Origin: Candidatus Vecturithrix granuli
Lineage (GTDB): Bacteria > Moduliflexota > Moduliflexia > Moduliflexales > Moduliflexaceae
Direction: 5' to 3'
Length of the DNA: 64,000 nt
Assembly: GCA_000739535.1 (NCBI GenBank)
Contig: DF820466.1
Span: forward strand, 696,321-760,320
Positions within the stretch are counted from its first letter, which is position 1; each line of letters begins with the position of its first letter. Positions 1 through 64,000 of the stretch are shown one piece after another. The notes below the pieces were generated by a model. That model had not been told where the DNA came from. It did not search any database and worked only from the letters and a program-made list of their open reading frames with translations. The position numbers were made by a program, and so were the translations under genes.

Positions 1-109
1 CAGAGGATCTGAACATGATCACAAGATATTTGTCAAAGAACTTTTTTATCTACTGCGTAAAGTGAGTGAATAATAACCTCGTTAATTATGAATAATTTCA
101 TTCGAATGC

Positions 110-163
110 TCTCGCAAAGCCCGCAAAGCTCGCAAAGAATTCATCTTCATGGGCTTTGCGAGA
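110..163. repeat. Inverted repeat with CGCAAAG triplication
   Basis: Perfect 13-bp arms (TCTCGCAAAGCCC at 110-122 and its complement at 151-163) enclose two more copies of GCAAAG. It lies 40 bp upstream of the next gene and is not followed by a T-run, so it is a dispersed palindrome rather than a clear terminator. Confidence 0.6.
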
Positions 164-204
164 AACTGAAAAGAAATTTTTTATAATCACTCAGGAGGAA
201 CATC

Positions 205-1128
205 ATGGTATTCACTCCAATTTCACGTCGAGAATTTCTTGCAGCAATCGCCAAAGTCGGAATCACAATGGGGTTTACCTCCCAGATTCCGTTTGGGGTT
301 CTGGCCGCAGAAGCCCCTATAGATCTCGCCATCGCCAAAGGAGAACCTGCACAAGCGGTCAAATTGGCCATTGATGTTTTAGGCGGCATACAACGTTTTG
401 TTAAAGCGGGACAGGTGGTGGTACTGAAACCAAACATGTCCTTTCCGAATCCTCCGGAATGGGGATCAACCACGCACCCGGAAGTGGTAAAAACCGTCGC
501 CCAACTCTGCCTTGATGCCGGGGCAAAACGCGTGATGGTGATTGATTATCCGCTGCGCCGCCCGGAAGTGGTCATGCGGCGCTGCGGCATTCCAGAAGCT
601 TGCCAGGGAATGCCAAACGTCCATGTGCTGGCGTTAAGCGAACAAAAATTCTATCAGCCTGTCGAAGTGCCTCAGGGCAAAGCCCTTGAAGAAGTGAAAA
701 TCGCCAGAGATGTATTGCAAGCCGATGTACTTATCAACATGCCGGTCGCCAAATCGCATGGGGATACCGGCGTCAGTTTGGGCATGAAAAATCTGATGGG
801 TTTAATCTGGGATCGCGGATTTCTCCACCAATTCATTGATTTAAATCAGGGGATTGCGGATTTAGGCACAGTCTTGAAGCCAGATTTGATCATTATGGAT
901 GCCACGCGGCCGATGACGACTGCCGGACCAGGAGGACCAGGGAAAATTGTGCAACTCGATACCATCATCGCCGGTACCGATCCCGTAGCCGTGGATTCTT
1001 ATACTGTAACGATTACCGAATGGTACGGGCATAAGTTTTCCGGCGAAAATGTGAAATATATTCAAAATGCTGCGGCCATGGGCCTCGGTGAAATTGATGT
1101 CAGCAAATTGAATATTCAACATCTGTAA
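205..1128 (+). CDS. DUF362 domain protein with Tat signal
   Basis: A 307-residue protein. The N-terminus has a twin-arginine signal (SRREFL at residues 7-12, then a hydrophobic stretch ending near residue 35), so it is probably exported folded. The body matches DUF362: LKPNMSFP near residue 75 and the lysine-rich NMPVAKSH...GMKNLMG block near 180-205 are characteristic of the family. DUF362 proteins are often linked to iron-sulfur or redox proteins, and the next gene is a polyferredoxin; the reaction is unknown. The start is supported by CAGGAGG 8 bp upstream of the ATG. A redox role is inferred from the neighbour only. Confidence 0.85.
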   Translation: MVFTPISRREFLAAIAKVGITMGFTSQIPFGVLAAEAPIDLAIAKGEPAQAVKLAIDVLGGIQRFVKAGQVVVLKPNMSFPNPPEWGSTTHPEVVKTVAQLCLDAGAKRVMVIDYPLRRPEVVMRRCGIPEACQGMPNVHVLALSEQKFYQPVEVPQGKALEEVKIARDVLQADVLINMPVAKSHGDTGVSLGMKNLMGLIWDRGFLHQFIDLNQGIADLGTVLKPDLIIMDATRPMTTAGPGGPGKIVQLDTIIAGTDPVAVDSYTVTITEWYGHKFSGENVKYIQNAAAMGLGEIDVSKLNIQHL

Positions 1129-1138
1129 AAACCATAAG

Positions 1139-1170
1139 AACCAGGTTTCTTCAAGAAACCTGGTTTTTTT
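1139..1170 (+). terminator. Terminator-like hairpin, AACCAGG family
   Basis: Stem AACCAGGTTTC / GAAACCTGGTT with a short loop, followed by seven T. It sits 16 bp before the start codon of the next gene, between two genes that look functionally paired, so it may act as an attenuator or simply be an inserted repeat. Close relatives occur at 12538, 31349, 38399, 41873, 45731 and 58957. Confidence 0.7.
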
Positions 1171-1186
1171 AATATTTAAATATACC

Positions 1187-2845
1187 ATGAAACGACGTCT
1201 GATTCAACTTGTCAGTTTTTTGCTCTTTTTACTGTTGTTTTTTCTGGCGGCTTATCCGCTCCAGCAGGCGGTTCCAGTTGATTTATTTTTACGCCTTAAT
1301 CCGCTGCTGGCCGTCACGGTTATGCTGGCCTCACGCGCTATTATCGCTGGGATGCTCTGGTCCGGGCTGCTGCTTGTCTCGGCTTTGATTGCCGGACGGG
1401 TATTTTGCGGCTATATCTGTCCGTTAGGAAGTCTGATCGATCTTGCCGACGCTCTGTTCTGGAAACCACGCCGTTCATTTTCCCCAAAAACCCTTACTTT
1501 CCTGCAAATGCTCCGAAAAGGAAAATTTTATATTCTGATCTTTACGCTGGTTTCAGCGTTGTTTGGAGTCACGACAGTCTATTTTTTTGACCCGATCGCG
1601 CTCCTGACCAGAGCCTTGACCTTCATTTTCTATCCATTTGTGCTGATTGTGATCAATGTGTTTCTTGATCTGTTTCGCCCGGTCGCCGAAGCGCTTGATT
1701 GGTTCAGTCTGGCGCGATTGTCATTCATCCAACACACCTACTATATGAGCGCCATCACACTGTTGTTGTTTGCCGGAATTCTGGTGGCCGGATATGTTCA
1801 GCAGCGGTTTTGGTGCCGCAATGTCTGTCCGCTTGGGGCATTGTTAGGCTTGATAGGACGATTTGGTCTGATCCAGCGTCGAGTCAGCGATGCCTGTATT
1901 GATTGCGGCAAATGCCAGCATAGCTGCCCAACTTCGGCCATTCCTGAAAATCCGTGTGATACCCTTTCGCAGGAATGTATTCAATGCCGTGTCTGCCAGC
2001 AGGTTTGTCCGGTCAAGGCGATCAGTTTTCCTCTGCAAGCAGCAGAGCGCAGACCTCAGACCGCCAGCGTCAATCTTTCCCGGCGCGGATTTCTGACAGC
2101 TATCGGCGTCGGCGCGGCCTCAAGCTTTGTGATGGGCATTCATCCCTCCAAAAAACTCTTGCAGGCCAATCTTATCCGTCCGCCCGGAACCGTGCCAGAA
2201 GCTTTATTTCTCGACCGCTGCATCCGTTGCGGCGAGTGCATGAAAGCCTGTACCACCAACACCTTACAGCCGAGTTTGCTCGAATCCGGACTGGAAGGCT
2301 TATGGACGCCGCGCCTGGAAATGCGCTACGCGCCTTGCGAACAACGCTGCAATGTCTGCGGACAGGTGTGCCCGACCGGCGCCATCCGCGCCCTGGATCT
2401 GGAAGAACGTCAACATGCCAAAATCGGCACGGCCGTGCTGTATCGTGACCGCTGCCTGGTGTGGGAACAGGATAAATTGTGCCTGATCTGCGACGAGCAA
2501 TGCCCTTACGATGCGATTGAATTTCGGATTATTGAGGGGCAGCGCCGGCCTTTTGTGCTCGAAGATCGTTGCAACGGCTGCGGCGTGTGTGAAAACAAAT
2601 GTCCGGTGCAGGGGCAGGCCGCCATCGTGGTGACGCCGATGGCCGAACTGCGGCTGGCCGAAGGTTCTTACATTGACGCCTCCAAACGCCTGGGCTACGA
2701 ATTCAGCGAGGCTCGAAAAGAGGTTGAACAATTCTTCCCTGACGGCACTGCCCCTTCCTCCCCTGAATCGCTTCCCGAAAAATTGCCGCCAGGATTTGCC
2801 GCGCCAGATCAAACGGAACAACTCCCTCCCGGCTTTACGCAGTAA
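1187..2845 (+). CDS. NapH/NapG-like membrane polyferredoxin
   Basis: A 552-residue membrane iron-sulfur protein. The first 210 residues hold several transmembrane helices and two short CxxxCP loops (GYICPLG near 75, NVCPLG near 210), as in NapH/YccM quinol-linked ferredoxins. Two 4Fe-4S motifs follow (CIDCGKCQHSCP and CIQCRVCQQVCP). A Tat-like segment (LSRRGFL near 298) then introduces four more cysteine clusters (CIRCGECMKAC, CNVCGQVCP, CLICDEQCP, CNGCGVCENKCP). This reads as a NapH-type membrane part fused to a NapG-type ferredoxin. The C-terminus carries LPPGF twice. It probably moves electrons between the quinone pool and a periplasmic partner, perhaps the DUF362 protein. There is no obvious SD; the ATG lies just after the hairpin. 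Confidence 0.85.
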   Translation: MKRRLIQLVSFLLFLLLFFLAAYPLQQAVPVDLFLRLNPLLAVTVMLASRAIIAGMLWSGLLLVSALIAGRVFCGYICPLGSLIDLADALFWKPRRSFSPKTLTFLQMLRKGKFYILIFTLVSALFGVTTVYFFDPIALLTRALTFIFYPFVLIVINVFLDLFRPVAEALDWFSLARLSFIQHTYYMSAITLLLFAGILVAGYVQQRFWCRNVCPLGALLGLIGRFGLIQRRVSDACIDCGKCQHSCPTSAIPENPCDTLSQECIQCRVCQQVCPVKAISFPLQAAERRPQTASVNLSRRGFLTAIGVGAASSFVMGIHPSKKLLQANLIRPPGTVPEALFLDRCIRCGECMKACTTNTLQPSLLESGLEGLWTPRLEMRYAPCEQRCNVCGQVCPTGAIRALDLEERQHAKIGTAVLYRDRCLVWEQDKLCLICDEQCPYDAIEFRIIEGQRRPFVLEDRCNGCGVCENKCPVQGQAAIVVTPMAELRLAEGSYIDASKRLGYEFSEARKEVEQFFPDGTAPSSPESLPEKLPPGFAAPDQTEQLPPGFTQ

Positions 2846-2992
2846 AAGTCACTCTCGTGCTCCAAATCAAAATTTTTGTTTGTGTGAATCAATGTAACCA
2901 GGTGATTGCCCAACAGTAGGCAGATGACACGGTTAGCAGGCATTATTATGTGAAGTTGAAAGTATCTTCTGAGATAATTCAGGAGAAAAGAG

Positions 2993-3023
2993 TTGACATT
3001 ATAATAAATGAATGAATTGTTAT
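2993..3023 (+). promoter_or_regulatory. Possible sigma70 promoter for M20 gene
   Basis: TTGACA at 2993-2998 with TGTTAT at 3018-3023 (19-bp spacing), about 90 bp upstream of the amidohydrolase start. The -35 is perfect but the spacing is long. Confidence 0.35.
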
Positions 3024-3114
3024 TATCGCTCAGGGAGACTAAGATGAGTCGAAACCACATCACAGTGTTTAGAATCTGTGATCCATCATTTTTCTTTCAA
3101 GGAGGTTAAGGAGT

Positions 3115-4377
3115 ATGAAAGCCTTGTATAGACTGTTGCTTGGAGTAATGTTGGTAAGTATGGCAGCGTTGCCCGTCTGGGGCGCTCCGGAAGACGTGTT
3201 GAAAGCCGCGGATGAGGCGGCGGAGAATTGTCACGCTATTTCGCAGAAAATCTTTGAATTCAAAGAATTGGGCGAAGAGGAAGTGCAAAGTTCTCAACTA
3301 TTAATGGAAGAATTGAAAAAGTTGGGCTATACGGTGACCGGCGACCTGGCTGTGCCAGCCGATTTAATGGAAGGCGGCGTGGCAAAAACCGCGTTCAAAG
3401 CGGAATTGAACGGCAATGCGCCGGGCCCAGCCATTACGATCATGCTGGAATATGATGCGCTGCCCAACGGACACGCCTGCGGACACAATCTGATCGCGGC
3501 ATCCGGGATGGTAGCGGCGTCGGCCCTGGCCAAAATCATGCCCAATACCCCGGGCAAAGTGATCGTCATGGGTACGCCGGCTGAAGAGAGCAGTTCGGGC
3601 AAAATCTGGCTGCTCGAAGGCAAACATTTTGAAGGCACTGATGTGGCGCTGATTACCCATGGCTCTGACCGCTGGTCCTTGGATCAGCGTCTGCTGGCAA
3701 TCAAACAAGCCACTTTCGTGTATAAAGGCAAAGCCTCTCATGCGGCAGCGTCGCCGGAAAAAGGGATCAGCGCTCTGGACGCCACGCTCTTGATGTTCCA
3801 TTGCGTGGATATGATGCGCGAACATGTGCGCCAGGATGCCCGCATTCACGGCGTGATCGTCAAAGGCGGGGAACGTCCCAATATTGTCCCTGATCTGAGC
3901 CAGTCCAACTTCTTTGTCCGCGCTTTAGATTCCGAGACCATGCTGAATATCTATGATCGCGTGGTCAATTGTGCCAAAGCCGGAGAAATTGGGACCGGCG
4001 CCACTTTAGAATTCACGCCGCCGCGCACCATGCTCTCGTCTTTGATTACGATACCGGAACTGATCAACGTCATGCAAGCTGCCCTCGCAACCCTGGGCAT
4101 CCCGGAAGATCAGGTGAAACCCGCCGCATCGCTCGCCTCGTCTGACTTTGGGAATGTCGGCAGCGAATATCCGACGGTCAACCTGTGGTTCCCGGTTGCG
4201 CCCGAGGGCACAGCCTTGCACACCGACGCCTTCCGCGAAGCGGCAGCCTCGGAAGAGGGCTGGAAGGGCGCTGTTTTAGCCGGAAAAGCCGTCGCGCTGA
4301 CCGCGTATGACCTGTTGACGCATCCTGATAAAGTTGAGGCAATTAAAGCTCAATTTCAAGAATTAAAAGCCAAATAA
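3115..4377 (+). CDS. Exported M20-family amidohydrolase
   Basis: A 420-residue protein with a signal peptide (about residues 1-24, cleavage after VWGA). It matches the M20D amidohydrolase/peptidase group (AbgB, IAA-amino-acid hydrolase-like). The metal-binding motifs are visible: HACGHN near 119, the catalytic EES pair near 156, THGSD near 180 and a C-terminal LHTD near 367. The inserted dimerisation domain begins around KASHAAASPEKG. The family hydrolyses N-acyl or N-acylaminoacyl bonds; the substrate here cannot be read from sequence. A strong SD (AAGGAGGT) lies 10 bp before the ATG. The exported location is less usual for the family, suggesting scavenging of peptides or acyl amino acids. 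Confidence 0.85.
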   Translation: MKALYRLLLGVMLVSMAALPVWGAPEDVLKAADEAAENCHAISQKIFEFKELGEEEVQSSQLLMEELKKLGYTVTGDLAVPADLMEGGVAKTAFKAELNGNAPGPAITIMLEYDALPNGHACGHNLIAASGMVAASALAKIMPNTPGKVIVMGTPAEESSSGKIWLLEGKHFEGTDVALITHGSDRWSLDQRLLAIKQATFVYKGKASHAAASPEKGISALDATLLMFHCVDMMREHVRQDARIHGVIVKGGERPNIVPDLSQSNFFVRALDSETMLNIYDRVVNCAKAGEIGTGATLEFTPPRTMLSSLITIPELINVMQAALATLGIPEDQVKPAASLASSDFGNVGSEYPTVNLWFPVAPEGTALHTDAFREAAASEEGWKGAVLAGKAVALTAYDLLTHPDKVEAIKAQFQELKAK

Positions 4378-4412
4378 CTCGATGACAGGAACGCTGTTCT
4401 CCCTGAACAATC

Positions 4413-4444
4413 TCGGAGGGTAAAAGCCAGTTTTTGCCCTCCGA
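4413..4444. repeat. Hairpin TCGGAGGG/CCCTCCGA
   Basis: Perfect 8-bp arms with a 16-nt loop containing AAAA and TTTT. It lies between the amidohydrolase and the methyltransferase and argues against any translation start inside it. Confidence 0.6.
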
Positions 4445-4475
4445 AGACGAAGCTGCATGCTCTGGGGGCGTGTTT

Positions 4476-6086
4476 ATGAAAAATCAACTCTATTACGGCG
4501 ATAATCTCAAGATTTTACGCGAATGCATCCAGGATGTCAGCATTGACCTGATTTACCTTGATCCGCCCTTTAATTCCAACCGCAGCTATAACGTGCTGTT
4601 CAAAGATGAGAGCGGACAGGATTCCGAAGCCCAATTGACGGCCTTTGAAGATACCTGGCACTGGGATTTGTACGCGGCGAAAACTTACCATGAGCTTGTG
4701 ACTTCTTCAACGCCAAAGGTCGCAACCATGGTCGGCGCGTTACGCGAGTTGATCGGTGAAAATCAAATGCTGGCTTACCTCGTCATGATGACGGCGCGGC
4801 TTATTGAACTACACCGCGTGTTGAAACCGACCGGAAGTCTGTATCTACATTGTGATTCAACTGCAGGGCATTATTTAAAGATTGCACTGGATACTATTTT
4901 TAGTTCTCAATTTTTTATGAATGAAATTGTATGGAAACGTTTCAATTTCCATGCTGATGCAAAACGATTTGGAAGGGTAACAGATCGAATTTTATTTTAT
5001 GTAAAATCAGATAAATATGTTTTTAACAAGCTATCAACAACTTTCTCAGAGAAATACATCGAAGATAAATTCAGATACTTTGATGAAGATGGAAGGCAGT
5101 ATCGTCTTGACAATCTCAATCCTCCTGGTGGGCGTGGCCCAATTTATGAATTTCATGGCATAACAAAGCCTTGGCGGTATACTCAAGAAAAAATGTTGCA
5201 GTTAGAAGCAGAGGGGGGAATTTATACAGGAAGTAAAATAGCCCAATTAAAAAGATATTTAGGCGAATTGCCAGGCCAAGCAATTCATGAATTATGGGAT
5301 GATATTTCATCTATAAACCCGCAAGCTAAAGAACGTCTTGGCTACCCCACTCAAAAACCCGTCGCCTTGCTTGAAAGGATTGTTCAGGCCAGCAGCAACG
5401 AAGGCGATCTGATTCTTGATCCCTTTTGCGGCTGCGGCACGACCATTCACGTGGCTGAAAAGCTGAAACGCCGCTGGATCGGGATTGATATCACGCATTT
5501 AGCCATCGCTTTACAGAAATACCGCTTGAAAGACGCCTTCAATCTCATCGAAAAACGCGACTATGACGTGATTGGCGAACCGGAAGACCTGAGTTCCGCC
5601 CGGCAGCTTGCCCTTGACGACCGCTATCAATTCCAATGGTGGGCCTTATCGCTCATCCAGGCGCAGCCCCTCGGCGGAGACGGCAAGCGCAAACAAGGCA
5701 AAAAAGGCGCGGATAAAGGCATTGACGGGATGATCACGTTTTTAGACGACCCTAAAGGCGCGCCGAAAAAGTTGATTGTACAGGTGAAAAGCGGCAAAGT
5801 CAAAAGTGGAGACATCCGGGACCTCGTTGGTACGCTCGACCGCGAAAAAGCAGCGATAGGCGTGTTGATCACCTTAGAAGAACCGACAAAAGACATGAAC
5901 GCAGAAGCCGCCTCAGCCGGCTTCTATCATTCCCCGAACTGGAACAAAGATTATCCCAGACTCCAGATTTTAACCATCGCCGCCTTACTCCAGGGGGCCG
6001 CAGTCCAGATACCGCCAACCGCCAGAACGTATAAAAAAGCCCAAAAAGAAACCCGAACGGAGGGGGAACAGCAGAATTTACTGTAG
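4476..6086 (+). CDS. DNA methyltransferase fused to Mrr-like nuclease
   Basis: A 536-residue protein starting at the second possible ATG, behind GGGGG. Motif IV DPPFN lies at residue 29 and the AdoMet motif DPFCGCGTT near 315, the circularly permuted order of amino-methyltransferases of the beta class. The C-terminal third (about 415-500) reads GADKGIDG...LIVQVKSG, a PD-(D/E)XK pattern of Mrr-type nucleases, so methylation and cleavage may reside on one chain. Codons 130-285 (4870-5340) are much richer in A/T than both flanks and fall where a target-recognition region is expected, suggesting domain exchange. No separate restriction or specificity gene is adjacent. Target sequence unknown. Confidence 0.85.
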
Positions 6087-6212
6087 GGTCAAAAGTGATG
6101 CTTCATACATTGTTACGCAATGCTTCGCCATTGAGCTTGCGACGAGGAAATAGCTTCTCTCGTACTCCGTTAGTGCGTTACATCATACCCGCCTGCAAAC
6201 AAATATAAGGTA
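6087..6212. other. Intergenic, no gene seen
   Basis: The spacer between the methyltransferase and the promoter at 6213 has no supported coding sequence, terminator or strong repeat. Confidence 0.5.
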
Positions 6213-6242
6213 TTGACAAAAAAACATTTGTCACTACATAAT
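6213..6242 (+). promoter_or_regulatory. Sigma70-like promoter
   Basis: TTGACA at 6213-6218 and CATAAT at 6237-6242 with an 18-bp spacer. It is followed after 10 bp by a perfect palindrome at the expected start site. The first plausible protein gene is 420 bp downstream, so the transcript would cross the hairpin elements at 6324-6507. Confidence 0.5.
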
Positions 6243-6252
6243 AATCTTAAGG

Positions 6253-6272
6253 GGTTGTACATGTGTACAACC
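6253..6272. promoter_or_regulatory. Operator-like palindrome GGTTGTACA
   Basis: Perfect 9-bp arms, GGTTGTACA and TGTACAACC, separated by TG, just downstream of the -10 box. Size and position fit a dimeric repressor site. The regulator is not identifiable. Confidence 0.45.
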
Positions 6273-6323
6273 TTGTGCATACACCTGTCTGCGCAGGCAG
6301 GCGCACGGATGAAAATCAATTTT

Positions 6324-6382
6324 GTATCCCCGGACAGCCTTGTCCGGTCTACGAATAGCCCGGACAAGGCTATCCGGGGTAC
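6324..6382. repeat. CCCCGGACA palindrome, copy 1
   Basis: Arms of 23-24 bp (left 6324-6347, right 6360-6382) around an 11-13 nt loop. The arms start GTA(T/C)CCCCGGACA. A near-identical palindrome is at 9202-9261. It is enclosed by ATGAAAAT at 6310 and ATTTTCA at 6387, the boundaries of the modular unit described in the findings. Confidence 0.8.
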
Positions 6383-6385
6383 GGG

Positions 6386-6433
6386 TATTTTCAAAGGAGT
6401 TGTCATGAGCTCACGCTCACACGACACAATGAA
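6386..6433 (+). repeat. Junction repeat, copy A (SD-ATG-hairpin)
   Basis: TATTTTCAAAGGAGTTGTC precedes ATGAGC, the GAGC/GCTC mini-hairpin and ACACAATGAAA. It aligns with copies at 9014, 9141, 9265 and 38716. It has an SD and ATG, but the frame it opens is short and not conserved. Confidence 0.75.
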
Positions 6434-6507
6434 ACTACAAGAAGGGCGATAAGCAAGAATGTGCCTGAACTTGAATTCTTGCTTATTCTTTATTCCTGTC
6501 GTTTCAT
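6429..6507. repeat. Imperfect palindromic payload after copy A
   Basis: ATGAAACTACAAGAAGG...AAGCAAGAA is mirrored by TTCTTGCTTATT...TTCCTGTCGTTTCAT. It ends directly at AGGAGGT. The stretch GGCGATAAGCAAGAAT inside it recurs at 37231, and the outer arms resemble those of the payload at 9055-9147. Confidence 0.65.
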
Positions 6508-6520
6508 AGGAGGTGGTGCG

Positions 6521-6556
6521 ATGGAGGCTGAAGAACCTGATTCGGAATTCACGTAA
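6521..6556 (+). pseudogene. 11-codon remnant behind a strong SD
   Basis: ATAGGAGGTGGTGCG is followed by an ATG opening 11 codons (MEAEEPDSEFT) before TAA. It looks like the severed 5' end of a gene left after rearrangement. It could equally be chance. Confidence 0.25.
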
Positions 6557-6665
6557 TCTTGTCAAACAAACCGAGAGAACAACATTTTACGGGCTACCGA
6601 ATGATCGTATACGGATTCATCCCATAGCCCTGGAGTGGTGATTGAAGGAAAAAGGAGAGAGAATT

Positions 6666-7475
6666 ATGAGAATAGCAAGAAAAAACCTGATGGTGTCGAT
6701 ATTTTTGATAGGGGTCTTGTTTATAGGAGCAGCCGCTGCTCATGGGCAGAATCTTGAACAAAGATTTTTACAACTTGAGCAAGAACTCTTAGGAATGAGG
6801 CTCACCATTTCAAGACTTGAAAGCAGGATCGTAGCACTTGAGAAGATGGTGAAAGAGGGTGAGCCGGCCTCAGTTTCAAAACTTGAAAGCAGGATCGCAG
6901 CACTTGAGAAGATGGTGAAAGTGAGTGATCCAGCCTCAGCTTCAGATTCGGAAGCCTGTAAGAAATTAAAAGAATTGAATATAAATTGTAACGATGCGAA
7001 GAAATTTCTTGAAAGTGTCCAGAAAGGTGATAGCGCGATCGTGAAGTTATTTTTGACTGCTGGCATGTCTCCTGATACGATGGACAGAGATAAACAGCCA
7101 GCTTTAATCCATGCGGCCAAAAACAGAGATCTTTCTATGGTGAAACTTCTGCTAAACAATGGTGCTCATCCGAATGCAAAAAACCAGAACAACACAGAAG
7201 CTTTAATCATCGCGACGGATAACGGTGATCTTGACATTGTGAAAGCTTTACTGGCGAAGGGGGCTGACGTGAACGCGACAACCAACACTGGTGCGACAGC
7301 ATTGATGTTTGCTGCCTTTAAAGGCTACGACGCCATTGTTGACGCGTTATTGGCGAAGGGGGCTGACGTGAATATGAGAGAGAAGGAGGAGGACCTGACA
7401 GCCTTAGGGTTTGCCAGAAGCGCCAAGAACTATGAGATAATTGATAAGCTCAGAAGGCATGGAGCTGAATATTAA
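6666..7475 (+). CDS. Exported ankyrin-repeat protein
   Basis: A 269-residue protein starting at the ATG 6 bp after AAAGGAGAGAG. Residues 1-28 form a signal peptide (cleavage near AAAHG). A coiled coil follows with an almost exact 25-residue tandem duplication (SRLESRIVALEKMVKEGEP then SKLESRIAALEKMVKVSDP, roughly 45-95). Four ankyrin repeats fill about 125-265, with the helix signature (ALIHAAKNRDLSMVKLLL and similar) and NAKNQNN / NATTNTG turns. Ankyrin repeats bind proteins; no enzyme domain is present. The coiled coil probably oligomerises it in the periplasm. Partner unknown. Confidence 0.8.
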   Translation: MRIARKNLMVSIFLIGVLFIGAAAAHGQNLEQRFLQLEQELLGMRLTISRLESRIVALEKMVKEGEPASVSKLESRIAALEKMVKVSDPASASDSEACKKLKELNINCNDAKKFLESVQKGDSAIVKLFLTAGMSPDTMDRDKQPALIHAAKNRDLSMVKLLLNNGAHPNAKNQNNTEALIIATDNGDLDIVKALLAKGADVNATTNTGATALMFAAFKGYDAIVDALLAKGADVNMREKEEDLTALGFARSAKNYEIIDKLRRHGAEY

Positions 7476-7540
7476 TAACAAGAATGTATTCAGCTCTCCG
7501 TCTAAGACGGGACAGCCAGTAGAATCAACGGCTTTAGGAA

Positions 7541-7719
7541 TGTTCCATAAATAATTCTGTGCCGCCTGGCCGGAGTACAAAAGTTCTACTTTCTGGAGTG
7601 CGAAAGCTCTACTTTCGCAAGTGAATGTTTGCCGGAAAGTTAACACGCAAAAGTAGAACTTTTGCACTCCAGCAAAAGTAGAACTTTTGCATTCCGGGAC
7701 AGAATTATTTACAGGAACA
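7541..7719. repeat. MITE-like nested palindrome
   Basis: About 180 bp. Outer arms TGTTCC..AATAATTCTGT (7541-7560) pair with ACAGAATTATTT..GGAACA (7699-7719). The next layer pairs CCGGAGTACAAAAGTTCTACTTT with AAAGTAGAACTTTTGCATTCCGG. Inside, GCAAAAGTAGAACTTTTGC occurs twice as a self-complementary unit. It has no coding capacity and lies between two convergent genes. Confidence 0.75.
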
Positions 7720-7770
7720 AGATTGTTGACCGAGTAATTATCAATATCTCTGAAGAGAGATGATCCAGGG

Positions 7771-8859
7771 TTATTGCTCTTGCACTTCTTTCACCGTCAC
7801 TGCCAGACGTTGAATGCCATCGTCAATTTCTTCCGGTGTTAAAGCGCAATAGGGTAAACGCAGAAAACGTTCGCCGCCGCCTTCCGGGAAAAAGGCTTCT
7901 CCCTCAGCTAAATTCAGGTTATGCGCTTTGGCGCGTTCCAACACTTTTGCAGTCGTCGTGCCTTCAGGCAACGTGACTGAGAGGAAAAATCCACCTTCGG
8001 GTCGGGTCGCTTGCGCATCGGGTAAATATTTATCGAGCGCATCCAGGCAAGCTTGAAGCCGAGGGGCATACAGGGCTTTTAATTTTTCGATCTGGGCCGG
8101 AAGTTTCCCGCTTCGGCAATATTCGTAAATAATACCCTGGCTTAACAGCGAAGGCGTGACATAAGTATCTTCCGCAATCTTCATAATTTTTTTCAGCATC
8201 TCAGCATTTCCATAGAGAATTCCGATGCGCGGTCCAGGACCGATGAGTTTACTGAACGATAGCATGTGAAAGGTACGCTGCGGACAAAGTTCAAATAAGG
8301 TTGGGTGCTCTTTTCCGCGATAGCGCAGGGGACGATAGGGCGCGTCTTCAATCAGCCAGAAATTGTGCTGCTTCGCAAGAGCAGCAATCTTTTGGCGTTT
8401 TTCTAACGAACAGGTTGCGCCCGAGGGGTTTTGAAAATCGGGAATGATATAGAAAAATTTGGGCGTGTGTTTTGCCAATGCGTGTTCCAGGGCTTCGATG
8501 TTCGGGCCATCTGCTTCCAGAGGAATACCCACGACCTTTGCCTGATGACGTTTCAGCAGCGTGATGGTGCGATCATAACTGGGAGCTTCCGTAAATACGA
8601 CATCTCCAGGGGTGATAAAATGAAAACCGAAAAATTCAATGAGTTGCAGTGATCCATTCGAAATCAAAGTCTGGTCAACAGAAACCTTATACCAGTCTGC
8701 TAACCATTCTCGTAATGGCAAAAATCCGGTGGATTTGCCATATTGCATAATCACTGTGCCATGCTTTTGAATCGCCTGTTTCGCTGCTTCAACAATATCA
8801 GCAAGCGGAAAAGATTCGGTCGCCGGAACGCCGCGCGTAAAATTAATTGTATCTGCCAT
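7771..8859 (-). CDS. PLP-dependent aminotransferase (class I/II)
   Basis: A 362-residue fold-type I aminotransferase of the MocR-C-terminal/2-aminoadipate aminotransferase type. The PLP lysine lies in SFSKLIGPGPRIG, with the Asp of LIEDAPYRPLRY and the NPSG motif upstream. There is no HTH domain, so it is an enzyme and not a MocR regulator. The start (MADTINF) is chosen because AAGGAG lies 10 bp upstream; an in-frame ATG 42 bp earlier lacks an SD. The substrate is probably an aromatic or branched 2-oxo acid pair, which cannot be settled from sequence. Confidence 0.85.
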   Translation of the reverse strand: MADTINFTRGVPATESFPLADIVEAAKQAIQKHGTVIMQYGKSTGFLPLREWLADWYKVSVDQTLISNGSLQLIEFFGFHFITPGDVVFTEAPSYDRTITLLKRHQAKVVGIPLEADGPNIEALEHALAKHTPKFFYIIPDFQNPSGATCSLEKRQKIAALAKQHNFWLIEDAPYRPLRYRGKEHPTLFELCPQRTFHMLSFSKLIGPGPRIGILYGNAEMLKKIMKIAEDTYVTPSLLSQGIIYEYCRSGKLPAQIEKLKALYAPRLQACLDALDKYLPDAQATRPEGGFFLSVTLPEGTTTAKVLERAKAHNLNLAEGEAFFPEGGGERFLRLPYCALTPEEIDDGIQRLAVTVKEVQEQ

Positions 8860-9013
8860 AATAGTGTACTCCTTACAGAGAGATGGATCATGATAGAACA
8901 ACAGTCAATTGATGACACTACCTCATGGATGGATCTGTCAAGAATTTTCTGGTTATCTTCATCTGCTGTCAAATTTTTTCTTCATTTTTTCCTTGCTCTT
9001 GATGGACTTTTAA
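8860..9013. other. Spacer upstream of aminotransferase
   Basis: It contains TTGACA on the minus strand (8936-8941) with only a weak TAGTGT -10 at 15 bp, and otherwise no gene. Confidence 0.3.
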
Positions 9014-9060
9014 ATTTTGAAAGGAAAGTGCTTATGAGCGTATGCTCGCTGACACAATGA
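9014..9060 (+). repeat. Junction repeat, copy B
   Basis: TTTTGAAAGGAAAGTGCTT then ATGAGCGTATGCTCG and ACACAATGAA. It is the most diverged copy of the junction (the SD is AAGGA, and two hairpin bases are changed), but the spacing of every element is kept. Confidence 0.65.
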
Positions 9061-9147
9061 AGCGACAAGAATCGCATATAGGAAAGAATATGATGTCAGG
9101 CGTGGCAGAAACTTATTCTTTTTTATATGCGATTCCTGTAGTTTCAA
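9055..9147. repeat. Palindromic payload 1 of the 9-kb array
   Basis: AATGAAGCGACAAGAATCGCATATA at the left mirrors TATATGCGATTCCTGTAGTTTCA at the right, around a loop of about 40 nt. Its right end abuts AAAGGAGTT of the next junction. Confidence 0.75.
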
Positions 9148-9186
9148 AGGAGTTGTCATGAGCGGGCGTTCACCCGTCATCATGAA
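9141..9186 (+). repeat. Junction repeat, copy C
   Basis: GTTTCAAAGGAGTTGTCATGAGC, hairpin with GGGCGTTCAC, then CCGTCATCATGAAAA. It shares TTTCAAAGGAGTTGTCATGAGC exactly with copy A. Confidence 0.8.
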
Positions 9187-9201
9187 AATGACTGATCATT
9201 C

Positions 9202-9261
9202 GTACCCCGGACAACCTTGTCCGGTAGGATGATCACCCCCGGACAAGGCTGTCCGGGGTAC
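9202..9261. repeat. CCCCGGACA palindrome, copy 2 (payload 2)
   Basis: Arms GTACCCCGGACAACCTTGT.. (9202-9224) and the complementary 9239-9261. It is homologous to 6324-6382. Outer ATGAAAAT (9182) and ATTTTCAT (9266) close the unit. Confidence 0.8.
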
Positions 9262-9264
9262 GAG

Positions 9265-9313
9265 TATTTTCATAGGAGTTAACATGAGCGGGACGCTCAC
9301 CCGAAGCAATGAA
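9265..9313 (+). repeat. Junction repeat, copy D
   Basis: TATTTTCATAGGAGTTAAC then ATGAGC, hairpin GAGCGGGACGCTC, CACCCGAAGCAATGAA. It is the best-formed mini-hairpin of the five copies. Confidence 0.8.
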
Positions 9314-9321
9314 CATACGAT

Positions 9322-9382
9322 GTACCGCGAAAGTCCAGTTTCTCGGCTGTTAGCGATGCGCGAAACTGGAGTTTCGCGCTAC
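9322..9382. repeat. Palindromic payload 3, joins gene SD
   Basis: GTACCGCGAAAGTCCAGTTTC (9322-9342) mirrors GAAACTGGAGTTTCGCGCTAC (9362-9382). It is followed at once by ATTTTCATAGGAGGCG, which is the ribosome-binding site of the radical SAM gene at 9406. Confidence 0.75.
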
Positions 9383-9405
9383 ATTTTCATAGGAGGCGTT
9401 CCTGT

Positions 9406-10326
9406 ATGTCATTCTATCGCCCGATATACCTGAAAACCTATCAATGCGGTCAATTACAAGAAAAAGTAGAGTTGGCGGCAAAGGTGTTGCAAAATTGTAC
9501 GTTATGCCCGCGTAAGTGCCATATTAATCGCTTAGCAGGACAAACAGGAATCTGCAAAACAGCCCAAAGGGCCTGGGTATCTAGTTATGGTCCGCATTTT
9601 GGCGAGGAAGCTCCATTAGTCGGACGAAATGGGTCAGGAACCATCTTTTTTACTCATTGTAATCTGCTGTGTAATTTTTGTCAGAATTTTGATATTAGTC
9701 ATCAGGGAATCGGAACGGAAGTGACGGCAGCACAATTGGCGGAAATCATGCTCAACCTGCAGCAGCGCGGCTGTCATAATATCAATTTTGTCACGCCCTC
9801 GCATGTGGTTCCACAAATTCTGGCGGCGTTGCAGATTGCAATTGAACACGGGCTTTCTGTGCCCTTGATCTATAATACTGGAGCTTATGATCAGGTGGAA
9901 ACCTTGAAAATGCTTGACGGAGTGGTTGATATCTATATGCCGGATTTCAAGTTTTGGAATCCGGAAGTTGCAAAACGTACCTGCAACGCGCCGGATTATT
10001 CTGAAGCCGCACGCCGGGCGATTCAGGAAATGCACCGCCAGGTCGGAGACCTTGTGATAGATGCTTCAGGCATTGCCCAGCGAGGGCTGCTGGTTCGCCA
10101 TCTGGTTATGCCTGGCGGACTGGCAGGCACGTCCGACATCATGCGTTGGATTGCCCGGAACATTTCGACCAATACCTATGTCAATATCATGTTCCAATAT
10201 CGCCCTTGCGGACACGCTTTTGAAATGCCCGAACTGGCAAAACGACCTTCAGCGAAGGATTTCAGCATGGCGGTGCAGGCTGCGAAACAAGCAGGAATCA
10301 CCCGGCTTGATAAGCCGTTCTTCTAG
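9406..10326 (+). CDS. PflA-like radical SAM protein
   Basis: A 306-residue radical SAM enzyme. The cluster motif CNLLCNFC lies near residue 86, after an N-terminal CxxCxxxC set (CTLCPRKC near 32) and GICKT. This layout matches the pyruvate-formate-lyase-activating-enzyme-like group often annotated COG1313, sometimes linked to AmmeMemoRadiSam systems. It would cleave S-adenosylmethionine to generate a 5'-deoxyadenosyl radical; the target is not evident, and no glycyl-radical enzyme is in the window. The start follows AGGAGG by 11 bp. Its 3' end overlaps the convergent MATE gene by 29 bp. Confidence 0.85.
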   Translation: MSFYRPIYLKTYQCGQLQEKVELAAKVLQNCTLCPRKCHINRLAGQTGICKTAQRAWVSSYGPHFGEEAPLVGRNGSGTIFFTHCNLLCNFCQNFDISHQGIGTEVTAAQLAEIMLNLQQRGCHNINFVTPSHVVPQILAALQIAIEHGLSVPLIYNTGAYDQVETLKMLDGVVDIYMPDFKFWNPEVAKRTCNAPDYSEAARRAIQEMHRQVGDLVIDASGIAQRGLLVRHLVMPGGLAGTSDIMRWIARNISTNTYVNIMFQYRPCGHAFEMPELAKRPSAKDFSMAVQAAKQAGITRLDKPFF

Positions 10327-11680
10327 TCTGGCGAATAATCCGGTTGAGAATAGCGTTCGCCCATATCATCCCGCCACAGCCGGCGAGAATATCGGCCATT
10401 GCTCGCCCCCAAAAGATGCCTTCAATTCCAAAAAATTGTCCGCCCAGGAAGGAAAAGGGGATGAGAAGTCCAAGAATACGCATGGCATTCACGCCGGTCG
10501 AATGAAGAGGCTTCTTAATGCCATTCAGAAAAAAGCCGCTGTAACGATGAATCTCCATCATCCCATAGCCGAGGGGAATAATGGACAAATAGCGGGTCAG
10601 CACCGCGATAACCTCGGAATCCTGGCTGAATAATCGCGCCAGGTGGCCGGAAAAGAAGGCGAAGACAATGGCGATAACAATGCCAAATAAAAAAGCAAAA
10701 CCATAGCTGTAACGCTGGCCATCTTTCACGCGGTCTAAGCGGTTCGCGCCATAATTTTGACCGACAAACGGCACTAAGGAGACCCCCAGAGCCATCGGCA
10801 CCAGAAAGGCAAACATCTCAATGCGACTGGCTGCGCCGCACGCGGCGACCGCGGTTTCGCCATATTGAGCGACCATGCGGGTAATCACGGCGCCAGAAAT
10901 TGGAACAAGAATGTTGCTCAAACTACTCGGTAATCCGATATTGAGCACTTCCTGCCACGAGGCAAGCATGGCGCGCCAGGATGGGATTTCCAGGGCCAGC
11001 AAATGGTGGCGATGAATGAGAATCCACAGCACAACGATACATGACACGGCCATAGAAAGCAAGGTGGCTAAAGCCGCGCCGCGAATTCCCATAGGCGGAA
11101 AACCGAACCATCCGAAAATCATAATGGGGTCCAGGATCATATTCAGCACGGAACTGAGAACCATAACCAGACTAGGGTTGACGGTATCGCCAGTCGCCCG
11201 AAGAATATCGCTGGCCATCATCGGAAACACCATAAACGCCACGCTCAGATACCAGATGACCATATATTCCCGAATCAGCGGCAATATACCGGGTTCTGCG
11301 CCCAACATGGTAAACACGGGGTTCATCGTGAGTAAACCGCCGATTGAAATGCAAACGACCACAAGTGCGGTTAAAATCAGGGTGTGGGTGGTAATGCGTT
11401 TTGCCAATTCCTCGTCATGCCGCCCCAGGGCATGGGATACGACTGCCGTGGCGCCGGTGCCGAGACCGCGAGTGATACTGCCTAAAAACATCACCACTGG
11501 AAAGCTAAAGCCCATGGCGGCGAGCGGCAAAGTGCCTAACTGCGCCACAAACCAGGTATCTGTCAGGTTAAACGCATTCATGGCGAAGGTTCCGCCAAGC
11601 ATGGGCACAGCCATAGCAAAGAGGGTTGTTACTACCGGTCTCTGTGTGAGTTTTGGGGCTGGTCGTTTCGTCGCTAACAT
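10298..11680 (-). CDS. MATE family efflux transporter
   Basis: A 460-residue membrane protein with about twelve helices in two six-helix halves. It shows MATE features: MLGGTFAMNAFNLTDTWFVAQLG at the first helix pair and the inter-half region around LNIGLPSSLSNILVP. The family exports cationic drugs or metabolites in exchange for Na+ or H+. AGGAAAT precedes the ATG. The convergent overlap with the radical SAM gene means the two 3' ends are antisense over 29 bp. Nothing in the neighbourhood indicates the substrate. Confidence 0.9.
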   Translation of the reverse strand: MLATKRPAPKLTQRPVVTTLFAMAVPMLGGTFAMNAFNLTDTWFVAQLGTLPLAAMGFSFPVVMFLGSITRGLGTGATAVVSHALGRHDEELAKRITTHTLILTALVVVCISIGGLLTMNPVFTMLGAEPGILPLIREYMVIWYLSVAFMVFPMMASDILRATGDTVNPSLVMVLSSVLNMILDPIMIFGWFGFPPMGIRGAALATLLSMAVSCIVVLWILIHRHHLLALEIPSWRAMLASWQEVLNIGLPSSLSNILVPISGAVITRMVAQYGETAVAACGAASRIEMFAFLVPMALGVSLVPFVGQNYGANRLDRVKDGQRYSYGFAFLFGIVIAIVFAFFSGHLARLFSQDSEVIAVLTRYLSIIPLGYGMMEIHRYSGFFLNGIKKPLHSTGVNAMRILGLLIPFSFLGGQFFGIEGIFWGRAMADILAGCGGMIWANAILNRIIRQTRRTAYQAG

Positions 11681-11880
11681 ATATTTCCTACTACAGAGAA
11701 TATTCCAAAAGGTTTGTACCAGGATTCTTTTTCAGCGTCATAGCATTGGAGGTTCACAGGAGAGTCAAGAAATTAATCCGTCACTATTCTTTTCATTGCC
11801 AAATTTGCTGAGAATGTATTTGACATAACGAAAAGATGCCCAAAAGATCAATTATTAAGCAAGAATACAGGAGAACTACT

Positions 11881-12510
11881 ATGAATTATCAGTTTGGAAT
11901 CATCAGCCATTTTCACCGTGTTGTTCGAACGATGCTTGTGCTCGGCGTCATCCTCTTTATGCAGATTTATCATGGCTGTGCTGAAGCGCAAATGAAATCT
12001 GAGCAAGCCTTCGATGTCAGCCGGTGGGCGGTCCCTATCGAAAAACCGGGTTTACCGAATTTGCACAAAGTTTCAGAGGATCTGTATCGCGGCGCACAGC
12101 CAACTACACAAGGATTTCAGGAATTGCACAAGATGGGGATGAAAACCGTCGTGAATTTACGATCCAGGCATTCGGATCAAGATAAGTTGGGGAATATTGA
12201 TCTGACATATATCGAAATTCCGATGAACGCCTGGCACCCTGAAGATGAAGATGTGGTTAAATTTCTGCAAGTTACCACTGATCCGGAAAAAGTTCCGGTG
12301 TTCGTCCACTGTCAGCACGGGGCCGACCGCACTGGCGTGATAGTGGCTTCTTATCGCGTGATCGTACAGGGATGGAGCAAAGACGAGGCCATTGCGGAAA
12401 TGATGGAAGGGGATTTCGGTTTTCATGCGGTCTGGATCAATCTGCCGCGTTTTATCCGTAATTTGAATGTTGAAAAGGTGAGAAAAGACCTGGGACTTGA
12501 TGAGGAATAA
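11881..12510 (+). CDS. Exported dual-specificity-like phosphatase
   Basis: A 209-residue protein. The active-site loop HCQHGADRTG (near residue 143) is the HCx5R signature of cysteine phosphatases, with the upstream general-acid region around MNAWHPED. A hydrophobic N-terminal segment (residues 15-36, ending HGCAEAQ) suggests export, possibly as a lipoprotein, although the lipobox is poor. The ATG at 11881 is preferred because CAGGAG lies 8 bp upstream. Family members dephosphorylate tyrosine, inositol phosphates or other phosphoesters. It converges on the cytochrome gene, with a shared terminator between them. Confidence 0.8.
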   Translation: MNYQFGIISHFHRVVRTMLVLGVILFMQIYHGCAEAQMKSEQAFDVSRWAVPIEKPGLPNLHKVSEDLYRGAQPTTQGFQELHKMGMKTVVNLRSRHSDQDKLGNIDLTYIEIPMNAWHPEDEDVVKFLQVTTDPEKVPVFVHCQHGADRTGVIVASYRVIVQGWSKDEAIAEMMEGDFGFHAVWINLPRFIRNLNVEKVRKDLGLDEE

Positions 12511-12537
12511 ACACCTGGTCAAAAATTTTCCTACAGG

Positions 12538-12570
12538 AAAAACCGGGTTTCTTCAAGAAACCCGGTTTTT
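12538..12570. terminator. Bidirectional terminator hairpin, AACCGGG family
   Basis: AAAAACCGGGTTTCTTC..GAAACCCGGTTTTT lies between two convergent genes, with an A-run left and a T-run right, so it can serve both strands. Same family as 1139. Confidence 0.75.
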
Positions 12571-12602
12571 AAATATCCAACCATACGGATACACCTTTCG
12601 TT

Positions 12603-13799
12603 CTACTTTGAAGATACGCCATAGCCATACAGAATGAATTGTTTGTCCTCAATCAAAGCCCAGCCGTTTTTCCAGTCGTATTCTTCGTACCCGGCCGGCA
12701 TCGGATTCACGCGAATGACGCACACGCCGCGCACAGACCCGCCGGAATTGTGATCGATGTTTTTAACAAAATCCCAGCCATCGGCAAATTCTTTCGCTTT
12801 TGATCCGCGGTCAGGACGTCCCGGTTTTGCCGGATCGCCAAACAGCTCCTTTTGCGGAATTACCAGTCGATACGGGCCTTCCCCTTGTAAACGTCCGGTG
12901 CCCTTTTCGTAGTAGGCTTTATCCAATTCCTGACCATCACGGCCATAAGCCACCATTAACCAGAGCGGGTTGGGAATTTCCTGGCCGTCTTGCAACCCGT
13001 CCGGCAAAGACATCGGATAAGCTACAAATTGTTTCTCCGGTTCGGTAAAAGACATCGGTTCGGCATAAAAGTATCCATTCGGGAACGGGTTCAGAACTTC
13101 TTCTAAGCTATAATCCATACTGAAACCATCGGGAGCAAAGGCCGTAATGCCCTGGGCGCCATTAAGCTCAACTCCGGCGGCGGCCAATACATCTATCACT
13201 TTCACCCCGCGGTAAGCGGCATAGTCGTCAAATTGCTGTTTGGTTGTATTCATCAACAAGAATTGCTCATGTTTTGGCAAGGCTTTCAATTGTTCGGCGC
13301 TAAAGGTGCGAATCTGGGCCAGCGGCTGCCCTGGCTTACTGGTCGGATCTCCAGGGTAACGCAGTTCGGCAATTTCCTCGGCATTGGAAGAGCCATCGCC
13401 GTCGGCATCGCCATTGGCAATTGCTTGAAGTGCGGCCATACTTCGTCCGGCTTCCATGTAGGCGAGGCCGTAAGCATTTAAGGTTTCGCCGAAATTCTGC
13501 GGTACGCCAGCCTTATAGCTCGGATTCGGAAATTCTAACAGGTGACAGTATCCGCACGGGTTATATTCTTTTTCCGTATCCGTGCCTTCTACTCCGGCGC
13601 GGTGGCAGGTCTGGCAATCATCTAATCGTGTGCCGCGCGTGGCTGGATAGACATTGACAAAGTTATTGGCGTCAGCGTCACTTTCATGTCCGGAATAGGC
13701 CCGCGATGAAATCAGGGTTTGAGTTCCGGCTGTGGCAACAGTATAGATGGTAATCGTCAGCGCGATCATCCACCAACAGATTTTCATTTTGGTTGTCAT
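12603..13799 (-). CDS. Exported c-type cytochrome with C-terminal oxidoreductase-like domain
   Basis: A 398-residue protein with a signal peptide (residues 1-24) and two haem c motifs, CQTCH and CGYCH, near residues 65-90. An acidic Ca-binding-type loop follows (DADGDGSSNAEEI near 135). The C-terminal half (about 180-390), with GEGPYRLVIPQ and VAYGRDGQ, resembles the molybdopterin-dependent sulfite-oxidase-type fold, but the usual cofactor cysteine is not obvious, so that assignment is weak. The start follows GGAGGGA. It probably acts as a periplasmic electron carrier; partner unknown. Confidence 0.7.
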   Translation of the reverse strand: MTTKMKICWWMIALTITIYTVATAGTQTLISSRAYSGHESDADANNFVNVYPATRGTRLDDCQTCHRAGVEGTDTEKEYNPCGYCHLLEFPNPSYKAGVPQNFGETLNAYGLAYMEAGRSMAALQAIANGDADGDGSSNAEEIAELRYPGDPTSKPGQPLAQIRTFSAEQLKALPKHEQFLLMNTTKQQFDDYAAYRGVKVIDVLAAAGVELNGAQGITAFAPDGFSMDYSLEEVLNPFPNGYFYAEPMSFTEPEKQFVAYPMSLPDGLQDGQEIPNPLWLMVAYGRDGQELDKAYYEKGTGRLQGEGPYRLVIPQKELFGDPAKPGRPDRGSKAKEFADGWDFVKNIDHNSGGSVRGVCVIRVNPMPAGYEEYDWKNGWALIEDKQFILYGYGVSSK

Positions 13800-13916
13800 A
13801 CGTATTTCCCTCCTGATAGAGCACAACTAAGATGAAAGCAGATTCTCGGTGGCTCGACTTTACTCATCAATCGGATGCTGAGCGAAGTCGAAGCAGACGT
13901 TTAGCAGCAATTAGCG

Positions 13917-14093
13917 ATATTACAATACGCGATGTGCAACTTTTTGAAGATTCGTTGCAATATGGACGTGTTTACCCATCCCTCACCCCTCCCAGGAGGG
14001 GAATTGACTCTCTGAGGAGCACGCATTCCCCTCCTGGGAGGGGTGAGGGGTGGGTTCTTGGAATAGAAAGTTGCACATCATGTGTTATTATAA
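13917..14093. repeat. Nested palindrome upstream of kinase block
   Basis: Inner arms of 29 bp (13974-14002 and 14027-14055, one mismatch) rich in CCCTCACCCCTCC surround a 24-nt loop. An outer layer pairs GATGTGCAACTTT (13931) with AAAGTTGCACATC (14068), and a looser third layer extends to about 13917 and 14093. No gene is present between 13800 and 14355. Confidence 0.75.
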
Positions 14094-14259
14094 GATTCCG
14101 CATACGTATTGAAAAATAATGAAGTCAAGTAAAATCTTAAAATTTCTTAAAATAGCTAAAAATCTTTATGTTCTCCTATCTCAAACTAAGAATTCTTGAG
14201 AAAAGTATGAAGATCGAAAACAGGCAGATGTAAAAATTTTTTCAAGCATGAGTTTCCAT

Positions 14260-14288
14260 TTGACAAACTTCAAGTATTATGGTCATGT
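14260..14288 (+). promoter_or_regulatory. Weak promoter candidate for kinase block
   Basis: TTGACA at 14260-14265 with TCATGT at 14283-14288 (17 bp). The -10 matches poorly, but this is the only good -35 in front of the sensory block. Confidence 0.3.
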
Positions 14289-14355
14289 ATGCTGAAAGTG
14301 AATGAAGGAATTATGTCATTACTGTAAAAATGATTGTCAAAAAGGATTGGAGACC

Positions 14356-16140
14356 ATGCCCAATCAGTTGATGTACACTATTTTAATTGTTGACGATAAT
14401 GCTCAGAATTTATTTGCCCTGCGATCGCTGCTGGAAAGTTCACTCAACGCCAATGTCCTCGAGGCGATGTCAGGGTTAGCGGCATTAGAAAAAGTTTCCC
14501 AGTATAAAATTGATTTGATCCTGCTTGATATTCAAATGCCCGATATTAATGGCTTTGAAGTGGCAAAATTGATTCGGAATCGAAAGCGGTATTGCAATAT
14601 CCCGATTATTTTTTTGACCGGCATTTATAAAACCGACGAATTTAAGCAGCGGGGACTGGAAGGCGGAGGCATTGATTATCTGACGAAGCCGGTTGACGAT
14701 ACGATCTTGATTAATCGAGTACGAGCTTACTTACGGGTAATCGAGGATGAACGCAATTTAAATCTGCAACTGGAGGAAAGTAACCGCAAACTTCAGGAAG
14801 AAGTCGAGGAGCGGAAACGAATTGAAGAGTTACTCCGGCAACGTGAAGAGCAATTGGAACTTTTTTTCTCCGAATCGCTGGATGGGTGTTTTTTCATGAT
14901 GCTCGATACCCCTGTAAAATGGGATGATACCACTGACAAAGAGCAGGTGCTTGAGTATGTCTTTTCACACCAGCGCATCACGAAAGCCAATGAAGCCATG
15001 CTGTATCAGTATGATATTCCTCTCAGCCAGTTCCTTGGTATGACGCCGCAAGATTTTTTTGCCCATGATGTAGAGTATGGGAAATCCTTCTGGCGTCAAT
15101 TGTTTGATCAGGGACGACTGTATATTGAAAGCGACCAGTGCAAACGAGATGGGACGCATATATGGATCGAAGGGAATTATATTTGCCTGTACGATGAGCA
15201 GGGTCGCATTACCGGGCATTTCGGCATCCAACGTGATATTACCGGCCGGAAACAGGCCGAAACCGCGCTTAAAAGTCTCAATGAAGAACTCGAACAGCGT
15301 GTAGAAGAACGTACCGCAGAATTACAACGGACGAATCTTGCTCTTCAAGAATCCCTGGAAACCTTACGCAGAGCGCAAGAACAACTCATTCAATCGGAAA
15401 AAATGGCGGCGCTGGGCGCGTTAGTGGCCGGGGTCTCGCATGAAATCAGTACGCCGATCGGGGTTGGCGTTACCGCGGCTTCGAACCTTCAAGAAAAAAC
15501 CCGGGAACTTCAAATACGCTACGACGAGAACAGTATGACGCGCTCTGATCTGGAAAAATACTTGCACATCGCCGTTGAATCGGCCGAACTGATTCTCAAA
15601 AATTTACAACGAGCAGCCGAGCAAATGCACGGTTTTAAACAAGTCGCCGTTGATCAAACGAGTGGAGAAAAACGTGCGTTTAATTTAAAAACCTACATTG
15701 AAGAAGTGCTGCGTAGCTTACACCCAAAACTCAAACGAACCAAACATACCGTCAGCGTCGAAGGCCCGGAGGATATTGAATGTCATAGCTATCCAGGAGC
15801 GTTTTCTCAAATTATCACCAATTTTGTCATGAATTCGTTAATTCATGGATTTGAACATCAGGAACAGGGGCAGATTGTGATTGAGATTCGACGAGAAAAT
15901 GGCAACATCCTGTTACGATACAGCGATAACGGGCGCGGAATGCCCGAAGAAGAACGCTCCCGTATTTTCGAGCCGTTCTATACCACGAAACGAGAGCAGG
16001 GGGGCAGCGGGCTTGGATTGAACATTATTCACAATTTAGTGTCTCATCAACTAAATGGCAGCATCGAATGCCAGAGTGAACCGGGAAAAGGAACAACCTT
16101 CATTATTCAACTTCCCAATTCATGCCAGGAAGGAGTATGA
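14356..16140 (+). CDS. Hybrid kinase REC-PAS-HisKA-HATPase
   Basis: A 594-residue cytoplasmic protein. An N-terminal receiver (about 5-125) has intact DDN, phosphoacceptor Asp in LLDIQMPD, and YLTKP. A short coiled coil and a PAS domain (about 170-310) follow. The kinase histidine lies in VSHEISTPIG, and the HATPase retains the N-box (MNSLIHG), G1 (DNGRGMP) and G2 (GGSGLGL). There is no membrane helix, so input is probably phosphate on its receiver plus a PAS signal. The start is set by alignment with the paralogue at 29257 (MYxILIVDDN) and by GGAGA just upstream. First gene of the sensory block. Confidence 0.9.
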   Translation: MPNQLMYTILIVDDNAQNLFALRSLLESSLNANVLEAMSGLAALEKVSQYKIDLILLDIQMPDINGFEVAKLIRNRKRYCNIPIIFLTGIYKTDEFKQRGLEGGGIDYLTKPVDDTILINRVRAYLRVIEDERNLNLQLEESNRKLQEEVEERKRIEELLRQREEQLELFFSESLDGCFFMMLDTPVKWDDTTDKEQVLEYVFSHQRITKANEAMLYQYDIPLSQFLGMTPQDFFAHDVEYGKSFWRQLFDQGRLYIESDQCKRDGTHIWIEGNYICLYDEQGRITGHFGIQRDITGRKQAETALKSLNEELEQRVEERTAELQRTNLALQESLETLRRAQEQLIQSEKMAALGALVAGVSHEISTPIGVGVTAASNLQEKTRELQIRYDENSMTRSDLEKYLHIAVESAELILKNLQRAAEQMHGFKQVAVDQTSGEKRAFNLKTYIEEVLRSLHPKLKRTKHTVSVEGPEDIECHSYPGAFSQIITNFVMNSLIHGFEHQEQGQIVIEIRRENGNILLRYSDNGRGMPEEERSRIFEPFYTTKREQGGSGLGLNIIHNLVSHQLNGSIECQSEPGKGTTFIIQLPNSCQEGV

Positions 16141-16249
16141 CGCCAGAAGAAATTTTTGTGATTCTTCTGAACAAAGATTGACAAAATTGTCCGATGGATA
16201 CAAAAGAACATCAGGAAAGCTACTTTCATAAGGAAGGATGGATTACATC

Positions 16250-17887
16250 ATGTCAAATCATCGTGCAGACTCAATTTTAGTTGTTGATGACGATCCCCAG
16301 GGACTGTTGTTGTTGCAGACATTGTTAGAAACCCAGAGCAAGATGCCTGTTATTCCGGCGTCATCTGGGAGAGAAGCCTTAGCTCATCTCGCTGAGGATG
16401 TCATTGTGCTCCTGATTATCAAGGTCGAATTGCCAGATATGTCTGGCATTGAACTTGCCCGACAACTCAGAACCGGCCGGCCTGAACCTCGGCTTAGGCA
16501 GACAGAGCAACGTCATCACGAGACGCCGATTCTGTTTCTGACGCCAAACGACCTGACAGAAGAACTCAACCTCCCAGAATTCTCGCATGGAGTGGTTGAT
16601 TACTTTCTGACCCCAATTCACCCGACGCTCTTTCTCAACCGAATCAACGCCTATCTTCAACTTGTAGAACGCCAAGGTCTCGAAATTGAGCTGCAACGTT
16701 TACAGGAGCAACTTCAGGAAGCCAGACAGCATAAAAGCAATTTTATTCTCAATATGAGCCATGAATTACGAACCCCCCTGAATGCCATGATTGGCTATAC
16801 ATCGCTGACCTTGAAAGCCTTACGGCATAAAATTGCTCCGGAGTTTATCGAAAATTTGGGCAAAGCCGAACGATCAGCCCGGCATCTGCTGCAACTGATT
16901 AATGACATTCTTGATTTTTCAAAAATCGAAGCCGGGAAAGTCGAAATTTTTCCAGAAGAAATTGATGTCGCGGATATGCTTGAAGAGGTTGCCGTCACGG
17001 CTGAGGAATTTTTGATCCATAAACACCTCAAATTCCACAAAGAGATTGCTGCCGATCTCCCCGTGATCGAAAGTGATTACACGAAATTAAAACAAATTAT
17101 TGATAATTTGATGAATAATGCCATTAAGTTTACCTCAACAGGTTCTGTGACAGTTCGGGTGCAAACAATGCCTGAGAAGGCAGCCGTGCGCCTGGAAATT
17201 GAGGATACGGGGGAAGGCATTGCAGCAGAAAAAATTGATAGTATCTTTGAATTATTTAAGCAAGGCGATAGTTCTCTCAAAAAGAAATTTGCAGGAACAG
17301 GATTAGGGTTAGCTATTTCGAAAAGTTTTTGTGATATGTTGCACATCGAAATCGGCGTTAAGAGCGTTCCTGGGCAGGGAACCGCCTTCTGGTTACATAT
17401 TCCTATCTATATTTCCGGCGACCAAAAGCAAATGCCAACGGCAGCAGAGATAACTCCCAGAAAAGTATTGCAAAAAGGATCGAATAGAGAAATTGAAGAA
17501 ACTGTCAGAGTATTCAAGTCAATTTTAATTATTGATGATGACGCCATGAATTTGAATTTACACGAAACGATTTTTGAAGCAGCGGGTTATACGGTTTATA
17601 CAGCAAAATCCGGGACAGAAGGATTTGCCATGATTCGACAAACGCCGCCGGATGTCATTTTGCTGGATCTCGCGATGCCGGGGATGGATGGATTTGAAAT
17701 GACGCAACAACTCAAGCAGGATCCCCAAACAGCCAAAATTCCGGTTATCGCTTGCAGCGCCTTTGCGAGCAGAGAATCACAGCAAAAGGCGATTGATTTA
17801 GGATGCGCCGGCTACATTACCAAGCCAATCAATCCTGAACGGCTGGTCGCTCAAGTCGCCAAAATTATCTCAACAGCCAGGGCCTGA
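16250..17887 (+). CDS. Hybrid kinase with dead N-terminal receiver
   Basis: A 545-residue protein, REC(degenerate)-HisKA-HATPase-REC. The first receiver keeps VDDD, but the phosphoacceptor Asp is replaced by Lys (LLIIKVELPD) and the conserved Lys of the K-P pair is missing (YFLTPI). It also carries an Arg/Glu/His-rich insertion near residue 85. The kinase core is complete (NMSHELRTPLN, NNAIKFT, DTGEGI, AGTGLGLAI). The C-terminal receiver is intact (LLDLAMPGMDG, YITKP). AAGGAAGG lies 12 bp upstream of the chosen ATG; an earlier ATG directly abuts this box. The pseudo-receiver probably docks a partner instead of accepting phosphate. Confidence 0.9.
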   Translation: MSNHRADSILVVDDDPQGLLLLQTLLETQSKMPVIPASSGREALAHLAEDVIVLLIIKVELPDMSGIELARQLRTGRPEPRLRQTEQRHHETPILFLTPNDLTEELNLPEFSHGVVDYFLTPIHPTLFLNRINAYLQLVERQGLEIELQRLQEQLQEARQHKSNFILNMSHELRTPLNAMIGYTSLTLKALRHKIAPEFIENLGKAERSARHLLQLINDILDFSKIEAGKVEIFPEEIDVADMLEEVAVTAEEFLIHKHLKFHKEIAADLPVIESDYTKLKQIIDNLMNNAIKFTSTGSVTVRVQTMPEKAAVRLEIEDTGEGIAAEKIDSIFELFKQGDSSLKKKFAGTGLGLAISKSFCDMLHIEIGVKSVPGQGTAFWLHIPIYISGDQKQMPTAAEITPRKVLQKGSNREIEETVRVFKSILIIDDDAMNLNLHETIFEAAGYTVYTAKSGTEGFAMIRQTPPDVILLDLAMPGMDGFEMTQQLKQDPQTAKIPVIACSAFASRESQQKAIDLGCAGYITKPINPERLVAQVAKIISTARA

Positions 17888-17891
17888 GAAT

Positions 17892-17938
17892 CGAGAATTG
17901 AGAATTGTCAATTGTTAATTCTCAATTCTCAATTTTCA
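17892..17938. repeat. Mirror minisatellite at kinase gene junction
   Basis: GAATTGAGAATTG is followed by its complement CAATTCTCAATTCTC. It fills almost the whole gap between two genes. Similar structures lie at 26320 and 61632. Confidence 0.6.
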
Positions 17939-20900
17939 ATGGATATAAGAAATATGCGAAGAACGATCGGCATGAAATTAGCTTTTCTCACAGGAATATT
18001 GCTCTGTTTATGTATTCTCCTGGGTTTTATCTCTTATCGGGGCGTCCGCACGATTCACACCCAGATCACGGAAGTAGTTGAGGTCAAGCAACCGGCCGGA
18101 GCGGCTGCGTATGAAATGGATCTGTATCTGCTGAGAATGATTGTGGGAGTTCTAGGGTATTTGGAGAATCGTGATGAAGAACATCTTAACCGTATCAATG
18201 TCGGACGTGAGAAGTTCAAAGAATCCTACGAAAACTATAAGCGGCTCATGAAAACTGACAAGGGCAAACAACTTGGGCAGGAAGCTAATATCTTATTTTC
18301 TCAGTTTGACACATTTGCCAGAGCCCTCGTCGAGGAGAATGATCGCCAATACCAAAAGATGCTCCTTCTCCTGCAAAAAATTGATACCCTAGAACACCTT
18401 TTTACCGAAAACATTCAAAAAATGATTGCTCCTGGAGAAGCGCAAGCCTATCAAAAACTGAAACTGGTGTCAGAAATGGAAGCGACTTTCAATGAAACAC
18501 AACGTTTCCTGGGCGACTACATTCGTACCAATCTCATCGAGTATGCAGAACGCATCTCTATCAGGCGAGAGCAATTTGAACAGGCATTTGGAGCCTACCA
18601 ACAATTTACGCTTTCTGAGCAGGAAATCATGTGGATTGACCAGTTACAGAACATATATCAAGAAACCGTGCAATTGTCTGATGAAATTATGACCTTGAAA
18701 ACGCAGAGTATCAGCGATGTAGATAAGTTTATCGAACTTCGGCGCGCCCTCGGAACCACACTGCTCTATGAAAAGATTATCCTGGATGTTGCCCAAAAAG
18801 ATCTCCTTGAATCAAAACAGCAAGCGGTCAATACGGTCGAACGCACGGATCACACCATTATATTCTTACTTGTCGGAAGCATCATATTTGGAGTCGTCTT
18901 TGGCACATTGCTTGCTCGAAGCATTATCTCTCCGTTAAAAGAAGTAGTCGCTGCTGCTTCGCAAATAGCAGTCGGAAACTTATCTGTCATGTTAACCAGG
19001 CGTTCAAAGGATGAAATAGGATTGCTGGCGCATTCCTTTCGTCAATTGATCGCCTATATTCAGGATGTTGCCAGGATTGCCGAGCATATCTCTGTGGGTG
19101 ATTTACAAGTGAAAATTACCCCGAAATCTGAACAGGACGTGTTGAATACCTCATTGCAAAATATGATCACGTATCTTCAGAATATTGCCGCGATTACTGA
19201 AAAAGTTTCTAACAAAGATTTACAGGTTGAGGTTCACCCCAAATCTGAACAAGATGTTCTGAATCAGTCGTTGCAACGGATGGTATCGAATTTGTACGCC
19301 ATGATCCAGGAAAGCGATCAACAGAATTGGCTGCAAAACGGCTTGAATCAATTGAACAATGCTCTGTTGGGTGAACCATCGCTTTTAGAAGTGTGTAATA
19401 AAGCTCTCCGCTTTGTCTCTCGTTATGTTAATGCTGGTTCGGGCGCATTGTATGTGTATGACGCCGATGAAAAAATGGTTGGTCTGATGAGTTCCTATGC
19501 CTTTACGGAACGAGATCGCGTCTCAAACCGGTATAAACTTGGCGAAGGCGTGGTCGGTCAGGTCGCCCTGGAGAAAGCTCCTATTTTGTTACGCAATATC
19601 CGACGCCAGGACGCTGTGATTCGCACCGGGATAACCAGCAAACCTCCACTGAATACCTATACCTTTCCGTTAGTTTATAATCAGGAGCTATACGGCGTCC
19701 TGGAACTTGCGTCGTTTGAGCGATTTGATCAAACCAAACAGCAATTTTTGACTGAAACCAATCGCACGATTGCCACCGTCATCTATTCGACGAGACAAAG
19801 AGAACAGGTACAGGCCCTGCTGCAGCTCTCGCAGCAAACCCAAAAAGAAGCCGAAAATGCGGCCAGAGAAGCTGAATTGGCAAAAGAGGATGCCCAACGT
19901 AAGGCTGAAGACGTGCAAAAAGCGAATGCGCAATTAGAAGAACAGCAGCAAAAACTGCAACAACAGAGCGAGGAACTGCGCCAGGTCAACGCCCATTTAA
20001 AAGAGCAGCAACAACAGCTTCAGCAGCAAAGCGAAGAGCTGCGCCAACAAAACGAAAGCCTGAACCTGGCGCGCGAACAACTTAACAAACGCGCCAAAGA
20101 GCTAGAATTATCCAGTAAATATAAATCTGAATTTCTCGCGAACATGTCGCATGAACTGCGTACCCCGCTGAATTCAATCATCCTGCTGTCAAAAATGCTG
20201 AGTCGTAACGATAAAAAGAACCTGGATGAGAAAGACGTCAAACAGGCAACTGTCATTCATCAGGCCGGGGAAGAATTGCTGCGCCTCATCAATGATATTC
20301 TTGATCTGAGCAAAATTGAGGCTGGTAAAGTCACCATGAATATCACAGCATTTACGACTGAGAATCTGCTCACAACCTTCAAAGATTTGTTCCATTCTGT
20401 CGCAGAAGAAAAAGGGTTAGATTTTATCATTCAGAATGACATGAGTGGAAGTATTAAGACGGATAAAGACAAGCTTTCACAGGTCATTCGCAATCTACTC
20501 TCCAATGCATTTAAATTTACGAAACAAGGGTCGGTTTTGTTATCCGTGTCTCCTCATCCTACTCAAAAAACGCTGTTTCAGATCACAGTGCAAGATACAG
20601 GGATTGGGATTCCTGAAGATAAACAAGCCCTGGTATTCGAGGCGTTTCAGCAAGCTGATGGGTCCACATCCAGAGAATTTGGCGGTACCGGCTTAGGCTT
20701 AGCCATTGCACGTGAATATGTGCGCTTGCTCCAGGGTTCCATTGAGCTTAAGAGTAAAGAAAATAGCGGAACGACCTTTACTCTGACGCTGCCCCTTGAG
20801 TATCAAGAGACGGGTTCTGAAGAGAAAGCGCCGGAAGAACATCCTGCCGAGCAGACCTTGCCCATCCGTCAAAAACAACCGGTTAAGGAGAAAACGTTGA

Positions 20901-22120
20901 CAGTTGTCACGGAAGTGATTGATGACCGGACGAATATTTCCTCGACAGATAAAGTTATTCTGATTATCGAAGATAATGCGGATATGGCTCAAATGACGAT
21001 GGATGTCACTCGGGAAATGGGATTTAAAGTCCTGGTCGCGCTTGATGGACGAACGGGCTTATTGCTTGCACAACAATTCCGGCCAGCCGGTATTTTGCTT
21101 GATCTGGTGTTACCTGATATGAATGGCATGGAAATTCTGCGCGAACTGAAAAGCACCCGCGAACTCCGCCATATTCCGGTACACATTGTCTCGAGTAAGG
21201 AACGCGACAATACCTATCGTTATGCCGGCGCGATTGGGTATTATCAGAAACCATTGAATGACCTTGACATTCAACATGCCATTGAAAATATCATGTCAGT
21301 CTCTGAAAAATATCCCAAACAGTTACTCATTGTTGAGGATGATGAAACCCAGCGCGAGGCGATCACGGAATGGCTTGGAGAGAGTAATGAGATCACGATT
21401 ATCGGGGTATCTTCGCAGGAAGAGGCGATTCACGAAATTGAAAAAGGGGTCTATGACGCCGCCATTATTGATCTGGAGCTGAAAGATGGCAATGGCTATG
21501 ATATTTGCAAATATATCAAAGAACATAATATGGCTTTGCCTGTGATTATTTACACGGGGCGTGAATTAACCGAAGAAGAAGAGCGTGAACTGCGTAAATA
21601 TACGGATAGCATTATCATCAAAACGGCGCGTTCGTATGAACGGTTGTCGGATGAAGTTGCTTTGTTTCTTCATAAAATGTATGCGGGGGATGCCCAATCG
21701 ACAGAACGTTCTCCGATTCCTCGCCAATTGTCGCCGACAGGCAACCTGGAAGGTAAAAAAATTCTGATTGTTGATGATGATGTCAAAAATGTCTTTGTGC
21801 TGGCTTCTGCGCTTGAAAACAATGGAGCGACGGTCATTGATGCGCCCAATGGACAGGTTGCTCTGGATACCCTGCGTCAACACCATGACATTGATCTGGT
21901 GCTGATGGATGTCATGATGCCGGTCATGGATGGCTATACAGCCATACGCCAGATTCGCAAAGATGACACCCTCAAACATTTGCCTATTATTGCATTAACC
22001 GCAAAAGCCCTGAAAGGCGACAGGCAGAAGTGTATTCAGGCCGGAGCTGATGATTATCTTTCGAAACCCGTTGATTACGATGGGCTTATTCGCTTAGCCA
22101 AAGCCTGGATTGAAAAATAA
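17939..22120 (+). CDS. Giant poly-HAMP GAF hybrid kinase with three receivers
   Basis: About 1393 residues. An extracytoplasmic helical sensor sits between two membrane helices (about 15-35 and 305-325). Three tandem HAMP units follow (repeated DVLNxSLQxM motif), then a GAF domain (about 475-630), a Gln/Glu-rich coiled coil (630-725) and a complete kinase core (NMSHELRTPLN, NLLSNAFKFT, DTGIGIP, GGTGLGLAI). Three receivers end the chain; all retain Asp and Lys (LLDLVLPD/QKP, IIDLELKD/IKT, LMDVMMPV/SKP). The start is uncertain: ATG 17939, 17954 or 17972, none with a good SD; the upstream sequence is repeat. Tandem HAMPs resemble fungal Nik1-type kinases. Confidence 0.85.
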   Translation: MDIRNMRRTIGMKLAFLTGILLCLCILLGFISYRGVRTIHTQITEVVEVKQPAGAAAYEMDLYLLRMIVGVLGYLENRDEEHLNRINVGREKFKESYENYKRLMKTDKGKQLGQEANILFSQFDTFARALVEENDRQYQKMLLLLQKIDTLEHLFTENIQKMIAPGEAQAYQKLKLVSEMEATFNETQRFLGDYIRTNLIEYAERISIRREQFEQAFGAYQQFTLSEQEIMWIDQLQNIYQETVQLSDEIMTLKTQSISDVDKFIELRRALGTTLLYEKIILDVAQKDLLESKQQAVNTVERTDHTIIFLLVGSIIFGVVFGTLLARSIISPLKEVVAAASQIAVGNLSVMLTRRSKDEIGLLAHSFRQLIAYIQDVARIAEHISVGDLQVKITPKSEQDVLNTSLQNMITYLQNIAAITEKVSNKDLQVEVHPKSEQDVLNQSLQRMVSNLYAMIQESDQQNWLQNGLNQLNNALLGEPSLLEVCNKALRFVSRYVNAGSGALYVYDADEKMVGLMSSYAFTERDRVSNRYKLGEGVVGQVALEKAPILLRNIRRQDAVIRTGITSKPPLNTYTFPLVYNQELYGVLELASFERFDQTKQQFLTETNRTIATVIYSTRQREQVQALLQLSQQTQKEAENAAREAELAKEDAQRKAEDVQKANAQLEEQQQKLQQQSEELRQVNAHLKEQQQQLQQQSEELRQQNESLNLAREQLNKRAKELELSSKYKSEFLANMSHELRTPLNSIILLSKMLSRNDKKNLDEKDVKQATVIHQAGEELLRLINDILDLSKIEAGKVTMNITAFTTENLLTTFKDLFHSVAEEKGLDFIIQNDMSGSIKTDKDKLSQVIRNLLSNAFKFTKQGSVLLSVSPHPTQKTLFQITVQDTGIGIPEDKQALVFEAFQQADGSTSREFGGTGLGLAIAREYVRLLQGSIELKSKENSGTTFTLTLPLEYQETGSEEKAPEEHPAEQTLPIRQKQPVKEKTLTVVTEVIDDRTNISSTDKVILIIEDNADMAQMTMDVTREMGFKVLVALDGRTGLLLAQQFRPAGILLDLVLPDMNGMEILRELKSTRELRHIPVHIVSSKERDNTYRYAGAIGYYQKPLNDLDIQHAIENIMSVSEKYPKQLLIVEDDETQREAITEWLGESNEITIIGVSSQEEAIHEIEKGVYDAAIIDLELKDGNGYDICKYIKEHNMALPVIIYTGRELTEEEERELRKYTDSIIIKTARSYERLSDEVALFLHKMYAGDAQSTERSPIPRQLSPTGNLEGKKILIVDDDVKNVFVLASALENNGATVIDAPNGQVALDTLRQHHDIDLVLMDVMMPVMDGYTAIRQIRKDDTLKHLPIIALTAKALKGDRQKCIQAGADDYLSKPVDYDGLIRLAKAWIEK

Positions 22121-22123
22121 GAT

Positions 22124-24247
22124 ATGTTAAAAAAACTCACAATCAGCCATAAACAGATGATCGTGTCTTCCATACTCGGTCTGGGAATTCTTTTCATTGT
22201 CAGTTATCTTGGCTATAGCAACGCAAGACGCTCTATGCAAGCGGAAGTATTGAATAAACTGATCGCAATTCGTGCAATCAAGAAAACCCAGATTCAGGAA
22301 TTTTTTCAAGAAAATTTTCGCGATATACAGACTCTGACTCAGAGTGCGGACATCTTTACCTTATTTCAACAATTAGCAAACTATCATCAACAGACCAATC
22401 CAGGCCCTGCTGAACCGTTTGACATCTCCACGCCGGAATATCAGCAGATTACAGAGGAATATGGCGATGCCATGGATCGATATATCCAGATGCACGACTA
22501 CCACGACATCTATCTCCTCTGTTCTGCACATGGGCATGTGATGTATTCGTTTGCCAAAAAACAGGATTTAGGCGTAAACCTTTCTTCTGGCACTTACAAA
22601 GAAAGTCCGCTCGCGCAACTTTGGCGAACAGTTGTGACGACACAAGAGATTGCAATGCAGGATTTTGCTCTATATGCCCCGAACACCGGAGAACCCACAG
22701 CATTTCTCGGTGGCCCCATCCATACCAAAACCAATGAACTGATTGGCGTGCTTGCGGTTCAAATTTCGGTGAAAGAAATCAACAACATCATGCAGCAACG
22801 CGATGGACTGGGAAAAACTGGTGAGGTGTATCTGGTTGGTCCCGACTTTCTGATGCGTTCCGATTCCTTTCTTGATCCGATTAATCACACGGTGATGGCA
22901 TCTTTTCTGGCGCCGGAAACCGGAAAAATCAAGTCAGACATTGTTCAAAGCGCCTTAACCGGAACAGCAGGTACAAAGCTCAGCAAAGATTATCGCAATA
23001 TCTGGATCTTGAGCGCCTACACCTTCGTTGATATTGTGGGCATCCGATGGGCCTTATTAGTGGATATCGATCGGGACGAAGCCTTTCAAGATGTCTATCG
23101 CCTGCGCAGGACCTTCGTCTTGTGGGGAGCCGGACTGTTTGGCGCAGTCATCCTTGGCGCGATCCTGTTTGCGCGGAGCATGACTCGGCCTTTGATGGGC
23201 GCGGTGAAAATTGCAAACCAGATTTCACAAGGCGATCTTCAGCATTCCTTTTCAATCCGCTCAGAAGACGAAATCGGCCAGCTCCTGCGCGCAATGCAGA
23301 CTATGGCAGCCTATATTCAAGAGGCGGCTGAGGTGGCGAATAAGATTTCACAAAAAAATTTACAGGCAGAGGTGCACCCCAAATCCGATCATGACGTGCT
23401 TAACCAATCTTTACTGCGCATGGTAGCGACTCTGCGAGCATTGAGAGAAGAAAATAACGCAGCCATGGCCGAAGTTGAGCAGCGCAACCGCGTGATGGAA
23501 CAGCAAAACTGGTTGAAAGATGGCATGAGTCAACTGAGTAACGAACTCGCAGGAGAAACCTCGTTACACAGAGTATGCCAGAAAGCGATCAGCTTTACGG
23601 CTCGGTATGTCAATGCAGGACAGGGATGTGTCTATGTTTATGATGCGGCTCAGGAATGTTTGAAACTCTATGGTACCTTTGCATTCATTGAACGGGATGA
23701 CCTGTCCAATACCTATAAATTTGGTGAAGGAATTATCGGACAGGTGGCGTTAGAACAAAAACCGATCCTGCTGAAGTACGTTGCTCCTGGAGAACACCAG
23801 ATCGTAAGTGGTACAGGGGCGGAAACCCCTTTGAATATCTACACCTTGCCGCTCATATATGAAAATGAATTATACGGCGTCCTGGAATTAGCGTCTTTTG
23901 AACCCTTTGATCAGAAAAAACAGGACTTCTTGCAAGAAACCAATCACATCATTGCAACCGCCCTGTTTTCTACGGCGCAGCGCGAACGAGGTCAGGAATT
24001 ACTGCAATTGGCTCAGGAAGCAACCAAAGAAGCGGAACAAGCGAAAATGCAAGCGGAACAACGCGCTGAAGATGCTCGTAAAGCGAACGTGCGTTTGGAA
24101 GAGCAGCAGCAACAGCTTCAGCAACAGAACGAAGAATTTCAACAACTGAATGCTCAGCTTGAAGAACAACGAGAGCAGCTTGAGCAGCAGCGCGAAGAAC
24201 TCCGTCAGCAAAAAGAAGAACTGCTGCGAACCAGGGCGAAACAATAG
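22124..24247 (+). CDS. Cache-HAMP-GAF receptor lacking a kinase domain
   Basis: A 707-residue membrane receptor. Two helices (about 14-32 and 330-350) flank a double-Cache extracytoplasmic domain (GGPIHTKTNELIGVLAVQIS). Two HAMP units with the block-specific DVLNQSLLRM motif, a GAF domain (about 465-625) and a Gln/Glu coiled coil follow. The protein stops at RTRAKQ, exactly where the paralogue at 17939 continues into its H-box. No kinase, methyl-accepting or effector domain remains, so output must be through dimerisation or partner binding. It starts 3 bp after the previous stop, implying translational coupling. Confidence 0.85.
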   Translation: MLKKLTISHKQMIVSSILGLGILFIVSYLGYSNARRSMQAEVLNKLIAIRAIKKTQIQEFFQENFRDIQTLTQSADIFTLFQQLANYHQQTNPGPAEPFDISTPEYQQITEEYGDAMDRYIQMHDYHDIYLLCSAHGHVMYSFAKKQDLGVNLSSGTYKESPLAQLWRTVVTTQEIAMQDFALYAPNTGEPTAFLGGPIHTKTNELIGVLAVQISVKEINNIMQQRDGLGKTGEVYLVGPDFLMRSDSFLDPINHTVMASFLAPETGKIKSDIVQSALTGTAGTKLSKDYRNIWILSAYTFVDIVGIRWALLVDIDRDEAFQDVYRLRRTFVLWGAGLFGAVILGAILFARSMTRPLMGAVKIANQISQGDLQHSFSIRSEDEIGQLLRAMQTMAAYIQEAAEVANKISQKNLQAEVHPKSDHDVLNQSLLRMVATLRALREENNAAMAEVEQRNRVMEQQNWLKDGMSQLSNELAGETSLHRVCQKAISFTARYVNAGQGCVYVYDAAQECLKLYGTFAFIERDDLSNTYKFGEGIIGQVALEQKPILLKYVAPGEHQIVSGTGAETPLNIYTLPLIYENELYGVLELASFEPFDQKKQDFLQETNHIIATALFSTAQRERGQELLQLAQEATKEAEQAKMQAEQRAEDARKANVRLEEQQQQLQQQNEEFQQLNAQLEEQREQLEQQREELRQQKEELLRTRAKQ

Positions 24248-24277
24248 CAATACTTGCAAAATCCTGGTTTTTGCGGG

Positions 24278-24351
24278 ATGAAGCTTGTAGTTCTCGCTTT
24301 AGTGAGTTTTTCCGCCTGAAGACGGAACTACAAACCTATTTTCAATGGAGG
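24278..24351. repeat. Palindromic unit with ATGAA / TTTTCA ends
   Basis: ATGAAGC then TTGTAGTTC..., mirrored by GGAACTACAA, then ATTTTCAATGGAGG. It has the same boundary logic as the modular units at 9 kb but no junction upstream. It lies directly before the SD region of the next gene. Confidence 0.55.
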
Positions 24352-24385
24352 CCCGAAAACTTTTCAACAGGAAGGGGGTTGTAGA

Positions 24386-26317
24386 GTGAATCAGTCATCG
24401 CAGAAGGTTCATCGCAGCATTTTGACAAAGTTATTCTTCGGAAGTATGTTGATTCTGCTTTCGGTTGGGGGGATAACGCTTGTCAGTTTTCTTTCGTTCC
24501 AGCGGATTGAATGGTTATTGGTTTCGATTATTGAGACAAAAGTGTCGCCCATCATTCAAAATGCTGAATTAGAAAGAGAATTCAGTAAAGTATCTGCCGA
24601 GACTAATCTGCTCATCAGTAATTTTACCGCACAGGATGAAAAAGTTGTACGCCAGCAAGGCACTGCGCTCCTTGAAATCGTTCGCAAAAATCTGACCAGG
24701 AGCATTGTTACCAATTCTGAAGAATTACGAGCTGTACTGGAACAATTTATTGATGCATTGCAGAGTTTAGTGGAACAGGGTACAAAAATTATTCGAATTT
24801 CCGCAATGATTCAAGACATAGATGCCCAATTGAGCGAAAAATTGGGGCAACTCGAAGACATGGTTAGTGAAAAAATGCTGATGCTTGCGATGCAAGGAAC
24901 GAACAGCGAAGCTTTTAGCCTGGAGCAGCTTGTGTCGATGATTCCGGAGTATAAAAATTTCCATTCCCAACTGAATATTCAATTGATTAAATCAAACCAG
25001 GCCAATGCCGGTTTACAAATTGTCGAAAATACCTACGAAGACACTATAGTAGCCTTATTAAATGATTTTAAGGCCGCCTTAGGGGTTATTACCATCTCAG
25101 GGAAAGAGTTTGAAGCGATTGAAGGGGAACTCCGGCAATTGATTCTCACATATCAGCAGGAAGTCGTCGATCTCCATGCCGCAATGCGAACATTCCAGGA
25201 TCGTTTGACCAGGTTCAAACAGGTACAAGACCAGGCGGCTCAGGATATGGCGCAAATAAATCTGGCCGTATCTCATGCCACGGAAAATATTCGCCAGGAA
25301 GCGACTTCAAGCGTCCAATCGTCTAAAACCTTGATTATTTCTTTATCCATAGCGATCATTCTTATTTTAATCATGGCTGGATATTATGCGTTACGTATGA
25401 TCCGACCGCTGACATCCCTTGCTCGAACCGCCAATCAACTTGCTCAGGGAGATATTTCTTCTACCCCTTATCCGGTGAAAACGCAGGATGAAATCGGGAT
25501 ATTAGCGGTCTCTTTTCGAAACATGGTGACGTATGTCCAGAACATTGCGAATGTGACCGAGCAAATTGCTGAGGGCAATTTACAGGTCAATGTGCAGCCG
25601 CGCTCTCCAAAGGATGTGTTAAATACCTCCTTGCAAAAACTTGTCATCTATATTCAAGAGGTGGCTCAGATCATGCACAAGATTTCCCAGAAAGACTTGA
25701 ATGTGACTGTGACGCCAAAATCAGAACAGGATGTGCTGAACACCTCCTTACAACACATGGTTCAGAATCTACAGTCCATGATGGATGAAATCGGGCAGCA
25801 GAACTGGATCAAAGATGGTCTTAACCAGTTAAATATGGAACTTTCAGGAGGGTTGTCGTTGCGAGAGGTGTGCGACAGGGCAACCAGTTTTATTGCCCGC
25901 TATCTTCAGGCCGGGCAGGGAGTATTATACATCTATCATGCTCAAGAGGAACGCTTGCAATTACAGGGCACCTTTGCCTTTGCAGAGCGCGATGAAGTGT
26001 CGGATGAATATCGCCTGGGAGAGGGGCTGATCGGGCAGGTTGCGCTGGAACGCAAAGCTATTTTGCTCAAGCATCCTTCTCGAGCCGAAAGCGTCATTTC
26101 CACCGGAACCTTTGACGGCGCGCCATTACAAACCTACACCTTTCCGCTGGTGCATGAGAACGAGTTATTTGGCGTGGCTGAATTGGCATCATTCGAACCC
26201 TTTGATGATCTGAAGCAAGAGTTTTTGCAAGAAGTGACGCGCATCATCGCGATGGCGATTTTTTCCGCGATTCAGCGTGAACGAGTGCAAACGCTATTGC
26301 GAAATTCTCAGGAATGA
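24386..26317 (+). CDS. Poly-HAMP GAF receptor lacking a kinase domain
   Basis: A 643-residue protein starting at GTG behind GGAAGGGGG. An N-terminal helix (about 14-35), a long helical extracytoplasmic domain and a second helix (about 315-335) are followed by three tandem HAMP units (DVLNTSLQ repeated) and one GAF domain (about 475-640). The chain ends just after the GAF with RNSQE, before the coiled coil seen in its paralogues. It therefore carries sensing modules only. It may heterodimerise with the neighbouring kinases through shared HAMP and GAF surfaces; this is inference. Truncation of a once longer gene is the alternative. Confidence 0.8.
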   Translation: MNQSSQKVHRSILTKLFFGSMLILLSVGGITLVSFLSFQRIEWLLVSIIETKVSPIIQNAELEREFSKVSAETNLLISNFTAQDEKVVRQQGTALLEIVRKNLTRSIVTNSEELRAVLEQFIDALQSLVEQGTKIIRISAMIQDIDAQLSEKLGQLEDMVSEKMLMLAMQGTNSEAFSLEQLVSMIPEYKNFHSQLNIQLIKSNQANAGLQIVENTYEDTIVALLNDFKAALGVITISGKEFEAIEGELRQLILTYQQEVVDLHAAMRTFQDRLTRFKQVQDQAAQDMAQINLAVSHATENIRQEATSSVQSSKTLIISLSIAIILILIMAGYYALRMIRPLTSLARTANQLAQGDISSTPYPVKTQDEIGILAVSFRNMVTYVQNIANVTEQIAEGNLQVNVQPRSPKDVLNTSLQKLVIYIQEVAQIMHKISQKDLNVTVTPKSEQDVLNTSLQHMVQNLQSMMDEIGQQNWIKDGLNQLNMELSGGLSLREVCDRATSFIARYLQAGQGVLYIYHAQEERLQLQGTFAFAERDEVSDEYRLGEGLIGQVALERKAILLKHPSRAESVISTGTFDGAPLQTYTFPLVHENELFGVAELASFEPFDDLKQEFLQEVTRIIAMAIFSAIQRERVQTLLRNSQE

Positions 26318-26319
26318 GA

Positions 26320-26362
26320 AATTGAAGATGGTCACTAGTCAATCTTCAATCTTCAATCATTC
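26320..26362. repeat. Mirror minisatellite at gene junction
   Basis: AATTGAAGATGG is followed by CAATCTTCAATCTTCAATC. It occupies the whole gap between two receptor genes and leaves no room for a normal SD. Confidence 0.55.
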
Positions 26363-26363
26363 T

Positions 26364-29198
26364 ATGCGTATGAAAAGTATCTGGGGGAAACTTGCGTTAA
26401 AAATTTCTCTGGTATTAATTGTGGTGCTCACAATTATTGGCGTTGCCGATGTGTACCAGCGATATCAGCAAAATGTAGCGGCATTGCAGGCAAAAGAAGA
26501 GCGCATTCTTCAGCAATTGAGTTTGATCTTAGGAAGTCCTGTCTATAATATTGATTATCCTCAGATCGAAAAAATTCTCTCGATCTATCTGCAGGATCAG
26601 GATGTGCTGGCGATCAATATTGTAGAACATGATCACGTCATCAAGTCTTTAGGAAAAGCCTCTCCAGAGTCGCAAGAACTCGTTGATCTGACGCAGCAGA
26701 CCGTACCATATCCGGCGGCCGATCAAAAATCTGCTCAAATTCTGCATGAAGAAGAGGTGTTAGCCACTGTCACGATCCTGTTTTCACGTCAAACCATCCA
26801 CGCAGAGATGCAGCGCGCGATTCTGATTGACGTCAGCAGCCTTGTGTTCGCCATTATCAGCGTCAGTCTGATGGTGTTAGTTCTGATGAAAACCCATGTG
26901 ACCCGGCATTTATGGTACCTTATCCAGGTCGCTCAACAGGTGGCTGTTGGAAATGTGAATGTGGCGTTGAACAAAGATGTCAGCAATGATGAAATCGGTC
27001 AATTACACCTTGCTATCCAGCACATGATCGCCTATATCAAAAATGCGACCTCGGTCGCTGAGCAAGTTGCCAGGCAGCAACTACAGGTAGAAATTCTTCC
27101 GGCCTCTGATCACGATGTGCTGAATCATTCCTTACAAAAAATGGTGACCAATCTGCAAGCCATGATCGCGCAAAATGCTCAAACTCTCCAGAAAATCGAA
27201 CACCAGAACTGGCTTAACGAGGGGCTGAACCAACTCAATGCCAACCTTCTCGGACAGATGTCGCTTGCAGAAACCTGTCAACGCGCAATAAGTTTTCTTG
27301 CTCGTTATGTCAACGCCGGACGAGGAGTTCTGTACCTCTATGATGCTGAACGCCACGTCTTAACATTCGGAGGATCCTTTGCCTTCACAGAAGACGAGCA
27401 TACGAAGCAAACATATCGTTTAGGAGAAGGAGTGATCGGACAGGTTGCTCTTGAACGACGCCCCATCGTTCTCAAGAATCTGAGCGGAAAGAATTATCGC
27501 ATACATACGGGAATCGTCAGTGAAAGCCCCAATTCGACGTACACCGTGCCGCTGATCTATAATAAAGAATTGTACGGGGCCCTGGAACTGGCTTCGTATG
27601 AACCGTTTGACGACCGGCAACAGCATTTTTTGCACGAAGCGAGTCAAGTGACGGCGACGGTCATCTTTTCAGCTTTGCAGCGGGAACGGGTACAAGAATT
27701 GCTGCGAACGTCGGAACAGGCGATCTTAGAGGCCGAAAATGCAGAACAGATCGCACAGCAGCAACGCGAAGAAGCCCAAAAAGCCAATGCGCAATTAAAG
27801 GAGCAACAACAGCAGTTACAGCAGCAAAGCGAAGAAATGCGGCAAATTAACGCTCATCTGGAAGAACAGCAACAGCAATTACAACAGCAAAGCGAAGAAC
27901 TCCGACAGCAGAATGAACACTTGAATCAGGCCAAAGAGGAATTAGTTCTTCGCGCAAAGCAAATGGAGCTTGTGAGCCAAGAGCGATTGGAATATTTTGC
28001 CAATATGTCGCATGAATTGCAAGGTCCTATTCAGTCGATCACTCTTCTTTCCGGCATCTTGAGCAAAAATGAAAAAGGGACATTTGAACCGCATGAGGTT
28101 CAGCAACTTGCAGCCATTTATAATTCCGGTCAGGAGTTACTCCGTTTACTCAATAACATGTTGGAATTGAGAAAAATCGAAGCAGGTGCGCTTACTGTGC
28201 TTCCTGCTCGTTTCTCCAGCGCCGATGTACTCGCGAATTGCCAGGAAACTTTTCAAACAGTCGCTCAAGAAAAAGGAGTGAACCTGATCGTGCAAGATGA
28301 ATTACGCGCCACGCTGGAAACCGATCAGGAAAAAATTGCACATATTCTCCAGAACCTTTTATCAATCGCGTTTCGCTATACGACCCAAGGTTCTGTGACG
28401 CTCAATATCTCTCCCCAGCGTGATAAGCCTGGGATTGTGCAATTTTCAATCAGCGATACCGGCACCCATGTTCCCAGGGAGAAATATCAGATCGTGACAG
28501 ATTCGGCGCAAGGCTTGACGAGCGGCGTTTCCAAAGATTTCGATGTGACTGAACTCGAATTTGCAATTGCCAGCGCTTATGCAAAATTGCTTAAAGGAAC
28601 GCTTGAGATCCTCAGTCAGGAAGAACAGGGGAACCTTATGATCCTGTCTCTTCCTGCCAACCCTGAACCCATACCAATGCGGGTTGACCAGCCAGAATAT
28701 CCGCTTGAAATGAGTGCGGCGCTCTGGCAGAAAGCTACGGTTCATGGGCCAGAAATGGATCGTCCTTCTGCCAATATTCAGGCTTATTCTCAAGCGCTCA
28801 CCATTTCAGAGCAACCCGATTTAGCAGGGAAAAAGATTTTAATTGCTGATGACGATATGAAAAATGTCTTTGTGCTGGCTTCTGCCCTCGAAAATCAGGG
28901 CGCAACTGTGGTTGAAGTCCACAACGGAAAAATCGCGCTGGATGTGCTGCGTCAGGATAATGAGGTTGATATGCTATTATTAGACATCATGATGCCAGTC
29001 ATGGATGGATATGCCACTCTGCGGGAGATTCGAGGGGATGAACGCTTGAAGCATCTTCCGGTAATTGTTCTGACAGCCAAAACTTTAGAAAACGAGCGCC
29101 AAAGATGTCTGGAAGCCGGAGCTGATGAGTATGTGTCAAAACCAGTCGATCACGATGCCTTCATTCGCTTGATCAATACCTGGGTTAAGAGACGCTAA
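26364..29198 (+). CDS. GAF sensor pseudokinase with intact receiver
   Basis: About 944 residues. There are two membrane helices (about 10-28 and 150-175) around a small extracytoplasmic domain, two HAMP units, a GAF domain (about 320-470), a coiled coil and a degenerate kinase. The H-box keeps His (NMSHELQGPIQ), but the N-box Asn is Ile (NLLSIAFRYT), G1 is DTGTHVP and G2 is lost (FDVTELEFAI), so ATP binding is unlikely. The C-terminal receiver is complete (LLDIMMPVMDG, VSKP) and closely resembles the last receiver of the 17939 protein. Start at MRMKSIW; repeat sequence lies upstream. It probably receives phosphate from a neighbouring kinase. Confidence 0.85.
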   Translation: MRMKSIWGKLALKISLVLIVVLTIIGVADVYQRYQQNVAALQAKEERILQQLSLILGSPVYNIDYPQIEKILSIYLQDQDVLAINIVEHDHVIKSLGKASPESQELVDLTQQTVPYPAADQKSAQILHEEEVLATVTILFSRQTIHAEMQRAILIDVSSLVFAIISVSLMVLVLMKTHVTRHLWYLIQVAQQVAVGNVNVALNKDVSNDEIGQLHLAIQHMIAYIKNATSVAEQVARQQLQVEILPASDHDVLNHSLQKMVTNLQAMIAQNAQTLQKIEHQNWLNEGLNQLNANLLGQMSLAETCQRAISFLARYVNAGRGVLYLYDAERHVLTFGGSFAFTEDEHTKQTYRLGEGVIGQVALERRPIVLKNLSGKNYRIHTGIVSESPNSTYTVPLIYNKELYGALELASYEPFDDRQQHFLHEASQVTATVIFSALQRERVQELLRTSEQAILEAENAEQIAQQQREEAQKANAQLKEQQQQLQQQSEEMRQINAHLEEQQQQLQQQSEELRQQNEHLNQAKEELVLRAKQMELVSQERLEYFANMSHELQGPIQSITLLSGILSKNEKGTFEPHEVQQLAAIYNSGQELLRLLNNMLELRKIEAGALTVLPARFSSADVLANCQETFQTVAQEKGVNLIVQDELRATLETDQEKIAHILQNLLSIAFRYTTQGSVTLNISPQRDKPGIVQFSISDTGTHVPREKYQIVTDSAQGLTSGVSKDFDVTELEFAIASAYAKLLKGTLEILSQEEQGNLMILSLPANPEPIPMRVDQPEYPLEMSAALWQKATVHGPEMDRPSANIQAYSQALTISEQPDLAGKKILIADDDMKNVFVLASALENQGATVVEVHNGKIALDVLRQDNEVDMLLLDIMMPVMDGYATLREIRGDERLKHLPVIVLTAKTLENERQRCLEAGADEYVSKPVDHDAFIRLINTWVKRR

Positions 29199-29256
29199 AA
29201 CGCATTCTTTCCATTAGCTTGAGATTGTATACAAGCTAAGGAAAAGAGAGGAATAT

Positions 29257-31326
29257 ATGGTAGCACAAGCGATGTATGCTATTTTAATTGTGGATGATAA
29301 TCCAAATAATTTGTTTACTTTACGAACTCTATTGGAAGATCATCTTGATGCGGAAGTGATAGAGGCGGATTCGGGCGCGAAAGCGTTGGAACAGGTGACA
29401 ATGCGGAAAATCGATCTGATTCTCCTGGATATTCAAATGCCTGATATGGATGGGTTTGAAGTCGCTGAGTTAATTCGTCGCAGAAAACGATTTCAACATA
29501 TTCCCATTATTTTTCTAACCGCGATCTATAAATCCGAAGAATTTAAACAACGCGGATTACAGGGCGGAGCTATTGATTATTTAACCAAACCGATCGACGA
29601 TACGATTCTGCTGAATCGAGTCAGCGCGTATTTACGTCTCATCGAAGAAGAACGTGCCTTTAACCGCCAATTACAACAGGTCAATACCCAACTTCAGCAA
29701 GAAATTGAAGAACGGAAACGGGCAGAAGAACAGTTGCGGCGGTTATCTTTGGAACTTGATCGGGAACGAGCCTTATTAAAAAGTTTAATTGATTCCATTC
29801 CAGACCTCATTTTTTACAAAGATCTTGAGGGCGTTTATCTTGGCTGTAATCCGGCCTTTGCTGAATTAGTTGGCCGCGACCTGGCGGATATTGTTGGAAA
29901 AACAGATTTTGATCTCTTTCCACACAAGGCTGCTCACATTTTTCGAGAGAAAGATCAGCGCATCCTGAACGACGGGCATCCTCGTAATAATGAACAATGG
30001 CTGACCTATCCGGATCAGCGTCAGATTTTGGTGGATACCCTGGAAACTCCGTACTGGGGGCCAGATGGAAACATGATGGGGTTGATCGGGATTTCGCGCG
30101 ACATTACCGAACGTAAACATGCAGCCCAGGAACTGGAAAAATTAAATCAGCAATTGAAAGAAGCCAGTTTACACAAAAGCGCCTTTCTGGCGAATATGAG
30201 CCATGAATTGCGTACCCCCCTGAATGCGGTCATTGGATATACCTCGTTGACGCTAAACTCCCTGAAAGAAAGCCTGTCGCCTGAACACCTGGTTAATCTA
30301 ACCAAAGCCGAACGCTCGGCCCACGCCCTCTTACAGTTGATTAACGATGTCCTTGATTTTTCGAAAATCGAAGCCGGACAAATGGAAACCTTGATTGAGG
30401 AGATCGATGTCCGCGACATTATTGAAGAAATTACAATAACAGCCGAAGGCTTAGTTTTAGATAAACCGGTAGAACTTAAAATGGAAATCGCTGACGAATT
30501 ACCTCTGGTTGAGAGCGATTATACCAAAGTCAAACAAGTACTGAATAATCTGGTAGGTAATGCCATTAAATTTACCCCTGAAGGGTCTGTAACCGTTCGC
30601 GCCAGGCTGCTTGATGATGTTGCCGCGATCAGGGTTGAAGTCGAAGATACCGGATCGGGGATTGCTCCGGAAAAGCTTGAACATGTGTTCGAATCGTTTA
30701 AACAGGCTGACAAATCCACTTCAAAAGAATTCGGAGGAACTGGCCTGGGTCTGGCGATTAGCAAAAGTTTTTGTAACATGCTTGGCATCACGATTGGCGT
30801 CGAAAGCGAACTCGACAAAGGGACACTTTTCTGGCTGCACATCCCAATGCGCATTCCCACACAAGGACCTGACAAAAAGGCTGAGCTTAAACACAAACAC
30901 GTGGCGATTTCAGTTTCGGAGAGTCTGCCTCAACGCGGAGATAAGGTTTCAGATTATGAAACCGTGTTAGTGATTGATGATGATGATTTGAACTTAGCAT
31001 TAACCAGCACGATTTTTCAGAATGCCGGTTACACGGTATATAAAACGTCATCAGGCCGAGAAGGGATTGTCATGGCGCAAAATATCTTGCCGGATGTGAT
31101 TTTAGTTGATATCGCGATGCCTGATATGAACGGATATGAAGTGACGCGGGTCTTGAAAGCGAATCCGGCAACTTCTGCGATTCCCATTATTGCCTGTACA
31201 GCCCTGGCAACCAGGGAATCCGAGGAAAGGGCCATCGAGGCCGGGTGCTGCAGCGTGCTCAGGCGACCAATTGAACCACAATATTTAGTCGAACATGTCA
31301 GAGAAATCGTCCTCAATAAGCCATAA
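29257..31326 (+). CDS. Hybrid kinase REC-PAS-HisKA-HATPase-REC
   Basis: A 689-residue cytoplasmic protein. The N-terminal receiver is intact (LLDIQMPDMDG, YLTKP) and close to that of the 14356 protein. A PAS domain (about 180-290) and a complete kinase core (NMSHELRTPLN, VGNAIKFT, DTGSGIA, GGTGLGLAI), close to the 16250 protein, follow. The C-terminal receiver has the phosphoacceptor (LVDIAMPDMNG), but the conserved Lys-Pro is Arg-Pro (CCSVLRRPI), which may slow phosphorylation or signalling. It looks like a chimera of the first two kinases of the block. The SD AAGAGAGGA lies 6 bp before the ATG. Confidence 0.9.
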   Translation: MVAQAMYAILIVDDNPNNLFTLRTLLEDHLDAEVIEADSGAKALEQVTMRKIDLILLDIQMPDMDGFEVAELIRRRKRFQHIPIIFLTAIYKSEEFKQRGLQGGAIDYLTKPIDDTILLNRVSAYLRLIEEERAFNRQLQQVNTQLQQEIEERKRAEEQLRRLSLELDRERALLKSLIDSIPDLIFYKDLEGVYLGCNPAFAELVGRDLADIVGKTDFDLFPHKAAHIFREKDQRILNDGHPRNNEQWLTYPDQRQILVDTLETPYWGPDGNMMGLIGISRDITERKHAAQELEKLNQQLKEASLHKSAFLANMSHELRTPLNAVIGYTSLTLNSLKESLSPEHLVNLTKAERSAHALLQLINDVLDFSKIEAGQMETLIEEIDVRDIIEEITITAEGLVLDKPVELKMEIADELPLVESDYTKVKQVLNNLVGNAIKFTPEGSVTVRARLLDDVAAIRVEVEDTGSGIAPEKLEHVFESFKQADKSTSKEFGGTGLGLAISKSFCNMLGITIGVESELDKGTLFWLHIPMRIPTQGPDKKAELKHKHVAISVSESLPQRGDKVSDYETVLVIDDDDLNLALTSTIFQNAGYTVYKTSSGREGIVMAQNILPDVILVDIAMPDMNGYEVTRVLKANPATSAIPIIACTALATRESEERAIEAGCCSVLRRPIEPQYLVEHVREIVLNKP

Positions 31327-31348
31327 CATTCCAGGCAGAAAAACCGGC

Positions 31349-31383
31349 AAAAAAACCAGGTTTCTTCAAGAAACCTGATTTTT
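31349..31383 (+). terminator. Terminator-like hairpin, AACCAGG family
   Basis: AAAAACCAGGTTTCTTC..GAAACCTGATTTTT lies between the last kinase and the CheB-CheR gene. One mismatch in the right arm. Confidence 0.6.
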
Positions 31384-31422
31384 AGAAAACCCCAAAACTT
31401 TCGTTCAGGTATTGAGGGTCGT

Positions 31423-33156
31423 ATGAATCAACACATTCGCTCTGAGATTATTCACAAGCAACATCATATATCTATCATGGGTTTAATGGATGCCCCTGAA
31501 GATCAACAATGCTTCCTGGCTGCTATCCAGCAGCGTGATGGCGTTGAAGAACTTCATATTACGGTTTTTGAGGCCAAATTCCTGCCAGCCATGGTTATTG
31601 AAGCGTTAAAAGCACATGTGAACCAGTATTCGAACATCCCGCTCAAATTATTTATTTTGCACCGCCATCTTTCGCTGTATTTAAGCCGCCTGGGTCTTCA
31701 AAATCGCCTGGTGTTTGAAAAATCCTTACTCCCTGCGACAAGTCAACAGATCAGAGCAGTGGCTATCGGAGGATCAGCGGAAAGCCTGGACAAAATTTTT
31801 CTGATCGTGAAGAGTCTCCCTTTAGCTGATATTAGTGTGTTTATCGTCCAACACTTTCCGAAAGATGCCCGCAACATTTTAGATACGCTGCTCCTGGATA
31901 AAACCCGCTATCGCACCGTCATTCCTCAAGACGGAACAACCATTGAAACCAATGCCATCTACATTGCACCATCAGATTTTCATCTCAAAGTTGAACATGG
32001 CGTAATTCGCCTGACAAAAGAGGCGCCAGTTAATTATTCTCGTCCCTCTATTGATGTCTTGTTTGAGTCGCTTTCACAGGAATATAAACAGGGGTTGCTG
32101 GCAATTTTATTGTGCGGGTACGGCAGCGATGGCAGTCATTCGTTAAAAACACTTGCTGCTCATGGCGCGCGTATTCTCATTGAAGATCCGCTCGATTGTT
32201 CCGCCCGCGACATGCCTCAAAATGCCCTGAAAACAGGATATTATCACTATAAATTCCCGATTCAGGAACTGGCGCATTATGTGTCCCGTATCATTCGGAA
32301 AGAAGAAATGGTTTTTGATCACCAGGAAATCATGGAGTTTTTGAATTTGCTGCACAAACGCTATGGTTATGATTATCAGGAATATAGCGTGGAGAGCATT
32401 AAACGCCGTCTGCAAAAAATGATGCTTGACCGGGGGTTTAGCCAATTTGAGCATTTTTCCTCGCACGTGCTGCAAGATTCCGAACTGTTCGAAGAACTCT
32501 TCCTGGAATTTTCCATTAATGTGACGCACTTTTTCCGAAATCCGGAAGTCTTTTACGCCATTCGCGAAAAAATTCTGCCCTATTTAGACACCTATCCTCA
32601 CATTAAAATCTGGTGCGCCGGCTGCTCAACCGGCGAAGAGCCCTATTCCCTTGCAATGCTCCTGGACGAAGCCGACCTCCTGAAAAAATCGCAGATTTAC
32701 GCTACTGATATTAATCCCTTTGTGATTGCTGAAGCCAAAAATGGGTTGTATAGCATGGAGCCTCTTGATATTGATCAGCAAAATTATCAGGCCAGCGGAG
32801 GCGCGAAACACTTTTTAGACTATTTTGACCAGACTTTTGACATCCTCAAAATCAAACCGTTTCTGCGAGAAAAAATCTTGTTTTTTCAGCACAGCCTTGT
32901 CAATAGCGGCATCCTCAACGAATTCCAGTTAATTTTGTGCCGGAATGTCTTAATTTATTTTAATCAAACGCTACAAAAGAAAACGCTGCGATTGTTTGCA
33001 GAGTCCCTCGACCGCCGCAGCTTTCTCATTTTGGGAGAAAGCGAAGCTCTGCCTGTTCTGGAGAAAGAGTGCATGTTTGAAGAATTTGATCCTCTCCATA
33101 AAATTTTCAGAAAACGGAAATTTGTGCCGCCTGAGCAAAGAATCTCTGGATTGTAA
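31423..33156 (+). CDS. CheB-CheR fusion protein
   Basis: A 577-residue two-domain chemotaxis-type enzyme. About 100 N-terminal residues are of uncertain fold (possibly STAS-like). A CheB methylesterase domain (about 108-290) has all three catalytic residues: Ser in AIGGSAES (118), His in VQHFP (144) and Asp in GYGSDGS (236). A CheR methyltransferase domain (about 305-560) contains GCSTGEEPYS (near 402) and the NVLIYF region. The fusion normally adds and removes methyl groups on chemoreceptor glutamates, but no MCP, CheA or CheW is in the window. The linked HAMP receptors may be the substrates, or the protein may be a scaffold. The start follows GAGGG. Confidence 0.85.
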   Translation: MNQHIRSEIIHKQHHISIMGLMDAPEDQQCFLAAIQQRDGVEELHITVFEAKFLPAMVIEALKAHVNQYSNIPLKLFILHRHLSLYLSRLGLQNRLVFEKSLLPATSQQIRAVAIGGSAESLDKIFLIVKSLPLADISVFIVQHFPKDARNILDTLLLDKTRYRTVIPQDGTTIETNAIYIAPSDFHLKVEHGVIRLTKEAPVNYSRPSIDVLFESLSQEYKQGLLAILLCGYGSDGSHSLKTLAAHGARILIEDPLDCSARDMPQNALKTGYYHYKFPIQELAHYVSRIIRKEEMVFDHQEIMEFLNLLHKRYGYDYQEYSVESIKRRLQKMMLDRGFSQFEHFSSHVLQDSELFEELFLEFSINVTHFFRNPEVFYAIREKILPYLDTYPHIKIWCAGCSTGEEPYSLAMLLDEADLLKKSQIYATDINPFVIAEAKNGLYSMEPLDIDQQNYQASGGAKHFLDYFDQTFDILKIKPFLREKILFFQHSLVNSGILNEFQLILCRNVLIYFNQTLQKKTLRLFAESLDRRSFLILGESEALPVLEKECMFEEFDPLHKIFRKRKFVPPEQRISGL

Positions 33157-33378
33157 GTTGTTTCAAAAATATGATATTTTTCTGTTGACATTTTTTCCTG
33201 CCTGATAAAAATAACTCACTTCAAATCTCAGGTATTGACAAAATAAAAGTCAGACCGAATATGTATGATGTTGACCAACTTCACGTGATTATTCTCGCAC
33301 AGAAGTCAATTAACCCTGACAGCCTGTATCATCTGATCACAAATCATCAATTGCTCTATAAGTAAGGAGAACGTAACT
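33157..33378. other. Spacer upstream of PEP carboxykinase
   Basis: Two TTGACA boxes (33185 and 33235) occur without convincing -10 partners at standard spacing. No gene or repeat is seen. Confidence 0.3.
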
Positions 33379-35343
33379 ATGCTGGAACTGAAAAAAGGGA
33401 TAAATATTCTCGCTGAAATCGGCGGAATAACAACCTTAGATGAGGCACACGCCTTATTTGCGAAAAAATGCGACCAGGAAAATTTAGCGAAACTGAAGAA
33501 GATCACCAATGGAGAAGCCTTGATACAGATTGCGAATGCCATTGCCATGATGCAGCCTGATTCCATCTTTGTCAATACTGGTTCAGAAGCTGATAAACTC
33601 ACGATCCGACAGATGAGTATTACGAAAGGCGAAGAACAACCCTTAGCGATGAAAGATCATACCATCCATTTTGATTATGAGAAGGAACAAGGGCGCGTGG
33701 TTGATAAAACCGCGTACATAACCAACGAAGATGAAGAAACTAGCGTGATGGCCCGTAAAATTCTGCGAAATGAAGCCTATGAATATGTCAAAACAGAAAT
33801 GAGTGGCATTGCCAAAGGCAAATGTCTGCTCATCGGGTTTTTCAGCCGTGGTCCGATTGGCGCGAAAGGCTCGTTACCGGCGATGGAGATCACCACGTCA
33901 ACCTACGTTATGCACTCTGCCAATTTGTTGTATCGCAATGTCTATCATCACTTTGACGCTGAGGTCGAACGCGTGGGTTACGTGATTACCAATGTCCACA
34001 GCGAAGGGACGAGCGATCCGGCTAACTTCCCGAAAATGCGCGTATTTATGGATCGCAGTTGGCTGACGACTTTCTCCATGCACTGTACGTACGCCGGCAA
34101 CACGCTGCTCATGAAGAAAGGAAATCACCGCTTTGCGGTCGATCTTGCGACCTATTACCAGAAAGAATCGCAACTCTCTGAACACATGTTTATCACCGGA
34201 CTCAAAGGCCCGGGCGGCCGCACCACCTATTTTGCCGGGGCAGCACCCTCTGGCTGCGGCAAAACCACGACTGCCATGGTCGGCACAGACTTTATCGGCG
34301 ACGATTTGGCGCAAATCTGGATTGACGACGATGGCATCGTACGAGCCGTCAACCCGGAATTTGGCATTTTTGGCATTGTTGAAGACGTAAATCGTGAAGG
34401 CGATCCGCTCCTCATGAAGTGTCTGCGTGAAGAAGGAGCTGAGGTCATCTGGTCCAACGTGCTAATTGATGAGAATAGGGTGCCGCACTGGGTTGGACAT
34501 GGCGAAGAGATGCCAAAAAAAGGCATCAATTATACGGGCGAATGGTGGGAAGGCAAAACCGATGAAAACGGCAAACCGGTGCCGCCCTCCAATCCGAATG
34601 CGCGTTGTACCCTGCTGAGCACGAATATTGAGAACTATAACGAAAAGATGGCCGAAGATCCGAAAGGCGCGCCCATCAGAGTCATTACCTATAGCGGGCG
34701 CGACAGCGACACCATGCCGCCTATTGTTGTCGCCAAAAATCCGGATCAGGGTGTCGCCATCGGTGCGTCAATTCTCTCCGCTGCTACCGCTACAGAAGTC
34801 GGCGTGTCTGGCGTGCGGCGTCAGCCCTGGGCCAATGAGCCCTTTATCCCCGGCCCATTGGCAGATTACATGGACGCGCAGTTTCTCTTCTTTAATTCGC
34901 CGAAGATCAAGGAAAAACCCATCATGGCCGGCTTAAACTACTTCCTGACCTACGGCGCGCGCGGCGGCGAAGGCAAAAAACTGCTCGGCGAAAAACGCGA
35001 CGTGAAAGTCTGGCTTGGCTGGCTGGAACTCTACGCCAATGGCGATGTGGACGCTATCGAAACGCCTATCGGTTTTATTCCGAAATACAACGATCTGAAA
35101 ACCCTGTTTGCCGGTATTGACAAAGCGTATCCGCAAGAACTGTACAACAAACAGTTCGCCTTGTATATTGATAATATTATCAGACGGATTGACCTTCAGG
35201 AAGAAGCCTATAAAAAAGAGCAAAATGTTCCTGAAAAACTGTTTGAAGTGTATGAAGAAGAACGCAGTGGTTTGGAAGCGTTGAAAGCCAAATATGGCTC
35301 GATTGTTTCGGTTGAAGAATTGATCGAAGCTGTCAATCAATAA
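33379..35343 (+). CDS. pckG: Phosphoenolpyruvate carboxykinase (GTP)
   Basis: A 654-residue enzyme that interconverts oxaloacetate and phosphoenolpyruvate with GTP/GDP. GTP-type markers: the P-loop APSGCGKTTTAM (near 290) with the catalytic cysteine, DFIGDDLAQIW downstream, NPEFGIFG, and the C-terminal WLGWL...AIETPIGFIP. It is somewhat longer than typical GTP enzymes (about 600). Cytosolic; gluconeogenesis or anaplerosis. AAGGAGAA lies 8 bp before the ATG, and a strong terminator follows, so it is probably monocistronic. The P-loop (GCGKTTT where GACGKTN is more common) fits a divergent branch. Confidence 0.9.
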   Translation: MLELKKGINILAEIGGITTLDEAHALFAKKCDQENLAKLKKITNGEALIQIANAIAMMQPDSIFVNTGSEADKLTIRQMSITKGEEQPLAMKDHTIHFDYEKEQGRVVDKTAYITNEDEETSVMARKILRNEAYEYVKTEMSGIAKGKCLLIGFFSRGPIGAKGSLPAMEITTSTYVMHSANLLYRNVYHHFDAEVERVGYVITNVHSEGTSDPANFPKMRVFMDRSWLTTFSMHCTYAGNTLLMKKGNHRFAVDLATYYQKESQLSEHMFITGLKGPGGRTTYFAGAAPSGCGKTTTAMVGTDFIGDDLAQIWIDDDGIVRAVNPEFGIFGIVEDVNREGDPLLMKCLREEGAEVIWSNVLIDENRVPHWVGHGEEMPKKGINYTGEWWEGKTDENGKPVPPSNPNARCTLLSTNIENYNEKMAEDPKGAPIRVITYSGRDSDTMPPIVVAKNPDQGVAIGASILSAATATEVGVSGVRRQPWANEPFIPGPLADYMDAQFLFFNSPKIKEKPIMAGLNYFLTYGARGGEGKKLLGEKRDVKVWLGWLELYANGDVDAIETPIGFIPKYNDLKTLFAGIDKAYPQELYNKQFALYIDNIIRRIDLQEEAYKKEQNVPEKLFEVYEEERSGLEALKAKYGSIVSVEELIEAVNQ

Positions 35344-35359
35344 GAGATGCCTGGAATAT

Positions 35360-35397
35360 CCCTGACGCGGCGAGTGTGTCAGGGGTGTTTTTTTTTC
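35360..35397 (+). terminator. Rho-independent terminator of pckG
   Basis: Stem CCCTGAC / GTCAGGG with an 11-nt loop, then TGTTTTTTTTT. Confidence 0.85.
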
Positions 35398-35422
35398 GAC
35401 TGCCTGCTAGCCGATAGGAGTA

Positions 35423-35439
35423 CCAAAGCTCGTCTTTGG
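35423..35439. repeat. Mini-hairpin between SD and start codon
   Basis: CCAAAG and CTTTGG with a 5-nt loop lie right after ATAGGAGTA and before the first ATG of the methyltransferase. This again places a hairpin directly behind an AGGAGT box. Confidence 0.5.
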
Positions 35440-35450
35440 CTGTCAAATTT

Positions 35451-36188
35451 ATGCACGATGCACAACGCTTATATCATGATCTGGCCTGGATCTGGCCGAT
35501 TATGAGTCCACCGGAAGAGTATGTCCAGGAAACGGAATGGATCAGCCGCATCATCCGCCAATATGCTGAGATTGGTGTCAAGACGATTTTGCACTTAGGC
35601 TGCGGCGGCGGACATATTGATTTGACCTTGAAAAAACACTTTCAAGTAACAGGCGTTGACCTCAGTGACGAGATGCTGGCGCTCGCGCGCGTATTAAACC
35701 CGGAAGTGACCTATTTTTAGGGCGATATGCGGACTGTTCAGCTTGAAAAATTCTTTGATGCAGTTCTGCTTGCTGATTCGATCGCCTATATGCTGACAGA
35801 AGAAGACTTGCGAGCCGCATTTCGTTCGGCCTGGACCCACCTCAAACCTGGCGGCGTGCTGCTCACCTTCGCAGAATTCACGCAGGAGCGATTTCAACAG
35901 CATCACACCGAATGTACGACCCATGCTCAGGGAGATGTGGAAATTACCTATATCGAAAACTACTACGATCCCGATCCTGGGGATACAACTTATGAAGCCA
36001 CCTTTGTCTATCTTATCCGGCGTCAGAGGAAATTAGAAATTCAGACTGATGCCCACATCGTCGGAATTTTCCCCTTAGAACTCTGGCCCCGCTGCCTGCA
36101 AGACGTTGGATTTCAAGTGCAGCAGCTCGCCTTTGAAGGCTATGATATTCCGACCTTTGTCTGTCTAAAGGCTATCCATGCTGCCTGA
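35451..36188 (+). pseudogene. SAM methyltransferase split by in-frame amber
   Basis: Class I methyltransferase of about 245 residues. Motif I is LHLGCGGGHIDL, then GVDLSDEML; after the stop it continues in the same frame with GDMRTV and LKPGGVLLTF. A single TAG at 35718-35720 sits where homologues have Gln in the conserved (L/F)QGDMR motif, so one C-to-T change accounts for it. Both halves show no other damage, so the lesion is recent, a sequencing error, or read through. TTG at 35436 is an alternative start nearer to the SD. Function unknown beyond AdoMet binding. Confidence 0.75.
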
Positions 36189-36351
36189 AAATTTGAACGC
36201 CCTCTTTCAAGACCTTCAGTCCAAACCGGCGAAATAAATTAACAGGGAAACTCGCCTGAATCAAATGCGTTCACAGATCGCAGATGCCGCTCGTCATAAT
36301 ACGCGTCGTAAGAAATGTTCATGGCTTATAATGCCGCCGATAACATTTTGA
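36178..36351 (+). pseudogene. Decayed ORF overlapping the methyltransferase end
   Basis: ATG at 36178 overlaps the methyltransferase stop by 11 bp. It opens 19 codons (MLPENLNALFQDLQSK...) to a TAA at 36235. The same frame then continues with a polar, helical stretch (RLNQMRSQIADAARHNTRR) to TGA at 36349. It looks like a small coupled gene broken by a stop. No family recognised. Confidence 0.3.
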
Positions 36352-36508
36352 GAATGTGTTTGGCTAATTTTTCATTGATCTCACGATGTCGGGGGACCGG
36401 CTGGCAAACTCCAGTATTGGGATTTTGATACCAATCGTGGTTGCCTCCGTGTCGAATCAGCACACAGCCTGTGCTTTTGATTTTTCTAATCAACCCTGTG
36501 CGTCTCAT
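36326..36508 (-). CDS. hicA: HicA-type toxin
   Basis: A 60-residue protein of the HicA/YcfA mRNA-interferase family. The dsRBD-like fold is shown by GLIRKIKSTGCVLIRHGGNHDWY, with the catalytic His in HGGNHD, then PVPRHREINEKLAKHILK. Full length for the family. It cleaves mRNA when not bound by HicB. Its ATG overlaps the antitoxin stop by 4 bp (ATGA), so translation is coupled and antitoxin-first. It appears intact among broken neighbours. Confidence 0.85.
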   Translation of the reverse strand: MRRTGLIRKIKSTGCVLIRHGGNHDWYQNPNTGVCQPVPRHREINEKLAKHILKMLSAAL

Positions 36509-36696
36509 GCCACAACCAATTCCCCGACATGGGTTACAAGCGGAATATGCCCCTGAACAATCTCAGCAAAAATATCTTTTAAATTCTCCCGCAATTCTTC
36601 AAGGGTCTGCCCCTGTGTCATAAAATCCGGATAATCCTGAAGATAGCCAAGCCAGAAATCTTTATCCTGCCAATAAACAAATTTTATCGTTTTCAT
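36505..36696 (-). CDS. hicB: HicB-type antitoxin
   Basis: A 63-residue short HicB. It has the typical YxxxDFWLGYLQDYPDFMTQGQTLEELRENL pattern of the RNase-H-like fold and a short C-terminus (VTHVGELVVA) without a clear DNA-binding domain, as in other minimal HicBs. The ATG at 36696 is preferred over an earlier in-frame ATG 27 bp upstream because GGTGG lies 8 bp before it. It neutralises the adjacent HicA. Antitoxin-first order is common in this subtype. Confidence 0.85.
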   Translation of the reverse strand: MKTIKFVYWQDKDFWLGYLQDYPDFMTQGQTLEELRENLKDIFAEIVQGHIPLVTHVGELVVA

Positions 36697-36737
36697 AGAG
36701 ATCCACCTCTCTCCTATGTTCATTATGAGATGCTAAA

Positions 36738-36766
36738 TATTGAATGATGAATGAAGATAATGTCAA
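36738..36766 (-). promoter_or_regulatory. Promoter for hicBA
   Basis: On the minus strand TTGACA (36761-36766) and TCAATA (36738-36743) are 17 bp apart, about 40 bp upstream of hicB. Confidence 0.5.
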
Positions 36767-36939
36767 GTAATATAGTGGGCGAAAAGAAAAAGAACCGTCG
36801 TAGGGCGGATTGCCCCTTCGTGCCTGAAGGAATCCAAATGGATACCCCACGAAAGCTTTTTCACTTGACAGAGAAAAGGGGTGTCGCGCAGAATAGCTGA
36901 TGAACAGAAGTATGAATAATCCGGGATCAAACATGAACA

Positions 36940-37239
36940 ATGAACATCTTTATCTCCTACAGCCGCAAAGATGCAGCTTTTGTTGAGCGATTGAAAACCG
37001 CACTGGAAGCCGGAAAGATCGGCATCACCATCGATACTGAGTCTCTGGCCTTTGGCGACAATCTGCAAGAGTTTGTCGATCGCTCGGTGCGGGAGACGGA
37101 CTTGACGATTGCGGTCATCTCGCGCAACAGCTTACAGTCCGTGTTGGTCGTCGCTGAAGCCCTGGAAACCTTGATGTATGAAAAGGTACTGGGACGCAAG
37201 AAGTATCCTGCCGATCTACAACGACATGAATGGCGATAA
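36940..37239 (+). pseudogene. TIR domain protein fragment
   Basis: The N-terminus is a TIR domain: IFISYSRKDAAFVERLKTALE at residues 3-23, the acidic-loop segment ITIDTESLAFGDNLQEFVDRSV, and TDLTIAVISRNSLQSV. It stops near residue 85, about half to two thirds of a domain, then runs into a palindromic repeat that supplies the last residues. The TIR NADase glutamate region is incomplete. It is likely a truncated defence or signalling gene. Confidence 0.65.
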
Positions 37240-37271
37240 GCAAGAATTTGGATGATTTGCCTATCGTTCAT
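37227..37271. repeat. Palindromic unit with ATGAA / TTCAT ends
   Basis: ATGAATGGCGATAAGCAAGAAT ... CTATCGTTCAT. It shares GGCGATAAGCAAGAAT with the payload at 6439 and lies at the truncated end of the TIR gene. Confidence 0.45.
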
Positions 37272-37286
37272 ATAAAAAAACCTTGA

Positions 37287-37571
37287 CTCCAGTCCAAAAA
37301 CCTCATCGCATCAATTCAGGATCACCTCAAGCAGATCGCCAAACAGAGCAGACGCGATGTAGATGCCGTGCTGCTGCAATTTTTTCAGGAACGGTTTCTG
37401 TATCGTGTGTCCATGTCTGCGTATGTGGAGAATTTGATCCTGAAAGGCGCGCTGCTGTTGCTGATCAACCATATAGACCGGTTCAGACCGACCAAAGATA
37501 TTGATTTTCTTGGAAGACGACTTGATCATGCTCCTGACAACCTTGTCCGCATCATCAGGGAGATCGCTTAA
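37287..37571 (+). pseudogene. AbiEii-type nucleotidyltransferase fragment
   Basis: The reading frame from 37287 gives SKNLIASIQDHLKQIAKQS, ERFLYRVSMSAYVENLILKGALLLL and FRPTKDIDFLGRR, the N-terminal hallmark of AbiEii/AbiGii toxins including the DID-type nucleotidyltransferase motif. The normal start codon is missing (TGA just upstream), and the frame stops after about 95 residues of roughly 300. No AbiEi antitoxin is adjacent. It is a remnant of an abortive-infection toxin-antitoxin system. Confidence 0.7.
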
Positions 37572-37585
37572 TAAATCAAGGCATT

Positions 37586-37786
37586 ATGGATACGATGCTG
37601 ACAGTTAAAAATGAGGACTTGCAAGCTCTCAATTCTGTACAGGCTGTCGAGTTTTTCCGTGAACTCCTGTATGCAGAAGCGACGAGAATTGGTGTTCCTC
37701 TGAAGAATATCAACATTTCAACCTGGATTGATGTGCCTGATGGGGGCATAGATGCCTCAATTCATACAGACACGATTTCAGGATAG
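37586..37786 (+). pseudogene. N-terminal fragment, VPDGGIDAS motif
   Basis: A 66-residue ORF with an NxxDLQALNSVQAVEFFRELLYAEATRIG helix and a WIDVPDGGIDAS motif, then a stop. The GGID pattern after a basic helical region resembles the N-termini of large defence-type nucleases or NTPases, but I do not recognise a specific family. It is probably a severed 5' end. Confidence 0.4.
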
Positions 37787-37894
37787 GAGAGTTTCATCTC
37801 AACCGGATTGAACTGTGAGTGCGGGTATCGTGAATTTCAGGCCCAGGTGTGGAGCCTCAATAATCTTATCAGTTTTCTGCGGCCATTTCCCTCC

Positions 37895-37981
37895 TTAGAC
37901 CTTCGAGTGAATGGAAATCACAAAGGGTTTTCTTTCCAATAAGACATCTAAGACGATATTGGTATCAAATAACACTTTCAC
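37895..37981 (-). pseudogene. VapC (PIN domain) toxin N-terminal fragment
   Basis: GTG start and 28 codons reading KVLFDTNIVLDVLLERKPF, the first strand of a PIN-domain ribonuclease with its first catalytic Asp (FDTN), then a few residues and TAA. The remaining acidic residues are gone. It overlaps the antitoxin remnant by 4 bp (GTGA), the normal VapBC arrangement. Confidence 0.6.
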
Positions 37982-38037
37982 AGATATTTCTCCTCAAGAT
38001 AGGTCTTGTAATCGTGTTCAGCAATCGTTGCCTGCAT
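37978..38037 (-). pseudogene. VapB-like antitoxin C-terminal remnant
   Basis: Nineteen codons (MQATIAEHDYKTYLEEKYL) end in TGA, overlapping the VapC start. The KTYLEEKYL ending is typical of antitoxins preceding PIN toxins. An AGGAGGG box lies just upstream, so the peptide may still be made. The DNA-binding part is missing. Confidence 0.45.
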
Positions 38038-38398
38038 AAAAACCCTCCTGTTTATCAGAAAATATATCTTTCGAGAGCACAGAAATATAATAGCGTCTCC
38101 CTTCTGAATTGTCAAATATTTCTTTCGCTTTCAATGCTTCTGTTTCACGCTATTCAGGATGTGGGGCGGTGGTGGCCGTTTCATTTTCCTTCAAGCACTT
38201 TCCAATATCCTTGCCTGGCTGAGCTGATGCAGGAGATGGCGCCCTTATCGTGTAACACCACGAATCTGTCAAAGGAAAATATGGAAAAGGATCATCTTGG
38301 AGCAAGAAAGCGGTTGACATTCTTTGAAGGTCTGATAGAGTAGGATTTGTCTGGCAGCGTTGAAATTGTTGTCACAGGTTATTGGGACGGGGAAGTTT
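38038..38398. other. No recognisable gene
   Basis: A 360-bp stretch with only short open frames and no recognisable motif. It is probably further degraded sequence of the same debris region. Confidence 0.4.
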
Positions 38399-38432
38399 AA
38401 GAAACCGGGTTTTTGGCAAAAACCCGGTTTCT
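38399..38432. repeat. AACCGGG-family hairpin at gene break
   Basis: AGAAACCGGGTTTTTGGC..AAAACCCGGTTTCT. The methyltransferase fragment begins at the very next base, so this hairpin marks a breakpoint, not a transcript end. Confidence 0.65.
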
Positions 38433-38807
38433 ATGCCTGATTCTTCTCGTTACAAAATCTACAACCCCAAAGCCGCCGACCGTCTCGGCGTGGTTTTTAC
38501 GCCCAATGAAATCGTGCGTTTCATGCTTGAGAGCGCGGATTATCTGGTCTATAAGTATTTCGGCAAACTGCTGGCTGATCCACACGTTGAGATTCTCGAC
38601 CCTGCTACCGGCACAGGCACCTTTATCACGGAACTGATCGAATATCTGCTTACGATCCTCAAGCCCATTTACCGGGATATTAAGTCAGGTGGAACGCGAA
38701 AATATTCTGAAGGCGTTTCTATAAGGAGATGCCATGAGCGTGTGCTCACCTGGCGCTATGAAAATCAGGCTCGTAGTTGCCGCTTCAGCGACGTGAAGAA
38801 ACGCTGA
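38433..38807 (+). pseudogene. Type ISP/Eco57I-like methylase fragment
   Basis: About 85 homologous residues: RLGVVFTPNEIVRFMLESAD, then EILDPATGTGTFITELIEYL, the AdoMet motif I of N6-adenine methylases in single-chain restriction enzymes. The homology begins right after a hairpin and ends near 38690, where the frame runs into a copy of the junction repeat and stops. The catalytic NPPY region is absent. It is the middle of a gene that would normally exceed 1000 residues. Confidence 0.7.
38716..38764 (+). repeat. Junction repeat, copy E
   Basis: TTCTATAAGGAGATGCC then ATGAGCGTGTGCTCAC, CTGGCGCTATGAAA. It lies 30 kb from the other four copies and interrupts the methylase fragment. Confidence 0.7.
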
Positions 38808-38834
38808 AGCGTTTACTACAAATGAGGATTTTCA
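38758..38834. repeat. Palindromic payload after copy E
   Basis: Outer ATGAAAAT (38758) and ATTTTCA (38828). Inner GTAGT..CGCTTCAGCG (38781-38790) pairs with CGCTGAAGCG..ACTAC (38802-38811). It ends in AAAGAG, a weak AGGAG equivalent. Confidence 0.65.
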
Positions 38835-38892
38835 AAAGAGTCAATATGAGATCCAATGCATCAAGTTGTCTCAAAGAAACCCGATTTTTTGC

Positions 38893-39012
38893 TCTGAGCA
38901 GGAACAAAAGATTGAGCTGGTTGACAGTGTAATTGGAGAACTTTCATCATTGAGGCTGTATTATAAAGAAGTTCAATTAGCCGTTGTGAGTATTTCCTGT
39001 GATTTTACCTGA
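38893..39012 (+). pseudogene. Possible C-terminal gene remnant
   Basis: A 39-codon open frame with protein-like composition (SEQEQKIELVDSVIGELSSL, then RLYYKEVQLAVV) ends at TGA. It lies between the repeat and the next gene and may be the 3' end of a restriction-type gene. The rest of 38835-39136 holds nothing recognisable. Confidence 0.25.
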
Positions 39013-39136
39013 GTTCACACTATTTTTTTCTTGCGTTATTTTAAAAACTACGATAGCGTGTCTTTTCAATAAGTTATCTGTATCATCTTGCAGGGTATGA
39101 GTGTTTAAAGAGTTTATTGGGCGGAGGCCAGGGACT

Positions 39137-40873
39137 ATGTTATGTCGAACATTTCTCTCGCAAAGAGGGTTTAGTCTGATCAGAGTGTTGCTCGCACTCG
39201 CGATATTGGCGGTTGTGGCGTTCTATTTTCTTCCGTATATTGGCGGCGATACGCTGTCAATCCTCAATCAAATCAGTGGCAAAGTCAAAGTTGTGGTCAA
39301 TGCCCTGATAAGTAAATTATCCGGACTGGGCAGCAGCCTTTCGGGCGGATTTGAAGGATATTGGACCAAAATTTCGCGAACCCTTGAAGAATGGGCAGAT
39401 AAATGGAATCTCAAGAAGATTTCGCAACTCGTTTCCGGGGTGGAAGATGAATGGCAAGGTGATATGGAGAAATTAATCTCGATTTCACGCTCTCGTGGAT
39501 TTGATATGTCGCGGGTTGAGCGGAATTTTGATGGATATCAGGCGAAAGAAGTCAGTTGGAAACGAGTAGAATTTTCTTATTGGGAGGATATTCGGCAACA
39601 AACCCAGGAGAAGATTGCGACAAGTATTGAGCGGTTTCGCACCCGTCCGCTAGGTTGCAGCGACTTTGTGGTTGAACTCAAAACGATTTGGGACATTGAA
39701 CAACAGTTTAATCAGGATACGCTTGAAGGGTATATTGACGCTAGTGAATCGGCTGACAGGTTGCAGCAGCCTCGCTCCGCGGCTTTTTTAGAAGAATTTC
39801 TTGACTGGCTGGCTGTGGCAAGTGCGTATCCGTCCTCAGGGAGTTGGAGCAATGATTGGTTTATGCAGCAATTAACGCAGGCAATTCCCTCGGCATCGGC
39901 CGACATAACCCTCGATTACCCCGGAATTATCAAACATATTGACACTCAGGTAAGTAGAACTCCTCATCCTATTTACCGGATTTTGGGAAATGTGACGATT
40001 GCTGAAATTTACTTGAATTATGATCTGATTAACCCTGCAGAGGATCGTTTTGATGAAGCGATTCGGCAATTATCCGAAATTGTGAACCGCTATCAGAGTA
40101 CATATAATATGTCATCCCTGGGTTTACACATGGCGTTAGGATTGCTGCACGAACGCGTCTGTAAAAACGCCGATCTGGCCATGAAAGAATTTAAGGATGT
40201 CGTCGCAATTGCAAGGCGATTGGGGTTGCGTTGCGAAGATTACAGTCTTGTGCACTATCACCTGGGAGTCATTAATTTACATCTGCGTGAGGGCAAAGAG
40301 ATCAGACCAACGTTTGAAGAGGCAGCCAGTGCCTATGCCGGAACAACGCAAGACCTTCTTGCACCGACGCCGACGCCATTGCCGACTCCTGTTCCTCCGA
40401 CGCCGACGCCCAGGCCAGAGCCTATCGAAATCAGCATCAAAATACCGAGGGCTCTGGGAACTGTAAGTCCCTCAGGTACGCGTCCGGAGCGGCCTGGCGC
40501 AGGAACCGGGACGCCGCCTGCAATAAGAACTCCTGTTCCTCCGCCTGTGGCGACCCCTGTGATTGTCCCCACGCCTGCGCCGACCCCTGGGGTGCAAATT
40601 GTGCCTCAGTCAGGCATAACTCCCACCCCTGACTGGATTAAAGGGACAGTCTCCCCGGGCGAGCGACGTCCGGAACGGGATATTCGCTTGCGGCCGCGCC
40701 CTGAGTTGGGACCCTCGAAAAAGATGAAAAAATTCGATATTGGCGATTTGTATGATCTCAGTAGAATTCCGGATGATGCTATTCGGGAATTTGAGCTCTA
40801 CCTGCAATGTCATGCTGAGGGAGAGCGAACAACAATTGCCCGGTTTATTCACGGAAAGTATCACGGAAAATAA
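39137..40873 (+). CDS. Pilin-like anchored protein with Pro-rich tail
   Basis: A 578-residue protein; ATG chosen after GGAGG. The N-terminus resembles a type IV prepilin (RGFSLIRVLLALAIL), but the conserved Glu at +5 is Arg, so it may be only a membrane anchor. The central part (about 60-400) is helical with TPR-like segments (AEIYLNYDLINPAEDRFDEAI). Residues 425-540 are a Thr/Pro linker (repeated PTPTP, TPVPP), and the last 60 residues are charged. No enzyme motif. It is followed 29 bp later by the FG-GAP protein, so the two are probably cotranscribed and act at the cell surface. Confidence 0.7.
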   Translation: MLCRTFLSQRGFSLIRVLLALAILAVVAFYFLPYIGGDTLSILNQISGKVKVVVNALISKLSGLGSSLSGGFEGYWTKISRTLEEWADKWNLKKISQLVSGVEDEWQGDMEKLISISRSRGFDMSRVERNFDGYQAKEVSWKRVEFSYWEDIRQQTQEKIATSIERFRTRPLGCSDFVVELKTIWDIEQQFNQDTLEGYIDASESADRLQQPRSAAFLEEFLDWLAVASAYPSSGSWSNDWFMQQLTQAIPSASADITLDYPGIIKHIDTQVSRTPHPIYRILGNVTIAEIYLNYDLINPAEDRFDEAIRQLSEIVNRYQSTYNMSSLGLHMALGLLHERVCKNADLAMKEFKDVVAIARRLGLRCEDYSLVHYHLGVINLHLREGKEIRPTFEEAASAYAGTTQDLLAPTPTPLPTPVPPTPTPRPEPIEISIKIPRALGTVSPSGTRPERPGAGTGTPPAIRTPVPPPVATPVIVPTPAPTPGVQIVPQSGITPTPDWIKGTVSPGERRPERDIRLRPRPELGPSKKMKKFDIGDLYDLSRIPDDAIREFELYLQCHAEGERTTIARFIHGKYHGK

Positions 40874-40902
40874 CAGAATAACCTGGAAGGAGAAGAAAAA
40901 AA

Positions 40903-41862
40903 ATGAGAAAATATCTATTTTTGATAGGTGGATTATCCGTTATCCTGGTAGGAATAATTGCGGCTCCTGCGGCTGCGCAGTATATTAGCGTGCCCGGCGT
41001 GAGCACTCATGCGCAAGGTGCTGGCATGGCGGTAGGGGATCTGGATGGCAATGGCAGACCGGAAATGATTCTCATGGCCTATCACCATGCCAAAGAAGGC
41101 AATACGTTCCGGTACAAGGTCGGCAAAGATTTGGCTCCCGATGGAACAGCGACAAGCTGGGGCCAGGTTTTTGAAGTTGCAGGCGTTGGCAAAGAGGCTC
41201 TGGGCGCTGGGGCAGCCATGGGAGATATTAACGCCAATAAAAAGCTTGATCTGGTGTTTATGGCGTATGAAAAGAACCTGTTCCGCTATAGAGTCGGTTG
41301 GGACCTGGATGCCAATGGGATTGCTTCCAGTTGGAGCGACGTGGTTGAAGTCGAAGGCGTCGGCGATCTGGCTGAAGGCGCGGGCGCGGCTCTGGGAGAT
41401 ATTGACGGCAATGGTCGTCCCGAATTAGTCCTGATGGCGTATGATAGCCCGGAAGGGCCGAATACCTTCCGTTACCGTATCGGCTGGAATATCAATCCAG
41501 GGGCCGTGACGAATAATTGGACCGGAGAAATTATTCCGGGCGTCAGCGAGGTCGCCGAAGGCGCAGGAATCGGAGTCATAGATCTTGACGGCGATGGCGT
41601 TCCGGAAATTGTGTTAATGGGAACGCAAAAACAAAAAGGGAATAACCCAATTCGTTATAAAATTGGCTGGAAATTGAGCGCGGCTGCCAAAACGCAAAAC
41701 TGGAAACAGGTTGATGAACCGACCATGGGAACCGACTTTCAAGGCGCGGATATGGCTTTTTGGGATATGCTCGGCAATGGCAAGCCTGAAATGATTCTGA
41801 TGGTGTATCAACGCGAAAAAAACGGCAACACATTTCGTTACCGCGTGACCGGCCTCCGTTAG
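40903..41862 (+). CDS. Exported FG-GAP/VCBS repeat protein
   Basis: A 319-residue protein with a signal peptide (about 1-25, cut after AAAQ). Five tandem repeats of about 60 residues follow, each with a Ca-binding-type loop (GDLDGNGRPE, GDINANKKLD, GDIDGNGRPE, IDLDGDGVPE, WDMLGNGKPE) and an NTFRYRVG-like strand. This is an FG-GAP beta-propeller, expected outside the cytoplasm with roles in adhesion or binding. Repeat 5 has lost most acidic loop residues. SD AAGGAGAAG. Shares a terminator with the convergent LysE gene. Confidence 0.8.
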   Translation: MRKYLFLIGGLSVILVGIIAAPAAAQYISVPGVSTHAQGAGMAVGDLDGNGRPEMILMAYHHAKEGNTFRYKVGKDLAPDGTATSWGQVFEVAGVGKEALGAGAAMGDINANKKLDLVFMAYEKNLFRYRVGWDLDANGIASSWSDVVEVEGVGDLAEGAGAALGDIDGNGRPELVLMAYDSPEGPNTFRYRIGWNINPGAVTNNWTGEIIPGVSEVAEGAGIGVIDLDGDGVPEIVLMGTQKQKGNNPIRYKIGWKLSAAAKTQNWKQVDEPTMGTDFQGADMAFWDMLGNGKPEMILMVYQREKNGNTFRYRVTGLR

Positions 41863-41872
41863 TGAATGTACA

Positions 41873-41908
41873 GAAAAAACCGAGTTTTTTGAAAAAACTC
41901 GGTTTTTC
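41873..41908. terminator. Bidirectional terminator between convergent genes
   Basis: GAAAAAACCGAGTTTTTTG..AAAAAACTCGGTTTTTC. A- and T-runs on both sides. Confidence 0.8.
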
Positions 41909-41918
41909 GTATTGCTCC

Positions 41919-42542
41919 TTACAATACTCCAAAAAACCGCAAACTTTCCCGTACAAATCGTAAGGCAAAGATAACCAGTAACCCTCCTAAACACCGAAGT
42001 GTATAGATATAGATTTTTCCTTTCAAGAAGGTTCGTGATTTGCCTACGATGCCAGCGATTGCGGCTAACATCCCGATTAAACAGCTATAAAACCCGATCA
42101 GAAATGAACCGGCAACTATTGCGCCCGATGTCTGGTAGGCTTTGATCAACATGGGTGTGCCTACCAATAACCAAAACATATAAGGATGGGGATTTAAAAA
42201 GTTCGTCATCGCTCCTTTGCGAAGGGATCCTGGATTGGCCCCTGCTTGTTTTCCCTGAAATTCGGTAATTTTAAAATTGCCATACGCTAAATAGAGTAAA
42301 AAGGCGGCTCCAATCAGAGAGAGCATTCCCATCATCGGGGCCACATCTGAAAATTGGGAAAGCACCGCCACTGTCAGCAAAAAAATCGGGACATCTGTGA
42401 TAAGCGGAACAAAGGCCACGAGAATGCCTTCTTTTACTCCATGCTGCACGGTCTGGGAAATCAAAAACATTTGGGTCGGTCCTGGCGAGAGACCTGCTGT
42501 CAGACCTAATACCACCCCTGAAAGAATCAATGAAAAATCCAC
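41919..42542 (-). CDS. LysE/RhtB family exporter
   Basis: A 207-residue membrane protein with about six helices. The family signature GLSPGPTQMFLISQTVQHGVKEG lies near residues 15-37, and NPHPYMFWLLVG near 110 matches the conserved NPK/NP region. It exports amino acids or analogues by proton exchange. The start is GTG, with GGAGGTAAC just upstream and only 3 bp after the mtaB stop, so the two genes form an operon. Substrate not determinable. Confidence 0.85.
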   Translation of the reverse strand: MDFSLILSGVVLGLTAGLSPGPTQMFLISQTVQHGVKEGILVAFVPLITDVPIFLLTVAVLSQFSDVAPMMGMLSLIGAAFLLYLAYGNFKITEFQGKQAGANPGSLRKGAMTNFLNPHPYMFWLLVGTPMLIKAYQTSGAIVAGSFLIGFYSCLIGMLAAIAGIVGKSRTFLKGKIYIYTLRCLGGLLVIFALRFVRESLRFFGVL

Positions 42543-42545
42543 ACG

Positions 42546-43889
42546 TTACCTCCTTCTGTCGATCAAATCTCCGATGGCTAATTTGGCATCAAGAATTCTG
42601 ATGATTCGGACGTCACGGAACGAGTTGGATACCTCTTCCGTCGTTTGTACTCCGACTTTAATATAGTTGTCGGTATAGCCGGTATATAAACCATTTTCCT
42701 CCTGTCGCTCGAAGAGCACAGATACCGTTTTTCCCACATAGGTTGCATAAAATTGTCGCCGTTTTTGGGCGGAGAGTGTGCGCAAAATCTGGCTGCGCTG
42801 CTTGATTGTTTCAGGATGGACCGGCTGCGATAATCTGGCGGCCGGCGGCCCTTTTCTTGGAGAAAAACTGAAGACATGGGCGTAGTTCAACGGCAGTTCC
42901 TCCAATAATTGCCGCGAATGCTCAAATTCAGCATCGCCTTCACCCGGAAATCCCACAATAATATCAGTTCCGATGTTGACGCCGGGAATGGCATCTGCTA
43001 AAGAGCGGATAAATGTTGAAAATTCTTCCCGCGTATAACGGCGATTCATCAATTGCAGAATAGCGTTGTCGCCGCTTTGCACAGGGATATGAAAAAATCG
43101 GCACAACTTTTTCGATGAAACCAGATACTCAAGAATGCCTTCCGGAACGGTCATCGGTTCAATTGACGTAATTCGTATGCGCTGAACTCCTTCAATTTCC
43201 TCTAACATCCGGAGCACATCAAGTAATCCTCTGCCCTGATAGGCGTACGTTCCGATATTCACACCCGTAATCACGATTTCCTGATGCCCGCGGGCCACAA
43301 GTTGCAGGGCTTCCTGGCGAATATCGTCAAACCTTCGACTTCGATCCCGTCCGCGCGTATAAGGAACAATGCAATATGAACAGAAAAAGTTACACCCATC
43401 CTGAATTTTGATGTTGGCTCGGGTGCGGTTTACAAAATTTCCGACAGAATTCATCGTAAAATCATCCTGACTGATGGTCTTTGAATGAAAAATGGCCGGT
43501 TCGGAGCGTTTAGGAAAATAGGGAATTCCGTTCTGTTCACTCAAAATGTTAGCAAGATACTCTACGAGATGAAACTTGTCTTCGGTTCCAACAATCATGT
43601 CAATTCCAGGGATGGAACGCAATACATCCAGGCCGACTTGCGCATAACAGCCGACGATAATGAGAAATGTGTGGGGATGCTGGCGGAGCACACTGCGAAT
43701 CATATTGCGACACCGAGCTTCACTGTGTCCGGTGACTGAGCAGGTGTTAATCACGCATACATCACTTGCTTCTCCAAATTCTCTGATTTCATAGCCCTTT
43801 TCCCGAAACAGATCGCACAAAATGGCAGTTTCAGCTTGATTCAGGCGGCAACCAAGTGTATAAAATGAAACAGAATATGATGAGTGCAT
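42546..43889 (-). CDS. mtaB: tRNA t6A37 methylthiotransferase MtaB
   Basis: A 447-residue radical SAM methylthiotransferase. The N-terminal MTTase domain holds three cluster cysteines (GCRLNQAE, NTCSVTG, GCYAQ). The radical SAM motif is CNFFCSYCIVPYTRG (near 150), and a C-terminal TRAM domain ends the chain. The GCRLNQAE and TRGRDRSR forms are typical of MtaB rather than MiaB or RimO. It converts t6A37 to ms2t6A37 in ANN-decoding tRNAs. AGGAAA precedes the ATG. It is the first gene of a pair with the LysE exporter. Confidence 0.92.
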   Translation of the reverse strand: MHSSYSVSFYTLGCRLNQAETAILCDLFREKGYEIREFGEASDVCVINTCSVTGHSEARCRNMIRSVLRQHPHTFLIIVGCYAQVGLDVLRSIPGIDMIVGTEDKFHLVEYLANILSEQNGIPYFPKRSEPAIFHSKTISQDDFTMNSVGNFVNRTRANIKIQDGCNFFCSYCIVPYTRGRDRSRRFDDIRQEALQLVARGHQEIVITGVNIGTYAYQGRGLLDVLRMLEEIEGVQRIRITSIEPMTVPEGILEYLVSSKKLCRFFHIPVQSGDNAILQLMNRRYTREEFSTFIRSLADAIPGVNIGTDIIVGFPGEGDAEFEHSRQLLEELPLNYAHVFSFSPRKGPPAARLSQPVHPETIKQRSQILRTLSAQKRRQFYATYVGKTVSVLFERQEENGLYTGYTDNYIKVGVQTTEEVSNSFRDVRIIRILDAKLAIGDLIDRRR

Positions 43890-44005
43890 GTTACACGTTT
43901 CCTGTTGCTATCAAATAAACATAAGGATGTGCTTTTGGGGCACAATGAAAAATTACTTGGCAAATGCTATTCACACAACAAATTTTAAAATTTAGCAGTT
44001 AGTGT

Positions 44006-44035
44006 TTGACAATCGTCTATTATGAGCATTATTAT
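44006..44035 (+). promoter_or_regulatory. Promoter for PilZ gene
   Basis: TTGACA at 44006-44011 with TATTAT at 44030-44035 (18 bp), within an A/T-rich stretch 80 bp upstream of the ATG. Confidence 0.5.
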
Positions 44036-44113
44036 AATACTATTATATCGTTGTCATCGAAAGCGAATTGTATTTTTTCCGGGTATCTTACAACCTGGAG
44101 GGAGAAGAAAATT

Positions 44114-44467
44114 ATGGACGATCAGAACAAGAGAAAATATCCCCGTATTTCCACGAATTTTTTCGTGAAATTTTCCCGCGATGCGATTGATAGCACGATT
44201 CGACAATTACAAGAGGGGCTTGCCGAAAATTGCAGCACAGGAGGGATGTTTATTGCAACTGACCGTCTCTTCTCACGAGGCAGTGTTCTAAATTTGGAGT
44301 TTAATCTCAACTCAGAAACAATGCCTCGTCGGTTAATACAAGCTCGCGCCATCGTTCGCTGGATTCAACGCATAGTAACCCATCCGGGGATGGGCGTTGA
44401 ATTCTTACTCTTCAACGGATTTGGAAAGCACGAGTTTGCCCAACAGCTTGAACACCTTTCACAATAA
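44114..44467 (+). CDS. PilZ domain c-di-GMP-binding protein
   Basis: A 117-residue single-domain PilZ protein. Both c-di-GMP motifs are present: RKYPR (RxxxR) at residues 6-10 and NCSTGG (N/DxSxxG) near 38. Family length is normal. It probably acts as a c-di-GMP adaptor for motility, surface polysaccharide or adhesion. The ATG follows GGGAGAAGA. Its 3' end overlaps the convergent lysA by 9 bp. No diguanylate cyclase is in the window. Confidence 0.85.
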   Translation: MDDQNKRKYPRISTNFFVKFSRDAIDSTIRQLQEGLAENCSTGGMFIATDRLFSRGSVLNLEFNLNSETMPRRLIQARAIVRWIQRIVTHPGMGVEFLLFNGFGKHEFAQQLEHLSQ

Positions 44468-45718
44468 GTGAATGTCCTCACCGCGAATCAGATCGGCGTA
44501 AGTTTCACGCTGTCTGACGATGCGAAAATCTCCTTTGTGCACCAGCACTTCTGCGGCATTAGGTCGTGAATTATAATGGGAGGCCATGGAAAACCCATAC
44601 GCTCCGGCGGTGAACAGGGCGAGCAAATCGCCTGGCTGCGGCTGCGGCAGTTGACGATTTTTGCCAAAGAAATCGGCCGATTCGCACACCTGGCCGACAA
44701 TATCTGCTGTGACCATCGGCACAGAAGCATCATGCGTCTGATGTACCGGGAGCACTTCATGATACGCGTGGTATAAGGCCGGTCGAATACAGTCCGTCAT
44801 CGCAGCGTCAACAATCGTAAAATACTTCGAGGCGTTCTGTTTCGTATAAAGTACTTTCATGACCAGAATCCCTGCGTTGCCTACGATGGCTCTGCCAGGC
44901 TCTACAATCACCCGGCATCTTAAGGGTTGCAGAATGGGGAGCAGGGCGCTGCCATACTCTTCCGGCGTTGGTGCTGTTTCTTGATGATATCGAATTCCTA
45001 ATCCTCCACCCAAATCTATCGTTTCGATTTGAAATCCGTCTTGACGCAGTTCCTGAATAAATGAGGCGAGCACTTCTGTCGCTTCGATCAAAGGGGCAAG
45101 GAGAGTCATTTGTGAGCCGATGTGCATCGAAACTCCCGTGATATGAACGCCTGAGCATTCCCTGGCATGTCGGCAAAGCGTTCTGGCTTGTTCCACACTC
45201 ATTCCGAATTTATTCTCTTTCAGACCGGTGACAATATAGGGATGCGTCTGGGCGTCAATGTCAGGGTTGATGCGCGGCGAAAGATAAACCGGCGTATTCA
45301 GTTCACGCGCAATTTTACAGATCAATTCAAACTCCTGGCTTGATTCGATGTTGATCCGTTGCACTCCTGCCTGCAAGGCTTCAACGAGTTCTTGTTCAGT
45401 TTTCCCCACCCCGGAATACGTGATTTTTTCAGGAGCAATGCCAGCTTTGAGTGCTCGGTACAGCTCGCCGCCAGACCCAATATCTACCCCGGCTCCGGCT
45501 TGAGCGAGCAGCGCCAAAAGGGAAAGATTGGAGTTGGCCTTGACAGCGTAACAGGTTAAATGAGGGATAGATTGGAATGCCTGGTCAAATTGGTGAAAAT
45601 TTTCAAGAATTTGTTGGGCACTGTAAATATACACTGGCGTTCCTACCTGGGCCACAATGTCGCGGATCGGAACATCTTCAACGTATAATATCTGGTCTAA
45701 AAAATGAAATGCAGTCAT
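44459..45718 (-). CDS. lysA: Diaminopimelate decarboxylase
   Basis: A 419-residue fold-type III PLP enzyme. The PLP lysine is in YAVKANSN (near 60), then GAGVDIGSGGELYRALKAG, the HIGSQ motif, the glycine loop DLGGGLGI, and the C-terminal CESADFF and GAYGFSMASHYN. It decarboxylates meso-diaminopimelate to lysine, the last step of lysine synthesis. The start at MTAFHF is right after an AACCGGG hairpin; no normal SD remains. It lies downstream of fba, with a terminator hairpin between. Confidence 0.92.
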   Translation of the reverse strand: MTAFHFLDQILYVEDVPIRDIVAQVGTPVYIYSAQQILENFHQFDQAFQSIPHLTCYAVKANSNLSLLALLAQAGAGVDIGSGGELYRALKAGIAPEKITYSGVGKTEQELVEALQAGVQRINIESSQEFELICKIARELNTPVYLSPRINPDIDAQTHPYIVTGLKENKFGMSVEQARTLCRHARECSGVHITGVSMHIGSQMTLLAPLIEATEVLASFIQELRQDGFQIETIDLGGGLGIRYHQETAPTPEEYGSALLPILQPLRCRVIVEPGRAIVGNAGILVMKVLYTKQNASKYFTIVDAAMTDCIRPALYHAYHEVLPVHQTHDASVPMVTADIVGQVCESADFFGKNRQLPQPQPGDLLALFTAGAYGFSMASHYNSRPNAAEVLVHKGDFRIVRQRETYADLIRGEDIHLL

Positions 45719-45730
45719 AGTATAAAAAAG

Positions 45731-45766
45731 AAAAACCGGATTTCGGCAAGAAACCCGGTTTTCTTT
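45731..45766 (-). terminator. Hairpin between fba and lysA
   Basis: AAAAACCGGATTTCGGC..GAAACCCGGTTTTC, with a T-rich run on the minus strand. It would end the fba transcript, yet it lies only 13 bp from the lysA start codon. Confidence 0.65.
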
Positions 45767-45780
45767 TCTCATAAAAAAGT

Positions 45781-46710
45781 TCAGGCTTTGCCGGATGATC
45801 CCAACACATCTTTAATCTTATGGCGAACAAGTTCCTTGATCGCTGATCGGCCAGGGCCTAAATACTTTCTTGGGTCAAATTCCGCCGGCGATGTGGCGAA
45901 AATTTCCCGGATGGTCGCCGTCAAGGCCAGCCGTAAATCTGTATCAATATTAATTTTGCACACAGCGGATCTGGCGGCTTCACGCAGCATCTCTTCCGGA
46001 ACGCCTTTGGCTCCTGGCAACTGTCCCCCGTATTTATTGCACTTTTCGACGAGTTCTTGAGGAACTGAGGAGGAACCGTGCAACACGATCGGAAATCCAG
46101 GGATAAGCTTTTCGATTTTGTGCAGCCGTTCGAAATCGAGTTTGGGTTCTCCTTTAAATTTATAGGCCCCATGGCTGGTACCGATTGCAATGGCTAATGA
46201 ATCCACGTCGGTTTTTTCAACAAATTCAGCCACTTGATCGGGATCGGTGTAAATCGCATCTCTTGCGGCCACATTGACAGCGTCTTCGATACCAGCTAAT
46301 TTCCCCAGTTCTGCTTCTACCACCACGCCTTTGGAATGAGCATACTCCGCAACTTGTTTACTGATTTCAATATTTTTCTCAAAAGGATATTTTGACGCAT
46401 CGATCATCACAGATGTAAAACCGTCATCAACACAAGATTTGCACATGTCAAAGCTATCGCCATGATCAAGATGAAGCACGATAGGAACATCTGTGGTGGC
46501 AACAGCGGCTTCAACAAGTTTCCGCAAATAGACAGGGTTTGCATACTTTCTTGCCCCTGAGGAGACCTGCAATATAAGAGGAGAGCGTTCTTCATTACCG
46601 GCTTCCACAATCGCTTGCAGAATTTCCATGTTATTCACATTAAAGCCGCCAACGGCGTATCCCTCTTTATATGCTTTTTCAAATAACTTTTTACTTGTTA
46701 CTAATGGCAT
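45781..46710 (-). CDS. fba: Class II fructose-bisphosphate aldolase
   Basis: A 309-residue zinc aldolase. Metal and substrate residues: HLDHGDSFD (near 80), the Glu of VVEAELGKLAG, GTSHGAYKF (near 175) and VLHGSSS. The length fits the shorter class IIA/Gat-type form. It interconverts fructose 1,6-bisphosphate with the two triose phosphates. The start at MPLVTSK follows GGAGGAAA by 6 bp. Apparently monocistronic. Confidence 0.92.
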   Translation of the reverse strand: MPLVTSKKLFEKAYKEGYAVGGFNVNNMEILQAIVEAGNEERSPLILQVSSGARKYANPVYLRKLVEAAVATTDVPIVLHLDHGDSFDMCKSCVDDGFTSVMIDASKYPFEKNIEISKQVAEYAHSKGVVVEAELGKLAGIEDAVNVAARDAIYTDPDQVAEFVEKTDVDSLAIAIGTSHGAYKFKGEPKLDFERLHKIEKLIPGFPIVLHGSSSVPQELVEKCNKYGGQLPGAKGVPEEMLREAARSAVCKINIDTDLRLALTATIREIFATSPAEFDPRKYLGPGRSAIKELVRHKIKDVLGSSGKA

Positions 46711-47042
46711 TCGTATTTCCTCCAATTTTGTTAGTCATACACGTCATCTTGCCTGACATCTCTGTCTTTTCGGAATGTGAACAACCGAGGTTCTTAAAAA
46801 CATGTAATTTTTAGAATATACAGAACGTGAAAATCCATAAAGAGAGTCATGTAATACTGTCAAGAAAAATCTACAAATTTCGCGTGAAACGCTAATTTGG
46901 CAATTTCCCACCATTCGTGAAAATGGTAAATTCGCCAAGAGGAGAATGAAGGAAAATACGAGATTTCTCTGTTCCCTCGATAGAGATTCGGTCAGAAATC
47001 CATTCCTGGCTATTTCAGCGAAATTTCCCCAGGTCTAATCCT
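46711..47042. other. Spacer upstream of fba
   Basis: A/T-rich with no supported gene. Short imperfect repeats of AAATTTCGC-like sequence are the only structure seen. Confidence 0.35.
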
Positions 47043-47178
47043 CTCTTGACAGAGCAGGGTTGTTAAGTTCTCGTCAAAAATTGCGTCTCGACTTCGCTCG
47101 ATGTGCAGTATTCCGGGCATCGAGCGAAGTTGAGATGACAAACATCCGTAGAACTTAACAGTCCTGCTCTTGACAGAG
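47043..47178. mobile_element. MITE-like element with TTGACA duplications
   Basis: Terminal inverted repeats GAGCAGGGTTGTTAAGTTCT (47052) and AGAACTTAACAGTCCTGCTC (ending 47169), a central palindrome CGACTTCGCTCGATG / CATCGAGCGAAGTTG, and flanking direct repeats TTGACA (47046-47051 and 47170-47175), which sit in a longer identical CTCTTGACAGAG. No coding capacity. It resembles a non-autonomous transposon with a target-site duplication. Confidence 0.65.
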
Positions 47179-47184
47179 TTCATG

Positions 47185-48237
47185 TCATTTTTCGTGCTCA
47201 GTTGCTGCTTTCAGGCGTGTCTCGAGATCTTCAATCCTTTTTTCCAGGGTGCGGATAGTTTTTAAGGCTTCAGGTAATTTGAGTAAGGCGACTTGCGATT
47301 TCTTCCACAATTGCAGATCCACGGCAGGACTACCCGATACCATGCTTTTTTCTGGTACGGACTTTGTCACGCCGGATTGAGCCCCAATCATAACATGATC
47401 GCCAATCTGGATATGTCCGACAAGACCTACCTGTCCGGCCAGAGTGACATGACTGCCTACATGTGTGCTGCCGGAAATGCCGACCTGAGCGACAATCACG
47501 GAATGTTCACCGACCACGACATTATGGGCGATTTGTACAAGATTATCAATTTTGACTCCCTTGTGAATGTGGGTTTCGCCGAGCGCAGCGCGATCAATCG
47601 TGACATTCGCCCCAATCTCCACATCATCATCAATGACGACTGTTCCAATTTGCGGAATTTTATAATATTCTCCTGTTGCGGTTGGGGCAAATCCGAAGCC
47701 ATCGCTTCCAATCACCGTTCCGCTATGAAGGATCACTCGATTTCCAATAGAAACCTCCTGTAAGATGGAAACATTCGGATAAATCAGCACATCTGAGCCA
47801 ATTGTCACGTGATCCCCAATCACCACGCCCGCATGAATGATCGTCCGTTCACCGATACGCACATGATTGCCAAGTGTGACATGTGGGCCAAGTGCAGAGT
47901 CCTTGCCAATCAGCACATCCTCTCCCAGAATAACAGATTCGTGGATGCCGACCGGCGGGTGATATTTCACGGCAAATAATGTCAGAATTTGCGCAAAGGC
48001 TAAATAGGGGTTGGGAACTTTCAGCGTCGTCAACTCCGGAATGTCGATATCCGGCGCGACAATAACGGCAGAAGCATTGGTGTGTTGGAGTTTTGCGCGA
48101 TATTTGGGGTTGGCTAAAAAGGTCAGTTCCCCGTGTTGGGCGTCTTCAATCCCTGCAACAGCGGTAATCTCAATCTGATCATCGCCGACAACCGTTCCCT
48201 GAACGAATTCGGCCAGCTCACGTAATGTTTTCTTCAA
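47185..48237 (-). CDS. lpxD: UDP-3-O-acylglucosamine N-acyltransferase
   Basis: A 350-residue lipid A enzyme. An N-terminal uridine-binding domain ([14 protein letters not shown] start) is followed by a left-handed beta-helix of hexapeptide repeats (many [IV]G-x4 units, about 100-300) with the catalytic His in [10 protein letters not shown], and a C-terminal helical segment. It transfers a 3-hydroxyacyl chain to UDP-3-O-acyl-GlcN. I place the start at TTG 48237; the in-frame ATG at 48315 would add 26 residues encoded by a minisatellite. The order bamA-skp-lpxD is the common one, but fabZ/lpxA do not follow: the mobile-like element does. Confidence 0.88.
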
Positions 48238-48239
48238 GA

Positions 48240-48372
48240 TGTAACGAGTTGCAAGGTGATGAGTAGCGAATTGATGAGTTCCTGGTTGGCGAGTTCCGAG
48301 TTCAGGAATCATCACTCACGAACTCATGAACGCATCAACGCGTCAACTCATCAACTCACAAACTTATGAATG
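48240..48372. repeat. Mirror minisatellite between skp and lpxD
   Basis: Left half carries GATGAG/GAGTT words (GAGTTGCAAGGTGATGAGT, GATGAGTTCC, GAGTTCCGAGTTC); the right half carries the complement (GAACTCATGAACGCATC, CAACTCATCAACTCAC). It spans the whole skp-lpxD gap and could form one long hairpin. Confidence 0.6.
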
Positions 48373-48375
48373 AAT

Positions 48376-48912
48376 TTATTGATTGCGCGAATTATAGGCT
48401 TTGATGATCTCTTCCGTCAACTCGATGGCACTGGAGCCATATAAGATATTCCCTGCTTCAAAGATGACAGTATAATTATTGGTTTTCCCATACTCAACCA
48501 CGACTCTCCCGACATCTTCCAGGAGTTGTTTTAAGGCGCGTTGTTCAATCAAACGTAATTCCGACTGAGAATCCTTGACGAAACGATTATAGTCCAGTTC
48601 CTTTTTCGCAATTTCGTCGCGTTTCTCTGTTCTGGCTTCTGGGGTCAGCGCCAGGGATTGTTTGTCGTAATCATCTTTCATCTTTTGGATATCGTCTTTC
48701 ATCGCTTTCGCCTGCACGGCTAATTCATCGGCTTTTTGCTTCATCTGTTCTTGCGCCCGGCTGCCCTCTTCTGATGAATCAATTACCAGCTGCAGATCCA
48801 CAAATCCGATTTTATATTCTCCTGTTTGAGCAAATGTGTCTTTTGACATTCCTATACTCATCAACGACACGAAAAGGAAAAGAACTGTACTCCATACCAT
48901 CATTTTTTTCAT
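48376..48912 (-). CDS. skp: Skp/OmpH periplasmic chaperone
   Basis: A 178-residue protein with a signal peptide (about 1-28, cut after TFAQ), then YKIGFVDLQLVIDSSEEG, a long charged coiled coil (about 60-140) and a closing strand YTVIFEAGNILYG, the Skp tentacle architecture. It holds unfolded outer-membrane proteins for the BAM complex. Start at MKKMMVW behind GAGGAGAAA. It lies between bamA and lpxD as in most diderms. Confidence 0.88.
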   Translation of the reverse strand: MKKMMVWSTVLFLFVSLMSIGMSKDTFAQTGEYKIGFVDLQLVIDSSEEGSRAQEQMKQKADELAVQAKAMKDDIQKMKDDYDKQSLALTPEARTEKRDEIAKKELDYNRFVKDSQSELRLIEQRALKQLLEDVGRVVVEYGKTNNYTVIFEAGNILYGSSAIELTEEIIKAYNSRNQ

Positions 48913-48993
48913 TGTGTTTTCTCCTCTATCTCCATCAGAGCAAGAGATGGGGCGTCGCTTGAAACGAGATAGCATCTCTCCTGATGTTCATAA

Positions 48994-51306
48994 TCAAAAT
49001 GTTGTACCTAAACCAAAATGGAATTCATTTGACGATTCACCTGGTTCCTTGTCAAGTTTATATCCCCAATCTAATCTGAGTAGTCCTAAGGGGCTTTGAA
49101 ATCTTATGCCCACACCAACGCCTTTTCTAAATGTTGACACATCCACATCTTCGTCAGAGCTATAGACATCCCCCGCATCCACAAACGTGACGAACCGTAG
49201 TTGTTTTTGAATCGGGATAATCAGTTCTGCTGTCAACAGGACGCGTTTATTGCCTCCGATTTCATCGCCATTTTCATCTTTGGGCCCGACTGACCGCTCT
49301 TCATATCCTCGAATAGTATCAGCCCCGCCAGCAAAAAATCGTTCAAAAATCGGAACCCTATCACTATCGCCATACTCTTTGGCATAGGCAACTTCTTGTT
49401 TGAATCTCAACGCAAAATCCTTGTATAAAGGAAAATAGATGTTGTTATTGAACGTCAATTTATAAAAATCGTTTTCTCCCTGAAAAATCCCGCCAGCCAG
49501 TTCTCCGGTCAGTTTGGTTAACATGCCTTTGGTCGGGAGTAACACATTATTAATCGTCGAACGTTTGACCGATAACGACGTACTACTCGTGCTGCTTCTT
49601 CCTTCAGCTTCCCGAATGATTGACGAGGCATCCTCATCTACATCAGAAATATCAACCTCCTTATATTCATATTGCAATGTTCCGAAAATATTCTCAGTGA
49701 TGGCCCGGCCAAAACGAAAGCCTCCACCGACGCTATTAGAATCATAAGCATTGTACTCACGGCTGGTTTTATAGGCATCAAGCCCTAGTAAGTAACGAGA
49801 ATCCAGAAATCTGGGCATCGTATAACTCAGATTAAATTGCTGTGAACTCCCGCCTAACTGGGCTGACAGATCAATACTATGCGCTAATCCGAACACATTT
49901 GGATAAGACACTCCGCCTGACACAATAAAATGATCGATAGAACTATACCCGCCGCCAAAATTAAATGAACCGATCGAACGTTCCGTGACATTGATAGCCA
50001 AATCGGCAGTATTCGGTTCCGAACCATCAGCCAGTGTAAATTCCACATCCTCAAAAAACCCTAAATTAAACACGCGTTGCTGACTGCGCTCCATCTTTTT
50101 ACTATCTAGCAACTGACCTTCATAGACGAGTAATTCCCGTCGGATCACTTTATCTCGTGTACGCTGATTTCCGGAAATCGTCACTCTGTTCAGAAAATGG
50201 GGCACTCCTTCCCGGATATCATACGTTAATGTCACCTTTCTCTGTTCGCGATTGACCTGAATTTTCGGATCAATCAACAGTTTCCCTTCCGTATTTTCAG
50301 AGATAGGGGTTAAATATCCTTTTTGAGCATATAACTCGGAGATCGCTAAAATATCTTTACGGATTTTGGAACGGCTAAATGGGTCGCCGGGAGCGACTTG
50401 AATGACATCCTGAATTTTCTGGGTAGCATACACCTCATTGCCTGAAATGCCAACCGTGTCCATTGTGTAGATGTCGCCTTCCTCAATGGTAATCGTAATA
50501 TGCAGGTCACTGCTCTCTTCGACGAATTCCAGGGCATGGTCAACGACTTTGGCATCGAGATAGCCGTTATCCACGTAAAAAAACCGAACCCGCTCCAGAT
50601 CGGTTTCAAAGGTCGTTTCTTCATATTTCCCCGAGCCGGTCAAAAATGAGAAAAAGCCTTTTTTTCTGGTTTCCATATTCTTGCGCAATTCTTTTTCTGA
50701 AAATGCGGTATTGCCTTGAAAACTTACTCTTTTCACCGTCGCTTTTTTGCGCTCTTCAATATGATATTGGAGTAGAAGTTTTTCCTGGGGATCTGTGGGA
50801 TCAGGAATCAAACTTGCGGACACTTGCACATTATGATACCCTTCCTCATGATAGAGTTGTTTAATCTGTCCAATATCCTCCTGAATCTTCTGCGGATAAA
50901 ATTTTTGCTGAAATGAATCTGACAGGCTTTCCGGAGAAAGCGTTAACACCTCTTCCAAACGATCGACCTTGAGTTTGTCATTTCCGATAAACTCAATCTT
51001 GCTGATTAAGGGTCGTTCCTGAACCACAAAGGTGAGATGCACCCCTTCAGCGGTTTGTTCAACATGAACGTCAACCGCAGAAAAAAACCCAATATCATAC
51101 ACCTGCTGAATATCCTGACTGATCCGCTCTGCATCATAAAGCGATCCCGGAGCACTCATAATCTGCGAAAGAATGGTGCTCTCAGGAATCAAAGCGTTTC
51201 CTTGTATGGAAATGCCTCGAATCTCAAGCGCAAAAGTATTGGGCGATATACCAACCCACACGGTGATGATCATAAGACTGAACACAATTTTCTGAAAGAA
51301 TTTCAT
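48994..51306 (-). CDS. bamA: Outer membrane assembly factor BamA
   Basis: A 770-residue outer-membrane protein. A signal peptide (about 1-26, cut near TFA) is followed by five POTRA domains (about 28-425, each ending in a GNxxxxxxKI or similar turn) and a C-terminal 16-stranded barrel. The conserved loop-6 motif appears as IRGYEERSVGP, and the chain ends FHFGLGTTF with the typical C-terminal aromatic. It inserts beta-barrel proteins. The start at MKFFQKI gives a proper signal peptide; it begins 57 bp after the clpC stop. Confidence 0.92.
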   Translation of the reverse strand: MKFFQKIVFSLMIITVWVGISPNTFALEIRGISIQGNALIPESTILSQIMSAPGSLYDAERISQDIQQVYDIGFFSAVDVHVEQTAEGVHLTFVVQERPLISKIEFIGNDKLKVDRLEEVLTLSPESLSDSFQQKFYPQKIQEDIGQIKQLYHEEGYHNVQVSASLIPDPTDPQEKLLLQYHIEERKKATVKRVSFQGNTAFSEKELRKNMETRKKGFFSFLTGSGKYEETTFETDLERVRFFYVDNGYLDAKVVDHALEFVEESSDLHITITIEEGDIYTMDTVGISGNEVYATQKIQDVIQVAPGDPFSRSKIRKDILAISELYAQKGYLTPISENTEGKLLIDPKIQVNREQRKVTLTYDIREGVPHFLNRVTISGNQRTRDKVIRRELLVYEGQLLDSKKMERSQQRVFNLGFFEDVEFTLADGSEPNTADLAINVTERSIGSFNFGGGYSSIDHFIVSGGVSYPNVFGLAHSIDLSAQLGGSSQQFNLSYTMPRFLDSRYLLGLDAYKTSREYNAYDSNSVGGGFRFGRAITENIFGTLQYEYKEVDISDVDEDASSIIREAEGRSSTSSTSLSVKRSTINNVLLPTKGMLTKLTGELAGGIFQGENDFYKLTFNNNIYFPLYKDFALRFKQEVAYAKEYGDSDRVPIFERFFAGGADTIRGYEERSVGPKDENGDEIGGNKRVLLTAELIIPIQKQLRFVTFVDAGDVYSSDEDVDVSTFRKGVGVGIRFQSPLGLLRLDWGYKLDKEPGESSNEFHFGLGTTF

Positions 51307-51362
51307 GATATTTCTACACCATTCTGCGATACACATTATCCTGTGTATGAGAGATGTTCCTC

Positions 51363-53822
51363 TTAGCTCATGGTTATTGCAACATGCTTTTTTTCTGGAA
51401 GAACACAAGCAGATGCTTCAATAAATACAGGAGCATCATCTGCAATGAGCACTTCAATACTGCTATGCGGTCCAAAATGGCCCTTGAGTACTTCTTCAGC
51501 CAGGGGATCTTCGATGTATCTCTGAAGAATTCGTCTGAGCGGTCTGGCGCCATAGGCAGGATCGAACCCTTTGTGAATGAGCCATTCCTTGGCCTCAAAA
51601 GAAAGCCTGAGAGTCATGTCTTTCTTTTGAAGTTGTACATTGATATCGTTAATCATCAGATCAATGATTTGGCTGATATGCTCCTGGGAAAGGGGGTGGA
51701 ACGTAATGGTTTCATCAAGCCGGTTCAAAAATTCCGGATTAAACACCCGTTTTAACTCGGCCTGAATAAGCGTATTCATCTGATTGTAAGAAGTCTCATC
51801 ATCCTGTTGATGAAATCCCAGAGATGTCGGTTTCTGAATTAATCGCGCACCGAGGTTTGAAGTCATGATGAGGACGGTATTTTTAAAATTCACGGTTCGT
51901 CCCATGCTATCCGTGAGTTGTCCATCATCGAGGACCTGGAGTAAAATATTAAAAATATCTGGATGAGCTTTTTCAATTTCATCGAGCAGAATCACAGAAT
52001 ATGGTCGTCGCCGGATTTTCTCAGTGAGTTGGCCGCCATCATCATAGCCGATATATCCCGGAGGCGCTCCGACCAGACGGGAAACTGCAAATTGTTCCAT
52101 GTATTCAGACATATCAATCCGAATCAAGGCGGCCTCATCGCCAAATAAAAACTCCGCTAATGCCTTGGATAATTCGGTTTTCCCGACTCCTGTGGGGCCA
52201 AGAAACATAAATGATCCTACCGGGCGTTTGGGATTACGAAACCCGGTGCGCGAGCGTCGGATGGCTTTGGATATGGACTGAATGGCTTCATCCTGCCCAA
52301 TAATGCGTCGGTGCAACTCTTCTTCTATATGCAGCAAGCGTTCGGATTCATCCGCCTCAATCCGGTTCAGGGGAATACCAGTCCAGGTCGAAGCCACAAA
52401 TGCGACGTCATCCGGTGTGACAACGGGACGGACCTTTTCGCGAGTTTCACGCCAATTCGTCTTGAGCAGGTCTAATTTCGTGCGAAATTGGCGTTCTCGA
52501 TCGCGCAGTTCGGCCGCACGTTCAAAATCTTGTTCCTCGACCGAAAGTTCTTTGAGCTTGTTGACTTCTTTAATTTGCTCGCTCAATTTTTTGAAACTGG
52601 ATGGATAGGTATAACCTTCAATTTTGCGTCGAGAACAGGCTTCATCCAGCACATCAATCGCCTTATCCGGAAAAAATCGATCGCTGATATACTGTTCAGC
52701 AAATTGAACCGCCAGCTTGATGCTGTTATCAGGAATCTTGACCTTATGATAGGTCTCATATTTTTCACGAAGACCCTTTAAAATCAGGCTGGTATGCTCG
52801 GATGTTGGTGGGCTGACAATAATACTTTGAAAACGGCGCGCCAACGCACCATCTTTTTCAATATATTTTCGATAATCTTCGAGGGTGGTTGCCCCAATAC
52901 ATTGCACTTCTTCCCGTGACAACGCCGGTTTCAGCATATTCGACGCATCCATCGAGCCTTCCGCCGCGCCAGCGCCAATCAACGTGTGAATTTCGTCAAC
53001 GAACAGAATAATTTCTTTTGAGGTTTTAATTTCATTGACGACGGCTTTCAGGCGTTCCTCGAACTGCCCCCGATATTTTGTGCCGGCCACTAAGGCCCCC
53101 AGATCCAGAGAAACAATCCGTTTGTTGCGGATGGATTCAGGCACGTCGCCGCGCACCATTCTCTGAGCCAGGCCTTCAACAATGGCGGTTTTGCCCACGC
53201 CAGGTTCTCCGATCAGTACAGGGTTATTCTTGGTACGACGACTCAAAATCTGGATGATCCTTTCCATTTCATCAACACGTCCGACAATGGGGTCTAACTT
53301 ATCCTGACGCGCTAATTCTGTCAGATCCGTGCTAAATTGCTTGAGCACCTTGAATTCTTTTTCATCTTTAGCCTTTTTCTGAGCGATGCCTAAAATGTGC
53401 AGAATCTGTCGTTTCAGTTTTTCCTCGGTCACGCCATATTCACGTAAAATCCGAGCTGCCTGGTTGTAGCGCTCTTTGAAAATACCGAGCAGCAGATGCT
53501 CAGTGCCAATATAATTATGATTAAAATGACGCGCATATTCGACCGCATACTCTAAGGCTTTTTTGGCCGCGACCGTAAACGGAATCTCACTTAATTTAGC
53601 AGAGGTAGATCGGCTTTTGATGATGTTGCTTTCGATTTCCCGGCGTAACGTTTCCGATGGTATCCGTAACTCTTGCAAACATGCGACAGCGACCCCTTCC
53701 CCTTCTTTGAGTAACCCTAAAAATAAATGTTCGCAATCCAGACTCTCGCTTTTCAGCCGGCTGGCTTCATTCCTTGACATCACTATCACTTTTCGCGCTC
53801 GTTCGGTAAATCGTGTAAACAT
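51363..53822 (-). CDS. clpC: ClpC-type AAA+ protease ATPase
   Basis: An 819-residue Clp unfoldase. A double N-domain (1-145) is followed by AAA-1 with Walker A GEPGVGKT (near 210) and Walker B VDEIHTL. A middle domain holds a UVR motif ([19 protein letters not shown], about 425-445), which distinguishes ClpC from ClpA/ClpB. AAA-2 has GPTGVGKTE (near 540) and LLDEIEKAH. The end lies beyond the AAA-2 lid. It feeds substrates to ClpP, which is not in the window. It begins 11 bp after mcsB, implying that arginine-phosphorylated proteins are its substrates, as in Bacillus. Confidence 0.9.
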
Positions 53823-53833
53823 AACGTATTTCC

Positions 53834-54889
53834 CTATAACTGTGTATTAGTGAGGCTTTGCCTCATCAGTGTAGCTCGGATAATATCCGGGTGATCGTTT
53901 TGTAAATTATACCCGCAAGATGACGCCGCGTAATCATGTTGGAGAACATACTGATAGATATGGGCAGGTTGTATCTGGATGAAGAGTTGATCAATTCGCT
54001 GTAGCTTTTTATGACGGAAAAGCGGCACGACAGGAATGGTTCCTGACGAGATGCCTAAGCGATAGATACCTAAAATCTGCATAGCAGCAGGCACATCAAG
54101 AGCTTGTGCTGTACAAAGGAGTACTCTTGCCCGCTCAAACTCTTTTCGAAAAATTCTTGCGGAATTCCTCAATAGATAGGTTCTTGCTCGTTGTTCCTGA
54201 AGAATAATTCGATGGCACATTGTCTGCAAATCCTCAAGAAGACGAAGAGCATTTCGCTCTTCTGCCCTCTGATTCGAGATTTGGAGCAAATAGCCTTGCG
54301 ACTCGCTCCCTTCTCCATACATGCCTCTAAGCGTGTATCCTGCCGAAATACAATGATTGATCAGGGGTCTCATCCGTTTAAGCATAAGGATCCCTGGAAT
54401 AAACATCAACACAGAAGCCCGTAACCCAAGTCCTGCATTTCTCGGACATGTTGTTAAATATCCATAGGGATCAGCATACGCAAAGTCAAGACATTCTTCC
54501 AGGGAAGTTTCAACCTGGCGCGCCCTCTGCCATGCCTCTTGTAGATGGAATCCAGAGGAGAAGCCCTGAATCCGGAGATGATCTTCTTCATTCACCAGAA
54601 TAGACGTATTTTGGGCTTTCTGGAGCACGAGCAAGCGTGAGCTTCCCTGGCTGGCAAATGTATGACTGATCACATATTGCTCTTCTAAAACCTTGCGTTC
54701 AAGGGGCGTGAGCCCATCGATCTCAATAAGTTCAGCCCCCTGAAAACGGGGGTTTGTTCGAACGATCCGACAGATACATTCACAAACTGCCTGTCGCTCT
54801 TCAGTGGAAGCAGCATGAGGAAAACGATGTTGTTTGATGTTGCGAGCCAGACGGACTCGGCTGCTGATCACATAGGGTAGCAGTTTCAT
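53834..54889 (-). CDS. mcsB: Protein arginine kinase McsB
   Basis: A 351-residue ATP:guanido phosphotransferase-family protein. Markers: [11 protein letters not shown] (9-19), [10 protein letters not shown] (near 98), [14 protein letters not shown] (near 150) and [16 protein letters not shown] (near 200). McsB phosphorylates arginines to tag proteins for ClpCP. Two oddities: the usual CPTN is CPRN, and the C-terminal phosphoarginine-binding motif RDxxRA reads PDIIRA, so the first Arg is lost. Neither McsA nor CtsR is adjacent. The start overlaps the lolD stop by 4 bp, so the gene is coupled to an envelope transporter. Confidence 0.88.
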
Positions 54890-55611
54890 AGGGATCTGTT
54901 ATCCTCAGTACGTGATGAATTTTTATTGATCTCGATCTGCTCAATTTCCCCATCGCGTAAATGGATGATTTTCTCGGCTCGATGAGCCAAATTCTCATTG
55001 TGCGTGACAAGGATAATCATCATGCCATGTTCCTGGTTCAACCGGCATAACACGTCGCTGATGGTTTCACCGGTTTTCGTGTCCAGGTTACCTGTTGGCT
55101 CATCGGCAAAAATGACTGTCGGTTCATTAATTATCGCTCTGGCAATCGCCACTCGTTGCTGTTCTCCACCTGACAATTCTCCAGGTTTATGGCGCACTCT
55201 GGCTTGTAAGCCGACTTCTTGAAGGGCGATATGTGCTTTCTCTTTGGCGACCGACTTCGAAACTCTCCGGATGAGCAAAGGCATCATCACATTTTCGAGC
55301 GCAGTAAATTCAGGCAACAGATGATGAAACTGAAACACAAATCCAATGTGTGTATTCCGAAATTGCGCTAACTTTGCCTCTTCAAGCTCAAACACATTAA
55401 TATCCTGATAATAGATTTTTCCACCTGATGGTCGATCTAAGGCCCCTAACAGATGTAAGAGCGTACTTTTCCCTGCCCCCGATGCGCCGACAATGGATAC
55501 CATTTCGCCGCTTCGGATAGTGAGATGAATATTTTTTAGCACATGGAGTGTTTCTGTCCCGATCTGGAACGATTTATTCACCCCTTCAACACGAATATAT
55601 GAGTTATTCAT
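54886..55611 (-). CDS. lolD: Lipoprotein-releasing ABC ATPase LolD
   Basis: A 241-residue ABC ATPase of the MacB/LolD group. Walker A GASGAGKST (near 42), signature LSGGEQQRVAIARA, Walker B VIFADEPTGNLD, and H-loop VTHNE are all intact. The start at MNNSYIR overlaps the end of the permease gene by 8 bp. With that permease it would release lipoproteins from the inner membrane to LolA. The mcsB overlap places it in the same transcript. Confidence 0.88.
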   Translation of the reverse strand: MNNSYIRVEGVNKSFQIGTETLHVLKNIHLTIRSGEMVSIVGASGAGKSTLLHLLGALDRPSGGKIYYQDINVFELEEAKLAQFRNTHIGFVFQFHHLLPEFTALENVMMPLLIRRVSKSVAKEKAHIALQEVGLQARVRHKPGELSGGEQQRVAIARAIINEPTVIFADEPTGNLDTKTGETISDVLCRLNQEHGMMIILVTHNENLAHRAEKIIHLRDGEIEQIEINKNSSRTEDNRSL

Positions 55612-56854
55612 AACGAAACACGACAACAGGATCTAATTTTGACGCCTGTCTGGCAGGATAAATCGTTGAAACAAAACAGATCATCAGCGCAGAAACGATC
55701 ACAAGCAAAATGTCTGTTCCTGTCATCGTAAATGGAAGATGATCCAGATAATAGATGCCACCATCAAGGCGAATAAGTTTATACGTATCAGCCAACCAGC
55801 ATACCACGATGCCTAATCCTGTGCCCAATACCGTTCCAATCCAGCCGATGACCGTTCCCTCGAGCATAAAAATTTTCATAATGCTTTTTGACGTAGATCC
55901 CATTGATTTTAAGGTCGCAATATCTGATTGTTTCTCAATCACCATCATCACCAACGTACTAATGATATTAAACGCGGCCACAAGCACAATCAACGCCAGA
56001 ATAAGGAACATCGCCAATTTTTCAAGATTAATCGCAGAAAACAGACTTTGGTTTAAATCTGCCCAATCCTGAATCAGGTACTCACTCCCAAGTATGTTTT
56101 TGATCTGCTTCACCACCTGTTTGGTGTGATCAATATTCTCAATACGAACTTCCAGACCGGAAATTTTTGTACCCATATTAAAGAAGGTCTGGGCGGCTGT
56201 CAAGGGAATATATGCCAGTCCTGCATCATATTCGTAAAAGCCAGAGCTAAATATTCCAACTACGTGGAATTTCTTTAATTTGGGGACTGGTCCGGTCGGC
56301 AACAGTCGCCCCATCGGTAAAATCAACGTCACTTCATCGCCCGTGAGCACTCCCAAAAGTCTTGCTAATTCCCAGCCAATAATAATCCCATGGCGTGGAG
56401 GACCTGTCAGCGTCTCTTGGTTTTGATAGGTTTGCCCTAGAAATTCGACATGGCCTTCGGTTAAATTTTTTTCCAGATGCGCTGTTGCCGTTGTTCGTTT
56501 AGGATCAATTCCCAAAAGCTTGACGCCCGCCACATTTTCAGCGGAACTCACCAGGACTTGCCCCCTGATATAGGGTAAAATACTAACAACCTGGCGAATC
56601 TGCTGCACCGTCTGGAGCAGTTCGTCGTGCTGTTCAATCCCTCCTTCGTGGGATTGGATGAGAATGTGAGCCATGATTCCAAGAATTTTATCACGAATAT
56701 CATTTTTAAACCCTGTCATCACAGCCAATACAATAATTAATGCCGCAACGCCGACAGCCACCCCGCCAATGGAAATCACACTAATCAGCGAAATAAACGC
56801 CTGTTTCCTTTTCGCTTTCAGATACCGAAGGCTGACAAATAATTCGTAAGACAT
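55604..56854 (-). CDS. Lipoprotein-releasing permease LolC/E
   Basis: A 416-residue permease with the LolC/LolE layout. One N-terminal helix (about 20-50) is followed by a large periplasmic domain (50-265) and three C-terminal helices (about 270-400). The start SYELFVSLRYLKAKRKQAFISLIS and the FtsX-type segment IATLKSMGSTSKSIMKIF are characteristic. Only one permease gene is present, so the transporter probably uses a homodimer (LolF-like). First gene of a seven-gene minus-strand run. A weak AAAGGT precedes the ATG. Confidence 0.88.
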   Translation of the reverse strand: MSYELFVSLRYLKAKRKQAFISLISVISIGGVAVGVAALIIVLAVMTGFKNDIRDKILGIMAHILIQSHEGGIEQHDELLQTVQQIRQVVSILPYIRGQVLVSSAENVAGVKLLGIDPKRTTATAHLEKNLTEGHVEFLGQTYQNQETLTGPPRHGIIIGWELARLLGVLTGDEVTLILPMGRLLPTGPVPKLKKFHVVGIFSSGFYEYDAGLAYIPLTAAQTFFNMGTKISGLEVRIENIDHTKQVVKQIKNILGSEYLIQDWADLNQSLFSAINLEKLAMFLILALIVLVAAFNIISTLVMMVIEKQSDIATLKSMGSTSKSIMKIFMLEGTVIGWIGTVLGTGLGIVVCWLADTYKLIRLDGGIYYLDHLPFTMTGTDILLVIVSALMICFVSTIYPARQASKLDPVVVFRYE

Positions 56855-56931
56855 ACCTTTTTAGTTGAATTTTTTGAATAAAAGTTCCCTGAGATCGTCA
56901 TTTTCTTGAATCTTTCCTGGTAGTCTTTCCA

Positions 56932-56959
56932 CTCATACTTTTTCTCAAACTGTTGTCAA
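56932..56959 (-). promoter_or_regulatory. Promoter of the lol-mcsB-clpC-bam run
   Basis: Minus-strand TTGACA (56954-56959) and TATGAG (56932-56937), 16 bp apart, about 75 bp before the permease start. The same -10 hexamer is used at 57395. Confidence 0.5.
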
Positions 56960-56997
56960 GATGAAAATGCAAGAGAAACACACACAGAAAGATTGGA

Positions 56998-57037
56998 ATA
57001 AAAAAAGGGAGTTACATATACGTAACTCCCTTTTTCG
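56998..57037 (-). terminator. Terminator of tRNA-Glu
   Basis: GGGAGTTAC (57007) pairs with GTAACTCCC (ending 57030) around a 6-nt loop, with a T-run on the minus strand after the stem and T on the plus strand as well, so it may be bidirectional. Confidence 0.8.
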
Positions 57038-57042
57038 CCTTA

Positions 57043-57117
57043 CGTCCCCAGGGGGATTTGAACCCCCGTCGCCGCCGTGAAAGGGCGGTGTCCTAGGCCA
57101 GGCTAGACGATGGGGAC
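57043..57117 (-). tRNA. tRNA-Glu (anticodon TTC)
   Basis: A 75-nt cloverleaf: acceptor GTCCCCA / TGGGGAC, anticodon stem CCGCC / GGCGG with loop CTTTCAC (anticodon TTC), T-arm GGGGGTTCAAATCCCCC. No encoded CCA. Discriminator G. Confidence 0.97.
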
Positions 57118-57157
57118 ACACAAACTTGTCCGTCTTCCTCTTTTGAAGACAGGGGGT

Positions 57158-57187
57158 ACATTACGAAACAGCATGGATTTTTGTCAA
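57158..57187 (-). promoter_or_regulatory. Promoter of tRNA-Glu
   Basis: Minus-strand TTGACA (57182-57187) and TAATGT (57158-57163), 18 bp apart, 40 bp before the tRNA 5' end. A GC-rich CCCCC run follows the -10, as in stringent discriminators. Confidence 0.5.
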
Positions 57188-57371
57188 TCTTTTTTTTCTC
57201 TCTTTTGATTTTTTTCTTGAATCAACTCTGTAACGCCTGTAAAAACATTACTTAGAGACACCATAGCTTGAAACGATAGATTTATCCTCTGAATTGCTGG
57301 TTATTACCGAGTCATGGTGATGATGTTGAATGGAGATTTCATCAGTCTGAAGGTTCTTACGTTGAAATTTC

Positions 57372-57400
57372 TTGACAGAGCATTCCTTTGGCTGTATGAG
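57372..57400 (+). promoter_or_regulatory. Promoter for sugar transferase
   Basis: TTGACA at 57372-57377 and TATGAG at 57395-57400, exactly 17 bp apart, 70 bp before the ATG. The rest of the 57188-57470 spacer has no gene. Confidence 0.5.
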
Positions 57401-57470
57401 ACATGCTAAACAAAAATCCTGAGTTAGATGTGGTTGTAAAATTTATGAGTCAACAGGGACAGGAAATGTC

Positions 57471-58931
57471 ATGAAAAAACACTGGCTGAAAAAAATTCGT
57501 TTGATTCTTCGTATCAAGACGTTTACCAAAAGTATTCGAGATTATATCAATTCGATGGCGCAAGAAGATTCGCACAGTCTGTATTATGAAGAAAATAAAC
57601 GCAAAATTATTGAAAAAATTATAGGACTGATCGATTTGAGTCAAGCTTTTCTCGCTCCTGACGGCAGCCTACCGGAACTCAGTGATTATGAAGCCTTACC
57701 CCCTGAAAAAGCCAGTCTATCGTTAAGTCAATTACTTGTGTTATTTCGACGAACCCTGACGCAGTTGCAAAATACCTCTCCAAAAATACAGGCCGAGGCG
57801 CTCGAAATATTGTATTCATATTTCATTGAATTACAGGGGTTATATGACTTAATTTTTGTGAGTCTCTATGAAAGTAATTCCTCTATTGTACCATTATCCC
57901 CTTCTGCCCTTGAAGAACACCAACGCCGATACTTAAAAGTGCCGGAAGAAATTGAACAGGATCCTTTGCTTCAAGAATATCAAAGCATCAAATATAAAGA
58001 TCTCATGAATGTTTCGAGTCTCCATCATCTGCATGTCGTGTTGTTGGACTTTCTGCCGCAATATCTATTGGCCAGATTGCAAGAACTTCTGTTCAAACAA
58101 GTTCAGAACAGAAATATCCTCGATCCCGCCTCTGTGACCGCTCTTGATGAATTGCGCGCCCTACTGGTGGAACACCCGTTAAGTAAGTCCACCAAACTCT
58201 CTGTGGCAATTCATCGTCATACGATGCGGATTTGTGACATCCTCTTCACTCGTGTTATGCTCCGCTGGGGGCGACCGCTCTTTGAATTACTGGTGCTGGC
58301 GACCTGGATCCAGACGGTCAAAGATCATATTGTCCCTGGAATCCATCGCCCGGCATGGAAAGCGGACCATCTGGATATCGAGCAGGAGGTCAGAGATAAT
58401 CATGGCTCTCCTGGAAAAATAAAAATGTCGAGTGCATTTTTTATGCAGCCGCGGATAAAATTTCGACTTGAGAGATTCCTCATTTTTAAAATTCGAACTA
58501 TGACCGTGGGAGAAATTGTGCGAACAACCGAATTAGGAAATTGGATGCGTCAGAATTCTCCCGATGAACTCTTGCAATTTTTCAATATTGCACTTGGCGA
58601 TATAGGCGGCATTGGCATTCGCACGATGCCGGAGCATGAAATTTTAGAAACCAAAGAAACGACCTGGTTATACGATGCCTTGATGAATTTTGTGCCAGGA
58701 GGAATGACCAGCCCGGGCAGCATCGTCATGCGCAATACCAATTATGGATTGACCAAAGCCCAACAGTTACTTCAGGAAATTCGGTTTTACGATCCCAGGT
58801 TTAAAGGTTCCTCCAGTCTATTCAATGATATCAAAATTCTGATCCGCAGTCTCGGAGTCATTAATAAAGGACGAGTCGGAAAAAACCTGGATCGAACAGA
58901 AAGTTTTACTGGAAAAAAGCGCGAACTCTAA
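57471..58931 (+). CDS. Divergent bacterial sugar transferase
   Basis: A 486-residue protein. The C-terminal third (about 320-425) matches the catalytic domain of undecaprenyl-phosphate sugar phosphotransferases (WcaJ/PglC family): FKIRTMTVGE, LGNWMRQNSPDELLQFFNIALGD, then IGGIGIRTMPEHE in place of the usual xxVGPRP motif. The Asp-Glu pair is kept (SPDELLQ). The first 260 residues are a helical region without recognisable domain, and only one weak hydrophobic segment (RPLFELLVLATWI) precedes the catalytic part. It may start a surface polysaccharide, but no other glycosyl gene is nearby, and the changed motif leaves activity uncertain. Confidence 0.7.
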   Translation: MKKHWLKKIRLILRIKTFTKSIRDYINSMAQEDSHSLYYEENKRKIIEKIIGLIDLSQAFLAPDGSLPELSDYEALPPEKASLSLSQLLVLFRRTLTQLQNTSPKIQAEALEILYSYFIELQGLYDLIFVSLYESNSSIVPLSPSALEEHQRRYLKVPEEIEQDPLLQEYQSIKYKDLMNVSSLHHLHVVLLDFLPQYLLARLQELLFKQVQNRNILDPASVTALDELRALLVEHPLSKSTKLSVAIHRHTMRICDILFTRVMLRWGRPLFELLVLATWIQTVKDHIVPGIHRPAWKADHLDIEQEVRDNHGSPGKIKMSSAFFMQPRIKFRLERFLIFKIRTMTVGEIVRTTELGNWMRQNSPDELLQFFNIALGDIGGIGIRTMPEHEILETKETTWLYDALMNFVPGGMTSPGSIVMRNTNYGLTKAQQLLQEIRFYDPRFKGSSSLFNDIKILIRSLGVINKGRVGKNLDRTESFTGKKREL

Positions 58932-58956
58932 AAAATGGTTTTACAGGGCTAATGGC

Positions 58957-58987
58957 AAAAACCGGGTTTTTGAAAACCCCGGTTTTT
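58957..58987. terminator. Bidirectional terminator, AACCGGG family
   Basis: CAAAAACCGGGTTTTTG..AAAACCCCGGTTTTT lies between convergent genes. Confidence 0.75.
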
Positions 58988-59006
58988 AATCACTCACCTT
59001 TCCGTG

Positions 59007-60269
59007 TCACATCCCTGATCCATGACGCCGGGGGAAAATATGCACCCATTGAATGGAACGGTCAGTGGCTTCTGTAATTTTAAAGATTGCTCCATGATAT
59101 TCCAGGGTTTCTCCGACAGGAGGGATATGTCGAAATTCCGACAATAAAAACCCTCCTAGTGTTTCAAACGCCCCTTCGGGAAAATCAATGCCAAGGATTT
59201 CATCGACATCATCGATTTCCATGCGAGCATTCATGCGATAGGATCCATCCGGAAGTTTCTGATACATTTCTCTGCTACGCTCATCAAATTCATCTTCAAT
59301 TTCTCCCACAATTTCTTCCAGGGAATCTTCAAGCGTGACGATGCCTAATGCCCCTCCATATTCGTTCACGACCACGGCGATTTGGGTATGATGACGCTGC
59401 AAATTTTGGATTAAATCAACAAGTGGCATCGTTTTTGGCACGTAGTAGGGTTTTCGAATAAAACGATCAATCGTAGCATCCTGGGGAGTCGCCCTGAGCA
59501 AATCGAAGGCATGAATTACGCCGATCAGGTTGTCAACCCGTTCTTCATAGATTGGGATTCGTGAAAAACCGCATTCGTGCATCGCCTCAATCGCATTATC
59601 AATGCTTGTCCCCTTTTCTAACAGATCCACATCCACTAACGGGACAAGAATTTCCTCTACGGTCGTATCGCCAAAATCGAACACTCGCTGCATCATGGCT
59701 TTGCGTTGTTGTTCAGCCAGGGTTCCATGGGTATCGAGGCTGAGCAGGAATTTGAGTTCTTCACGCGTCAAGGTCTGCTGTCGCTTTCTTTTCTCAACTC
59801 CAATGGTTCGAAGCAACCCATTCGCAATGGTTGACACGAAAAAGACGACAGGATAAAATAAGGTAAACGCAATATTGAGCAAAGGCGCGAGAATCGGAAC
59901 GAATCGATCGGCATACTGTTGTAAGACGCTTTTGGGCACGATTTCCCCAAAAATTAGAACAACTGGCGTCAGGAAAAGCACGACATAAAATGTAACATCT
60001 TCAGCAAAACGAGGAATCTGTGAAAGAACACTGGTCAGCATAACTGAGCCAAGTACCAGAGAAATATTGGTTCCGACCAACGTGGTGCCCAAAAACCGTT
60101 CAGGTTGTTGCAGCATCTTTTGCGCCTGGCGCGCGCCTTTTGATCCATTCGATACCAGATGGCGCAATTTAATTTTATCAACAGAAATGATCGCGATTTC
60201 TGAGCCGGAAAAAAACCCTTCACAGCACACACATACCAGAATAACAACCCCGGCTATCCAGAAGAACAT
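59007..60269 (-). CDS. CNNM/CorC family protein, paralogue 1
   Basis: A 420-residue membrane protein. A DUF21/CNNM domain with three to four helices (1-190; [17 protein letters not shown] near 22) is followed by a CBS pair (about 205-325; [34 protein letters not shown]) and a CorC/HlyC domain at the end. Family members are implicated in Mg2+/Co2+ transport or its control; the old 'hemolysin' name is not informative. It lies 35 bp downstream of a paralogue in the same direction; the two are about as similar as distant duplicates. Confidence 0.88.
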
Positions 60270-60304
60270 AATAATATCATGAAAAAAGGCTGAAGAGAGG
60301 ATAT

Positions 60305-61627
60305 TTAGAATATTTTTCCCTGCTCCTCAGACGTTTCTCGTTGAATGTGATGGTTTCTGTCTGTTTCTGTCTCGTTTTTTTCGACGAGAATTTCGAGAAT
60401 ACGGATATTGCGCACCTTATTGACCGTTAGGGTCAAACGATCAATCTGAACAGCATCTCCTTTTTGAGGCACTTTTCCAATCTGATCCAATAGCAGTCCC
60501 CCGACCGTACCATAATATTCAGGCGAAAAATCTGTGCCAAACAGTTGATTAAATTCATGAATGTGCATCATAGCGTTGATGGTGTAGCGTTTTCCCTCTT
60601 CTAAGGGATGAAACCAGTGCGATTCCTCGGTATCAAATTCATCACTGATTTCACCGACGATTTCTTCAAGAATATCTTCCAGGCAGACAAGGCCGGCAGT
60701 ACCTCCATATTCGTCCACCACAATGGCAATGTGGATTTTTTTCTTCTGGAAATCCTTGAGAAGTTCTTGAACCTTTTTGGTTTCAGGAATAAAATAGGCT
60801 TCTCGCACTACATTATCTAGATGGAAATCCTGATGTTCGCCATGAAAAAACGGCAGCAGATCTTTAACATACACAATCCCAACAATATGATCGATAGTGT
60901 CCTGATAGACCGGCACTCTGGCGTACAGTTCGGTACGGCATTTGGCAATAATCTCCTCAAAAGTATCAGATAAAGAAAAACAAAACATATCTGTGCGGGG
61001 GATCATGATTTCTTTGACAGACATTTTGCTGAAATCAAACAGGTTATCAAGCATCTTCCGTTCAGCCGTTTCAACCACCCCTTCGCGTTCACTCACATCA
61101 AGCAAGGTCCGAAATTCCTGACCGCTCAACAACCGCTCATGGCTTTTACGCTCGTCGCCAAACAGACGCAGAATGGCATCGGCAATGCCTGTCAGGACAA
61201 TGCGGATGGGAAAGATCACTTTTGAAAAAAACAATAGTGGACGGCAGGCAAAAAACGCATATTTTTGTGGGGTTTGCACTGCCAGGGCTTTGGGCGTAAC
61301 TTCTCCAAAAATGAGCAGTAATAAGGTCATTGTTACGGTGGCTACAACCTGACCTGTTTCTTCCCCCAGGAAACGGATACAAAGTGACGCTGCCGTAGAT
61401 GATGCTAAAATGTTGACGGTTTCATTCCCGATTAAGATCGTCACCAGGAGTTTACTTGGATGATCGAGTAATTGTCTGACAAGAGCGGCTGTGTAAGACC
61501 CCTCTTTTTCAAGGTGTTGAATGCGAACCGGATTCAGCGAAAACAGCGCAGTTTCAGAACCAGAAAAAAAAGCAGAACAACAGAATAAGAAGAACAACAA
61601 AATAAATGAACTGACAATGAGTTCCAT
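60305..61627 (-). CDS. CNNM/CorC family protein, paralogue 2
   Basis: A 440-residue protein with the same order as its neighbour: DUF21 helices ([17 protein letters not shown] near 19), CBS pair ([33 protein letters not shown]) and a C-terminal CorC domain, plus a charged 25-residue tail. The start at MELIVSS is preferred; codons upstream derive from a minisatellite. Tandem copies suggest a heteromeric or specialised pair in divalent-cation homeostasis. Confidence 0.88.
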
Positions 61628-61631
61628 GTAT

Positions 61632-61697
61632 TCATTGAAGATTGAAGATTGAAGATCGTCAATTCTCAATATTCAATTCTCAATTCTCAATATTCAA
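61632..61697. repeat. Mirror minisatellite between dnaB and CNNM gene
   Basis: ATTGAAGATTGAAGATTGAAG... on the left, then CAATTCTCAATATTCAATTC repeated on the right. Same word set as 17892 and 26320. It occupies the SD region of the CNNM gene. Confidence 0.65.
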
Positions 61698-63068
61698 TTA
61701 AAACACCATTCCCCCTTCTTCCGTCGGATAATGATGGACATCAAGGTTTTCAAACCGCGTGTATTCTTTAATAAATGCCAGTTGAATGGTACCGATGGGG
61801 CCGTTCCGTTGTTTTCCGATAATGATTTCAGCCACCCCTTCGGGAGCATCGTCAAAATAGACATCGGGGCGATAAATAAACATGACGACATCTGCATCCT
61901 GCTCGATCGCACCACTCTCGCGAAGGTCTGAGAGTTGCGGCCGTTTATCAGTGCGTTGTTCAACGGCTCGACTAAGCTGGGAAAGCGCGATGACCGGTAC
62001 ATGGAGTTCCTTTGCCAGGGTTTTCAGCGACCGTGAAATTTCCGTAATTTCTTGCTGCCGGTTTTCATGGCGGACTCTCGGCTGCATAAGCTGGAGGTAA
62101 TCTACAATTACCGTTTCTAACCCTTTTTCCATTTTAAGGCGTTTCGATTTGGCGCGCATTTCCAGAATAGACAGAGCCGGAGTATCATCAATATAAATCG
62201 GCGCTTGTGACAAAATTTCCGACGTATGCGCCAGACGTTCCCAATCGTCATTCTGAATATTGCCGATGCGAACATCATGGGAATTGAGGCGAGCTTCCGC
62301 GCATAAGAGGCGAATCCCTAATTGTTCTTTCGACATTTCCAGGCTGAAAATTGCCGTGGGCTTTTTTTCGCGAACCCCGATATGCTGCGCAATATTCAAA
62401 CAAAATGAGGTTTTCCCCATTGACGGTCTGGCCGCAAGTACGATCAAATCAGAAGGTTGAAACCCTGAGGTCATTTCATCCAGTTCCACAAATCCGGTTG
62501 GTACGCCTGTAACAAGGCTTTTCCGAACCGATAATTCTTCGATCTTTTCAAACCCTTTTTTGACAATCTCACTGAGTGGGGTAAAGCCTTGTTTGATACG
62601 CCCTTCTGAAATCTCAAAGACTTTTTGTTCGGCGTCTTCAAGAATGTCGTTGACATCTTCAGCGTCATCATAACACCGAGTTGCAATTTCGATCGAAGCT
62701 GTCAGTAGTTTTCTGGCAATGGCTTTTTCATGCACGATTCTGGCATGAAATTCAATGTTCGCGGCTGTTGGCACCGCATCCACCAGAGAAACTATATATG
62801 CGGGTCCACCGACATCTTCAAGTTCATGCTGACGTTCCAACTCATCGCGGAGCAAGAGGAGATCAATCACATCTCCCCGTTCATTTAAACGCAACATGGC
62901 CTCAAAAATTTTCTGATGGCTCGGGCGATAAAAGTCCGAAGGATCAAAAATTTCTAAGGCTTTGAAGATCGCCGTATTATCAAGTAGAATCGCGCCAAGA
63001 ACGGCCTGTTCTACCTCAAGATCAAAAGGAGGGAGTTTTTCAAGAGATTTTTTTGTCAGCTTTTCCAT
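61698..63068 (-). CDS. dnaB: Replicative DNA helicase DnaB
   Basis: A 456-residue hexameric helicase. The N-terminal domain (LPPFDLEVEQAVLGAILLD, 12-110) is followed by a linker and a RecA-like domain with Walker A AARPSMGKT (near 213), Walker B VIVDYLQLM, and the C-terminal FIYRPDVYF and IIGKQRNGPIGT motifs. No intein is present. It unwinds DNA at the fork. It lies 42 bp downstream of the cyclase gene. Confidence 0.95.
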   Translation of the reverse strand: MEKLTKKSLEKLPPFDLEVEQAVLGAILLDNTAIFKALEIFDPSDFYRPSHQKIFEAMLRLNERGDVIDLLLLRDELERQHELEDVGGPAYIVSLVDAVPTAANIEFHARIVHEKAIARKLLTASIEIATRCYDDAEDVNDILEDAEQKVFEISEGRIKQGFTPLSEIVKKGFEKIEELSVRKSLVTGVPTGFVELDEMTSGFQPSDLIVLAARPSMGKTSFCLNIAQHIGVREKKPTAIFSLEMSKEQLGIRLLCAEARLNSHDVRIGNIQNDDWERLAHTSEILSQAPIYIDDTPALSILEMRAKSKRLKMEKGLETVIVDYLQLMQPRVRHENRQQEITEISRSLKTLAKELHVPVIALSQLSRAVEQRTDKRPQLSDLRESGAIEQDADVVMFIYRPDVYFDDAPEGVAEIIIGKQRNGPIGTIQLAFIKEYTRFENLDVHHYPTEEGGMVF

Positions 63069-63110
63069 ATTTTAAATTCATCATGGAGGAAGGAGGGACT
63101 TCATGTCGTA

Positions 63111-64000
63111 TTATTCAAAGGGTAATTGCACTTCGTACACCTGCACAGGATGTTCAAATCCTTTCACCTTGATTTCTCCAATTTCTCTGGCTGCAATCGC
63201 GTGTTTGACATACTCGTACGTTTTATGACTGATCATAATCTGTCCGGGAGTAGCTGACGCTTCTAGGCGTTGGGCCAAATTGACATCGCTGCCTAACACG
63301 GTGTATTCCATCCGTTCAGCAGACCCCATATTGCCGACAATCACATAGCCAGTATTGATGCCAATGCGAATAACGATCGGGTCTAACCCCAATTTTTCTT
63401 GAAACTCTGGTCCCAACTCGCGTACAGCTTTTTGCATATCGATTGCAGCTTGTACGGCTCGTAACGCATGATCCGGATGAAAGATCGGGTCTCCGAAAAA
63501 GCACAACAATCCATCTCCGATAAATTTATCTACAAATCCATCATAATCAAAGGCAATCTTCGTCATCCGATTGAAATACATATTTAACAAACGATGGACG
63601 ACTTCCGGTTCAATGTGATCAGAAAGCGTGCTGAATTTACGAATATCAGAGAACATAATCGTCAATTCTTTCCGTTGTCCCTGTAAAGCAAGACTTGTAG
63701 GATTCTCAAGGATTTTTGTCAACATTTGTTTTGAGACATACGTTTTAAATGCCGAGCGTAATTGTTTGCGCTCCCGATCCTCAGTGGCATACCAGTACAC
63801 CGTAATTAATGTATAGCCGAGAATGAGCGAAGGTAAGACCGGAATCAGCAAATTGAGAATAATTCTATGCGCTATAAACAAGTAGATAGTGATTCCAATA
63901 TATATGCTTATGAAGAGAAAGAGAAACAAAGTGAAACGATAAGGATCTAATTTAGGAGATATAGCGCCAAGAAAGATAAGGAGCACTACCGTAATGAGCA
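63111..64000 (-). CDS. Adenylate/guanylate cyclase, 5' end cut off
   Basis: The frame is open to the window edge; about 296 residues are visible. Three hydrophobic helices (about 5-80 of the visible part) are followed by a class III cyclase domain. The two metal Asp residues are in MFSDIRKFS and IGDGLLCFFGDP, the purine-site Lys in VDKFIGDG, and the transition-state Asn/Arg region is in RIGINTGYVIVGNMGS. The helix-then-cyclase order is typical of CHASE2-cyclase receptors; the CHASE2 part would lie beyond 64000. It makes cAMP or cGMP. Confidence 0.85.
   Translation of the reverse strand, partial: LITVVLLIFLGAISPKLDPYRFTLFLFLFISIYIGITIYLFIAHRIILNLLIPVLPSLILGYTLITVYWYATEDRERKQLRSAFKTYVSKQMLTKILENPTSLALQGQRKELTIMFSDIRKFSTLSDHIEPEVVHRLLNMYFNRMTKIAFDYDGFVDKFIGDGLLCFFGDPIFHPDHALRAVQAAIDMQKAVRELGPEFQEKLGLDPIVIRIGINTGYVIVGNMGSAERMEYTVLGSDVNLAQRLEASATPGQIMISHKTYEYVKHAIAAREIGEIKVKGFEHPVQVYEVQLPFE

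Follow-up and report, generated by a model that had tools for sequence, protein, structure and literature searches.

A palindromic repeat family of probable mobile type that ends in AGGAG, often at gene starts, in the genome of 'Candidatus Vecturithrix granuli'

Directly upstream of the gene starting at position 9406 in the stretch of DNA analysed here (the window, 64,000 nucleotides), three unlike palindromes follow one another, each introduced by nearly the same junction, and the question arises what kind of element is assembled in this way and ends in a ribosome-binding site. The host, 'Candidatus Vecturithrix granuli', is an uncultured filamentous bacterium. The window corresponds to G000:C18:696321-760320 of its genome (UASB270, candidate phylum KSB3), a metagenome bin with gaps of 8,384,694 bp in 21 contigs, for which contamination is given as 10.75% in the genome listing vs 1.9% in PMC4312070. 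We favor, with a probability of roughly 60%, the explanation that the array at 9022-9395 is a member of a genome-wide, lineage-specific and non-autonomous family of mobile-type palindromes, which inserts at AGGAG and regenerates AGGAG.

The preliminary description of this locus had named three junctions of shared order (9014, 9141, and 9265) and three palindromes. All of them are present, the first junction in a degenerate form, and the last payload ends, as had been claimed, in the ribosome-binding site of gene 9406 (Table 1). The pattern TTCAnAGGAGTTnnCATGAGC with up to three mismatches has three matches in the window compared to 0.08 in shuffles, and two further joints, at 6390 and 38718, were recovered by HMM and pattern search, leading to the five junctions previously counted. 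The arms of the three payloads (9058-9090/9114-9146, 9200-9224/9239-9263, and 9320-9345/9359-9384) show complementarities of 85, 96, and 88%, respectively, and RNA folding of 9014-9420 gave z = -11.4 relative to shuffles. An Rfam search of the window returned one tRNA only. The 306-aa product of the downstream gene reads as a radical-SAM protein, and its homologs in relatives show 35-52% identity. A divergent gene (7771-8901, minus strand) is located about 120 nt before the array; its product reads as a PLP-dependent aminotransferase.

Table 1. Positions of joints, payloads and associated features in the window.
Feature	Position	Strand	Description
Short separate array	6321..6512	+	Family D palindrome, joint from 6385, family A5 payload, AGGAG
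Joint 1, degenerate	9022..9061	+	AGGAA 9022-9026, ATG 9034, hairpin GAGC-GTAT-GCTC, ATGAA; HMM E = 7e-4
Payload 1, family A6 (ATATAGGAAAGAAT)	9058..9146	+	Long inverted repeat, closes in TTTCA
Joint 2	9148..9187	+	AGGAG 9148-9152, ATG 9158, hairpin GAGC-GGGC-GTTC, ATGAAA 9182-9187
Payload 2, family D (GTACCCCGGACAACCTTGTCCGG doublet)	9182..9272	+	Closes in TTTTCA
Joint 3	9274..9313	+	AGGAG 9274-9278, ATG 9284, hairpin GAGC-GGGAC-GCTC, ATGAA 9309-9313
Payload 3, family B (CGCGAAAC/GTTTCGCG doublet)	9309..9389	+	Closes in TTTTCA
Last AGGAG	9391..9395	+	Placed as Shine-Dalgarno, 10 nt before ATG 9406; preceded by TTTTCAT
Downstream gene, 306 aa	9406..10326	+	CNLLCNFC motif
Single unit	38718..38840	+	Joint and family C payload, end TTTTCAAAAGAG

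The joint, which can be written as TTTCAn-AGGAG-TTnnC-ATGAGC-loop-GCTCACCCG-nnnn-ATGAAA (consensus ATTTTCAAAGGAGTTGTCATGAGCGTACGCTCACCCGGCACAATGAAA), occurs far beyond the window. Allowing up to two mismatches, AGGAGTTnnCATGAGC has 275 matches in the genome vs 28 for the reversed pattern, and a covariance model of the joint has at least 150. From the 39 joints in the first 860 kb of C18, the sole part of the sequence chosen without regard to repeats, about 380 copies per genome are extrapolated. TTTCAnAGGAG was found 40 times in 860 kb compared to 0-2 times for eight altered versions, which is an enrichment of at least 20-fold. An HMM applied to 1.88 Mb of UASB270 sequence detected 179 joints in 122 arrays, 80 of which are single, 30 double, 9 triple, and 3 quadruple. 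The covariance model and joint searches gave no joint in 39 other genomes, of which one is from the same family and two share the order, and among the genomes tested the repeat is restricted to UASB270. A search for payload B in three relatives, run without positive control, also found none, and 14 exact matches to the short joint core in IMG/VR viral contigs, none extending to the full joint, look like chance. Runs of N begin inside units at G000:C18:455880 (minus strand), C14:182355, C13:296076, and L027 4110; the assembly thus probably breaks at arrays and the true unit numbers may be higher.

Each unit, about 85-145 nt long, leads from AGGAG through a small hairpin, a palindrome from one of eight recurrent families, and TTTCAn to the next AGGAG. 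The left end is constant (TTnnC, the small hairpin ATGAGC-loop-GCTCA, CCCG, and ATGAAA), and ATGAAA/TTTCAT forms the base of the long hairpin in every payload. At the array boundaries, conservation of the joints starts around AGGAG (35 of 64 exact), with little before it. Payload families A1, A3, A5, and A6 carry CTACA[AG]G at one end and CTTGTAG at the other. Family B, a GTAGCGCGAAACTCCAGTTTCGCG doublet, represents about half of all payloads; family C is a CGTAGTAGCCGCTTCAGCGGCG doublet, and families D and E are defined by GTACCCCGGACA and GTACCTGCGAACA, respectively. Judged by their sequences, payloads B to E resemble REP pairs, and B and C are REP-like doublets starting with GTA(G/C). The modular layout with several payloads behind one joint, recognized in the preliminary description from the window, holds throughout the genome, with eight families and not one fixed repeat. 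The Shine-Dalgarno-ATG of the joint opens no conserved frame, since 36 of 142 such mini-ORFs stop at codon 3 and loops of 3-6 nt shift the frame, and a mini-ORF or leader peptide was rejected. Besides this joint there is a shorter one, AGGAGTTATTCATTCGTTTTGGCAAACGCACCACGGCGAATGAAAAT with the end TTCAGGGGAG, which shows the same AGGAG-to-AGGAG design in short units (G000:C18 ~837539-837746 on the minus strand, C11:119881, C12:88234, and others). Another dispersed element, with the ends GTAGTGGTTA / TAACCACTAC, is found at L036 2060-2280 and at L032 720 and 3060, with up to 100 matches in the sample; in the unit at C14:182798, a palindrome similar to it splits the payload.

Where do the arrays end? 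In 54 of the 95 arrays with resolved end, the last AGGAG is followed at 4-12 nt by the start codon (ATG in 52) of an ORF that is 80 aa or longer. The other 41 fail this strict test; they include arrays that precede short genes, that are spaced by 2-3 or 14 nt, or that run into assembly gaps, as well as others that do not lie at genes. None of the 122 arrays lies inside a long open frame. The nearest downstream long ORF is co-oriented for 52 arrays, opposite for 18 and absent within 250 nt for 52, and the nearest upstream one is co-oriented for 86 and opposite for 21, counts that rest on simple ORF calling and are indicative only. In three of the non-gene arrays, a local hairpin of 12-16+ bp starts precisely with the last AGGAG, and its opposite arm supplies CTCCT (for example AGGAGTACAAAGCAGCC / GGCTGCTTTGTACTCCT) with perfect or near-perfect pairing; such a hairpin is, however, also present at 1.3% of control AGGAG sites. 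Since AGGAG is here paired with CTCCT of a local hairpin, these three cases suggest that it pre-existed the insertion.

The distribution of payloads among the joints indicates how the units spread. Identical joints carry the same payload class in 19 of 19 pairs, which implies that mostly complete units have been copied; the agreement is 73-76% at joints one or two mismatches apart and falls to a background of about 30% at distant joints. On the other hand, in twelve pairs different payloads stand behind near-identical joints, so that exchange or replacement of payloads does happen, but it is rarer than whole-unit copying. The notion of a constant joint with changeable inserts has thus to be narrowed: several payloads are used, but they are not freely swapped. 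Likewise, the association of the proposed mobile or recombining cassettes with ribosome-binding sites stands, while the main copied thing is the whole unit and not a cassette.

It is possible, though rather doubtful, that the payloads inserted separately into a base element consisting of the joint and a short ATGAAA/TTTCAT hairpin, similar to SMRs inserting into the near-terminal palindromes of PATEs. The twelve discordant pairs would fit such insertions, as would the A and C payloads that occur as free palindromes, with neither joint nor AGGAG, and the unit at C14:182798 with another palindrome inside its payload. The strong linkage between joint and payload, however, means that most copies spread as complete units afterwards. 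Some E and D palindromes were found with the right end present and the left joint missing, which speaks against our favored explanation of insertion at AGGAG.

According to the explanation that we favor, insertion at AGGAG, a unit would start 3' of AGGAG and end in TTTCAn-AGGAG. It would enter an AGGAG already in place, which as a rule is a gene's Shine-Dalgarno sequence, and leave AGGAG on either side, and the gene would retain its ribosome-binding site with the native spacing. Because the AGGAG site would be reusable after insertion, unrelated units could stack head to tail. We infer mobility through an enzyme of the single-strand (HUH) type that acts in trans, as well as the polarity of cleavage. 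Effects on expression would be mild, as the hairpin ends just before the Shine-Dalgarno sequence. We infer the insertion step itself, since the within-genome BLAST of flanks yielded no empty site (what looked like pairs were hits to other arrays or to the query array) and the loci in relatives are too divergent to align. By eye, no conserved CTCC-like unpaired stretch that might serve as guide sequence was seen 5' of the small hairpin; non-canonical guide pairing is possible in the IS200/IS605-type family (PMC6006769).

The search for such an enzyme revealed 12 Y1_Tnp matches in the UASB270 genome. Four classified Y1 proteins are of IS200-type or RAYT, and the joint was found in none of them; at distances of up to 1.5 kb from ten Y1 genes there was no convincing match to the joint model or the payload seeds. 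Two RAYTs pass the curated cut-off of NF047646, with 120.6 and 94.9 bits, and their flanks hold REPs unlike the units (GTAG-TCCCGCC and GGAG-TGCGAAAGC). The former, G000:C16:206208-206606 on the minus strand (L233), has GTAG-tagged repeats alongside (GTAGTCCCGCC / GGCGGG). The latter, G000:C18:825695-826096 on the plus strand (L234 1280-2260), carries GGAG-tagged REPs on both flanks, with GGAG at the hairpin foot in 81 of 93 sampled arms, whereas published tags of RAYTs and their REPs are GTAG or GTGG (PMC3686654, PMC6006769). As GGAG is also the Shine-Dalgarno core, the RAYT at C18:825695 is a candidate mobilizer. A more specific enzyme version of our explanation would therefore be that the units are REP-type repeats mobilized by a RAYT whose tag shifted from GTAG to GGAG, the Shine-Dalgarno core being the tetranucleotide recognized and targeted. 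The REP-like GTA(G/C) doublets of payloads B and C agree with this, as does the other RAYT with its GTAG-tagged flanks. We nevertheless consider it unlikely: in the units, GGAG is separated from the small hairpin by about 7 nt compared to 0-2 nt in REPs (PMC6006769), the GGAG REPs show no preference for gene starts (7 of 54), neither RAYT is adjoined by a unit, and a four-base match can be coincidence. An extended stem TTnn/nnAA, which would place GGAG at the hairpin foot, was not supported (p = 0.047 in total, with fewer pairs than one slid control).

A different role would be that of selected regulatory or insulating modules of the 5' leader, for example as binding site of an RNA-binding protein or as mRNA stabilizer, spread by gene conversion or duplication and not by transposition. 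The stable hairpin of the array right before the Shine-Dalgarno sequence and the AGGAG that most resolved arrays have at a gene start would be expected of such modules, and TAACTGA repeats before start codons have been proposed as post-transcriptional regulatory sites (PMC4679880). Against them speak the payloads, which differ in sequence and structure across eight families, the mini-ORFs, which are not conserved, the same palindromes without AGGAG or joint, and several arrays away from gene starts. As the origin of the family we therefore regard selection of leader modules as improbable; a regulatory or insulating role of the units as such is possible, and conservation gives no support to it.

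Growth of the arrays from one founder per locus, through tandem duplication or unequal recombination, suggested by the head-to-tail layout and a few adjacent pairs that are 0.92-0.96 alike, is very improbable and refuted as main source, since, of 55 pairs of adjacent units, 15 agree in payload class vs 15.3 expected (p = 0.6), which shows that the arrays were built by independent arrivals. First and last units did not differ in decay (p = 0.58).

Mobile repeats usually limit the damage they cause by landing in intergenic or terminator sequence. An element that lands in a ribosome-binding site and rebuilds the same site would represent a different solution, and if this is true, each ribosome-binding site would be a renewable landing site that is functional after every insertion. 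The units could affect many genes of one genome at the level of translation, and they would constitute a natural test of the effect of a stable hairpin just upstream of the Shine-Dalgarno sequence on expression. A literature search for repeats targeting Shine-Dalgarno sequences found nothing relevant.

Among the known systems, the PATEs of Haloquadratum are, in the part of PMC3119063 consulted, similarly short elements without transposase, of high copy number, with palindromes near both ends and a conserved short terminal oligonucleotide. The UASB270 units share with PATEs and IS200/IS605-derived elements hairpins close to either end and a short invariant boundary sequence, in the units the small hairpin on the left, the long hairpin ending in TTTCA on the right and AGGAG on both sides. 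The PATEs known so far have IS605-type transposon relatives in the same genome, in contrast to the units, for which no IS605-type relative was found in UASB270 and no Y1-encoding element at ten Y1 loci shares the unit ends; tandem stacking at ribosome-binding sites is not described for PATEs in that part of the source. The same part presents the SMRs as repeats of about 110 bp with prominent inverted repeats, strong target preference and unknown mobilizer, which resembles the units; SMR-A, however, targets PATE palindromes, whereas the constant target of the units is AGGAG. By analogy, the payloads may be an SMR-like layer inside a PATE-like frame. With REP/BIME and RAYT systems (PMC3686654, PMC6006769, PMC8266576) the units have in common the layout of tetranucleotide and hairpin, the intergenic position, hundreds of copies, species specificity, the REP-like B and C doublets and RAYTs in the genome. 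They differ by the tag, GGAG about 7 nt from the hairpin with no GTAG/GTGG at 0-2 nt, by units not flanking either RAYT gene, and by AGGAG-to-AGGAG stacking in one orientation instead of alternating REPs. The TAACTGA direct repeats of marine Beggiatoaceae, also large filamentous bacteria, are likewise many short tandem repeats upstream of start codons, but these 7-nt repeats mostly stand where a Shine-Dalgarno sequence would be and lack its character, whereas the hairpin units preserve it (PMC4679880). A MITE of a DDE transposon would have terminal inverted repeats and be flanked by a variable target duplication, whereas the units are flanked by a fixed AGGAG. An integron attC array would have cassette genes between its core sites, and there are none between the units. 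The preliminary description had set the array apart from standard REP, attC, and CRISPR layouts; the layout is closer to PATEs, SMRs, and REPs than to attC or CRISPR, and most likely the array belongs to a palindromic mobile family of PATE/SMR/REP type with AGGAG as its target.
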